Part shown: piece after piece, positions 1 to 41,534 of the stretch
Numbering within the stretch: position 1 is the first letter of the stretch
Layout: the number at the start of each line of letters is the position of its first letter
Source: Betaproteobacteria bacterium
GTDB lineage: Bacteria; Pseudomonadota; Gammaproteobacteria; Burkholderiales; Burkholderiaceae
DNA length: 41,534 bases
Direction of reading: 5' to 3'
Assembly: GCA_947378095.1 (NCBI GenBank)
Contig: CANCIL010000004.1
Span: 1-41,534, forward strand
Made by a program: the position numbers and the translations under genes
The notes under the pieces: model-generated
Database searches by the model: none
Seen by the model: the letters and a program-made list of their open reading frames with translations, nothing else
What the model was told of the DNA's origin: nothing

Positions 1-20
1 ATATATATTAATTATTCCAC
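1..20. promoter_or_regulatory. AT-rich possible BigR operator, cut by window edge
   Basis: The first 20 bases are almost pure A/T alternation (ATATATATTAATTATT) just upstream of the blh-like gene. BigR sites in Xylella and Agrobacterium are AT-rich imperfect palindromes, and a BigR-like regulator is encoded in this operon, so this may be the right half of its operator. The left half would lie outside the window. Inference from context only. Confidence 0.3.
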
Positions 21-44
21 CATGAATTGCTCTGAAAGGACATT

Positions 45-917
45 GTGAATAGAACAGTAGTAGCAGAAGTTGAATCCTTTTTTGATCCAGAGACTTGGAC
101 CTTCACTTATGTCGTCTCTGCAGGCAAGGGGAGTCCCTGCGTCGTGATTGATTCTGTCCTGAACTACGACTCTAATTCAGGAAGAACAACAACGCGTTCT
201 GCAGATCAGGTGATTGAATTTATTCAAGCCAAACAATTAAAGCTCGAATGGATTCTGGAAACACATGCCCACGCAGATCACTTAACTGCAGCGCCTTACC
301 TTCAAGAGAAATTGGGTGGCAAGTTGGTGATCGGAGATCACATTGTGAGCGTGCAAAATGTCTTTAAAGGTGTCTTTAATTTAGATTCTGGTTTTGCAAC
401 AGATGGCTCGCAATTCGATCATCTATTAAAAGAAGGTGAAGCATTACCATTTGGGGGTCTCTCGCTGAAGGCATTGTTCGTTCCTGGACATACTCCAGCC
501 TGCATGGCTTATGAAATTGACGATACTTTATTTGTCGGTGACACCTTATTTATGCCCGATGTCGGTACAGCTCGTTGCGATTTCCCGGGTGGTGATGCTA
601 GAACGCTGTATCAATCTATTCAGAAAATCTTGGCCTATCCAAAGGAAACTAAGCTGTATATGTGCCATGACTATCCACCTAATGGCCGCAATGTAGAGCA
701 TTGCACAACCGTAGGTGCAGAAAAAGCCGGAAATATTCACGTTCACGACGGGATCACTGAAGAGCAATTTGTGCAAATGCGTATCAAGCGTGATAGCACT
801 CTAGATATGCCTAAGCTCATATTGCCTTCCATTCAAGTCAATATTCGGGCAGGTCACTTTCCTGAGCCAGAAAGTAATGGCAAGTCCTATCTCAAGATTC
901 CACTAAATGCGCTCTGA
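45..917 (+). CDS. blh: Blh-like persulfide dioxygenase (MBL-fold hydrolase)
   Basis: Predicted cytoplasmic non-heme iron persulfide dioxygenase that oxidises glutathione persulfide during sulfide detoxification. The MBL signature HAHADH is at residues 74-79, with further ligands at His149 (PGHT), Asp166 (GDTLF) and His208 (CHDY). The stretch DVGTARCDFPGGDA after the Asp ligand is typical of the ETHE1/Blh branch rather than glyoxalase II. The GTG start has GAAAGGA 4 bases upstream. At 290 residues it matches Blh length with no rhodanese extension. It overlaps the following ArsR-type regulator by 11 bases, and a DUF2892 gene follows. This is the gene content of the bigR-blh operons of plant-associated bacteria, though here the hydrolase comes first. 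Family assignment is strong; the exact thiol substrate is inferred. Confidence 0.88.
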   Translation: MNRTVVAEVESFFDPETWTFTYVVSAGKGSPCVVIDSVLNYDSNSGRTTTRSADQVIEFIQAKQLKLEWILETHAHADHLTAAPYLQEKLGGKLVIGDHIVSVQNVFKGVFNLDSGFATDGSQFDHLLKEGEALPFGGLSLKALFVPGHTPACMAYEIDDTLFVGDTLFMPDVGTARCDFPGGDARTLYQSIQKILAYPKETKLYMCHDYPPNGRNVEHCTTVGAEKAGNIHVHDGITEEQFVQMRIKRDSTLDMPKLILPSIQVNIRAGHFPEPESNGKSYLKIPLNAL

Positions 918-1236
918 TATGAATATGACGATTTCAAAATCTGAGTTAAAGAAAATGCAGGCATCAGCAGACGATGCCTGCAAGTTAATGAAGGTACTCT
1001 CGAATAGAGATCGCATGATGCTCTTATGTGAGATTGCCCAAGGTGAAAAATGCGTGGGTGAGTTAGAGGCTGCTCTAGATTTGCATCAACCTACGCTGTC
1101 ACAGCAATTGACCGTATTGCGCAAAGAAAAATTAGTAAAGACCCGCAGAGAAGGCAAGCAAATCTTTTACACGCTTTCTAGTCAGGTTGCAGTTGCAGTA
1201 ATGGGCTTGCTCTATAAGCACTATTGCAAGAAATAA
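907..1236 (+). CDS. bigR: BigR-like ArsR-family sulfide-responsive repressor
   Basis: Winged-helix ArsR/SmtB transcription factor, 109 residues, with the recognition region LHQPTLSQQLTVLRKEKLV (about 59-77). BigR senses sulfide or persulfide through two cysteines, one in an early helix and one near the C-terminus. Here Cys41 (LLCEIAQGE) and Cys107 (HYCKK) occupy those places; Cys25 and Cys49 are extra. It lacks the ELCVCDL metal motif of classic ArsR. Its start lies inside the end of the hydrolase gene, so the two are probably translationally coupled; ATGs at 919 and 925 are alternative starts and none has a clear Shine-Dalgarno. It probably represses its own operon and is relieved by persulfide formation. 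Confidence 0.83.
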   Translation: MRSDMNMTISKSELKKMQASADDACKLMKVLSNRDRMMLLCEIAQGEKCVGELEAALDLHQPTLSQQLTVLRKEKLVKTRREGKQIFYTLSSQVAVAVMGLLYKHYCKK

Positions 1237-1277
1237 AGTTTGAAATAAACGGATTTACAGTTTGATAAAGGGAGTAC

Positions 1278-1496
1278 ATGATGAAAACTAACGTTGGTGG
1301 TATTGATCGGATCCTGAGAATCTCTGTTGGGGCGCTATTAGTGGCTTTGGCAGCAACGAATGTTGTGGGTTGGTGGGGATGGTTGGGCTTAATTCCTCTA
1401 GCAACTGGACTCTTTCGCTTTTGTCCGGCCTATCCTTTGTTGGGTATCTCGTCTTGCGGAAGTACGGACAAAGGATCAACAGCAAGTAAGTCTTAA
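1278..1496 (+). CDS. DUF2892 (YgaP-type) membrane protein
   Basis: Small 72-residue inner-membrane protein of the DUF2892 family, related to the membrane part of the rhodanese YgaP. It shows the family start NVGGIDRILRISVGALL, two hydrophobic helices (about 15-28 and 32-46), and the closing motif FCPAYPLLGISSC with two cysteines. AAAGGGAG lies 4 bases before the first ATG; a second ATG follows immediately. DUF2892 genes sit in bigR-blh operons and beside sulfur-transfer genes, so a role in sulfur handling or export at the membrane is likely but unproven. It is 41 bases downstream of the regulator. Confidence 0.8.
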   Translation: MMKTNVGGIDRILRISVGALLVALAATNVVGWWGWLGLIPLATGLFRFCPAYPLLGISSCGSTDKGSTASKS

Positions 1497-1531
1497 TTTA
1501 GTAGTAGGCAATATAGAAAGGGGTGCATCGT

Positions 1532-1549
1532 GAGGTGGGCCTCTTTTTT
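1532..1549 (+). terminator. weak possible terminator after DUF2892 gene
   Basis: GAGG-TGGG-CCTC followed by six to seven T. The stem is only 4 base pairs, so termination is uncertain, but the T-run and location after the last gene of the sulfide operon fit. Confidence 0.35.
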
Positions 1550-1561
1550 ACCGCCAGCTTA

Positions 1562-1996
1562 TTAAGAGGGCTGAATTCTGGAAGATCTAAGGCTCCATTT
1601 CATAAAAACATGAATCATGAAGATCGCAAAAAAGACTAAGCCAGTAAGCCAGTGAAACTGGATGGTGGTTTCACGAAGCTCAGCAGGACCGTAATACAGC
1701 ATTCCGCCAGTAATGACTAGAGTTAATAGAAAACCGAGTTGGGTAAATCCACTAAAGTACTTTCTTTTTGATTGAAGCCCCGCTTTGAGGTGAAAGGGCA
1801 ATACCGATCCTAGGGCGATGCTTGCTAACATCGCTGAAAGACCATGGCTTGCCAACACTAGATGATTGCCCAGGAGGGCACGCTCAATCTGAAATTCATG
1901 ACCCACTAGGTAGGCGCTTCCTGTTGCTGAACAGGTCAACATACCTGCAATCACAAAAGTGCGCTGCCAGGCCGGCATTTTTCCTAGTTGTCTCAT
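1562..1996 (-). CDS. four-helix His-rich membrane protein, possible cytochrome b-type redox subunit
   Basis: About 144 residues from the ATG at 1996, whose ATGA overlaps the apbE stop; the reading frame stays open upstream but would intrude into apbE. Four hydrophobic segments are visible (about 13-31, 44-66, 85-101 and 113-132). Histidines H33, H45, H51, H69, H115 and H129 lie in or next to them, as expected of a small di-heme b membrane protein such as DUF4405 or ferric-reductase-like families, though I cannot assign one. As the last gene of an iron-regulated operon with ApbE and an FMN-binding protein, it is well placed to pass electrons from the quinone pool to the periplasmic flavoprotein. 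Heme binding is inference. Confidence 0.7.
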   Translation of the reverse strand: MRQLGKMPAWQRTFVIAGMLTCSATGSAYLVGHEFQIERALLGNHLVLASHGLSAMLASIALGSVLPFHLKAGLQSKRKYFSGFTQLGFLLTLVITGGMLYYGPAELRETTIQFHWLTGLVFFAIFMIHVFMKWSLRSSRIQPS

Positions 1997-2814
1997 AAGG
2001 TGATTTCGATTGCTCGTGCACCGTAACGGGCAAAACAAGGATGGTGCTGTTGTCTTGAGAGTGCTAATACCTTTGTTAGCGCATCAGCATATACGCACTC
2101 CTTAGCCAAAACCGAATAAGAACCAGAAAACTGCCTATACATACCAGCACTTGTTTGTGCAAGGGGATTAATGATGTAGCTTCCTTGTTGATCTCTTTTG
2201 GAAAAATACAAAGCACTTGTTGCGATCGCTCCATTAGATAGTGAGCCTACTTCAATTAAGTGCCTTGGTAATTGGGGGTTGCGAAGATAAATCGTTTGGG
2301 GCTGATTTCCAAAGACTCGCAAATCGCCACCAGCATTTACAGTCCCACCGCTTACGCCTTCTGCGATCAGTGCTTTAACTGCCTCATCTACTGCAAAGCC
2401 TTTGGCAATTCCGCCCAGATCAAGGCAGATTGGACGTATTGAGCTAACTCTGTCATGGTCAATAAAGTAGAGATCTTCAATTCCGCCAATGTCATAACTT
2501 GAGATATCGATATGGCTTGGCAATAAGCCTGCAGCAATGAGGCGATGGCCAATTCCGCAATTAAATAAACCACCGGAGTGAGTATGTAGATCTTGTGCAA
2601 TTCTGAGTATGCGGGCGGTCCATGGATGAATTCGGATCGACTTGCAATGTACTCGCGCATTAATCATGGAGAGCTCACTCTGAGAGTCATGAAAGCTCAT
2701 TAGTTGCTGGACTTTTTCTATTTGATCAAAGGCGTATTGGATTGCCTTATCTCCGTTTTGATCCTCGATCGATATCTCTACATAGGTTCCCAGCAGGGGC
2801 TTGCAGCGTCTCAT
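1993..2814 (-). CDS. apbE: FAD:protein FMN transferase ApbE
   Basis: Transfers FMN from FAD onto a Ser/Thr of a target protein through a phosphoester bond, Mg-dependent. Family marks are the N-terminal PLLGTYVEI (compare PxMGTxxxI), DLGGIAKGFAVDEAV in the middle, GTVNAGGDLRVFG, and a C-terminal DALTKVLALS. It is 273 residues, shorter than the usual 320-350, and begins almost directly with the catalytic domain. No signal peptide or lipobox is visible, unlike most ApbE proteins that act in the periplasm. Its ATG overlaps the stop of the FMN-binding gene (ATGA) and its stop overlaps the next ATG, so translation is coupled along the operon. The likely target is the neighbouring FMN-binding protein. 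Confidence 0.93.
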   Translation of the reverse strand: MRRCKPLLGTYVEISIEDQNGDKAIQYAFDQIEKVQQLMSFHDSQSELSMINARVHCKSIRIHPWTARILRIAQDLHTHSGGLFNCGIGHRLIAAGLLPSHIDISSYDIGGIEDLYFIDHDRVSSIRPICLDLGGIAKGFAVDEAVKALIAEGVSGGTVNAGGDLRVFGNQPQTIYLRNPQLPRHLIEVGSLSNGAIATSALYFSKRDQQGSYIINPLAQTSAGMYRQFSGSYSVLAKECVYADALTKVLALSRQQHHPCFARYGARAIEITL

Positions 2815-3362
2815 TTTTTACTTTGAACTAGGGGATGCTTGAGAGTTAACTCATACAAAACTGCAACCCGCTTCACGCCATCGCTAATATGTTTACATGA
2901 CAGGGTGGCGCCCCCAATGTTTTGAATATCTTGATTGAGCTTGATTGGATCACTGGCATTTTTGCCAACAAATTGTTTTCGCCATTGAGCTTCTGCTACT
3001 TCGTAGCCATAAGACTCAACATATTCTAGGATTTCAATTCCAGTAATGTTGCCGCTAGGGTTGAGCCCTACGGCATACGTAATCATTTCATGTTTACCTA
3101 CTACTTCATCGACGATAAACCAGCCCCCATCACTGGTTTTCCAAATTCGATCTCCTTGAAAGGGGTGGCGAATACTTGAAGCAATTCGCATCTTTTCCTG
3201 AAGATCGTCTGTAATAATGATCGGCATTTTGCTCAGCTGCTTATTAGGCATCAGTATTTTTTGTGCCTGCTCTATCGAAAGATAGATTTTGGCTTGAGCA
3301 ATCATCGGTGAGCTGATCATGGCTAAGCCTGCAATTACCAGTGGGTGAGGTTTCCAGTTCAT
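2811..3362 (-). CDS. exported FMN-binding-domain protein with flavinylation motif
   Basis: Single-domain exported flavoprotein. An N-terminal signal peptide ends near PMIAQA, followed by an FMN_bind-type domain (NqrC/RnfG relatives) with the core GIEILEYVESYGYEV and the C-terminal flavinylation motif DIQNIGGATLS. ApbE consensus is Dx4[ST]G[AS]T, and the acceptor would be Thr153 counted from the ATG at 3362 (Thr155 from a TTG start at 3368). The Ser before GAT is Gly here. About 183 residues. The TTG at 3368 is an alternative start with no better ribosome site. It is located 17 bases after the DUF6662 gene and immediately before apbE. Probably a periplasmic electron carrier; what it reduces is unknown. 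Confidence 0.87.
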   Translation of the reverse strand: MNWKPHPLVIAGLAMISSPMIAQAKIYLSIEQAQKILMPNKQLSKMPIIITDDLQEKMRIASSIRHPFQGDRIWKTSDGGWFIVDEVVGKHEMITYAVGLNPSGNITGIEILEYVESYGYEVAEAQWRKQFVGKNASDPIKLNQDIQNIGGATLSCKHISDGVKRVAVLYELTLKHPLVQSKK

Positions 3363-3379
3363 CGTCAATGTTCTGTTAC

Positions 3380-4294
3380 TTAACTTAAAGGGAATCCCAC
3401 TTTGAGAATGAATTCATTCACAGAATGACTATCCCAAACTCGAGCATTTGAGCACTCTGCTGTGCCGTCACCCATACAAGTATTGCCCTTTAATTGATAG
3501 CGCCATGCACCTGTGACCCACCAGTCCTTGCTTGCGTAATGAACATTAGGGCCGATAAAGGTGGCTTTTTGAACTTGGTTCTGCAGGTTGTAACTGGAGT
3601 AATCATTGTGAAGTCGGGCCTCTACGCCTGCTGACCACTTCGGTGCAAATCGATAACTTGCCCCTAACAAAATGTCGAGCATCGACTCAGGAACATTGCC
3701 ATTACCAACAAACTTCAATTGCTCGTTAGCAACAACGACGTTCCCAGCCAAGATTAGTCGATCATCAATAAAGTTTGATTGCAATAACAGACGTGCTTCA
3801 ATCTCATTTTTGTTTCTGCCTAATGTGGGCTCAAGATAAAGCCCCACCCCTACTGGAGAAGTCACTGGATTGGTGATTCGATAAATGGCCTCTAATGAGC
3901 CGCCTTCAATGCCACTTTTTCTGTAGGCGGTACTTGGATCGTGGCTTTCGGGGACGCCATAACCACCAGTGCAAGTAGCTAAGTCATCGCATGCTTCAGG
4001 ATTGGTGTAATTCTGATTGGCATTAGTGTAATAGGAGTTGATATAGCCCGCAATTTGTAAGTCATTGGTAAGGCCATATTCCAACTCAGTTCTTGCAGTC
4101 CAAGCTTCATAGGTGCCTGAGGCTTGCTGCTGATTGAGTTGTAGGCGTTGTTCAAATTCAAGACTTCCTTTGGGCTGAAGATCTAGCGTGTAGATCCAGC
4201 CAAAGACACCTTCGCCAGCATGGGCGATGGGGCTTGATAAAAGAGTGGCAACACAAAGACTAGTGGCAAGTGGCTTTTTGAAAGTAAATGTCAT
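3380..4294 (-). CDS. DUF6662 family predicted outer-membrane protein
   Basis: 304 residues with a clear signal peptide cleaved after SPIAHA. The mature start GEGVFGWIYTLDLQPKGSLEFEQ is the DUF6662 hallmark. The rest alternates short amphipathic beta strands with polar loops and ends in a strand (FILKVGFPLS), so a beta-barrel in the outer membrane is likely. Two Cys pairs (ACDDLATC; NTCMGDGTAEC) may form disulfides in loops. It is the first gene of the operon with the FMN-binding protein, ApbE and the membrane protein, directly behind Fur-box-like palindromes. It could be a channel for an iron species or a docking protein for electron transfer; no function is established for the family as far as I know. 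Confidence 0.8.
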   Translation of the reverse strand: MTFTFKKPLATSLCVATLLSSPIAHAGEGVFGWIYTLDLQPKGSLEFEQRLQLNQQQASGTYEAWTARTELEYGLTNDLQIAGYINSYYTNANQNYTNPEACDDLATCTGGYGVPESHDPSTAYRKSGIEGGSLEAIYRITNPVTSPVGVGLYLEPTLGRNKNEIEARLLLQSNFIDDRLILAGNVVVANEQLKFVGNGNVPESMLDILLGASYRFAPKWSAGVEARLHNDYSSYNLQNQVQKATFIGPNVHYASKDWWVTGAWRYQLKGNTCMGDGTAECSNARVWDSHSVNEFILKVGFPLS

Positions 4295-4322
4295 GTTTTA
4301 AGTGAGGTTGTTGGAAAATGTA

Positions 4323-4377
4323 ATTGAGAATGGTTCTCAATATAACATGTCAAATGAGAATAGTTCTCAATTGAGAA
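4323..4377. promoter_or_regulatory. tandem Fur-box-like palindromes
   Basis: Box 1, ATTGAGAATGGTTCTCAAT at 4323-4341, is a perfect palindrome around TGG. Box 2, AATGAGAATAGTTCTCAAT at 4353-4371, has one mismatch. A further arm, TTGAGAA at 4371-4377, makes TTCTCAATTGAGAA (4364-4377) palindromic as well. The pattern matches the proteobacterial Fur consensus (TGAGAATNATTCTCA). Box centres are 30 bases apart, close to three helical turns, so dimers could bind the same face. The site lies 29 bases upstream of the DUF6662 start codon and 70 bases from the divergent DUF3820 gene. Confidence 0.82.
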
Positions 4378-4446
4378 AATGACCATTATTGAAAAAATGG
4401 CGGTCTTTGTAGGGGCTTTAACTTTTGCTTGTAAGATTTATCTTCA

Positions 4447-4689
4447 ATGGATGCCCAAGCCTTAGAGAAACTGGTTTTAATGAAGATGCCTTTTGGTAAA
4501 TATGCCGGTCGAGCCCTGGCTGATTTGCCGGGGAATTATTTAGCTTGGTTTGCTCGTGAAGGATTTCCGCAGAGCGAACTTGGTCAACTATTGGAGTTGA
4601 TGCATACCCTTGACCACAATGGTCTACGCGGTTTGCTTGCGCCTATTCAACGGGCGCATGGCTTAGAGCAAAAATCGAAATTACTTTGA
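4447..4689 (+). CDS. DUF3820 family protein
   Basis: 80-residue cytoplasmic protein with the family motif MPFGKYAGRALADLPGNYLAWFAREGFPQ at residues 14-42. DUF3820 proteins are annotated as putative quorum-sensing-regulated virulence factors, but no biochemical role is known to me. The same GKYxGxxlxdlPxxYLxW pattern occurs in exonuclease-associated modules, which hints at nucleic-acid context. There is no obvious Shine-Dalgarno. The 3' end overlaps the convergent nuclease gene by 9 bases. The upstream intergenic region holds the Fur-like boxes, so iron control of this gene too is possible. Confidence 0.82.
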   Translation: MDAQALEKLVLMKMPFGKYAGRALADLPGNYLAWFAREGFPQSELGQLLELMHTLDHNGLRGLLAPIQRAHGLEQKSKLL

Positions 4690-5694
4690 GCGGACGATAG
4701 CCGTCACCCTTGCGCGTTCATATTGAACGCCGGGAGATTCTGGTGGGCTGCTTTGACTTAACTCCGGCTGCATCTGTGTTTGCGCTTGAATCTGTGTGGC
4801 TAGCTTTTGTGCGAGGTCGCGATTGCGATCAAATTGAATTTGTATGCTTACAACCTTACCTTCCTTGATCTGGCTGATGAGTTCGCTCATCTTCTTGGGA
4901 GATTCATCATCAAAGAAGATGGGGTACCAAGCGCCAATTGGCGTGGCTTTAGGTTTGATATTGTCTGCCGCCTTTGCACTTGTAACCTGAGGCTTCAGGG
5001 GAAGATGAAAATCAATCCCGGTTTTTTGGACTAACTCCTCATAAGAAATTGGCGGACTCATATTTGCTTCATTGGTGTTTTCTATCCAATAGGCCCAAGC
5101 CAAATTTTTATTCGGGTCATAAACCAGTTTGAAGAGGTGGCTTGGAATCGTGACTCGTCCACTACCAATGCTTCCGGATTTACCAACAGACCCGGTGTAA
5201 ACATAAATATCACCGCTAGCGCGTTTGATGTACTGCCTGGTCGGCTCTTCCACATTCTTTGACCAGATACCCTGATTATTTTGTCTTGCCTGCGGCATCA
5301 TATTGGCCAGCGAAAAGGACTGAGCCATAGACTGATCGGTGTGCATATCCCCTGCGGGGGCATTGTGCCCCCTGTCATAGCCACTCCCGCGGTAGTCAGA
5401 GAGCTGAGCCCGTTCCGCAAAGGGCAGGCGGGCTTCTTCATAGAACTGGTTTGTCCTTTTGGGGTGAGGCGCTAAGAACTGTTTGTGGTGCAGCTTCTCA
5501 ACCGTGTAAATGGGTTTTTTATCCTGCGGCGAATAGTAGATGGCAAATCCATCAAAACAAAGATCACGTCCAGCTTGGTGGCTAGTAGGGATTTGTTGAT
5601 TGGGAAAGAGCTCTTTGCATTGATCAAATAAGGCAAATGCACTGAAGTGAGTCAGCAGCAGGGCTAAAAGCAGGACTTTGCGAATGGCTTTCAT
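4681..5694 (-). CDS. exported DNA/RNA non-specific endonuclease
   Basis: Member of the Serratia-nuclease (Endonuclease_NS) superfamily, which cleaves DNA and RNA with one Mg ion. The catalytic motif DRGHNAPAGD is at residues 107-116 with His110 as general base. The following SLANMMPQARQNNQGIWSKNVE carries the metal-binding Asn (about Asn139) and framework residues. An N-terminal signal peptide (residues 1-21, ending HFSAFA) directs export. After the catalytic core (to about residue 235) there is a roughly 100-residue tail rich in Lys, Gln, Pro and Ser, of unknown role. 337 residues in total. Probably degrades extracellular nucleic acids for nutrient use. Convergent with and overlapping the DUF3820 gene. 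Confidence 0.9.
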   Translation of the reverse strand: MKAIRKVLLLALLLTHFSAFALFDQCKELFPNQQIPTSHQAGRDLCFDGFAIYYSPQDKKPIYTVEKLHHKQFLAPHPKRTNQFYEEARLPFAERAQLSDYRGSGYDRGHNAPAGDMHTDQSMAQSFSLANMMPQARQNNQGIWSKNVEEPTRQYIKRASGDIYVYTGSVGKSGSIGSGRVTIPSHLFKLVYDPNKNLAWAYWIENTNEANMSPPISYEELVQKTGIDFHLPLKPQVTSAKAADNIKPKATPIGAWYPIFFDDESPKKMSELISQIKEGKVVSIQIQFDRNRDLAQKLATQIQAQTQMQPELSQSSPPESPGVQYERARVTAIVRSK

Positions 5695-6214
5695 AGCGTA
5701 TTAGTGTAGGGCTTACTCAGTTGCCAGAAAATTCTCCCATGTGATCTTATGAGTAAGGTTAGCTGCACGGCTAGTCCAAATTGAGGGGAGAAGCGAAGTC
5801 ATTGAGTCCATAAATTGGTCAGTAGAGGTCTATTTAGGTAAAGAAATGAAGTGATCTGTGAGTATGGGTCTGGCTACTACCGGTAGAAATAAGAAAGGCC
5901 GTAATCACTAGATGTATGGTTTTAACCAAGGAATTTTCATCCCGAATAGTAAAAAAGTCCGAATTTGGCCACTTTTTTATAGTGTGAAATTAGTGCCTCC
6001 TTACATCTTTAAGTCATTGATTTTGTTTAATAAAATACCGATGATTGTGCTCATATTCGGGATCTCCCTTAAATTCAGATCAAAAAGTAATGGAATTTAC
6101 TTTCTTTATTCTTGACTTGATATAAGAACCTTTTTAGGATGACCCATGTTTTTTACATATTGCACTGCAACATAAACACAGCTTCTGAGTTTTATCGAGC
6201 ATGGCAAAAAATGA
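5695..6214. other. AT-rich intergenic region with possible promoter
   Basis: About 520 bases without a convincing gene. A 67-codon open frame at 5912-6115 has no ribosome site, no family resemblance and the amino-acid make-up of translated AT-rich DNA (many F, I, K, S, Y). A 10-base palindrome CTACCGGTAG is at 5877-5886. The right end holds a plausible promoter for the transglycosylase gene, listed separately. I see no tRNA or other RNA gene in it. Confidence 0.6.
6112..6140 (+). promoter_or_regulatory. putative sigma-70 promoter for transglycosylase gene
   Basis: TTGACT at 6112-6117 and TAGGAT at 6135-6140 with a 17-base spacer (5/6 and 4/6 consensus matches). Transcription would start near 6147, giving a leader of about 70 to 100 bases. 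Confidence 0.45.
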
Positions 6215-7219
6215 ATGAGTAAATGTTTATCTAACAATTTGAGTGATATGCAGGATTCAAAGCCAATGACCTTGGCTCCGAAAGAACTGCTTGCCCACGC
6301 TATGGCTCCTGTCTATAGAGTGATCAATGGCATCCTCGTTGTGTCTGTATTTATGGCGGTTGGCCTTTGGCTCTCCGGTAATGGAACAAATGCCGGGCCT
6401 TTTGATTTGGCTCGTGTTTTGGTGCCCGATGAGGCTCGTCACATGGTCTGGAGCAATGGCTTTGGCGTGCTTGATCAATACAAAGAGCCCCCAGTGATTG
6501 CCGATGCGGTTGCGAGTGATTCAGGCATTGCAGCCGTGCTCTATAGCAAGCCTGCGGTTACCCCTGGTAATACGTCTAATGCCGGCCTTGCTAGTGCTAA
6601 ACAGCAAACCATTGCCTTGCTGATGCCATCAGTGGCCCAGGTGCAGGTGAAATCGATTTCCCATTTGTCTGACCGTATACCGAGTTCAAAGGTAGATCCT
6701 CAAGCATTGGATAACAACTTGATGGGGTCCATCCAGAACCAACGTGCAATTGCTGATTTCTTTGAGAAGAAATACAACTTGGATCGCAGCAAGATTGAGG
6801 AATATGTTTCGAATACTGTATTGATCGCAAAAGAAGTCAATATTGATCCAGTGTTATTGCTGGCAGTGATCTCGATTGAGTCTAACTTTAATCCCAATAG
6901 GAAGAGTCGTGCTGGCGCTGAAGGCCTCATGCAGGTGATGACTTCTGTACACAAAGAAAAGTACGAACACTTTGGTGGCATCTCAGATGCTGTTAAGCCT
7001 GAAGTGAATATTCGGGTTGGCGCCTACATATTGAAGTACCTGATTGCAACTGCAGGTTCTTTGCGTAACGGCTTGAAGTTTTATGTTGGCGCCGCTAATG
7101 CAGAAGATGATGGTGGTTACGGCGACAAAGTGATGGCTGAAAGAAATCGTCTGATCGACTTGTGTCAAGATCGCCCTGGCAATCGCTTAACCTCGAATGG
7201 AAAAAATATTCGCTCATAA
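6215..7219 (+). CDS. membrane-anchored lytic transglycosylase (SLT domain)
   Basis: Cleaves the glycan strand of peptidoglycan in the periplasm to give 1,6-anhydro ends. One transmembrane anchor is at about residues 38-54, followed by a low-complexity periplasmic linker (55-175). The C-terminal SLT (MltE/Slt70-like) domain covers about 207-320: catalytic Glu222 in ISIESNFNP, the GLMQV motif at 237-241, and a closing FYVGAAN in place of the usual YNAG. 334 residues from the ATG at 6215; no strong ribosome site is seen, and an in-frame ATG at 6248 (MQDSKPM) is an alternative start. It is a single gene closed by a strong terminator. Confidence 0.85.
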   Translation: MSKCLSNNLSDMQDSKPMTLAPKELLAHAMAPVYRVINGILVVSVFMAVGLWLSGNGTNAGPFDLARVLVPDEARHMVWSNGFGVLDQYKEPPVIADAVASDSGIAAVLYSKPAVTPGNTSNAGLASAKQQTIALLMPSVAQVQVKSISHLSDRIPSSKVDPQALDNNLMGSIQNQRAIADFFEKKYNLDRSKIEEYVSNTVLIAKEVNIDPVLLLAVISIESNFNPNRKSRAGAEGLMQVMTSVHKEKYEHFGGISDAVKPEVNIRVGAYILKYLIATAGSLRNGLKFYVGAANAEDDGGYGDKVMAERNRLIDLCQDRPGNRLTSNGKNIRS

Positions 7220-7240
7220 GTATGTCATAAGCAAAACAAA

Positions 7241-7264
7241 GGCCACCCTGAGGTGGCCTTTTTT
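7241..7264 (+). terminator. rho-independent terminator
   Basis: Stem GGCCACC (7241-7247), loop CTGA, GGTGGCC (7252-7258), followed by six T. The A-rich left flank lets it also serve the convergent FKBP gene from the other strand. Confidence 0.9.
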
Positions 7265-7313
7265 ATTGGTATGAACTACTAAGTTAGTTCACAGCCTTAG
7301 CTCATAGTGTCGC

Positions 7314-7661
7314 TTAATTGACACCATGAAGCTCAACATCAAATACCAGGGTTGCATTTGGTGGAATGACACCACCAGCACCACGTGCTCCATATCCCAT
7401 TTCTGAAGGAATGATCAAAGTGCGTTTACCGCCCACTTTCATTCCAGCAACGCCTTCATCCCAGCCCTTAATCACATGACCGGCACCCAGGGGAAAGCTA
7501 AAAAGTTGTCCGCGATCTAAAGAGCTATCAAACTTTTGACCTTTGTGATCAACCGCTTTGTCGTCGAAAAGCCAGCCTGTGTAATGCACATCAACATGAT
7601 TGCCTGCTGTCGCTTCTTTTCCTTCACCTACTACCGTATCAATTTTTTGGAGTTCGCTCAT
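7314..7661 (-). CDS. FKBP-type peptidyl-prolyl cis-trans isomerase
   Basis: Cytosolic single-domain FKBP of 115 residues that speeds cis-trans isomerisation of proline bonds. The FK506-pocket pattern is complete: [35 protein letters not shown], and [23 protein letters not shown], with the conserved Tyr, Phe, Asp, Val-Ile, Trp, Tyr and Phe. No signal peptide and no SlyD metal tail or inserted flap domain. An AGGA sequence precedes the ATG. Monocistronic, facing the transglycosylase gene across the shared terminator. Confidence 0.95.
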
Positions 7662-7733
7662 GATGGTTTTCCTATTTCATCTAAAAATGACTGACTAGTA
7701 TATTCTGAGCGGTATTGATTATCTAGGTTTAAA

Positions 7734-7767
7734 AAACTCCTTAGAAACCCCCACAGAAACTCCTTAG
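7734..7767. repeat. 11-bp direct repeat upstream of DUF6352 gene
   Basis: AAACTCCTTAG occurs at 7734-7744 and again at 7757-7767, 23 bases apart and ending 3 bases before the start codon. It could be a regulator site or chance. Confidence 0.4.
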
Positions 7768-7770
7768 CGC

Positions 7771-8787
7771 ATGACTCAATTTTGGCCACAATCCGCATAT
7801 AAGACCTTGCTACCCAGTCCTGATGGTCAGCTTCTGGTGACAGATGACTTTTTAAGGACGTATTTGCAAAGACCTGAGCTTAGTCTGGTTCCAGAGTCTT
7901 GTGAGGCTGAGCAGGCATTGCATGCCCGTTTAACTACCAATCCACGTGCAGAAGTGAGTGAGGCAGAAATTGCGCAAATGGCAGATGAAGATATCCAGGA
8001 GAACTACCGTGTTTGGCTGCGCTATCGCAAGCGCCTATTGGCCGCCAACTCGCTGGAAGCTTTCTATATGAGTTTGTTTCAAGGCGAAGGTGTGGATGTA
8101 CCGCCTTTGTTTGTGGCCCAACTGGCACAAATCTTTGTTCGCCATATTTTGGGGGAGGAGGCCGATCCCCTGGAGGTCAAAATGGGAGAGTTATTTTTCA
8201 GAACCCAAAAAATCAGCGTGATGGAAGATGGGGTTGTGATGGGGGCCGATGATGAAGTCGTAGCTCGCAATTTACAAGCTGGTGAAACTGGCAATATATT
8301 GGACTTACTCAAAGGCAAGGCCCTAGCGATGCGATCAGCTGACCTGGATGTTTTGCACGAGGCAAATGCGAGCGAGTATTGGGCGCGCGACGAAGATTTT
8401 GATTTAGCTGTCCAGCTGAACTTTGGGCACGAGCCGATTAATCGCTTTAGTCGTCTTCTAGAAAAATGGATTGAACATTTTGTAGGAGTTAAAACCCGAA
8501 TTACCCCAATGCAACAGATTACCGATCCCAAGTGGTCTTGGCACGTGGGTTTAGATGCTACCGCTACGGGGATCTTGAATAAGCTTTACAACAAAGAGCC
8601 ATTAGATACAGAGGAGTTAGAGCTAATCATTTGCTTGTTCCGTCTTGATTTTATTGACGAGGCGGCTGTAGCCAAAGCGCAAGTAGGTAAGCCAGTGTAT
8701 TTAGCTATTGCAATGAATGAGCAAAAGCAATTAAAGCTAAAACCTCAAAATCTATTATTTAATCTACCCTTGGCAAAAGCATCTTAG
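7771..8787 (+). CDS. DUF6352 family protein
   Basis: 338-residue soluble protein of the betaproteobacterial DUF6352 family, function unknown. Family features seen are the start FWPQSAYKTLLPSPDGQLLVTDDFLRTYLQRPEL, then VPESCEAEQALHARL, ENYRVWLRYRKRLLAANSLEAFYMSLF, VDVPPLF, and near the C-terminus PKWSWHVGLDATATGILNKLY. No signal peptide, transmembrane segment or nucleotide-binding loop is visible; the protein is rich in acidic residues. It is monocistronic and faces an MFS transporter gene, so context gives no further clue. No good ribosome site stands before the ATG, and a direct repeat lies just upstream. Confidence 0.82.
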   Translation: MTQFWPQSAYKTLLPSPDGQLLVTDDFLRTYLQRPELSLVPESCEAEQALHARLTTNPRAEVSEAEIAQMADEDIQENYRVWLRYRKRLLAANSLEAFYMSLFQGEGVDVPPLFVAQLAQIFVRHILGEEADPLEVKMGELFFRTQKISVMEDGVVMGADDEVVARNLQAGETGNILDLLKGKALAMRSADLDVLHEANASEYWARDEDFDLAVQLNFGHEPINRFSRLLEKWIEHFVGVKTRITPMQQITDPKWSWHVGLDATATGILNKLYNKEPLDTEELELIICLFRLDFIDEAAVAKAQVGKPVYLAIAMNEQKQLKLKPQNLLFNLPLAKAS

Positions 8788-8805
8788 TCAAACTTGGCTA
8801 ATGAC

Positions 8806-9996
8806 TTATTTCTTCTGTTTCTTGTAATAACTGCTTAAGTAAATAAGGGCGCCAGCAGTAATAAATACCGGAATCAGGGATCCTAGATTCAGAATATTCC
8901 AGCCCTGCGAAGTAATGAGTGCGCCTGAGCCAAACGAAGTAAAAGCCATCGTTCCAAAAACAAAAAAGTTGATGGCTGCTTGAGCCTTATCCCTCTCTTC
9001 GGGCTTATAGGCTGTCATTGCTAGAGAAGTCGATGCAGTGAATAAAAAATTCCATCCCACGCCGAGCAAAAAGAGTGCAATTAAAAATTGATGTAGATCT
9101 AATCCTGTTAATGCTATCGCGATACAGATGAGATTGAGCGCAACACCAAGCCCCATGATTTTCAGTGTGCCAAAGCGCTGAATTAAGGAGCCGGTAAAAA
9201 ATCCTGGGGCGAACATACCAATCACATGCCATTCCAATACCAGTGCTGTATCTGAAAAAGGCAGTCCACAGATTTGCATGGCTAGCGGGGTGGCGGCCAT
9301 GAGCAAGTTCATCACTCCATAGCCTAGAGCCGCGCCAATCACAGCCACCATAAAAACAGGCTGAGACAAAATCTCCTTTAGGCTTCGGCCGTCTGATAGA
9401 TGATGTTTGGTTTTGAATTCTTCTGGGAAGTGGATGAATTGCATCACGCCAATTCCGATGAAGCCTGCAATAGATAAGGTGAGGTAAGCGCCTAAAAAAG
9501 CCGTATCAAATAGATTTTTTGTCCAGGATGCCAAATTCGGTCCAATGACGGCTCCCAGGATGCCTCCAGCCAGGACCCAGGAAACTGCTTTATCGCGTTG
9601 ACTGAGCTCCGTGAGTTCGGCAGCGGCAAAACGGTAGAGTTGCCCGTTGGCGCTGTAATAGCCAGCGATAAAGGTGCCAGCCACGAGGAGCCAAAAGTTT
9701 TTGCTGATGGCAGCATAGGCGCATAGGAGGGCGGAGAGTACGGCAACCAATAGGCCTAATTGAAACGAGATTTTGCGTCCAAAATAATTTTGAGACTTCG
9801 CCACAATCGAAGTGGAAAAGGCGCCTCCAACGACATAGCCCATAACGGGCAGGGTGGCCATCCAACTTACTGGTGCCAGGCTTAGGCCCACTAAGCCATT
9901 AATGGCGATAAAGGTGACGTTGTTAGTCAGGAAAAGACCTTGGCAAACAATCAGCAACACCAAGTTTTTATTGAGTAGGGGGTGTTTACTGGACAT
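8806..9996 (-). CDS. MFS transporter, 12-helix
   Basis: 396-residue major facilitator superfamily carrier. About twelve hydrophobic helices are visible in two halves separated by a charged loop near residues 195-215 (HFPEEFKTKHHLSDGR). The loop 2-3 signature appears as KSQNYFGRKIS, a degenerate GxxxDRxGRR. Helix 5 has the GAVIGP-type motif (GGILGAVIGPNL), often seen in drug/H+ antiporters and related carriers. The substrate cannot be read from sequence. Monocistronic; its start region lies back-to-back with the icd leader, leaving about 120 bases before the likely icd promoter. Confidence 0.85.
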   Translation of the reverse strand: MSSKHPLLNKNLVLLIVCQGLFLTNNVTFIAINGLVGLSLAPVSWMATLPVMGYVVGGAFSTSIVAKSQNYFGRKISFQLGLLVAVLSALLCAYAAISKNFWLLVAGTFIAGYYSANGQLYRFAAAELTELSQRDKAVSWVLAGGILGAVIGPNLASWTKNLFDTAFLGAYLTLSIAGFIGIGVMQFIHFPEEFKTKHHLSDGRSLKEILSQPVFMVAVIGAALGYGVMNLLMAATPLAMQICGLPFSDTALVLEWHVIGMFAPGFFTGSLIQRFGTLKIMGLGVALNLICIAIALTGLDLHQFLIALFLLGVGWNFLFTASTSLAMTAYKPEERDKAQAAINFFVFGTMAFTSFGSGALITSQGWNILNLGSLIPVFITAGALIYLSSYYKKQKK

Positions 9997-10111
9997 GGAT
10001 CAGAGTTTAAGGCGCTTTTGGGAATCGAGCTCTCTTGGTGGATTCCCTTAAATTGGGCCTCCTCTGCAGTTTTGAGGGGCAAATATGGCATTTTTGCTGA
10101 TGCCGATGATT

Positions 10112-10117
10112 TAAAAT
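10112..10117 (+). promoter_or_regulatory. possible -10 element for icd
   Basis: TAAAAT at 10112-10117, close behind a TG at 10107-10108, without a clear -35. A start near 10124 would give a leader of about 110 bases that contains the two hairpins described below. Confidence 0.35.
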
Positions 10118-10123
10118 AGAAGA

Positions 10124-10232
10124 CTCGCCTCATTGGCAAAGAGCCGCTAAAAGTGGCTTGCAGAATGCAGAACGTGAGAGTGGCAGGGTAAAAACCTGAC
10201 TCTGTAAATTTATCAATATCGAGGAAATATTA
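10124..10232 (+). ncRNA. structured icd leader, probable icd-II RNA motif
   Basis: The 5' leader of icd folds by eye into at least two hairpins. Hairpin 1 is AGCCGC-TAAAA-GTGGCT (10142-10158; six pairs, one G-U). Hairpin 2 is AGAGT, a GG bulge, CAGG, loop GTAAAAA, CCTG, ACTCT (10177-10203; nine pairs). Hairpin 2 ends 29 bases before the ATG, and the ribosome site GAGGAAA follows it. The icd-II motif was described by comparative genomics as a cis-regulatory candidate upstream of NADP isocitrate dehydrogenase in Polynucleobacter. The gene context matches, but I could not compare with the covariance model; left and right limits are approximate. Confidence 0.6.
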
Positions 10233-12467
10233 ATGGCTTCAGAGAAATCAAAGATTATTTACACCCTGACAGATGAGGCGCCCCTTTTGGCAACTTGCGC
10301 ATTTCTGCCGGTCATTCGCACTTTTACAGCTCCCGCAGGAGTAGAGATTGTGAAAAGCGACATCTCTGTAGCCGCACGTATTCTTGCTGAATTCCCAGAG
10401 TATTTAACTGAAGAGCAAAAAGTTCCCGATAATTTGGGCGCGCTTGGCAAGATGACTTTGATGCCAGATACCAACATTATTAAGCTACCTAACATTAGCG
10501 CCTCAGTACCTCAATTGCTGGCTGCGATTAAAGAATTGCAGACTAAGGGTTACAAGATCCCCAATTTCCCAGATGATCCGAAGAATGATGAGGAAAAATC
10601 TATTCGCACTCGATATTCCAAGTGCTTGGGTAGCTCAGTAAACCCAGTCTTGCGCGAAGGTAACTCAGATCGTCGTGCTCCAAATGCTGTAAAACAGTTT
10701 GCTCGTAAGCACCCCCATTCCATGGGTGAGTGGAGTCAGGCTTCGCGTACCCATGTTTCACATATGCATGGTGGAGACTTCTACTCAAGTGAGAAGTCGA
10801 TGACGATGACCAAGGCCTGCGATGTGAAGATGGACTTGGTTACTAAGAGCGGCAAGACCATTGTGCTCAAGCCAAAAGTCTCATTACTCGCTGGCGAGAT
10901 TATCGACAGCATGTATATGAGCAAAAAAGCCTTGTGCGAGTTCTACGAAAAAGAAATCGAAGATGCTTATAAGACTGGCATGATGCTTTCCTTGCACGTG
11001 AAGGCAACCATGATGAAGGTCTCACACCCTATCGTGTTTGGTCATGCTGTAAAGATTTTCTATAAAGACGCTTTTGCGAAACATGCCAAACTCTTTGAAG
11101 AGTTGGGAGTGAATGCCAATAATGGTATGAGCAGCTTGTACGAAAAAATTAAGACTTTGCCTGAATCGAAGCGCGAAGAAATTATTCAAGATTTACATGC
11201 TTGCCACGAGCACCGTCCTGCTTTAGCAATGGTGGATTCTGCTAAAGGTATTACGAACTTGCATTCTCCAAGCGATGTGATTGTGGATGCTTCCATGCCT
11301 GCCATGATTCGTGTTGGCGGAAAAATGTGGGGCGCCGATGGTCGTTTACATGACACCAAAGCGGTTATCCCAGAAAGTACTTTTGCCCGTATCTATCAAG
11401 AAATGATTAATTTCTGTAAGACTCACGGTAACTTTGATCCAACGACGATGGGGACTGTACCTAACGTTGGTTTGATGGCTCAACAAGCAGAAGAGTACGG
11501 TTCGCATGACAAGACTTTTGAGATTCCAGAAGCTGGAGTGGCCCGTATCGTTGCTGATGATGGCACTGTGTTGCTAGAGCAAAATGTAGAAGAGGGCGAT
11601 ATCTGGCGCATGTGCCAAGTAAAGGATGAGCCTATTCGTGACTGGGTCAAGTTGGCGGTAAATCGTGCACGCCTATCTAATACGCCAGCAGTATTCTGGT
11701 TGGATGAGTACCGTCCACATGAGGCTGAGCTCATCAAAAAGGTGAACACCTATTTGAAAGATTATGACCTGAAGGGTGTTGATATCCAGATCATGTCTCA
11801 GACTCGTGCAATGCGTTACACCCTAGAGCGTGTGATTCGCGGCAAAGATACGATTTCTGTTACCGGTAATATTTTGCGTGACTACCTTACTGACTTGTTC
11901 CCAATTATGGAATTAGGTACTAGTGCAAAGATGTTGTCTATCGTGCCATTGATGGCTGGTGGTGGCCTCTTTGAAACGGGTGCTGGTGGATCTGCGCCTA
12001 AGCACGTTCAACAGTTGGTGGAAGAAAATCATTTGCGCTGGGATTCCTTAGGTGAGTTCATGGCTTTGGCTGTATCGCTCGAAGACATTGGTGATAAAAC
12101 AGGTAATGCCAAAGTCAAATTACTGGCACGTACATTGGATGAAGCTACCGGCAAATTGTTAGATAACAATAAGTCACCTTCACCACGCACAGGTGAGTTA
12201 GATAACCGCGGTAGTCAGTTCTATTTAGCAATGTATTGGGCTGAAGCTTTAGCTGCTCAAACAGAAGATAAAGAATTGCAGGCCTACTTTGCACCTTTGG
12301 CTAAATCCCTTGCTCAAAATGAGCAGAAGATTGTGGATGAGTTCAAAGCAGTGCAAGGTAAACCAGCTGACATCGGCGGTTACTATGTAGCGGACTCAGA
12401 AAAGTGCAAAGCGGTGATGCGTCCAAGCGGCACCTTTAATGCTGCTTTGAAGGCTGCTAGAGCTTAG
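10233..12467 (+). CDS. icd: NADP-dependent isocitrate dehydrogenase, monomeric type
   Basis: Oxidative decarboxylation of isocitrate to 2-oxoglutarate with NADPH formation in the TCA cycle. 744 residues, matching the large monomeric IDH-II family (about 740) and not the 45-kDa dimeric enzyme. Typical stretches are the start [21 protein letters not shown], the substrate-binding Ser region [36 protein letters not shown], and the C-terminal [27 protein letters not shown] stands 5 bases upstream of ATG. Monocistronic between a structured leader and a strong terminator. As the main NADPH-producing TCA step it is a plausible control point for the leader RNA. Confidence 0.97.
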
Positions 12468-12485
12468 TCGTGTTTTTGACTAGTA

Positions 12486-12519
12486 CGAAAAAGGCAAACT
12501 CTCGGGTTTGCCTTTTTCG
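12486..12519 (+). terminator. rho-independent terminator of icd
   Basis: Perfect 14-base inverted repeat CGAAAAAGGCAAAC / GTTTGCCTTTTTCG around the loop TCTCGG, with the T-run as part of the right arm. Confidence 0.92.
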
Positions 12520-12588
12520 TTATGGGCAATAAGCGCTAAAGCGAGATCAGTAGCACAATAGAGGTATTACTTCTGATAAAGGACTGAT

Positions 12589-13551
12589 ATGTCTTTTTTT
12601 GATCCCCATATTCTGCCAAGCGATATTACGCCTAAGGCGGTTTTTGAAAACCGTCGCAACTTAATCAAAGCCGCTGCTGCTGGCAGTTTTGGTATGGCAT
12701 TAGCGCCTTGGTTTTCACGACAAGCCCTGGCTGCAAGTCCTGAAAAATTAGCGGCTACTTTAAATGCTGCTTATGCTACCAAGGAGGAGTTAACGCCTTA
12801 TAAGTATGTAACGGGTTACAACAACTTTTATGAATTCGGGACTGATAAGGCTGACCCTGCAGCATATGCTGAAAGTTTGCAGACACGTCCTTGGACTGTA
12901 TCGATCGAAGGGTTGGTAAAAAAACCCATGACTTTGGATATTGACGCTTTACTCAAGCTTGCCCCGATGGAAGAGCGCATCTATCGCATGCGTTGCGTAG
13001 AGGGTTGGTCGATGGTGATTCCATGGGATGGATATTCATTATCCAAACTCATTAGCAAAGTAGAGCCCTTGGGCTCAGCAAAGTTTGTCGAATTTATTTC
13101 TTTGGCAGACCGTAAGCAGATGCCGGGCATTAAGAGCAACATTATTGATTGGCCCTATCGCGAGGGACTGCGCATGGATGAGGCAATGAATCCATTAACG
13201 CTGTTGACCTTTGGTCTTTATGGCGAAGTGCTACCAAAGCAAAATGGTGCCCCTGTGCGTATTGTGGTTCCTTGGAAGTATGGATTTAAGAGTGCTAAAT
13301 CGATTGTGAAGATTCGTTTTACAGAAGAGATGCCTAAAACCAGTTGGAGTCAGTTTGATGCACGTGAGTATGGTTTCTACTCTAATGTGAATCCGCAAGT
13401 GGACCACCCACGTTGGAGTCAGGCAAGCGAAAGAAGAATTGGTGATGCTAAGGGCGCGTTCGCTCCTAAAATTAAAACGCAGATGTTTAATGGCTACGGT
13501 GATCAGGTAGCCAGCCTCTATTCAGGCATGGACTTGAAGAAGTTTTATTAA
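12589..13551 (+). CDS. msrP: protein-methionine-sulfoxide reductase catalytic subunit MsrP
   Basis: Periplasmic molybdopterin enzyme (formerly YedY) that reduces methionine sulfoxide in oxidised envelope proteins, taking electrons from the quinone pool through the heme protein MsrQ. 320 residues. A Tat signal ([20 protein letters not shown], residues 21-40) precedes the sulfite-oxidase-fold domain. Cys136 in [15 protein letters not shown] is the Mo ligand. AAAGGA lies upstream of the ATG. The lipocalin gene follows with zero spacing. Its usual operon partner msrQ is not next to it but 7.2 kb downstream. Confidence 0.95.
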
Positions 13552-14109
13552 ATGATGAAGAAATACCATCTTGTTTTACTGGGGATCACTCTCGCATTTC
13601 TCCATATTCAGGTGCAGGCTCAAACGAGCGATGCTCCTGTTAAAACCATCGCCTCACTAGATGTCCCGCGTTATCTGGGTACTTGGTATGAGATTGCTAA
13701 ATTTCCGAATTGGTTTCAGAGGAAGTGTGCGAGCAATACCAAGGCGGTCTATTCCATTAAACCTGATGGCAATCTGCGGGTGCTCAATAGTTGCAAACAG
13801 GCTGATGGAGAAGTCTCCGAGGCAGAAGGCGCTGCTAGACAAATTGGTGCTAAAGATTCCCCTAAATTAGAGGTTCGCTTTGCACCTGCCTGGCTCTCAT
13901 TCTTGCCAATGGTGTGGGGTAACTATTGGGTAATTGATTTGGATAGCCAGTATCAGCTTGCAGCAGTAAGTGATCCAAGGCGTGAGTATCTCTGGATTCT
14001 TTCTAGAATGCCCCAATTAGACCCCAAGGCATATGAAGAATTGTTAGGCCGTTTGCAGGCTCAACAGTTTGATGTTCGTAAGCTAGAAATCACTCTGCAA
14101 AAGAATTAA
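13552..14109 (+). CDS. exported lipocalin (Blc family)
   Basis: Bacterial lipocalin, a beta-barrel that binds lipids or other hydrophobic ligands in the envelope. 185 residues. The signal peptide ends around IQVQAQ with no lipobox Cys, so unlike E. coli Blc it is probably soluble in the periplasm. The lipocalin motif YLGTWYEIAKFPNWFQRKC (41-59) is clear, followed by the family blocks GNYWVIDLDSQYQLAAVSDP and YLWILSRMPQ. Two ATGs start the frame (13552, 13555). It begins at the base after the msrP stop, so the two are cotranscribed, which suggests joint envelope maintenance under oxidative stress. Confidence 0.9.
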   Translation: MMKKYHLVLLGITLAFLHIQVQAQTSDAPVKTIASLDVPRYLGTWYEIAKFPNWFQRKCASNTKAVYSIKPDGNLRVLNSCKQADGEVSEAEGAARQIGAKDSPKLEVRFAPAWLSFLPMVWGNYWVIDLDSQYQLAAVSDPRREYLWILSRMPQLDPKAYEELLGRLQAQQFDVRKLEITLQKN

Positions 14110-14114
14110 TCCCA

Positions 14115-14130
14115 ATCTAATCGATTAGAT
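14115..14130. promoter_or_regulatory. 16-bp perfect palindrome over a start codon
   Basis: ATCTAATCGATTAGAT is a perfect palindrome; its last two bases are the A and T of the MBL-hydrolase ATG at 14129. As DNA it could be an operator; as RNA it could make a weak hairpin with a TCGA loop that hides the start. Nothing proves either. Confidence 0.5.
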
Positions 14131-15061
14131 GAGTTCATTATTGCTGCCACCAGGAATAGAAATTTACGAAAGAGGTTGGCTTTCGGCAAACAATATTTTC
14201 CACTTCGGTGATGGCGATGTTTCTATTGTGGATACCGGCTATTACGCCCATTCCAAGATGACCGTGGATATCGTCACTAACGCTCTCAAGAAGAATGGCC
14301 TCAGCAGCTTAAACAAGATTATTAATACCCATCTTCACTCGGACCACTGCGGTGGCAATGCTGCCTTACAAGAGCATTTTGGATGTGAGATTTATGTTCC
14401 CGCTGCTGAAGCACTAGCCGTGCAGGACTGGAACGCAGACCTGTTGAGTTATGAAAATCTAGGGCAGGATTGTCCTCAATTTAGCCATCATGGTATTTTG
14501 ATTCCTGGCCAAGAGATATTACTGGGGCGATACCTTTGGCAAATATTGGCCGCTCCGGGACATGACCCTCATTCGGTGATTTTGTATCAAGCCGAGCATG
14601 GCATTTTGATTTCTGCTGATGCATTATGGGAAGAGGGCTTTGGTGTGATATTCCCTGAGCTATGGGGTGAGCCTGGATTTGAGGAGGTTGCGCAAACTCT
14701 GGATCTGATTGAAGCCTTGCCGGTTTCCTTGGTGATTCCAGGGCATGGAAGACCTTTTACTGATCTCGCCAAATCTATTGAGACAGCTCGATCTCGCTTG
14801 GATTACTTAGCGTCTAGCCCTGATCGAAATTCGAGGCATGGCGCTAAAGTGCTGCTCAAATACAAATTGTTGGAGTGGCAAAAAATAGAAATGCAAGCAG
14901 CTCATCGTTGGATTACTGATACACCCGCCTTGCAACATGCTGCGAAACAATTGCATATGGGCATGGATGAATTTGCGCAATGGTTGCCGCAAGCCCTTGT
15001 CAAATCAGGTGCGGCTAAATTAGAGGGCGCATACTTAATGAATCATGAACCTACTTATTGA
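14129..15061 (+). CDS. MBL-fold metallo-hydrolase
   Basis: 310-residue metallo-beta-lactamase-fold hydrolase. Metal ligands are THLHSDHCGG (His68, His70, Asp72, His73), the His in AAPGHDPHSV, the Asp in SADALW and the His in VIPGHGRPF. Three features resemble the thioesterase- and lactonase-like MBL branch: the Asp-containing SADALWEEGFGV segment, a C-terminal helical extension after residue 215, and no signal peptide. No substrate can be assigned. It follows the lipocalin gene by 19 bases and precedes an SDR gene by 15, so it probably belongs to the msrP transcript. A palindrome overlaps its start codon. Confidence 0.82.
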   Translation: MSSLLLPPGIEIYERGWLSANNIFHFGDGDVSIVDTGYYAHSKMTVDIVTNALKKNGLSSLNKIINTHLHSDHCGGNAALQEHFGCEIYVPAAEALAVQDWNADLLSYENLGQDCPQFSHHGILIPGQEILLGRYLWQILAAPGHDPHSVILYQAEHGILISADALWEEGFGVIFPELWGEPGFEEVAQTLDLIEALPVSLVIPGHGRPFTDLAKSIETARSRLDYLASSPDRNSRHGAKVLLKYKLLEWQKIEMQAAHRWITDTPALQHAAKQLHMGMDEFAQWLPQALVKSGAAKLEGAYLMNHEPTY

Positions 15062-15076
15062 AGGGCAATCCCATAT

Positions 15077-15841
15077 ATGAAACACACCGTTTTGATAACT
15101 GGAGCCACAGCAGGATTTGGAGAGGCGACAGCGCGACGATTCTTGGCTAATGGGCATAAAGTGATTGCTGCTGGTAGAAGAGCGGAGCGATTAGAGGCGC
15201 TGAAAGCATCACTGCCCGCAGATCAGCAAAAAGACTTATTTACTTTGGTGCTAGATGTTTGCAATAACGCACAAGTCGAGGGCTTCATTGTAAATCTTCC
15301 AGCAGCTTTTTCTCAAATCACAATCTTAGTCAATAACGCCGGTCTTGCGCTTGGATTGGATCCTGCGCACAAAGCATTGATTAGTGATTGGGATCGCATG
15401 ATGGATACCAATGTCAAGGGCTTGGTTCATATGACGCATGCTGTGTTACCAGGTATGGTTGAGCGTAAATGTGGGCACATCATTAATATTGGATCAGTTG
15501 CAGGCCTCTATGCGTATGCTGGTAGCAATGTGTATGGGGCTAGTAAGGCTTTTGTAAAGCAATTCAGTATGAATTTACGTGCAGACCTGATCGGAACACC
15601 GCTAAGAGTAACGTGTATTGAACCTGGCTTAAGCGCCGGCACAGAGTACTCAAATGTTCGGTTTAAAGGAGATACCGCTCGTGTTGAAAAGATCTATCAA
15701 GGAGTCGAGGCCTTAAGTCCTGATAATGTGGCAGAAGCTATTTATTGGACGGCAACCTTGCCATCTCACGTGAACATTAATGCCCTAGAGATCATGCCGG
15801 TACAGCAATCCTTTGCTGGTACAACGGTCTACCGCGGTTAG
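15077..15841 (+). CDS. ydfG: SDR oxidoreductase, YdfG-like
   Basis: Classical short-chain dehydrogenase of 254 residues. Cofactor site TGATAGFGEATARRF (8-22) with a basic AGRRAERL after beta-2, which favours NADP(H). NNAG is at about 88-91, the catalytic Ser is in IGSVAG, and the Tyr-Lys pair is in YGASKAF. The C-terminal block HVNINALEIMPVQQSFAGTTVYR closely matches E. coli YdfG, which oxidises L-allo-threonine and 3-hydroxy acids and is also linked to malonic semialdehyde reduction. It lies last in the msrP run and ends 7 bases from the convergent DUF2889 gene. Confidence 0.88.
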   Translation: MKHTVLITGATAGFGEATARRFLANGHKVIAAGRRAERLEALKASLPADQQKDLFTLVLDVCNNAQVEGFIVNLPAAFSQITILVNNAGLALGLDPAHKALISDWDRMMDTNVKGLVHMTHAVLPGMVERKCGHIINIGSVAGLYAYAGSNVYGASKAFVKQFSMNLRADLIGTPLRVTCIEPGLSAGTEYSNVRFKGDTARVEKIYQGVEALSPDNVAEAIYWTATLPSHVNINALEIMPVQQSFAGTTVYRG

Positions 15842-15848
15842 CGGGGAG

Positions 15849-16382
15849 CTATTCTTTCCATTGGTAAAACTGTGGATAGACTCGCATAACGACTGGGCCA
15901 TCAAAATCCCAAGATTTGCATTTACCTAAGTAGAGCGGTGGCTTTTTCTCATCCGGATGAAACAAGGCGCCTGGAATAGATTGAAAAGCCGCTGTTGCTA
16001 AGTTATTCAGAAGATCGCGTAAATGCGTGCAGCCCTGTATCCCGCCTAGGTGCGTTTCAATCGTTTTGCGCCAGCCTTTTCCAAGTCGCGCTCCGATGAG
16101 TGCATCCATGGGTGGAACAACTTCTGGGCACTCTGGATGTGGATGCGCATCCATCGACACCTCAATAGCCTGTATCACCAGCTCTTTATTGACTGTTACT
16201 CGAATCCACATGTCGTGGATTGCTTCGCCAGGAGTCCAGGTTCTACTACCTGTTGTGAAGGGGTGGGATTTGGTATCTTTCAAATGCGCCTCAATATCCC
16301 AAAGTCCATCTTCACGGGCAAATCCATTAAAGCTGATCTCTCGTGAATGTAAAGGGGTGCGTGGTTTAGGGTTGCTTAGCAT
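15849..16382 (-). CDS. DUF2889 family protein
   Basis: Protein of unknown function, family DUF2889, common in Burkholderiales. Characteristic features are the N-terminal PRTPLHSREISFNGFAREDGLWDIEAHLKDTK, the conserved IHDMWIRVTVNKELVIQAIEVSMDAHPHPECP with its Asp/His-rich end, and GCTHLRDLLNNLATAAFQ. No signal peptide or membrane segment. I place the start at 16382 (MLSNPKPRTPLHSRE) because family members start just before the PLH motif; ATGs at 16397 and 16412 are in frame. Reverse of and divergent from rsuA. Confidence 0.82.
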   Translation of the reverse strand: MLSNPKPRTPLHSREISFNGFAREDGLWDIEAHLKDTKSHPFTTGSRTWTPGEAIHDMWIRVTVNKELVIQAIEVSMDAHPHPECPEVVPPMDALIGARLGKGWRKTIETHLGGIQGCTHLRDLLNNLATAAFQSIPGALFHPDEKKPPLYLGKCKSWDFDGPVVMRVYPQFYQWKE

Positions 16383-16501
16383 GATGTGTTGTCGCATTTC
16401 AAGGTCATGCAAGTGATGATAATGAATTGCCTACATCCCTGCCGAACAACTGTCTGTGCAATGATGAGAGAAAGCGCTCTGTAGTATGCTCTGCTGCATA
16501 T

Positions 16502-17227
16502 ATGGCAAAACCAATTTCCCTTGAAAAAATACTTTTTAGCCAAGGCTTCGGCACGCGCAGGTATTGCGCGGACCTAGTCTATGCAGATTTAGTAAAGGTT
16601 AATGGCGTCTTAGCAGAGGATCCTGAAGAGCGTATCGCCACCGATGATTTGTTACTCAACGTAGAGGGCAAGGATTGGGAATACCATGAAAAGGCCTATA
16701 TCGTTTTTAATAAGCCGCCTAACTATGAGTGTTCTCATAAAACTACGCATCACCCTAGCGTATATAGCCTTTTGCCCAGCCCCTTTGTTGAGCGTGGCTT
16801 GCAATGTGTGGGACGTCTAGACTATGACACTACGGGTTTATTGCTGATTTCAGATGATGGGCAATTTATTCACAAAATGACGACACCCAAAAAAAATATT
16901 GGCAAGGTCTATCAAATCACTACGCCTAATCCGATTACTGAAAAGCAAATCGATCATTTGTTAAAAGGTGTTGTGTTGGATGATGATCCCAAACCTTGTT
17001 TTGCGACAGCATGTGAGCAAGTGTCTGAAAATATCTTGGCAATGACCATTGTTGAAGGACGCTATCATCAAGTAAAGCGAATGATGGCTGCAGTAGGTAA
17101 CCATGTGGACCAGTTGCATCGCAGTCAAATTGGCGCTTATCGCATGCCCGCTGATTTGGCCCAAGGGGAGTGGCGTTGGCTATATCCAGATGATTTAAAA
17201 CAACTCTCTCAAAGCATTGATCAATAG
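16502..17227 (+). CDS. rsuA: 16S rRNA pseudouridine(516) synthase RsuA
   Basis: Converts uridine 516 of 16S rRNA to pseudouridine. From the ATG at 16502 the protein has 241 residues, close to E. coli RsuA (231), while the frame open from 16427 adds an unlikely N-terminal tail. An S4 RNA-binding domain (about 6-58) is followed by the catalytic domain with GRLDYDTTGLLLISDDG (Asp107 is the nucleophile) and EGRYHQVKRMMAAVGNHVDQLHR, which is the RsuA rather than RluB/E/F version. The next gene, phhB, starts 6 bases after the stop, so the two are probably cotranscribed. Confidence 0.92.
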   Translation: MAKPISLEKILFSQGFGTRRYCADLVYADLVKVNGVLAEDPEERIATDDLLLNVEGKDWEYHEKAYIVFNKPPNYECSHKTTHHPSVYSLLPSPFVERGLQCVGRLDYDTTGLLLISDDGQFIHKMTTPKKNIGKVYQITTPNPITEKQIDHLLKGVVLDDDPKPCFATACEQVSENILAMTIVEGRYHQVKRMMAAVGNHVDQLHRSQIGAYRMPADLAQGEWRWLYPDDLKQLSQSIDQ

Positions 17228-17233
17228 GCCACT

Positions 17234-17545
17234 ATGTTACTAAGCGAAACCGATATTCGTGCTTCCTTATCTTTATGGGAAGTGGATACCCAAAACCAAG
17301 TCATTACTCGTACATTTATATTTGCGGATTTTATTCATGCATTTGAATTTATGAAGCAATGCGCTCAATATGCAAATGAGATAGACCATCATCCAGATTG
17401 GTCTAATTCATGGAATAAAGTAGTCGTACATCTATCAACCCATTCAGCCGGGAAGATAACTAAATTAGATATCGATTTTGCTCAGAAGATGGATGTTCTT
17501 GCTGCGCAGATTAATGCTCATCCCCCTCAAGATCCTCTTCGTTGA
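17234..17545 (+). CDS. phhB: pterin-4a-carbinolamine dehydratase
   Basis: Dehydrates 4a-hydroxytetrahydrobiopterin, the product of aromatic amino acid hydroxylases, and so recycles the pterin. 103 residues, the usual length. The active-site pattern EIDHHPDWSNSWNKVVVHLSTH (residues 49-70) contains the His52-His53-Pro54 triad and a second His70. In Burkholderiales such genes often stand alone, sometimes with a role in molybdopterin or pterin repair; no phenylalanine hydroxylase is in this window. Its last 35 bases overlap the convergent small acidic protein gene. Confidence 0.93.
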   Translation: MLLSETDIRASLSLWEVDTQNQVITRTFIFADFIHAFEFMKQCAQYANEIDHHPDWSNSWNKVVVHLSTHSAGKITKLDIDFAQKMDVLAAQINAHPPQDPLR

Positions 17546-17726
17546 TACTCATGAGAATGGTGGCTAATAAGCCATAAACCACTTCGGTGGCAATCATGCC
17601 ATCTTCATCCAGTTCGTCAATAAGGTCGTTTAGGCGGTCTTCAGTAGGTTCATTGAGCAAGGTCATGGCGCACTCGCACCCATAGTCAAAGTCTTCGTCG
17701 TTCTGGGTTTTGTCTTCGTTTGTCAT
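17511..17726 (-). CDS. small acidic protein of unknown function
   Basis: 71 residues from the ATG at 17726, chosen because AAGGA stands 6 bases upstream; a longer frame to 17813 has no such site. The protein is strongly acidic (about 20 Asp/Glu), with a CEC pair at about 17-19 and a helical middle (EPTEDRLNDLIDELDEDGMIATEVVYGLLATILMSINEEDLEG). I recognise no family. It is not a signal or membrane protein. The 3' end overlaps phhB tail to tail by 35 bases, so transcription of either may affect the other. Could be a small regulator or protein-binding partner, but this is open. Confidence 0.6.
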   Translation of the reverse strand: MTNEDKTQNDEDFDYGCECAMTLLNEPTEDRLNDLIDELDEDGMIATEVVYGLLATILMSINEEDLEGDEH

Positions 17727-17925
17727 GGTTATCCTTAGTTGAGTCTTCAGAATAGCAAATTCAGCGTTAATTCGATAGTAGAGCCCGGAGATATATTGCT
17801 CCAAAGAGCTCAAATTCTTGGTTTTCTCGCTAAGTCGATATGTCTGGACATCGGGTTTATATGCACTGCAAAATATCCATATTCATTTATAGTGTTCTAA
17901 AAATAAAACCACCAATGGAGGCAAC

Positions 17926-18423
17926 ATGCAGTTAAGTGTTAATGGTCAAATGTTCGACATTGATGTTGAACCAAATATGCCCTTGCTTTGGGCAATTCGC
18001 GAGGCTGTTGGTCTCACTGGCACGAAATATGGGTGTGGAGTTGCGCAATGTGGAGCCTGTACTGTTTACATGAATGGTGAACCAGTGCGCTCTTGCTCAA
18101 TTCCGGTTTCCGCTGTGGGTAGCGCGAAGATCACCACGATCGAGGCCCTCTCTAAAGATAATTCTCATCCAGTGCAAAAAGCCTGGATTGCATTAGACGT
18201 TCCGCAGTGTGGCTATTGTCAATCTGGTCAGGTGATGGCAGCTGCTGCTTTGCTCAAAAGAATTCCTAAGCCAACCGATGCTGATATAGATAATGCAATG
18301 TCAAATCTATGCCGTTGCGGTACCTATCAAAAAATTCGGGACGGTATCCATGTAGCCTCTGGACAGAAAAAATTAGCGGATGTGTTGGCGCAGTATGAAG
18401 CATCTCCAGCGACTCGTGGTTAA
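17926..18423 (+). CDS. (2Fe-2S) subunit of molybdenum hydroxylase, IorA-like
   Basis: Small iron-sulfur subunit of a xanthine-oxidase-family molybdenum hydroxylase, passing electrons from the Mo centre. 165 residues. The N-terminal plant-type 2Fe-2S site uses Cys37, Cys42, Cys45 and Cys57 ([22 protein letters not shown]). The C-terminal helical site uses Cys95, Cys98, Cys129 and Cys131 ([15 protein letters not shown]). GGAGG precedes the ATG. It has no signal peptide and probably crosses the membrane bound to the Tat-exported large subunit encoded next. Resembles isoquinoline 1-oxidoreductase alpha subunits; the real substrate is unknown. Confidence 0.92.
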
Positions 18424-18433
18424 GGAGATAGAC

Positions 18434-20665
18434 ATGACAATAGATCTACAAAGTAAGACTTTAGAAAGCAACTCACGTCGCGAATTTATTATCAAAGGCA
18501 CCTTATTGGGTGGCGGTTTGATGTTGGGGGTCGGCGCTATTCCAGATTTAGCCTTCGCACAAGCAGACACTAAATATGATCCCAATACGCCAACGAAGTA
18601 TGGCGATGCTGAGGTGAATGCCTGGGTCAGCATTCTGCCTGACGAAACTGTTTACATTAGAATCGCCCGCTCAGAAATGGGTCAGGGTACGCGTACCGGA
18701 TTGGCACAGCTTGTCACGGAAGAATTAGAGTGCAATTGGAAAAAAGTGAAAACTCAATCTGCAACACCAGCTCAAAGCTTGGCTCGCAAACGGGTTTGGG
18801 GTGAGCATGGTACTGGCGGTAGCCGCGGTATTCGAATTTCTGAGGACTATGTTCGTCGTGGCGCAGCAGCAGCTCGCATCATGCTGGTTCAAGCAGCTGC
18901 GAATCAGTGGAATGTTCCTGTCAGCGAGCTCAAGGTGGATAAAGGTGTTATTACCCACGTACCTACTGGACGTAAAACGACTTATGGCAAGGTGGCAGAG
19001 CTCGCGTCTACTTTAACTCCGCCTGATCCAAAGAGTATTACGCTCAAAGATCCTAGAAATTGGAAGGTAGCGGGTCAACCTTATGCTCGCATCGATACGG
19101 CTAATAAAGTAAACGGTACAAAGGTATACGGTGCAGATTTGCAGTTGCCCGGTATGTTGTCTGCATCCATTAAATCTTGCCCTGTTTTTGGCGGTAAGCT
19201 GGTTAGCTATGACGAATCCAAGATTATGGGTATGCGTGGCGTCAAGGGTGTTGTTAAAGTAAATGACAGCACGGTTGCCGTAGTAGCTGATACTTGGTGG
19301 CGTGCTAATAAAGCATTAGGTTCTTTGCCTATCGTATGGGATGAGGGCAAAGGCGCCAATGTTTCACAAGATGACATCAATAAAATGTTACGTGCTGGTC
19401 TTGATGAGCAGGGTGATTTTTGGCAGCGTAAAGAGGGTGATGCACCTGCCGCTATCTCGGGGTCAGCCAAGAAGGTAGAGGCGATCTACTTCACTCCATA
19501 TCGTGCTCACGTCACAATGGAGCCGATGAATGCTACGGTCAAGATTACAGGTGATCGTGCTGAAGCATGGGTGCCCACACAAAATGGTGAAGGCTCTTTT
19601 GCGGCCTTGTCGGAGGCCACTGGATTTCCTTTGGAAAAGTGTGAGGTCTACAAACTAGATTCTGGTTGTGGTTTAGGTCGCCGGGGTTCTACTCAAGACT
19701 TCACTACTTATGCAGCTAAAGTTGCACAAAAATTTCCAGGCGTTCCTGTGAAGGTGCTTTGGAGTCGTGAAGAAGATCTCACGCACGATTTCTATCATCC
19801 GATTGCCATGGCAAAGATGACTGCAGGATTAGATAGCTCTGGAAATGTAACCGGGATGCATATTAAAGTTGCAGGACAGTCGATTAATGCTCTGGCATCA
19901 CCCCAATCAATCAAAAACGGAAAAGATGAACGTCAGCTCCAGGGTTTTTATGAAAAAGGTCCTGATGCACAACTAGGTTATACCTTCCCAACCTTGCTGA
20001 CTGAATACGTCATGAAGAACACCCATGTCCCAGTTGGACCATGGCGTGGTGTGAATACTAATCAGAACGGTATTTTCATGGAATGCTTTATGGATGAGTG
20101 TGCAAAGGCTGCAGGAAAAGATCCAGTGCAATTTAGACAGGCTCTCATGCAAAGTCATCCAAAGCATTTAGGTGTGTTAAATGCTGCCGCTAAAAAAGCA
20201 AATTGGGATAAGCCATTGCCCCCAGGAAACTTTAGAGGTGTTGCGCAATTCATGGGTTATGCCAGTTACTCTGCTTGTGTTGCAGAAGTCTCAGTGCAAA
20301 ACAACATTGTGAAAATCAATCGCTTGGTATTTGCTTTGAACTCAGGCCATGTCGTCAATCCATACCTGACTCGCGAGCAAATCGAGGGTTCAGTAGCGAT
20401 GGCTTTAGGCGCTATCTTTACTCCTGAGATTAGCGTCGAAAATGGCCGCATCAAGGAGCAAAACTTGGATTCCTATCCACTGCTTAAGCTATCTTCTACG
20501 CCACGTATTGAAACGGTTTTGGTTCCAACCTATGACTTCTGGGGTGGGGTTGGTGAGCCAACGATTTGCGTAGTGGGTCCGGCGGTAGCAAATGCTATTT
20601 CTGCCGCAATTGGTAGGCCTGTTCGTAACTTCCCGCTTTATAAGGAAGGTTTGAGCTTAGCTTAA
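18434..20665 (+). CDS. molybdopterin-binding subunit of molybdenum hydroxylase, IorB-like
   Basis: Large catalytic subunit of 743 residues. The start at 18434 has AAGGAG 6 bases upstream. A Tat signal is at residues 14-43 (NSRREFIIKG followed by a hydrophobic stretch to AFAQA). Family marks are GQGTRTGLAQLVTEEL, GTGGSRG, GLGRRGSTQDF near the cofactor, and the catalytic Glu in GGVGEPTICVVGPAVANAI near the C-terminus. It hydroxylates an aldehyde or N-heterocycle with water as oxygen donor. No FAD subunit or cytochrome c gene and no XdhC-type chaperone is adjacent, so the electron acceptor must be encoded elsewhere. Confidence 0.93.
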   Translation: MTIDLQSKTLESNSRREFIIKGTLLGGGLMLGVGAIPDLAFAQADTKYDPNTPTKYGDAEVNAWVSILPDETVYIRIARSEMGQGTRTGLAQLVTEELECNWKKVKTQSATPAQSLARKRVWGEHGTGGSRGIRISEDYVRRGAAAARIMLVQAAANQWNVPVSELKVDKGVITHVPTGRKTTYGKVAELASTLTPPDPKSITLKDPRNWKVAGQPYARIDTANKVNGTKVYGADLQLPGMLSASIKSCPVFGGKLVSYDESKIMGMRGVKGVVKVNDSTVAVVADTWWRANKALGSLPIVWDEGKGANVSQDDINKMLRAGLDEQGDFWQRKEGDAPAAISGSAKKVEAIYFTPYRAHVTMEPMNATVKITGDRAEAWVPTQNGEGSFAALSEATGFPLEKCEVYKLDSGCGLGRRGSTQDFTTYAAKVAQKFPGVPVKVLWSREEDLTHDFYHPIAMAKMTAGLDSSGNVTGMHIKVAGQSINALASPQSIKNGKDERQLQGFYEKGPDAQLGYTFPTLLTEYVMKNTHVPVGPWRGVNTNQNGIFMECFMDECAKAAGKDPVQFRQALMQSHPKHLGVLNAAAKKANWDKPLPPGNFRGVAQFMGYASYSACVAEVSVQNNIVKINRLVFALNSGHVVNPYLTREQIEGSVAMALGAIFTPEISVENGRIKEQNLDSYPLLKLSSTPRIETVLVPTYDFWGGVGEPTICVVGPAVANAISAAIGRPVRNFPLYKEGLSLA

Positions 20666-20687
20666 CAAGTTCAGCAACCCAAAAAAG

Positions 20688-20708
20688 GCCACCGCAAGGT
20701 GGCTTTTT
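20688..20708 (+). terminator. rho-independent terminator after IorB-like gene
   Basis: Stem GCCACC (20688-20693), GCAA tetraloop, GGTGGC (20698-20703), then TTTTT; the A-run on the left could extend the stem. Confidence 0.88.
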
Positions 20709-20748
20709 CTTTTTTGCCATTCTAAAAATATGTCGTCTAATATGTCTT

Positions 20749-21330
20749 ATGCTTTTTCTAAAGACTAGCTTTTTTATTCTCTCGCTAATGCCGCTGGCTC
20801 GCCTCGTGTGGCTTGGAACGCATGATGACTTGGGTGCTAATCCAGTAGAGTGGATTACCCGTTCAACAGGCACTTGGGCCTTGGTATTCTTATGCATCAC
20901 CTTGGCGATGACGCCACTACGTCTTTTGACTGGTTCGACTATATGGGTCAAGATGCGACGCATGTTTGGGCTATTCAGCTTTTTTTATGCTTTACTGCAT
21001 TTCCTTATCTGGATTTGGCTTGATCAAAATTTTGATGTGTATGCCATGTTTAAAGATGTCATGGATAGACCTTTTATTACGATGGGTTTTATTAGCTTTG
21101 TATTGCTAATACCTTTGGCCTTGACATCTAATCAGTGGTCCTTGCGTTCACTTGGTAAAAATTGGAGCCTATTGCATAGATTGGTATATGTCATTGTCTG
21201 TACTGTAATAGCCCATTATTGGTGGCATAAAGCAGGCAAGAATGATCTTGGAACGGTCAGCATCTATGCTGTGATTATTTTGCTATTGCTCACTTTCCGG
21301 ATTCCGAAAGTGAAACAATATTTCAAGTAA
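20749..21330 (+). CDS. msrQ: heme-binding membrane subunit MsrQ
   Basis: Inner-membrane b-type heme protein (formerly YedZ) that delivers electrons from quinol or flavin to periplasmic MsrP. 193 residues with five to six hydrophobic helices. Family features are PLARLVWLG at the N-terminus, NPVEWITRSTGTWALVFLCITLAMTPLR, RRMFGLFSFFYALLHFLIWIWLDQ, and the histidines of LLHRLVYVI and IAHYWWHKAGK that hold heme. No clear ribosome site precedes this ATG. It directly follows the terminator of the molybdenum hydroxylase genes rather than msrP, which is 7.2 kb upstream on the same strand. Confidence 0.93.
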   Translation: MLFLKTSFFILSLMPLARLVWLGTHDDLGANPVEWITRSTGTWALVFLCITLAMTPLRLLTGSTIWVKMRRMFGLFSFFYALLHFLIWIWLDQNFDVYAMFKDVMDRPFITMGFISFVLLIPLALTSNQWSLRSLGKNWSLLHRLVYVIVCTVIAHYWWHKAGKNDLGTVSIYAVIILLLLTFRIPKVKQYFK

Positions 21331-21336
21331 TTCGAC

Positions 21337-22227
21337 TTAGAATTCTCTTTGATAGCGTAATGCTAAGCGCCGACTTTCAAAAAATCCGTTTTTAATTTCC
21401 ATATCACGACCATATTGCAAGGTGATACGTCCAATGGGATAGTGAGCAACTGCACTGAGTAAATACCGTTGGGTATTAACGGTATTGTTTTGGTAAGCAT
21501 TCCCTATAGTAGTGGCGCCGCCAGCAACATAAAAATAACTCGCGCCCAGAGTGTAGGTTTGATCAATTCTAAGAATCGGCCCTAATTGGGCAGTTGTTAA
21601 TGGTTTTTGATTAAGGGATGTAGTTCTGCCGGAGAAGCATGCTGCTGCGCACTGATTATTAGCGCCAAACCACATCGTATCTACTGCAATCATGCCGTCT
21701 AGATTGCTCATGATGGGTTGCTGGTAACCCATTTGCAAATCTGCTTTCCAACGATTCTCACTCAAATTAAAAGCTTGCTGGCTGTTATAGCTGCCGGTAG
21801 GCGCGATGAGATAGCCGGCTACTCCAAGATAACGTCGAGCCTGTCGGTCAGAGTAGGGCCAGATTGCCGTCATCAATGCCAGATCGCCAATGCCAGTATC
21901 GGACGAGTATGCTGATAAAGATCCAGATGGCTTAAGAGTGCCATAAGGAAGTTGTATGTAGGAAGCTGCAGGCAAATCTGCAATCGCATAAGTCGTACTA
22001 AAGCGAAGCTGCGCAGCTTGTCCAGTAATAACGGGACTTGCGAAGGGTTTAGAGCTGACTACTGATCCGTTTTTATAGTAGGTGTCATTATCAGTATTGA
22101 GATAGCTGACGCTGACATAATTTTTTCCAGGTAGCGGCGCAATAATATCGTTCGGCTGCAAGTCAACAGCCCAAGCTGGGTGAGCGCAGATCAAAATAAT
22201 TGCTGGGGCTATTTGTTTAAAACGCAT
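21337..22227 (-). CDS. MetA-pathway-of-phenol-degradation family outer-membrane protein
   Basis: 296 residues with a signal peptide (to HPAWA) and a beta-strand-rich body ending in ALRYQREF, the aromatic C-terminus of an outer-membrane barrel. The pattern fits the Phenol_MetA_deg family: VSVSYLNTDNDTYYKNG, RFSTTYAIADLPAASYIQLPYG, GIGDLALMTAIWPYSD, and GYLIAPTGSYNSQQAFNLSENRW. Members are thought to be channels for hydrophobic or aromatic substrates, but evidence is limited and many are unrelated to phenol. Its stop lies 6 bases from the convergent msrQ stop. Confidence 0.8.
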   Translation of the reverse strand: MRFKQIAPAIILICAHPAWAVDLQPNDIIAPLPGKNYVSVSYLNTDNDTYYKNGSVVSSKPFASPVITGQAAQLRFSTTYAIADLPAASYIQLPYGTLKPSGSLSAYSSDTGIGDLALMTAIWPYSDRQARRYLGVAGYLIAPTGSYNSQQAFNLSENRWKADLQMGYQQPIMSNLDGMIAVDTMWFGANNQCAAACFSGRTTSLNQKPLTTAQLGPILRIDQTYTLGASYFYVAGGATTIGNAYQNNTVNTQRYLLSAVAHYPIGRITLQYGRDMEIKNGFFESRRLALRYQREF

Positions 22228-22269
22228 GCTTTATTTTACGCAATTGAGGCATTTTTGTTCAACTAGTGA

Positions 22270-22893
22270 TTAGTCTTCAAATATAAGCTCTGGGATTGAT
22301 GTGAGATTGAGGAGGTCTTTTGCTGTGTCGGGAGTAGCATTTAACCAGTCATTAAAAAGCTCGGGCCTCAAGGGCAGTACCGTCCGTTTCTCGTCTTCTG
22401 GTTTATGTAGGCGATTCATGACGGGATGCTCATCCGCATTGATAGTCAGCATTGAAAAAGATACGATTAATTCTCCCGTTTCTGGCTCTGTCCAGGTATC
22501 CCAAATGGAGGCTATAGCCATGGGTTGCCCGTTGGATTGCTTTATTCGGGTTCGAACAGCCTTACCCGATTCATAGCTGGGTTCATAAAATGCATCAGCT
22601 AAAGCTAAAGCGTAATGGCGCTTTGACCAGGCATGTTTATATGATGGCTTCTCAGCAACAGTTTCCGTTCTGGCGTTATAGGTTCTTCTGCCAAAATCAC
22701 CATCCTTCGCCCAAGAGGGTATGAGGCCAAAGCGGGCCAAACCAATTGCCGTTCGTTCAGTGTTGTGACTCTTTAAAACAATAGGGCCAGGATAGGCTGG
22801 AAATATGTCATGAGAACTGGTGACGGGAAGAGCTAAGTCGAAATGGGATTTAACCCAATCTACATTAACGGTGGGTAGATATTGAACGCACAT
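22270..22893 (-). CDS. YedK/HMCES (SRAP) family DNA-protein crosslink protein, divergent type
   Basis: SRAP proteins shield abasic sites in single-stranded DNA by crosslinking through Cys2, exposed after removal of Met1. 207 residues. Cys2 is present (MCVQYLP), with Asn73 in TYNARTETV, Glu104 in FYEP, and His156/His163 in INADEHPVMNRLHKPEDEKR. Canonical YedK reads MCGRY, WYEW and IHDRMP, so this belongs to a variant branch found in Burkholderiales; which His is catalytic is not certain. It is 23 bases downstream of the esterase gene and may be cotranscribed with it. Confidence 0.87.
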   Translation of the reverse strand: MCVQYLPTVNVDWVKSHFDLALPVTSSHDIFPAYPGPIVLKSHNTERTAIGLARFGLIPSWAKDGDFGRRTYNARTETVAEKPSYKHAWSKRHYALALADAFYEPSYESGKAVRTRIKQSNGQPMAIASIWDTWTEPETGELIVSFSMLTINADEHPVMNRLHKPEDEKRTVLPLRPELFNDWLNATPDTAKDLLNLTSIPELIFED

Positions 22894-22916
22894 ATCAAAA
22901 AACGCTTAGTTCGTAA

Positions 22917-23582
22917 TCAGCTCTTAGGCAGTACTTGTTGTAAGAAGCGAGAGATATCGATGAGCTCTTCATGATTGACTGAGTGTTCCATGGGGTATTC
23001 ATTCCAATCTACCGGATAAGCTAATTTTTCTAGCAATGCATGGGAAGCTTGGGCCCTATCTAAAACAACAACTGGATCATACGTGCCATGGGCCATAAAA
23101 ATGGGCGTACTCTGATTGGCGCTATGTTTCTCGATGTTTAAAGATAGGGCTAAAGGCAAGTAGCCAGACAAAGCAATAATGCCAGCCAGTTGATGGGGTA
23201 AACGTAAACCAATGTAGAGTGCCATCGCACAGCCTTGCGAGAAGCCAGCAAGCACAATATGTCGATAATCAATACCGCGTTGAACTTCACGTTCGATTAA
23301 TTCAATAATAGAAGCGGCAGAGCGTTTAATACCATCCGCATCTTCCTGATCCATCAGATTTCTACCCAGGATGTCATACCAGGCTGGCATAACATATCCG
23401 CCATTGACGGTTACGGGCATGCTGGGCGCGCTAGGGAAGATGAATCGAATTGCCAGATTTTCTGGAAGATGTAACTCTGGAATGATGGGGACAAAGTCAT
23501 TACCATCGGCGCCGAGTCCGTGCAGCCAAATTACTGAGCAAGTAGGGTTAGGTGAGGTTTCAAGTTCTATACAAGGTAGCAT
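22917..23582 (-). CDS. carboxylesterase/phospholipase-type alpha/beta hydrolase
   Basis: 221-residue esterase of the EstB / acyl-protein-thioesterase family. Family blocks: VIWLHGLGADGNDFVPIIPEL (oxyanion-hole region), FPSAPSMPVTVNGGYVMPAWYDI, the nucleophile in GFSQGCAMAL, the catalytic Asp in HGTYDPVV and the His in MEHSVNHEEL. No signal peptide, so cytoplasmic hydrolysis of short-chain esters or thioesters is likely. It is followed by the SRAP gene in the same direction. Confidence 0.9.
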   Translation of the reverse strand: MLPCIELETSPNPTCSVIWLHGLGADGNDFVPIIPELHLPENLAIRFIFPSAPSMPVTVNGGYVMPAWYDILGRNLMDQEDADGIKRSAASIIELIEREVQRGIDYRHIVLAGFSQGCAMALYIGLRLPHQLAGIIALSGYLPLALSLNIEKHSANQSTPIFMAHGTYDPVVVLDRAQASHALLEKLAYPVDWNEYPMEHSVNHEELIDISRFLQQVLPKS

Positions 23583-23669
23583 GGCTTGATCATCTATATT
23601 GATATGGAGTGATCATTGTAGTGTTTTGAGCTCACTGGTTTCAGTGGCTCATTCATTAATCGAATGCCA

Positions 23670-23888
23670 TTAGTTTTCTATCACCACGAAATCACCACAG
23701 GACACTTTTTCCCTGAATTGGGAGAAGGAAAACAAGGCTTTTATTTGCCTAGTTACCAATACTTCAATTTTTCCTTCTGGGGTGAGATTAGCAAAATACT
23801 CGCCAACCGGAAAAGGGGTCTCCAGGCTATTTTTTGAGTCGTTTACTTGAGTGAGAAGTGTCTGACTTTTAGTAATTTTGATAAGCAT
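23670..23888 (-). CDS. small hypothetical protein
   Basis: 72 codons, ATG at 23888 preceded by ATAAGG but at very tight spacing. The product (KITKSQTLLTQVNDSKNSLETPF... FREKVSCGDFVVIEN) has balanced composition, no membrane segment and no family I recognise. It is separated from the esterase by 87 bases. It could be a real small gene or a chance frame; codon make-up looks ordinary for the window. Confidence 0.42.
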   Translation of the reverse strand: MLIKITKSQTLLTQVNDSKNSLETPFPVGEYFANLTPEGKIEVLVTRQIKALFSFSQFREKVSCGDFVVIEN

Positions 23889-23907
23889 GCCTTATCTTAA
23901 GAACTAA

Positions 23908-24480
<573 letters not shown>

Positions 24481-24489
24481 GCTTAAGTC

Positions 24490-24915
24490 GTGAGCTCTCA
24501 ATATTTATTTGTTTATGGCACGCTGAAGTCTGACGCTACCAATGCACATGCAAAACAGTTTCATTCGCAAGCGCAATTGATTGGCGCGGCTGCATGGCAG
24601 GGGTGTTTATATTTGGTTACGAACTATCCTGCAGCTATAGCCTCATCTAATCCGCAAGACCGGGTAATTGGAGAGTTATGGAAACTGATTGATCCCGAGC
24701 CATTGCTGCAAGCTCTAGATGAGTATGAAGAGTGCGCATCTTCTAGCCCACTTCCTCATGAGTATCAACGTTTAATTCAGCCTATAGAATTTAATGCTCA
24801 AGTGATTCAAGCTTGGATTTATATTTACCTGCCCAGTACTGCCGAGCTTGCAAGGATTGATTCTGGCCTATTTATTAACCAGAATCAAAAATTGCTTAGA
24901 CGTAGCGCGCAATAA
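24490..24915 (+). CDS. gamma-glutamylcyclotransferase-like (GGCT/AIG2) protein
   Basis: 141-residue protein with the GGCT-fold hallmark YLFVYGTLKSDATN at residues 5-18 and the acidic residue in LDEYEEC (about 79-85), the place of the catalytic Glu. Enzymes of the fold release 5-oxoproline from gamma-glutamyl compounds, but the small AIG2-like members have varied or unknown substrates. GTG start, 9 bases after the PII gene, so probably cotranscribed with it, giving a possible link to glutamate/glutathione metabolism. The 3' end overlaps the convergent trhP gene by 20 bases. Confidence 0.85.
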   Translation: MSSQYLFVYGTLKSDATNAHAKQFHSQAQLIGAAAWQGCLYLVTNYPAAIASSNPQDRVIGELWKLIDPEPLLQALDEYEECASSSPLPHEYQRLIQPIEFNAQVIQAWIYIYLPSTAELARIDSGLFINQNQKLLRRSAQ

Positions 24916-26152
24916 ATACTTTATCGCCCTGAGGCTTGAGTTCAATCCAGACGAAATGACCAGAGCCGGGAGCAACATCGATGGCTTCATTTTTGCTATT
25001 CCACATTTTCTCTAATGTGATGTCATGATTGCCAACTGGCTCGATGATTTCTAATTTATCACCGACTGCAAATCGATTTTTGACATCAATCTTGACTCGT
25101 CCTGCAGCCTGATCTATTTCGATCACTTCGCCAACATACATGCTGCGACCAGATAATGAGTGGCCTCTCATGTAGAGCTGGTATTCCTTGTCATGGTGAC
25201 GCTCGTAAAAGCCATCGGTATAACCACGATTAGCCAAGCCTTCGAGACTTCCTAAAAGTGCTGGATTTAATGGACGACCTGCAACAGCATCATCAATTGC
25301 AGCGCGATAAGATTGGCTTGTGCGAGCAACGTAGTAGGGTGACTTGGTGCGTCCCTCGATTTTGAATGAGTCCACACCCATTTTAGTCAGTCGTTCAATG
25401 TGTTCGATGGCACGCAGATCTTTGGAGTTCATGATGTAAGTGCCATGTTCATCCTCTTCGATTGGCATGAGTTCACCAGGCTTGCCAGTTTCTTCTAGTA
25501 GGAAGACGTCTCCACTAGCTGCTTCTTCTGCTGGGAGCACTTTATAGTCCCAACGGCACGCATTGGTACAGGCGCCTTGATTGGGATCGCGATGAGACAT
25601 GTAGCCTGAGAGAAGGCAGCGTCCAGAGTAGGCCATACATAAAGCGCCATGTACAAAAACTTCTAATTCCATTTCTGGACAATCTTGCCTCACCTCTTCG
25701 ATCTCATCAAATGAGAGTTCGCGAGATAGGATCACTCTAGAAATTCCAACTGATCGCCAAAACTTAGCAGCAGCACCATTCACGGTATTAGCTTGAACCG
25801 ATAAATGAATTGGCATATCTGGCCATGCTTCTCTTGCCATCATGATGAGCCCTGGATCAGACATGATCAAAGCATCTGGTTTTAAGTCCACTACAGAGGA
25901 CATGTCTTTGATATAAGTGCGAGTCTTGCCACCATGCGGCAATACGTTAGAGACTAGGTAGAATTTCTTGCCAAGCGCATGGGCAGTATCAATACCCTCT
26001 TTCAACACCTCTATCTTGCCGAAGTCATTATTACGAACTCGTAGTGAGTAACGAGGTTGTCCGGCATAGATTGCATCCGCTCCAAAATGAAAGGCGGTTT
26101 GCAACATATTAATGCTGCCGGCAGGGGCAAGAAGTTCTGGTGTTTTCATCAT
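24896..26152 (-). CDS. trhP: U32 family tRNA hydroxylase TrhP (YegQ)
   Basis: YegQ/TrhP hydroxylates U34 of some tRNAs on the way to 5-carboxymethoxyuridine, using prephenate-dependent chemistry. 418 residues, near the family length. Strong matches are PELLAPAGSINMLQTAFHFGADAIYAGQPRYSLRVRNNDF, ALIMSDPGLIMMAREAWPDMPIHLSVQANTVN, FVHGALCMAYSGRCLLSGY and DPNQGACTNACRWDY, the last two carrying the four Cys of the presumed Fe-S site. Two adjacent ATGs (26152, 26149) start the frame behind AGGCGG, and the second is better spaced. It follows the CoA ester lyase gene by 18 bases on the same strand. Confidence 0.92.
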   Translation of the reverse strand: MMKTPELLAPAGSINMLQTAFHFGADAIYAGQPRYSLRVRNNDFGKIEVLKEGIDTAHALGKKFYLVSNVLPHGGKTRTYIKDMSSVVDLKPDALIMSDPGLIMMAREAWPDMPIHLSVQANTVNGAAAKFWRSVGISRVILSRELSFDEIEEVRQDCPEMELEVFVHGALCMAYSGRCLLSGYMSHRDPNQGACTNACRWDYKVLPAEEAASGDVFLLEETGKPGELMPIEEDEHGTYIMNSKDLRAIEHIERLTKMGVDSFKIEGRTKSPYYVARTSQSYRAAIDDAVAGRPLNPALLGSLEGLANRGYTDGFYERHHDKEYQLYMRGHSLSGRSMYVGEVIEIDQAAGRVKIDVKNRFAVGDKLEIIEPVGNHDITLEKMWNSKNEAIDVAPGSGHFVWIELKPQGDKVFIARYV

Positions 26153-26170
26153 CCGCCTATTTTATGAGTT

Positions 26171-27043
26171 TTAGCGATTAAATGAGTTGATGGCCTCAGC
26201 AAGGGCAAGAATGCGCTTTGCATCCTGTATATGGAGCTCTTCAACCAATTTTCCGTTGAGTACGGCAATACCCGCCCCAGATTGAATTGCCGCTTCATAG
26301 GCGGCAATTCTTTGTTGGGCCTCTTCAATTTCTGCAGGGGATGGTCCGAAAGTCTCATTGGCAAGGGCAATTTGGCTGGGGTGAATGAGCGTTTTGCCAT
26401 CAAAACCCATATCCCGCCCTTGAATGCAAGATGATCTCAGGCCTGGCTCATCATCAAGAGAGAGATGCACACCGTCTAGTGCGCAAAGTTGGTGAGCGCG
26501 TGCAGCTAAAACAGATAGTGAAAGCGCTGTGAGTGTTTCTTCTCGGCCTGGTGTGTGACGTGCATGTAAATCTTTGACTAAATCAGACGTGCCCAGAACT
26601 AGCGCCTCTAGTGATGGGTGTGCGCTACAAATTTCTGGAAGTTTAAAAATAGCCATCGGTGTTTCAATCATGGCCCAGATAGTTAGTTGATGTGACGAGT
26701 TGAGTTGCCTCAGTTCTTCGGCTACTGCTTGGATTTGGGCGGCGGACTCTACTTTAGGCAATAGGATGGCATCTGCTTTACTGTGGGCAAATACTTTTAA
26801 ATCATCCAATCCCCATGGCGTATTAAGTCCATTGATTCTGACTACCGCCTCTCGATGACCAAATCCAGACGCTAAGGCAGTATGGACGTTAGCGCGTGCT
26901 GCAACTTTCGCATCTGGAGCAACTGCATCTTCCAGATCTAATATAAGAGAGTCGGCAGGAAGAGATTTGGCTTTTTCAAGTGCTCGTGTATTGGCTCCAG
27001 GCATATACAACACTGAGCGTCTAGGTCGATTGGTATTAATCAT
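26171..27043 (-). CDS. HpcH/HpaI-type CoA ester lyase (citrate lyase beta family)
   Basis: 290-residue TIM-barrel lyase that cleaves malyl-, beta-methylmalyl- or citramalyl-type CoA thioesters by a retro-Claisen or aldol step with Mg. Marks: RRSVLYMPGANTRALEKAKSLPADSLILDLEDAVAPDAK, AILLPKVESA with the metal-binding Glu, WAMIETPMAIF, LGTSDLVKDL and GFDGKTLIHPSQI. Too complete for a citrate-lyase CitE subunit, as no citDF genes accompany it. It is encoded downstream of an IclR regulator and back-to-back with HMG-CoA-lyase-like and CoA-transferase genes. (S)-citramalyl-CoA or 3-hydroxydicarboxyl-CoA substrates are plausible; none can be proved from sequence. Confidence 0.88.
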   Translation of the reverse strand: MINTNRPRRSVLYMPGANTRALEKAKSLPADSLILDLEDAVAPDAKVAARANVHTALASGFGHREAVVRINGLNTPWGLDDLKVFAHSKADAILLPKVESAAQIQAVAEELRQLNSSHQLTIWAMIETPMAIFKLPEICSAHPSLEALVLGTSDLVKDLHARHTPGREETLTALSLSVLAARAHQLCALDGVHLSLDDEPGLRSSCIQGRDMGFDGKTLIHPSQIALANETFGPSPAEIEEAQQRIAAYEAAIQSGAGIAVLNGKLVEELHIQDAKRILALAEAINSFNR

Positions 27044-27085
27044 GGTTATTCATGTCGCTTAATAAAAGATCATATATGAGTGCTC

Positions 27086-27802
27086 TTACTTAAATTGCCC
27101 GCCTAGTAACTCAGTAAGTCTTTGCGCACTTGCTTTTACTGTCGAAGCCTGTTTCGTATCAAAGCGATAGGTCGGCATGGTCAGTGTGATGACGCCAATC
27201 AATCCCTCTGCACTAAAGACGGGCGATGAAATACCTGAGATCTCTTTTACCCTATCGCCTGATACAGCAAGCACCATCGCTTCTCGTATCTGAGTATTGG
27301 CTTTACCGGGAGCCCCCTCAAAGGCGCGCAATACTTTCCCTCCGGCACCTTTATCAATAGGCAAAAGATCACCCACCCGAATATGGTCTCGTAAGGCTTG
27401 CTTCGAATCTACTCTATAAAGACAAAGTCGTTTATCACCTTGCCTGACATGAAAGGCAGCACTCTCTTGGGTGGATTTCATGAGCTGCTCTAAAACAGGA
27501 ATCACTACTGTCTCGAGTGATTGCTGTTGCTGATAGGCTGCATTGAGTGAGGCAATAGCTGGACCAAGAACGTACATACCATCAGAACGTTTCATGACTA
27601 AAAGCGCATTGCCTAGTGAGGCAAGCATTCTGAGGGCCGTGCTTTTATAAAGCCCAGTTGCCTCTGCTATTTGGATTAAAGAAAGTGCATTATTTTGTGA
27701 AGAAAAAAGCCGCAAGATCGTCAGCGCTTTATCAACTGAAGCCACCCCAGACTCAGCTATGGCAATTTTTTCTTCGCTTTGCTTGCTTGATTTTCTTGGC
27801 AT
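27086..27802 (-). CDS. IclR-family transcriptional regulator (unit 1)
   Basis: 238 residues from the ATG at 27802 (MPRKSSKQ); the frame is open to 27877 but would overrun the divergent gene start. The N-terminal winged helix (about 15-75) carries VDKALTILRLFSSQNNALSLIQIAEATGLYKSTALRMLASL, and the C-terminal effector domain (about 95-235) has ESAAFHVRQGDKRLCLYRVDSKQ and GAGGKVLRAF. Divergent from the HMG-CoA-lyase-like gene by only 59 bases, which contain the repeat ATAGAAC twice, 20 bases apart. It probably senses the organic acid handled by this cluster and controls both directions. Confidence 0.92.
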   Translation of the reverse strand: MPRKSSKQSEEKIAIAESGVASVDKALTILRLFSSQNNALSLIQIAEATGLYKSTALRMLASLGNALLVMKRSDGMYVLGPAIASLNAAYQQQQSLETVVIPVLEQLMKSTQESAAFHVRQGDKRLCLYRVDSKQALRDHIRVGDLLPIDKGAGGKVLRAFEGAPGKANTQIREAMVLAVSGDRVKEISGISSPVFSAEGLIGVITLTMPTYRFDTKQASTVKASAQRLTELLGGQFK

Positions 27803-27861
27803 AGACAGTGATGGTGAATTCTGTTTTAATAATAGAACGATATTCCATAGGATAGAACATA
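27803..27861. promoter_or_regulatory. divergent control region of unit 1
   Basis: 59 bases between the IclR and lyase start codons. ATAGAAC occurs at 27832-27838 and 27852-27858, two helical turns apart, with TCCATAGGA between them. AGGA at 27849-27852 is the ribosome site of the lyase gene. Likely IclR operator, inferred from position. Confidence 0.5.
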
Positions 27862-28806
27862 ATGAATTCTGCGTCAACCGATGTTTTGATTAGTGAAGTA
27901 GGGCCGCGCGATGGTTTGCAATCGATTAAGTCCATCATGCCAACTGCTCAAAAAAATAGATGGATCGATGCTTTATATCGGGCGGGCGTTCGGGAGATCG
28001 AAGTCGCCTCTTTTGTTCCAGCTAAGTTATTGCCACAGATGGCGGATGCCGCAGAAGTTGTAGAGCACGCTAAAACACTTCCTGGTTTAACAGTGATGGC
28101 TTTGGTACCGAATTTAAGAGGAGCACAAGCCGCAATTGAAGCTGGTGTACATAAATTAACTTTGCCTGTTTCGGCTAGTGCTGCGCATTCTTTAGCGAAT
28201 GTGCGAAAAACACGCGAAGAGATGATTGAAGAAGTTAAAAAGATTGTTGAGTATCGAAATGCACATGCACCTCAGGTCAAGGTAGAGGCTGGGATAGCCA
28301 CTGCATTTGGTTGTACCTTACAGGGCTTAGTTGCAGAGGATGATGTCATTTGGATGGCTGAACAAGTGATCGCTGCGGGTGCGGATGAGTCTGGCTTATC
28401 GGATACCACAGGCTATGCAAATCCAGCGCAAATCAAAAGATTATTTAAACGCCTTAAAGCGGCTATCGGCAATAAGGCGGGCGCAGCGCATTTACACAAT
28501 ACTCGTGGCTTAGGTCTCGCTAATTGTTTGGCTGCCTACGAAGAGGGTGTCACCTCCTTTGATTCATCTATGGGTGGCTTAGGAGGTTGTCCTTATGCGC
28601 CGGGTGCTTCAGGTAATGTCGTGACAGAAGATTTGGTCTTTATGTTTGAAGCTATGGGAATTAAGACCGGCATTAATTTAGATTTACTATTTGAAGCACG
28701 CAAGCCCCTGCAGGCTGGAGTCCCTAATGAAATACTTTACGGCATGGTTCCTGAAGCTGGAATGCCTAAAGGATTTACGCCTGCAAGCCAATGGAGCCTT
28801 GCATGA
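27862..28806 (+). CDS. HMG-CoA lyase family enzyme
   Basis: 314-residue TIM-barrel lyase of the DRE-TIM family. EVGPRDGLQ (12-20) supplies the catalytic Arg16 and metal-binding Asp17. HLHNTRGLGLAN gives the two His metal ligands, and GGLGGCPYAPGASGNVVTEDLVFM holds the mobile catalytic Cys. The family cleaves HMG-CoA to acetoacetate and acetyl-CoA, but relatives next to class III CoA transferases act on citramalyl-CoA or other 3-hydroxy-3-methyl acyl-CoAs. There are no methylcrotonyl-CoA carboxylase or isovaleryl-CoA dehydrogenase genes here, so leucine breakdown is less likely. The stop overlaps the next start as ATGA. Confidence 0.9.
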   Translation: MNSASTDVLISEVGPRDGLQSIKSIMPTAQKNRWIDALYRAGVREIEVASFVPAKLLPQMADAAEVVEHAKTLPGLTVMALVPNLRGAQAAIEAGVHKLTLPVSASAAHSLANVRKTREEMIEEVKKIVEYRNAHAPQVKVEAGIATAFGCTLQGLVAEDDVIWMAEQVIAAGADESGLSDTTGYANPAQIKRLFKRLKAAIGNKAGAAHLHNTRGLGLANCLAAYEEGVTSFDSSMGGLGGCPYAPGASGNVVTEDLVFMFEAMGIKTGINLDLLFEARKPLQAGVPNEILYGMVPEAGMPKGFTPASQWSLA

Positions 28807-29999
28807 GTGAATTAACTGCCCTTCCATATGCAGGTATTCGCGTAGTGGAGTTTACGCATATGGTAATGGGCCCTACCTGCGGGATGATTTTGGCTGACTT
28901 GGGAGCTGAGGTTATTAAAGTTGAACCAATCGATGGTGATAAGACCAGAAATTTATTAGGTTCAGGCGCAGGCTTTTTCCCCATGTTCAATCGCAATAAA
29001 AAAAGTATTGCGGTCGATATGAAAACTGCCGATGGAATGGAATTGGTCAGAAAGTTAGTCGCTACCGCAGATGTGATTAGCGAGAACTTTAAGCCAGGCA
29101 CCATGACTAAGTTGGGCTTGGATTACGAATCCTTGAAAAAAACCAATCCTCAATTGATATACGTTTCGCATAAAGGTTTTTTACCGGGACCATACGATCA
29201 CCGGACTGCCCTGGATGAGGTAGTGCAAATGATGGGGGGTCTGGCTTATATGACTGGACCCGAAGATAGGCCCTTACGAGCAGGATCTTCCGTTAACGAC
29301 ATTATGGGAGGTGTCTTTGGTGCCATTGGAGTGATGGCGGCACTAAGGCAACGAGAGTTGACTGGTCAGGGACAAGAAATCCAGAGCTCTCTATTTGAAA
29401 ACAATGTGTTTTTGGTTGGTCAGCACATGATGCAATATGCAGTGACGGGTAATCCTGCTAAACCGATGCCTAGTCGCATCTCAGCTTGGGCTATATATGA
29501 TGTGTTCGAAGTGGCAGAAGGCGAGAAAATATTTTTAGCTGTTGTCACTGATACTCAGTGGAAAATCTTCTGCGATGTCTTTAGCTTCGCTGATTTATAT
29601 GCAGACCCTAATCTCAAGCTAAACAATCAACGTGTTCAGGCAAGGCCAAGCTTGATTCCAGAAATAAAAAAACGTTTAGCTGGATTTACTGCAAAAGAAA
29701 TAACAACTATTTTTGAGAAAAATGGACTGCCATTTGCTCCAATTACGCGGCCTGAGCAGTTGTTTGATGACCCACATCTCATTGCAACGGGTGGCTTAGC
29801 ACCTATTACCTTAACGGATGGCCCCAAGGCTGGAACTCAAACAACAACGCCCTTGATGCCCTTAATGATGAATGGCAAAAGGCTGGGAGTGCGTTTAAAT
29901 CCACCTAAAGCAGGGGAGCAAACGCTCGATATTTTGAGTGAGCTTGGATATAGTGCAGATCAAATGAAAAAACTCTCATCCGACGGGGTGATTGCATGA
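28803..29999 (+). CDS. CaiB/BaiF class III CoA transferase
   Basis: 398 residues from the ATG at 28803, whose ATGA overlaps the preceding stop; an ATG at 28791 is less likely. Transfers CoA between carboxylates through an aspartyl-CoA intermediate. The start GIRVVEFTHMVMGPTCGMILADLGAEVIKVE and NRNKKSIAVDM are classic. The catalytic Asp is Asp138 in RTALDEVVQMMGG. C-terminal GLPFAPITRPEQLFDDPHL is also typical. It probably activates the free acid, imported via the Bug receptor encoded next, for the adjacent lyase, with succinyl-CoA or acetyl-CoA as a likely donor. Its stop again overlaps the following ATG. Confidence 0.92.
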   Translation: MSELTALPYAGIRVVEFTHMVMGPTCGMILADLGAEVIKVEPIDGDKTRNLLGSGAGFFPMFNRNKKSIAVDMKTADGMELVRKLVATADVISENFKPGTMTKLGLDYESLKKTNPQLIYVSHKGFLPGPYDHRTALDEVVQMMGGLAYMTGPEDRPLRAGSSVNDIMGGVFGAIGVMAALRQRELTGQGQEIQSSLFENNVFLVGQHMMQYAVTGNPAKPMPSRISAWAIYDVFEVAEGEKIFLAVVTDTQWKIFCDVFSFADLYADPNLKLNNQRVQARPSLIPEIKKRLAGFTAKEITTIFEKNGLPFAPITRPEQLFDDPHLIATGGLAPITLTDGPKAGTQTTTPLMPLMMNGKRLGVRLNPPKAGEQTLDILSELGYSADQMKKLSSDGVIA

Positions 30000-30967
30000 A
30001 TAAAAAATTCAATTTAGCTTTAATAACTTTTCTCTTAAGTCTGCACTCCTTGAGTAGTTTTGCTCAAGCTTATCCCGATAGATCTATTAAGCTGATTGTT
30101 CCATACACCCCAGGTGGTGGTACAGATACGGTAGCTCGTATGTTGGCCGAGAAAATTTCATCCGATCTAAAGTGGACCATTCTGATTGATAACAAGCCAG
30201 GGGGCGGCGGAAATATTGGCATGGATCTAGTCGCAAAATCGAAGGCTGATGGATATACCTTGGGTATGGGGCAAACTTCAAACCTAGCTATCAATCCTGC
30301 ACTCATGTCAAAGATGCCTTTTGATGCAGTGAATGATCTTATTCCAGTGGCTTTTGTTGCAGAGGTTCCGATGGTGTTAGTCGTGACTGCAAATTCACCA
30401 TGGAAGTCTTTAGCTGATTTGGTGAGGGCAGCTAAAGCAAAACCTGATTTTTATAAGCAGGCAACCGCTGGTGCTGGCACAGTAGGGCACATCGGTGGCG
30501 AAATGCTGGCAGGTAAGGCAGCTTATACGGTTTCCTATATTCCCTATAAAGGGGCGTCTCCTGCAATTACCGATTTGATTGGAGGTCAAACTGATTTTAT
30601 GTTTGCCACTCCACAATCGGTGCTCGGCATGATCGCTGGTGGAAAGTTACGCGCATTAGCGGTGACATCAGCCAACCGAATTGCTATTCTGCCTAAAATT
30701 CCGACGGTGAGTGAAGAGGGTTATAAGGGGTTTGAGGCAACGGATTGGAAAATTGTAGTTGCCCCTGCTGGTACGCCATCTGATGTGATTAAGAAGGTCA
30801 ATGAAGCTGTTCAGAAAGCACTAAAGCAACCGGCCTTAATTAATAAATTAACAGAAGAGGCAAGCTCTCCGATGTATGGTGACCCTAGTGCGGTGCTGAA
30901 ATATATTCGAGCTGAACAACGCGAGTGGGATGCTGCAGTAAAGGCTGCCGGAATTAAACTAGATTAA
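29996..30967 (+). CDS. Bug/TctC-family periplasmic solute receptor (unit 1)
   Basis: 323 residues. The signal peptide ends at SSFAQA, followed by the Bug start YPDRSIKLIVPYTPGGGTDTVARMLAEKI and the loops PGGGGNIGMDLVAKSKADGYTLGMG and YIPYKGASPAITDLIGGQTDFMFA. These receptors bind carboxylates, typically dicarboxylates, for tripartite tricarboxylate transporters, and some act as sensors. Neither TctA nor TctB is encoded in the window. ATGA-coupled to the CoA transferase gene, which ties its ligand to the pathway of this unit. The stop overlaps the convergent MFS gene by 4 bases. Confidence 0.93.
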   Translation: MNKKFNLALITFLLSLHSLSSFAQAYPDRSIKLIVPYTPGGGTDTVARMLAEKISSDLKWTILIDNKPGGGGNIGMDLVAKSKADGYTLGMGQTSNLAINPALMSKMPFDAVNDLIPVAFVAEVPMVLVVTANSPWKSLADLVRAAKAKPDFYKQATAGAGTVGHIGGEMLAGKAAYTVSYIPYKGASPAITDLIGGQTDFMFATPQSVLGMIAGGKLRALAVTSANRIAILPKIPTVSEEGYKGFEATDWKIVVAPAGTPSDVIKKVNEAVQKALKQPALINKLTEEASSPMYGDPSAVLKYIRAEQREWDAAVKAAGIKLD

Positions 30968-32571
30968 TCTTTAATGGCGGCTGCAACACGCCTTGTAATT
31001 TTTGGAGGGTGCTCAAGAATATGAAAGCTATGGCGCTCTTCTTGCATCTTGAGATCTTCGGTTGTAAATCGATCAAATCTTCTTAAATAGTCAGCCCAGG
31101 TTTCGAAGACGAATTCTTCTACAAATCGACCTTGATGCTCCGTATCTTCAAATAGACTCCAAGAAAGTGCCCCTTGTTTTAGGCGAGACTTCCTTGTTGT
31201 AGCCATCAATTTTTTGAACTCTTCTGCCTTCTCGGGCAAGGTTTGATATTCAATAGAAATCACAATAGGCCCCGCATGTAAATCAACATCGGGTATGGGG
31301 AGTGGGCGCTCTATTGGACATACTGGTGTGAAATCTTCCAATGGGTGACGATCGATTCTGAATTTGCGCAGAAAAAATAATACGATTAATCCAAAAATGG
31401 AACTCAAAACAATGCTGGTTACAACGTCAAATTCATCCGCCAACTTGCCCCAGACTGCAGCGCCTGCTGCGCTTCCTCCCATTAAGCCCATTTGATAGAT
31501 CGACATTCCCCTAGCCCTGACCCATCCTGGCAGAGTGAGTTGAGCTGATGTGGTTAAGGAGTTGGCAATGCTAATCCAAGCGGCACCACAGATCAGCATT
31601 AAAAAAGAGGCCAGCCAAATATTAGGCGCAACAACTACGCCAACAGAAGTAAACGCAAGAATAAATAGCCCATAACTAATGAGATCTGTTGATTTGACAT
31701 ATTTTCTTAAGCGGGGTAATTGTGATCCTGCGATGATGGCGCCCAAGCCCAAGCAAGCAAGCAAAAGAGTAAATGTATGGGCATCTCCTCCAAAATGGGT
31801 CTTGGCAATGACTGGTAGCAGTGCAATTAGGCCGGTTGATTGAAAGAAGAATAAAAACGCACGAAAAATAATATTGCGCATGCGATTGGACTGCCATGCG
31901 TATTGCATACCTACACGCATAGCACCCACAAATCGCTCTCCTGGCAGTGTGCTGACATAACCTTGATATTTCCAGCGCATCACCACCACGGTCGTGATCA
32001 CACACAAAACCATATTCAAGGCAAATACATAAGTGCTGCCTGCTAATGCAATGATGGCTCCAGCTGTGAGTGGGCCCACAATGCGTGAAGTATTCATGGC
32101 GATGGCATTGAGTGCCAGTGCAGAGGAAAGAGATTCTCTTGGGACAATCTCAGGAACGATGGCGGCAAAGATAGGCCAGCGCATCGCTAGACCAATTCCG
32201 TTGGTGAAGGTGAGAAAGAGTAATAGGTAGGGATTCAGGACGCCGAATACTAAAGTCAACATCAAGGCTGTTGCATTGGTTGCTAGCCAGATTTGTGCAA
32301 AGACAAAATAGTGCTTGCGGTTAATAATGTCGGCTAGAGCCCCGCTAGGTACACCTAATAGCAATACAGGCAAGCTTGATGCAGTTTGTACCAATGCAAT
32401 TAAGGTGGCTGAAGTGGTTAATGATGTCATAGTCCATGCAGCGGCCACATCGTTCATCCACATACAGATGCTGGCTGTTAACCAGGTTAACCATAGGGTG
32501 CGAAATACTTTATGTCTTAAAGGCGCAAGCCATCCCTCTGAAATTAAGGGTTGGACTTGCAGTTGCTTCAT
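30964..32571 (-). CDS. MFS transporter fused to a C-terminal ABM-like domain
   Basis: 535 residues. The first 415 or so form a 12-helix major facilitator of the MFS_3/EntS-like type, with the loop motif GALADIINRKHYFV. After FFLRKFRIDRHPLEDFTPVCP comes a soluble domain (about 435-520). Its pattern VISIEYQTLPEKAEEFKKLM, GALSWSLFEDTEHQGRFVEEFVFETWADYLRRFDR resembles an antibiotic-biosynthesis-monooxygenase (ABM/Dabb) ferredoxin-like fold. This architecture is known as a family but its function is not established. It is the last gene of an IclR-thiolase-MFS run, so transport of the pathway substrate or a by-product is likely. Confidence 0.85.
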   Translation of the reverse strand: MKQLQVQPLISEGWLAPLRHKVFRTLWLTWLTASICMWMNDVAAAWTMTSLTTSATLIALVQTASSLPVLLLGVPSGALADIINRKHYFVFAQIWLATNATALMLTLVFGVLNPYLLLFLTFTNGIGLAMRWPIFAAIVPEIVPRESLSSALALNAIAMNTSRIVGPLTAGAIIALAGSTYVFALNMVLCVITTVVVMRWKYQGYVSTLPGERFVGAMRVGMQYAWQSNRMRNIIFRAFLFFFQSTGLIALLPVIAKTHFGGDAHTFTLLLACLGLGAIIAGSQLPRLRKYVKSTDLISYGLFILAFTSVGVVVAPNIWLASFLMLICGAAWISIANSLTTSAQLTLPGWVRARGMSIYQMGLMGGSAAGAAVWGKLADEFDVVTSIVLSSIFGLIVLFFLRKFRIDRHPLEDFTPVCPIERPLPIPDVDLHAGPIVISIEYQTLPEKAEEFKKLMATTRKSRLKQGALSWSLFEDTEHQGRFVEEFVFETWADYLRRFDRFTTEDLKMQEERHSFHILEHPPKITRRVAAAIKD

Positions 32572-32580
32572 GGTTCGATC

Positions 32581-33783
32581 TTAGACGCGTTCAATGACCA
32601 TGGCGATACCTTGACCTACACCAATACACATGGTGCATAAGGCATATTGTTTTTGCTGTTCTTCTAGCTCTACAAGAGCTGTAGTAATGAGGCGTGCACC
32701 GCTCATACCCAATGGATGTCCTAATGCGATGGCACCCCCATTAGGATTAACTCGAGCATCGTCATCAGCGACGCCTAATTCGCGAAGTGTTGCAAGTCCT
32801 TGCGCAGCAAAAGCTTCATTGAGTTCAATCACATCGATTTGATCAATGCGCATTCCTAAGCGTTTGAGTAACTTTTGCGAGGCTGGTGCAGGGCCGATAC
32901 CCATAATGCGTGGCGGCACTCCAGCAGTTGCCATGCCAACAATTTTTGCTCTTGGTTTAAGACCATATTTTTTAACTGCTTCTTCGCTAGCAAGTAGAAG
33001 AGCACATGCGCCATCATTTACACCAGAGGCATTACCGGCTGTGACTGTTCCATCGGGCCGCACAATCGGCTTGAGTTTACTGAGCGCATCAATCGTGGTG
33101 GCGCGGGGATGCTCATCTTGAGAAATGACTAGCGGCTCCCCTTTTTTCTGAGGAATGACGACTGGAGTAATTTCTTTAGCAAGGCGCCCATTAGCTTGCG
33201 CAGCAGCTGCTTTATTTTGACTTCTAAGCGCCATTTGATCTTGGTCGGCGCGATTAATCTTGTAATCATCGGCAACATTCTCGGCTGTCTCTGGCATGGA
33301 ATCTACACCATGAGCGCTTTTCATTAGTGGGTTGATAAAACGCCAACCAATAGTTGTGTCTTGTATGGAGTGACTTCTTGAAAACGCAGAATCTGCTTTA
33401 CCCATTACATAGGGTGCGCGACTCATGCTTTCAACGCCACCTGCAATCGCCAGTCCGATTTCACCAGCAGCGATGGCTCTTGCAGCGGTGCCCACTGCAT
33501 CCATTCCAGATCCACATAGGCGATTAATCGTAGCGCCGGGGACTTTGGGTGAGATGCCAGCTAACAATGCACTCATGCGAGCCACATTGCGATTGTCTTC
33601 GCCTGCTTGATTGGCGCATCCATAAATGACTTCATCTACTTCATCCCATTTGACCTGTGGATTACGTTGCATTAAAGCCTTAATGGGCACTGCGCCTAAG
33701 TCATCAGCGCGAACGCTAGATAGGGATCCGCCGTAACGGCCGATAGGGGTTCTGATTGCGTCACAGATATAAACAGAATTCAT
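32581..33783 (-). CDS. pcaF: 3-oxoadipyl-CoA thiolase-like acetyl-CoA acyltransferase
   Basis: 400-residue thiolase. Catalytic residues: Cys90 (NRLCGSGMDAVG), His356 (GGAIALGHPLGMSG) and Cys386 (CTMCIGVGQG). The whole N-terminal third (YICDAIRTPIGRYGGSLSSVRADDLG and YGCANQAGEDNRNVARMSALLAG) is the PcaF/PaaJ type, which cleaves 3-oxoadipyl-CoA to succinyl-CoA and acetyl-CoA. No other pca or paa genes are present, so it may serve a dicarboxylate beta-oxidation route made by the neighbouring plus-strand genes. It lies between the IclR gene and the MFS fusion in a tight minus-strand operon. Confidence 0.9.
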   Translation of the reverse strand: MNSVYICDAIRTPIGRYGGSLSSVRADDLGAVPIKALMQRNPQVKWDEVDEVIYGCANQAGEDNRNVARMSALLAGISPKVPGATINRLCGSGMDAVGTAARAIAAGEIGLAIAGGVESMSRAPYVMGKADSAFSRSHSIQDTTIGWRFINPLMKSAHGVDSMPETAENVADDYKINRADQDQMALRSQNKAAAAQANGRLAKEITPVVIPQKKGEPLVISQDEHPRATTIDALSKLKPIVRPDGTVTAGNASGVNDGACALLLASEEAVKKYGLKPRAKIVGMATAGVPPRIMGIGPAPASQKLLKRLGMRIDQIDVIELNEAFAAQGLATLRELGVADDDARVNPNGGAIALGHPLGMSGARLITTALVELEEQQKQYALCTMCIGVGQGIAMVIERV

Positions 33784-33797
33784 GATTTTTAATTTAC

Positions 33798-34568
33798 CTA
33801 GTTTGATTTTTTGATCTCAAGCTCAATCTTATCTTTTAATTCAAAAAGTGCGGGGGTGTAGTTTTCCAAAAGTTCATTTAACTTACTTTCTGCTGGGGTG
33901 CTTAAATTAAGGGATGCATAACTTCCATTGAGTAGCTGAACTGAAGTAGAGATCGCAGAAATTTCAGGTAACCAAGTAGCAACACAATACCCTTTATTTG
34001 ACATTGATTCTATGGCCTCATGGATTTCCATCTCTATTTGAGTCCAGTTCTTGATTTTCTGATTTTTCAATTCTTGAAGAAGCTGCGTTCTGCTTTCGAG
34101 ATCTAGCTTAGCAATCCATGCTCTACCCAAAGAAGTTCTCTCGATGGGCACTCTTTGGCCTGCAGCGACCGTTCTCAGGGCAACATTCTTGGTATAGCGG
34201 ATGGATTCTAAATAGACCATTTCAAGTCGGTCAGCTACTGCAAGACCAACATTGAGCTTTAACTTTTCCGAGGTCTTACGCATGATTGGCTCTGCCAGTT
34301 TGATCTCGGTCGAGCCTGTTTTAAAGGCATGACCCAGACATAGGACTGTGGGAGCTAAGCGATAGGCTTGACGGGCTGAATCATGCTCCAAAAACCCGGA
34401 AAGAACTAAGGTCTGGGTAAGGCGGCTAATAGTGGATGGGGGTAAACCAGTCCGTTCCGCGATTTCACTATTACCCAATAGGCCCATACCGGGCTTGAAA
34501 CACCGTAGAATCTCTATCCCCCTAATCAGGGAGCGATTGGTTTTGAAGTTGGGCTTAGCTAATTCCAT
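33798..34568 (-). CDS. IclR-family transcriptional regulator (unit 2)
   Basis: 256 residues. The helix-turn-helix is at about 28-55 (NSEIAERTGLPPSTISRLTQTL), followed by the IclR effector domain with LKLNVGLAVADRLEMVYLESIR and RVPIERTSLGRAWIA. The ATG at 34568 sits inside a perfect palindrome, a likely self-operator. It leads the minus-strand run IclR - thiolase - MFS, and is divergent from the plus-strand operon starting with a Bug receptor. Probably governs both arms in response to the acid substrate or a CoA-derived intermediate. Confidence 0.92.
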   Translation of the reverse strand: MELAKPNFKTNRSLIRGIEILRCFKPGMGLLGNSEIAERTGLPPSTISRLTQTLVLSGFLEHDSARQAYRLAPTVLCLGHAFKTGSTEIKLAEPIMRKTSEKLKLNVGLAVADRLEMVYLESIRYTKNVALRTVAAGQRVPIERTSLGRAWIAKLDLESRTQLLQELKNQKIKNWTQIEMEIHEAIESMSNKGYCVATWLPEISAISTSVQLLNGSYASLNLSTPAESKLNELLENYTPALFELKDKIELEIKKSN

Positions 34569-34579
34569 CTGGTGGAATT
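34561..34579. promoter_or_regulatory. palindromic IclR operator candidate
   Basis: AATTCCATCTGGTGGAATT: perfect 7-base arms around TCTGG. TGGAAT/ATTCCA arms are usual in IclR-family sites. It covers the IclR start codon on the minus strand and lies 75 bases upstream of the divergent Bug gene. Confidence 0.65.
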
Positions 34580-34653
34580 AAACCATAAATTTTGGGTGGA
34601 TTTCGGCCATACTGCCATACCCATAATCAAACTCATAAAAAACGGAGACCAAT

Positions 34654-35652
34654 GTGCTTTCTAAGCTCGTAAACGTCAAAAGCCTGAAGTGCATTGCCGG
34701 GACTTTGCTTTGTGCGATGGTTTTGAGTATGAGCCCTATTGCAAAGGCTGCTTATCCAGACAGACCAATCAAAGTCATCGTGCCATTTGCCCCAGGTGGT
34801 GGGACAGATTTAGTGGCAAGGACTCTGGGCGTAGCGATGGCTGAAGATTTACGTCAGCCAATCGTCATTGAAAATAAGCCAGGCGGCAGCACTGTTGTTG
34901 GTACCGAAGCGCTTGCTAAAAGTCCTGCCGATGGTTACACCCTAGTTGTCGCGACATTAGCTCACGCTGTTAATCCTAGCTTGAAAGCAAAACTTCCCTA
35001 TTCACAAGATAAAGATTTTGCCCCTGTTATTTTGGTTGGCGTTTCTCCAAATGTGGTTGTTGTCTCAGCAAATAGCCCCTATAAAACATTTTCTGAATTC
35101 TTAGCTGCTGCAAAAGCGAACCCTGGAAAATTATCGTATGCATCCCAGGGAGGTGGTACTTCTGCACATTTAGCTGGTGAATTATTTAACTCAATGACAG
35201 GTACAAAGTTAATCCATGTTCCTTACAAGGGTGCAGGCCCTGCATTAACTGATGTGATTGGTGGCCAGGTAGATGTCATGTTTGCTACTGCATCAGCAGT
35301 TGGCAGTCTTGTAGATGGCGGAAAATTACGCGCACTTGCGGTGACCACTCCGGCACGCTCTCCATCGCCGCAATTATCTATGTTGCCAACGGTTGCCGAG
35401 AGTGGCGTGCCAGGATATTCAGCTGGAAGTTGGTATGGCTACTTTGCGCCTGCAGGAACGCCTTCTGATGTCATTAATAAGTTAAATGCATCCATCAAAA
35501 AAGCGGCACAGTCTTCAGCATTTAAGGCTCGCGTTGAGGGCGAAGGTCTGGTTATTCGAGCTGGAACTCCCGAAGACTTTGGCAAGTTCGTGAAGGCCGA
35601 AGAGTTGCGTTGGCGCACTGTAGTTAAAGACGCCAATATCAGTGCAGATTAA
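34654..35652 (+). CDS. Bug/TctC-family periplasmic solute receptor (unit 2)
   Basis: 332 residues from a GTG at 34654, 6 bases after GGAG. An ATG two bases upstream in another frame would make only a six-residue peptide. The signal peptide ends at SPIAKA, then the Bug start YPDRPIKVIVPFAPGGGTDLVARTLG, KPGGSTVVGTEALAKSPADGYTLVVAT and HVPYKGAGPALTDVIGGQVDVMFA. Binds a carboxylate in the periplasm, possibly a dicarboxylate judging by the neighbouring beta-oxidation-type genes. It heads the plus-strand operon of unit 2, and again no TctA or TctB lies nearby. Confidence 0.92.
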   Translation: MLSKLVNVKSLKCIAGTLLCAMVLSMSPIAKAAYPDRPIKVIVPFAPGGGTDLVARTLGVAMAEDLRQPIVIENKPGGSTVVGTEALAKSPADGYTLVVATLAHAVNPSLKAKLPYSQDKDFAPVILVGVSPNVVVVSANSPYKTFSEFLAAAKANPGKLSYASQGGGTSAHLAGELFNSMTGTKLIHVPYKGAGPALTDVIGGQVDVMFATASAVGSLVDGGKLRALAVTTPARSPSPQLSMLPTVAESGVPGYSAGSWYGYFAPAGTPSDVINKLNASIKKAAQSSAFKARVEGEGLVIRAGTPEDFGKFVKAEELRWRTVVKDANISAD

Positions 35653-35674
35653 ACAATATTAGTTAGGAATCGGA

Positions 35675-36466
35675 ATGACTTATCAATTAATTGAACTCGT
35701 CGTAGAGCATGGCATTGCAACTTTGCGCCTGAATCGCCCTGAGAAACGCAATGCGATGAGCGACGATATGCGCTCAGAATTTATTGAAGCCTTGGAGATG
35801 ATTGCTGCAGATAAATCTATTCGTGCTTTAGTGTTAACTGGCAATGGAAAAGGTTTTTGTGCTGGCGGCGATATCTCTGGCATGGAAAAGCGGATGCAGG
35901 CACCAGCAGGCGAAGTTGCCTACAACGGTTGGCATCGTCAGCAACGCGTTCACCACGCAGTTTCTCTTTTGCACACCATGCCCAAGCCAACTATAGCTGC
36001 CGTGAATGGTCCTGCTTCAGGTTTGGGTGCAGACACGGCATTGGCATGCGACTTCATTATTGCTTCTGAAGGGGCAAATTTCACATGGTCATATATCAAT
36101 CGCGGGATTATTCCGGATGGCGGCGGCATGTACTTCCTGCCAAGACGCGTGGGACTGGTAAAGGCCAAGGAATTGATATTTAGTGGTAGAAAAGTAGATC
36201 TAGAAGAGGCTACGCAGATTGGTATCGTGGATCGCATCACTAGTGCAGATGCCTTAGTAGTTGACGCGCAGGCTTGGGCGAAGGAGTTAAGCAAAGGTTC
36301 AGCTACTGCGCTGGCTTTAGGAAAAACAATCCTGAATCAAACCTTTGAAACTACTGCCGCTCAGATCTTTGCGCAAGGAAGCCAAGCCCAAGGGATTTGC
36401 TACACCAGTACTGAACATCGTGAGTCTGTAATGGCTTTTCTAGAAAAAGCAGCTACTAAGAAATAA
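35675..36466 (+). CDS. crotonase-family enoyl-CoA hydratase/isomerase, PaaG-like active site
   Basis: 263 residues with the crotonase fold: LRLNRPEKRNAMSDDM, TGNGKGFCAGGDISGM (oxyanion hole), and NGPASGLGADTALACDFIIASEGANFTWSYINRGIIPDGGG. Canonical hydratases have Glu at two places. Here the first is Asp120 (GLGAD) and the second Tyr140, while Asp148 stands in IIPDGG as in PaaG-type isomerases. So it may be an isomerase, a ring-modifying enzyme or a hydratase with altered chemistry. Located between the Bug receptor and the acyl-CoA synthetase genes with short gaps (22 and 13 bases). Confidence 0.88.
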   Translation: MTYQLIELVVEHGIATLRLNRPEKRNAMSDDMRSEFIEALEMIAADKSIRALVLTGNGKGFCAGGDISGMEKRMQAPAGEVAYNGWHRQQRVHHAVSLLHTMPKPTIAAVNGPASGLGADTALACDFIIASEGANFTWSYINRGIIPDGGGMYFLPRRVGLVKAKELIFSGRKVDLEEATQIGIVDRITSADALVVDAQAWAKELSKGSATALALGKTILNQTFETTAAQIFAQGSQAQGICYTSTEHRESVMAFLEKAATKK

Positions 36467-36479
36467 ATAAGGTAGATAC

Positions 36480-38576
36480 ATGAGTAATGCAATTCAAAAA
36501 TTGATGGAGCCTCGTAGTATTGCGGTAATTGGTGCATCAACCGATCCAAAAAAAACGGCAGGTAGGCCCATCGCGTATTTGCAGAAGCATCATTTCAAAG
36601 GAAAAATTTATCCTGTCAATCCTAGGGTTGAAGAGATTGCCGGCTTGAAATGCTATCCAGATATTGGATCACTTCCCGAGACTCCAGATGTCGCCATCAT
36701 CATGGTAGGCACTGATAAGGCACTTAGTGCAGTTCAAGATTTATCTCAGCGCGGAACACCGGCAGCAATTGTTTTGACAAGTGGTTTTGCAGAGCATGGA
36801 TCAGAGGGTTTAAAAAAGCAAGAAGAGTTAATTGCTGCTGCTGGCGCAATGCGCATTCTGGGGCCTAATACGATTGGCATGGTCAATGTGACCGATGACA
36901 TTCCTTTATCGCCGAGTAGCGCATTAGAGATGGATGAATTTCCAAAAGGTGTTGTCAGTGTGATCTCGCAGAGTGGTGGCATCTTGGGCTCACTTCTTTC
37001 GCGCGCAGCGGCTTCAGGCTTGGGTCTTTCAAAATTAGTTTCCACTAGTAATGAAGCTGATTTAGGAATGGCTGATTTTGTCGATTATTTGATTGACGAT
37101 GCTAGTACCAAAGTGATCGTGTTGTATATCGAGAGTATTCGACATCCAGAACGCTTTCGGGCAGCGGCCTTAAGAGCAAGACAGGCTGGGAAGCCGATCG
37201 TGGTTTACAAGGTTGGCAAGTCCGAGGCGGGTATTAAAGCAGCGGTTTCCCATACCGGCGCATTGGCTGGAACCGACAAAATGTATGACGCCTTATTTAA
37301 ACAAACTGGCATTATTCGTGCGAATAAATTCTCTGACTTTTTGGATATCCCTGCGGCACTTTCTTCTGGAAGAGTTTTAAAGGGTAAGCGCGTTGCCATC
37401 TTGACATCTACTGGCGGAGCAGGAACATTAGTTGCTGATAGTTTGGGTGAATGGGGTTTTGAAACACCTGTGCCTGATGAGAAGACAGCAGCACGACTAC
37501 GCGCCTTGCAGCCTGGCGATCAAGCAGTGTTAGATCGCAATCCAATTGATGTCACTCTTGCTGGCTTGCAGCCAGATTTACTACGGGGCGCTATCAGTGC
37601 ATTGTTAGATAGCCCTAGCTATGATGCCTTGATCTTAATTTTGGGTTCTTCTAGCTTATCGATGCCAGACTTAATGGCAGGTGCGGTGCGTGATTGCATG
37701 CAAACTACTGATAAACCTGTTATTGCTTACGTTAGCCCTCATGCACCAATTGCTGGTGCTTTAATGACAAAGCTCGGTGTGCCTGCGTTCTCACAGCCTG
37801 AAAGTTGTAGCGTCGCTTTATCAAGTATGTTGCATGCCAGTGGTTTGCGAGGTGGCATTACTGCTACGGGTTCCGAATCTGCTATTCCTAAGGATTTGGA
37901 TACTTCTGCATTGCATGGATCTTTGAATGAGCATCAAGCGAAGAATCTCTTTGCAGCATTTGGTATTCCGGGCGTTCGGGAAGTAGTGGTGAATGCGAAT
38001 AAACCCAATTTAGACTCTGTAAAAGATCTAGGTGAAAAATGTGTTCTCAAGATTTTATCTAATGAGATTACGCATAAAACCGAAGTGGGTGGTGTGGCAT
38101 TAAATGTACCCATTGCAGATATCGCAAGCAAACTCAATGCGATGACAGCAGAAGTGAAGACGAAGTCTGGAGCCAATATTGAGCAGTTTCTTATTCAAGA
38201 AATGGCTTCTGGTGGAATGGAGTTCATGGTGGGGATGCACCGTGATCCTTTGGGCACAGCCATTTTGGTTGGAATGGGTGGAGTTACAGCGGAACTCTTT
38301 AAAGATACCAATATGCGTTTGATTTCTCCTGGTAAATCCTTAAGCTCAGCTGAGGTATTAGAGATGTTGCAGGAACTAAAAACATGGCCTTTGCTTAATG
38401 GCTATCGTGGTAGACCTCAATGTGATGTCAATGCTTTGGTAGATGCTATTGTTCAATTTTCAACCATGGTTGCTGCGATGGATGATCGCTTGATTGAATG
38501 TGAAATAAATCCTATCTTTGTCTTCTCTGCAGGTCATGGGGTGAAGGCTGCAGACGGTATTGCTGTGTTGAATTAA
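36480..38576 (+). CDS. ADP-forming acyl-CoA synthetase (acetate-CoA ligase family)
   Basis: 698 residues: CoA-binding domain (about 1-130), succinyl-CoA-ligase-like domain (150-460) and C-terminal ATP-grasp domain (about 480-698), fused in one chain. It forms acyl-CoA from acid, CoA and ATP with release of ADP, through a phosphohistidine, here His258 in AAVSHTGALAGTD. ATP-grasp marks are KILSNEITHKTEVGGVALNV, EMASGGMEFMVGMHRDPLG and ECEINPIFVF. Such fused enzymes in Burkholderiales activate varied aliphatic or aromatic acids. Placed directly after a crotonase gene, it is the probable entry step of unit 2. Confidence 0.92.
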   Translation: MSNAIQKLMEPRSIAVIGASTDPKKTAGRPIAYLQKHHFKGKIYPVNPRVEEIAGLKCYPDIGSLPETPDVAIIMVGTDKALSAVQDLSQRGTPAAIVLTSGFAEHGSEGLKKQEELIAAAGAMRILGPNTIGMVNVTDDIPLSPSSALEMDEFPKGVVSVISQSGGILGSLLSRAAASGLGLSKLVSTSNEADLGMADFVDYLIDDASTKVIVLYIESIRHPERFRAAALRARQAGKPIVVYKVGKSEAGIKAAVSHTGALAGTDKMYDALFKQTGIIRANKFSDFLDIPAALSSGRVLKGKRVAILTSTGGAGTLVADSLGEWGFETPVPDEKTAARLRALQPGDQAVLDRNPIDVTLAGLQPDLLRGAISALLDSPSYDALILILGSSSLSMPDLMAGAVRDCMQTTDKPVIAYVSPHAPIAGALMTKLGVPAFSQPESCSVALSSMLHASGLRGGITATGSESAIPKDLDTSALHGSLNEHQAKNLFAAFGIPGVREVVVNANKPNLDSVKDLGEKCVLKILSNEITHKTEVGGVALNVPIADIASKLNAMTAEVKTKSGANIEQFLIQEMASGGMEFMVGMHRDPLGTAILVGMGGVTAELFKDTNMRLISPGKSLSSAEVLEMLQELKTWPLLNGYRGRPQCDVNALVDAIVQFSTMVAAMDDRLIECEINPIFVFSAGHGVKAADGIAVLN

Positions 38577-38594
38577 ATCAAAGCCATTTTTGAG

Positions 38595-39419
38595 ATGACA
38601 CACACTTTAGAAATTCAAACCCAACACATCCCTTATCGGGATGGGTTGGTGGCTTGGCATGAATTCGGAAACCCCGTAGTCAACCAATTGCCATTAATTC
38701 TTTTGCATGGCGGGCACGGTAGCTGGGAGCATTGGGTTCGTAATATTGATACCTTGGCTCAGCACTTTCACGTGTTTGTACCTGACATGCCCGGTTTTGG
38801 AGAATCTTCATTTTTTGACAATCAATTTCAGTCGGGAGTGATTGATCCCATGATTGCCACAATGAATACTTTACTTGGTGAGCATCAAGATATCAATATT
38901 GCTGGTTTCTCCTTTGGTGGTTTTGTTGCCGCCCATTTGGCTAATCAACGTAAACATATTTCTAAACTAGCTCTCTTAGGTAGTGCAGGTCATGGTGGAC
39001 CACGACGTCCAAGGGGTGAACTGCTTGCTTGGCGAGATGTTTATGCAAGCGGAGATATGCCTCGTTTGGGTGAAATCATGAAAGAGAATCTCTTTTTGCA
39101 AATGATTAGCACTTATGACAGGATAGATGCGCAGGCCATTCGTATTCATCAAGACGCTTGCGTAGCGACTCGTTTTAAAAGCAAGCCGATTGCAAGACCA
39201 GGTGGCTTGGCAGGGCAGCTTGAGCAATATCCTGGACCAGCTCTATTAATATGGGGTGAGCATGACCTCACCTGTACTCCTGAATATCTGATTGAAAACT
39301 TAGTCAGTGGGCGCGGTAATAGGGCAAAAGAGCTCGTTGTTGACGCCGGTCATTGGGTTCAATATGAAAAAGCGGATCAAATCAATACTACTTTGATTCA
39401 ATGGTTTGAATCGGTATAA
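38595..39419 (+). CDS. alpha/beta hydrolase
   Basis: 274 residues, no signal peptide. LILLHGGHGSWEHWVRNIDTLAQHFHVFVPDMPGFGESS, nucleophile Ser106 in GFSFGG, catalytic Asp in WGEHDLTC and His in DAGHWVQYE. The general pattern is that of C-C bond hydrolases and enol-lactonases of aromatic meta- and ortho-cleavage routes, but esterases look similar. In this operon between a CoA ligase and a beta-oxidation fusion enzyme it could open a lactone or hydrolyse a CoA ester. 18 bases after the synthetase gene. Confidence 0.87.
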   Translation: MTHTLEIQTQHIPYRDGLVAWHEFGNPVVNQLPLILLHGGHGSWEHWVRNIDTLAQHFHVFVPDMPGFGESSFFDNQFQSGVIDPMIATMNTLLGEHQDINIAGFSFGGFVAAHLANQRKHISKLALLGSAGHGGPRRPRGELLAWRDVYASGDMPRLGEIMKENLFLQMISTYDRIDAQAIRIHQDACVATRFKSKPIARPGGLAGQLEQYPGPALLIWGEHDLTCTPEYLIENLVSGRGNRAKELVVDAGHWVQYEKADQINTTLIQWFESV

Positions 39420-39423
39420 GAAT

Positions 39424-41484
39424 ATGACAAGTAAAATCCAGATTCATCACGAAGCAGATGTCATGGTAATTACCGTGAACAATCCGCCAATCAATGCGGG
39501 ATCAACCGAGGTCCGTAAGGGCTTATTGGATGCTATTCATCTTTTTCAAGATGATGCCAATCTAGCGGCTGCCATCATTATTGGAGGAGGCAGTACTTTT
39601 ATTGCGGGTTCAGACATTAAAGAGTTTTCTCAGCCTTTAGCAGAGCCCCACTTGCCTAGCGTGATCGCGGCAATTGAAGATTGCCCTAAGGTAGTTATAT
39701 GCGCCTTGCATGGTGCCGCACTGGGAGGTGGGTTTGAGTTAGCCTTAGGTTGTGATGCTCGGATTGCTTTAGAGGGAACAGTAGTTGGATTGCCAGAAGT
39801 TACCTTAGGCATTATTCCAGGGGCTGGCGGTACTCAACGTTTGCCAAGATTAATCGGGATTGAGAAATCCATTGAATTCATCTGCGGTGGAGTTCGAATT
39901 AAGGCAGTAGAAGCCCTTAAGTTAGGCATCATTGATAAGTTGGTAACAGAAGATTTATTAGCTAATGCTGTTATTTATGCTAGATCTTTAATTGGGAAAA
40001 AATCCCGTATTCGCGATATAGCGGCACCACATGCTGAAGCTGACGTTATTCTAGCCGCCTCACAAAAGGCTCTTAAAGTGGGTAAGCAGCGCCCTAACGT
40101 GCACCAAGCAATAAAAATGATCACGAATGTGATGACTATGTCGATAGATCAGGGGCTAGCTACTGAGAGGGAAGTATTTCAAACCTTAAGAGTGGGTACA
40201 GAAGCAAAAGCATTGCGCCATCAATTTTTTGCGGAACGAAAGCTATTTAAAGCCCTGGGCAATAAAGAATCTAAACCCAAGGATTTGAAGCGTATCGCCA
40301 TCATTGGCGCTGGCACTATGGGTTCTGGAATTGCAATTGCTTGTTTATCTGCTGGTTACTCTGTATTAATGTTGGATCAGAATGAAACTGCCCTCCAAAA
40401 TGGCGTTAAGAAGATCAGCGATTTTTATGATGCCCGTGTTGCTGGTGGCAAGATGGCCGCTGATAATCTAACTACATTGCTAAATCGTTTCACATCTTCT
40501 TCTGAATGGAGTGATATTGCTTCTGCTGATTTGGTGATTGAAGCAGTATTTGAGGATATGCAAGTAAAGCATGCGGTATTTGAACAAATAGATACGCATG
40601 CTAATCCACAGGCCTTGCTGGCATCCAATACGTCTTATTTAGATATTGATGCTATCGCCGCTAAAACTAAAAATCCATCGCGTGTATTTGGCTTACATTT
40701 CTTTAGTCCAGCTCAGGTGATGAAGTTGATTGAAATTGTGCGTTGTAAAGCAAGCGATCCCAGCGTTATTGAGGCTGCCTTACAGTTCACTAAGCGCTTA
40801 GGTAAAACACCTGTGATTAGTGCCAATGCCTTTGGATTTATTGGTAACCGAATTTATAACGCTTATCGGCGTCAGTGTGAATTTATGCTGGAAGAGGGCG
40901 CCTATCCAGAGCAAATCGATCAAGCTCTGGAGGGGTATGGTTTTGCTATGGGTCCTTTTGCGGTGGCTGATATGTCCGGCTTAGATATTGCTTGGGCGAT
41001 GCGCAAGAGTTTGGCTGCCACTAGAAATCCAGATCACCGTTACGTCAGTATTCCTGATGCTCTGTGCTTAGCTGGACGCTTTGGGCGTAAAACGGGCTCA
41101 GGTTATTACCTTTACCCGCAAGGGGCAAAATCTGGTGTAGTTGATCCTGTAGTGAAGGGCGTCATTGATGAAGCTAGTGCTGCTAAGGGAATCACGCGCC
41201 GCTCATTTACAGCACAAGAAATTGTTCAGCGTGTTTTATTGGCAATGATGAACGAAATTGCTCACCTAGTATCTGAAAAAGTAGTAGGTGATGTAACGGA
41301 TTGTGATGTTGCACTAGTCAATGGTTATGGATTCCCACGTTGGTGTGGCGGACCGGTGTTTATCGCCCGTGAAATGGGAATGGAAAAGCTGAGATCCGAG
41401 ATGGATGCTTTGGCAAAATGGAGTGGACCTGGGTTCGTCAAAGCTGAGCTTAGTGGTTTATTTGAGACGCATGGATCGGAATAA
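39424..41484 (+). CDS. bifunctional enoyl-CoA hydratase / 3-hydroxyacyl-CoA dehydrogenase
   Basis: 686 residues from the ATG at 39424, four bases after the hydrolase stop; an ATG at 39406 overlaps the hydrolase. Crotonase domain (about 1-190) with both catalytic glutamates (GGGFELALG, Glu105; LPEVTLGIIPGAGGTQ, Glu125). The Rossmann NAD site IAIIGAGTMGSGIA starts at about 291, followed by HFFSPAQVMKLIEIV and the two C-terminal HAD helical domains (FGFIGNRIYNAYRRQCEFMLEEGA). Order and length match the peroxisomal MFE-1/FadJ-like fusion. It hydrates trans-enoyl-CoA and oxidises the (S)-3-hydroxyacyl-CoA, the two steps before the PcaF-like thiolase. Confidence 0.94.
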   Translation: MTSKIQIHHEADVMVITVNNPPINAGSTEVRKGLLDAIHLFQDDANLAAAIIIGGGSTFIAGSDIKEFSQPLAEPHLPSVIAAIEDCPKVVICALHGAALGGGFELALGCDARIALEGTVVGLPEVTLGIIPGAGGTQRLPRLIGIEKSIEFICGGVRIKAVEALKLGIIDKLVTEDLLANAVIYARSLIGKKSRIRDIAAPHAEADVILAASQKALKVGKQRPNVHQAIKMITNVMTMSIDQGLATEREVFQTLRVGTEAKALRHQFFAERKLFKALGNKESKPKDLKRIAIIGAGTMGSGIAIACLSAGYSVLMLDQNETALQNGVKKISDFYDARVAGGKMAADNLTTLLNRFTSSSEWSDIASADLVIEAVFEDMQVKHAVFEQIDTHANPQALLASNTSYLDIDAIAAKTKNPSRVFGLHFFSPAQVMKLIEIVRCKASDPSVIEAALQFTKRLGKTPVISANAFGFIGNRIYNAYRRQCEFMLEEGAYPEQIDQALEGYGFAMGPFAVADMSGLDIAWAMRKSLAATRNPDHRYVSIPDALCLAGRFGRKTGSGYYLYPQGAKSGVVDPVVKGVIDEASAAKGITRRSFTAQEIVQRVLLAMMNEIAHLVSEKVVGDVTDCDVALVNGYGFPRWCGGPVFIAREMGMEKLRSEMDALAKWSGPGFVKAELSGLFETHGSE

Positions 41485-41495
41485 GGAAAGCATCA

Positions 41496-41534
41496 AATGC
41501 ATATTGTGATTTCTGATGACCATCAAGACTGTAT
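41496..41534 (+). CDS. partial: probable D-isomer 2-hydroxyacid dehydrogenase, 5' end only
   Basis: ATG at 41496 with AAGGAAAG 5 bases upstream; only 13 codons are in the window (MHIVISDDHQDC...). The pattern resembles the start of D-2-hydroxyacid dehydrogenases of the phosphoglycerate dehydrogenase family (typically MKIxIxDDYQ). It continues the unit 2 operon 11 bases after the fusion enzyme. Family call is a guess from very little sequence. Confidence 0.55.

Follow-up and report, generated by a model that had tools for sequence, protein, structure and literature searches.

The icd-II motif of Polynucleobacter as a putative icd promoter followed by a rapidly replaced 5′-terminal hairpin leader

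A comparison across some 130 relatives suggests icd-II may not be a three-way-junction riboswitch. The left arm of its published outer stem, P1, would be the conserved promoter of icd, and the RNA would be a 5′-terminal hairpin leader of one clade, rapidly replaced and repeatedly rebuilt by Polynucleobacter before this gene; we put the chance that this whole reading is correct at about even. Its published description, which lists 25 unique examples, presents the motif as an orphan riboswitch candidate and associates it with the icd gene (Brewer 2021, PMC8632094). In the literature searched, no later work on icd-II was found.

The icd locus and the distribution of icd-II

The stretch ahead of icd in the window (the whole 41,534-nt stretch of DNA analysed) is a genuine icd-II copy. 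The only RNA-family match obtained with cmscan is a full-length one to RF04189 (icd-II) at 10103–10224 on the forward strand (E 3.9e-21, gathering score 99), and no other Rfam family, the earlier icd motif included, matched the window. This bears out the preliminary description, which had seen a probable icd-II motif, likely of Polynucleobacter, ahead of icd and had named the Rfam covariance model as a check. The locus shares gene, genus, position, sequence and the hairpins P2 and P3 with the published motif (PMC8632094), and the host genus is Polynucleobacter, as for named carriers such as P. yangtzensis. The earlier icd motif also precedes icd in Proteobacteria and is drawn as a three-stem junction, but differs in conserved sequence, stem number and host class, and is set apart in the description of icd-II (PMC8632094). 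The icd product is matched by the equivalog model for monomeric NADP-dependent isocitrate dehydrogenase (IDH; TIGR00178). Because the upstream gene is divergent, the icd promoter must sit within the 236-nt intergenic region. The features of the locus are as follows:

8806–9996, − strand: divergent MFS transporter gene, sharing the intergenic region 9997–10232 with icd
10071–10095, + strand: conserved TTT / AAA / TTT blocks spaced by some 10 nt, partly as TTTG-N5-CAAA; candidate activator site (low-substitution positions, consensus)
10103–10224, + strand: icd-II motif, in the extent of the Rfam model RF04189 (model positions 1–133; cmscan, 115.5 bits)
10107–10117, + strand: TGATTTAAAAT box, the left arm of P1 as published; its conservation and its retention without hairpins suggest the −10 region of the icd promoter (TAAAAT, 10112–10117)
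10122–10124, + strand: predicted transcription start, 5–7 nt past the −10 hexamer, placed from the variable, fixed-length linker
10123–10179, + strand: hairpin P2, with base CUCG/UGAG, inner helices CAUU/AAUG and GCAA/UUGC, and a tip hairpin with loop UAAAA (per-pair counts, tree-based test)
10177–10203, + strand: alternative longer P3 with a GG bulge (minimum free energy, MFE); poorly conserved, excludes the P2 base
10182–10201, + strand: hairpin P3, GGCAGG/CCUG-A-CU, loop GUAAAAA (RF04189 match, per-pair counts, tree-based test)
10209–10222, + strand: published P1 right arm, AU-rich and running into the ribosome binding site; conserved, its changes uncompensated in the left arm
10221–10224, + strand: Shine-Dalgarno GAGG, almost invariant; carriers have it 9 nt ahead of the ATG
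10233–12467, + strand: icd, monomeric NADP-dependent IDH, 744 aa (TIGR00178, 1361.8 bits, cut-off 950)

The 3′-end of the icd-II match is spaced 9 nt from the icd ATG in the window, and the same distance to the monomeric IDH gene is found across carriers wherever the contig extends downstream. At E <= 0.001, icd-II occurs in 89 of 151 Polynucleobacter genomes (one per species, some incomplete), with 60 above the cut-off, so that the class within this genus is much larger than the published set. Across 399 genomes sampled from the whole family, Polynucleobacter is the only one of 25 genera to carry it (0 of the other 24). Monomeric IDH is present in 127 of the 151 Polynucleobacter genomes. It was not found in the other 24 (for example G063, G069, G104, G121 and G125), even in some near-complete ones, and these may use another type of IDH.

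For the comparison, representatives of 93 distinct leaders were aligned, a covariance model was built with the Rfam structure, and all leaders were then aligned to it. The leaders fall into three clades, A (n = 59, including the window), B (n = 28) and C (n = 6, too small for tests). Between clades the inner helices vary in both sequence and register, and whole helices are different. Clades A and B being out of register, RNAalifold predicted no pairs when given all 93 sequences together, and clades were therefore treated separately. Covariation was assessed by parsimony on a tree built from the flanks, independent of the RNA, against a null in which each column retains its number of changes but these are redistributed over the branches. 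As the cross-clade alignment was fitted across clades, the test was repeated within clades, with p-values uncorrected for 14 tests.

The published outer stem and the −10 box

In the published P1, the left arm (10103–10115) pairs with the stretch before and into the Shine-Dalgarno sequence. This complementarity is present in the window, and its CGAU/AUCG portion can pair in most carriers. At pairs 6 and 10–13, where the left side is unchanging, 18 pair-breaking changes were counted and none was answered in the left arm. Of 98 sequences, a set that includes three leaders later classed as non-carriers, 37 form pair 1 and 56 form pair 10. Within clades, P1 was no better than the tree null (uncorrected p 0.16 in A, 0.12 in B). 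Over clades A and B together p was 0.01. Double changes numbered just two and were confined to pair 2, so that this value would reflect a strongly conserved right arm rather than covariation. With almost no compensation apparent among these sequences, the published outer stem gets no support from the comparison.

The central part of the left arm itself evolves very slowly. Over the tree of 86 carriers, ATGATTTAAAAT has about 0.25 substitutions per site, against 9–20 or more in its surroundings, 16.6 in the five bases 3′ of the box and 9–13 at third codon positions beyond codon 8. The six-base linker from TAAAAT to the P2 CUC is constant in length in 92 of 93 carriers, though its bases vary freely. 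The one carrier without this linker is leader L048 (genome G023), in which TTTAAAAT directly abuts CTCGCC.

The box is also found without the hairpins. In eleven leaders without a proper icd-II match, GATTTAAAAT is retained 56–121 nt before the ATG; the distance from box to ATG is 62 nt in G095 and G143, 84 nt in G011, 102 nt in G111 and G016, 109 nt in G120 and G060, and 56 nt in G109. The IDH tree places the carriers in one group (support 0.92), with G095 and G143 nested inside it and the other hairpin-less lineages outside. In the leaders of G095 and G143 (L079 and L084), P2 and P3 have been lost, a short hairpin lies in the remaining 62 nt, and the box and the ribosome-binding region are kept. 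Because it is kept both outside the icd-II clade and in the nested G095/G143 lineage, the box predates and outlives the hairpins.

An invariant box, a free spacer of fixed length and then a hairpin look like a −10 box, a discriminator and the start of a transcript. The comparison strongly indicates that the P1 left arm is the −10 box of the icd promoter, with the transcript running from the foot of P2. This possibility was flagged in the published description, whose authors noted that the left shoulder of P1 resembles a −10 region and that the extent of the motif is thus uncertain (PMC8632094). A consensus scan found no sigma-70 promoter ahead of icd because the −35 region is weak, a good −35 box being absent upstream of the −10 box; a weak −35 would fit an activator-dependent promoter. 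As a general promoter word, GATTTAAAAT was uninformative, with only four copies in this genome, one lying some 46 nt ahead of a small rubredoxin-like frame and one inside a tRNA-like stretch.

Several outgroup lineages (for example G097, G120, G009 and G064), though not all, carry unrelated hairpins at the same position, and the 5′-terminal hairpins in outgroups have a mean z of −0.65, which is suggestive only. One outgroup clade (leaders L100, L103, L104 and L106, of G045, G066, G010 and G064) has its own two-hairpin leader past a GATGCTTTAAA(A/C)T box. The second of these hairpins resembles P3, with too few sequences for a homology test.

Hairpins P2 and P3 and the ribosome binding site

The two hairpins that the preliminary description saw close to the ribosome site of icd are both present there, and the pairing among relatives that it proposed as a check exceeds the null. 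No single base pair was significant in the covariation test across clades (best E 0.16), while at the helix level the paired fraction exceeded the null for P2c, P2d and P3. In clade A, the pairs of P2c are formed in 55–59 of 58–59 sequences and those of P2d in 53–57 of 59, and the outer tip pair is kept in all 59, as G-C, A-U and G-U. Within-clade p-values, uncorrected, were 0.012 for P2c and 0.013 for P2d in clade A, and 0.007 for P2d and 0.013 for P3 in clade B; P3 in clade A showed no excess over the tree null (p 0.36). The P2 tip stem has undergone 11 changes and no breaks. Relative to shuffled sequences, the fold of 10122–10203 has a z of −1.95 and that of 10174–10204 a z of −3.0 (0 of 200 shuffles as stable), and the P2 and P3 core has a mean z of −1.65 over the 59 clade A relatives. 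Together, within-clade p-values of about 0.01 and the fold z in clade A lend P2 and P3 moderate support at the helix level.

Stems have accumulated 5–6.5 substitutions per site on the tree, and the rate at hairpin positions is two to three times lower than in the linker or at third codon positions. Within the hairpins, the tip stem and loop (GC-YAAAA-GC) change least, at 2–3 substitutions per site. Internal loop and junctions are no more conserved than the stems, the tip loop being the sole exception, and A-rich loops recur in both P2 and P3.

One of the two hairpins had been drawn with a GG bulge, by pairing AGAGU (10177–10181) with ACUCU (10199–10203) and CAGG with CCUG. This form does arise in silico in the window, but only part of clade A retains its lower helix (one pair in 33 of 58 sequences, a second in 49 of 59), which has a pairing probability of 0 in clades B and C; the form also competes with the P2 base for the same bases. 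The Rfam pairing of P3, GGCAGG (10182–10187) with CCUG-A-CU (10195–10201), is on these counts the better comparative model.

The CUC and GAG strands at the base of P2 show 1, 0 and 4 and 2, 4 and 0 changes, respectively, against a stem mean of 6.45. In the MFE structure of the window transcript, CUC pairs with the GAG of the Shine-Dalgarno sequence alongside the GG-bulge P3. An anti-Shine-Dalgarno switch through CUC is attractive, yet no more than 22 of 92 carriers have a probability above 0.2 for this pairing. A leader peptide was rejected, short frames such as MQNVRVAG being unconserved among relatives, as was an intrinsic terminator, none being found on the forward strand. In icd itself, codons 2–8 (10236–10256) have a synonymous-site entropy of 0.00 in clade A, against 0.66 and 1.01 further on; they are nearly invariant at synonymous sites in clade B, and the same holds in near relatives without the hairpins. 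Leader L020 and related clade A leaders contain UUUUUUC-AAUAUU-GAGGAAA, a local hairpin able to cover the Shine-Dalgarno sequence, whose pairing is strengthened by two coupled changes (columns 163 and 168) and which is reminiscent of fourU-type thermometers.

Readings of the leader

We lean slightly towards a fast-evolving, 5′-terminal two-hairpin leader, with the promoter at the P1 left arm, that tunes translation or stability of icd mRNA. RNA polymerase would use TGATTTAAAAT as the −10 region and start at about 10122–10124, the P1 left arm being a signal in the DNA and not part of the RNA. The transcript would open directly with P2, followed by P3 and the AU-rich ribosome-binding region, an order with moderate support. 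The hairpin pair at its 5′-end would set the stability of icd mRNA, its translation, or both. The hairpins may shield the 5′-end against RNase E-type decay, or P2 may keep the CUC strand off the Shine-Dalgarno GAGG or free it to reach GAGG; a small-molecule ligand would not be required. The 5′-terminal stabilising stem-loop of E. coli ompA, likened here by position alone, is similarly a hairpin at the very 5′-end of a transcript, before an AU-rich ribosome-binding region. The carrier without the six-base linker (L048) speaks against the leader model, as its start would fall inside P2.

The published proposal is a three-stem junction closed by P1 that binds a TCA-cycle metabolite or related compound and, by way of P1, masks or exposes the ribosome binding site of icd. 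It draws on a published model and gene association (PMC8632094), on the position of the matches 9 nt before icd, and on the pairable CGAU/AUCG of P1. A riboswitch would be expected to hold a conserved ligand-binding core among variable stems, and here no strongly conserved core was seen in junction or loops, which, apart from that of the tip, change as fast as the stems. P1 changes are almost never compensated and its left arm outlives the hairpins; moreover, the motif is confined to one genus, and the G095/G143 lineage has lost the hairpins and kept icd. The comparison speaks against a classical aptamer, since unpaired positions, the tip loop excepted, are no slower than stems and since a single genus has seen the hairpins replaced or lost; a riboswitch is possible but unlikely. 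The suggestion in the preliminary description that a TCA-metabolite- or NADPH-related signal is sensed finds no support either, with no sequence resembling a ligand core conserved across clades, fast hairpin turnover within the genus and two genomes without the hairpins.

A binding site for a protein or small RNA, for example IDH itself in autoregulation or an RNA chaperone on the A-rich loops, with the ribosome binding site as output, would suit the slow tip stem and loop and the recurrence of A-rich loops in P2 and P3. The synonymous invariance of codons 2–8 in clade A would fit a target over the start codon, but near relatives without P2 and P3 share it, and codon conservation around the start codon is common in well-expressed genes. 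No candidate partner was found, and we consider such a site improbable. That there is no RNA regulator at all, with the conservation due to promoter and ribosome binding site and the hairpins incidental, would agree with the most conserved blocks being the −10 box, the Shine-Dalgarno sequence and the first codons. The slower evolution of hairpin positions relative to linker and third codon positions, the excess of the P2 helices over the tree null and the greater stability of clade A folds than of shuffles argue against this explanation, which is very hard to sustain.

The comparison thus favours a promoter for the P1 arm, a question left open by the authors of the published description (PMC8632094). 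The promoter reading would change the RNA to be synthesised for ligand tests, which should include constructs beginning at P2 in addition to P1, and would lower the prior for metabolite sensing by icd-II.
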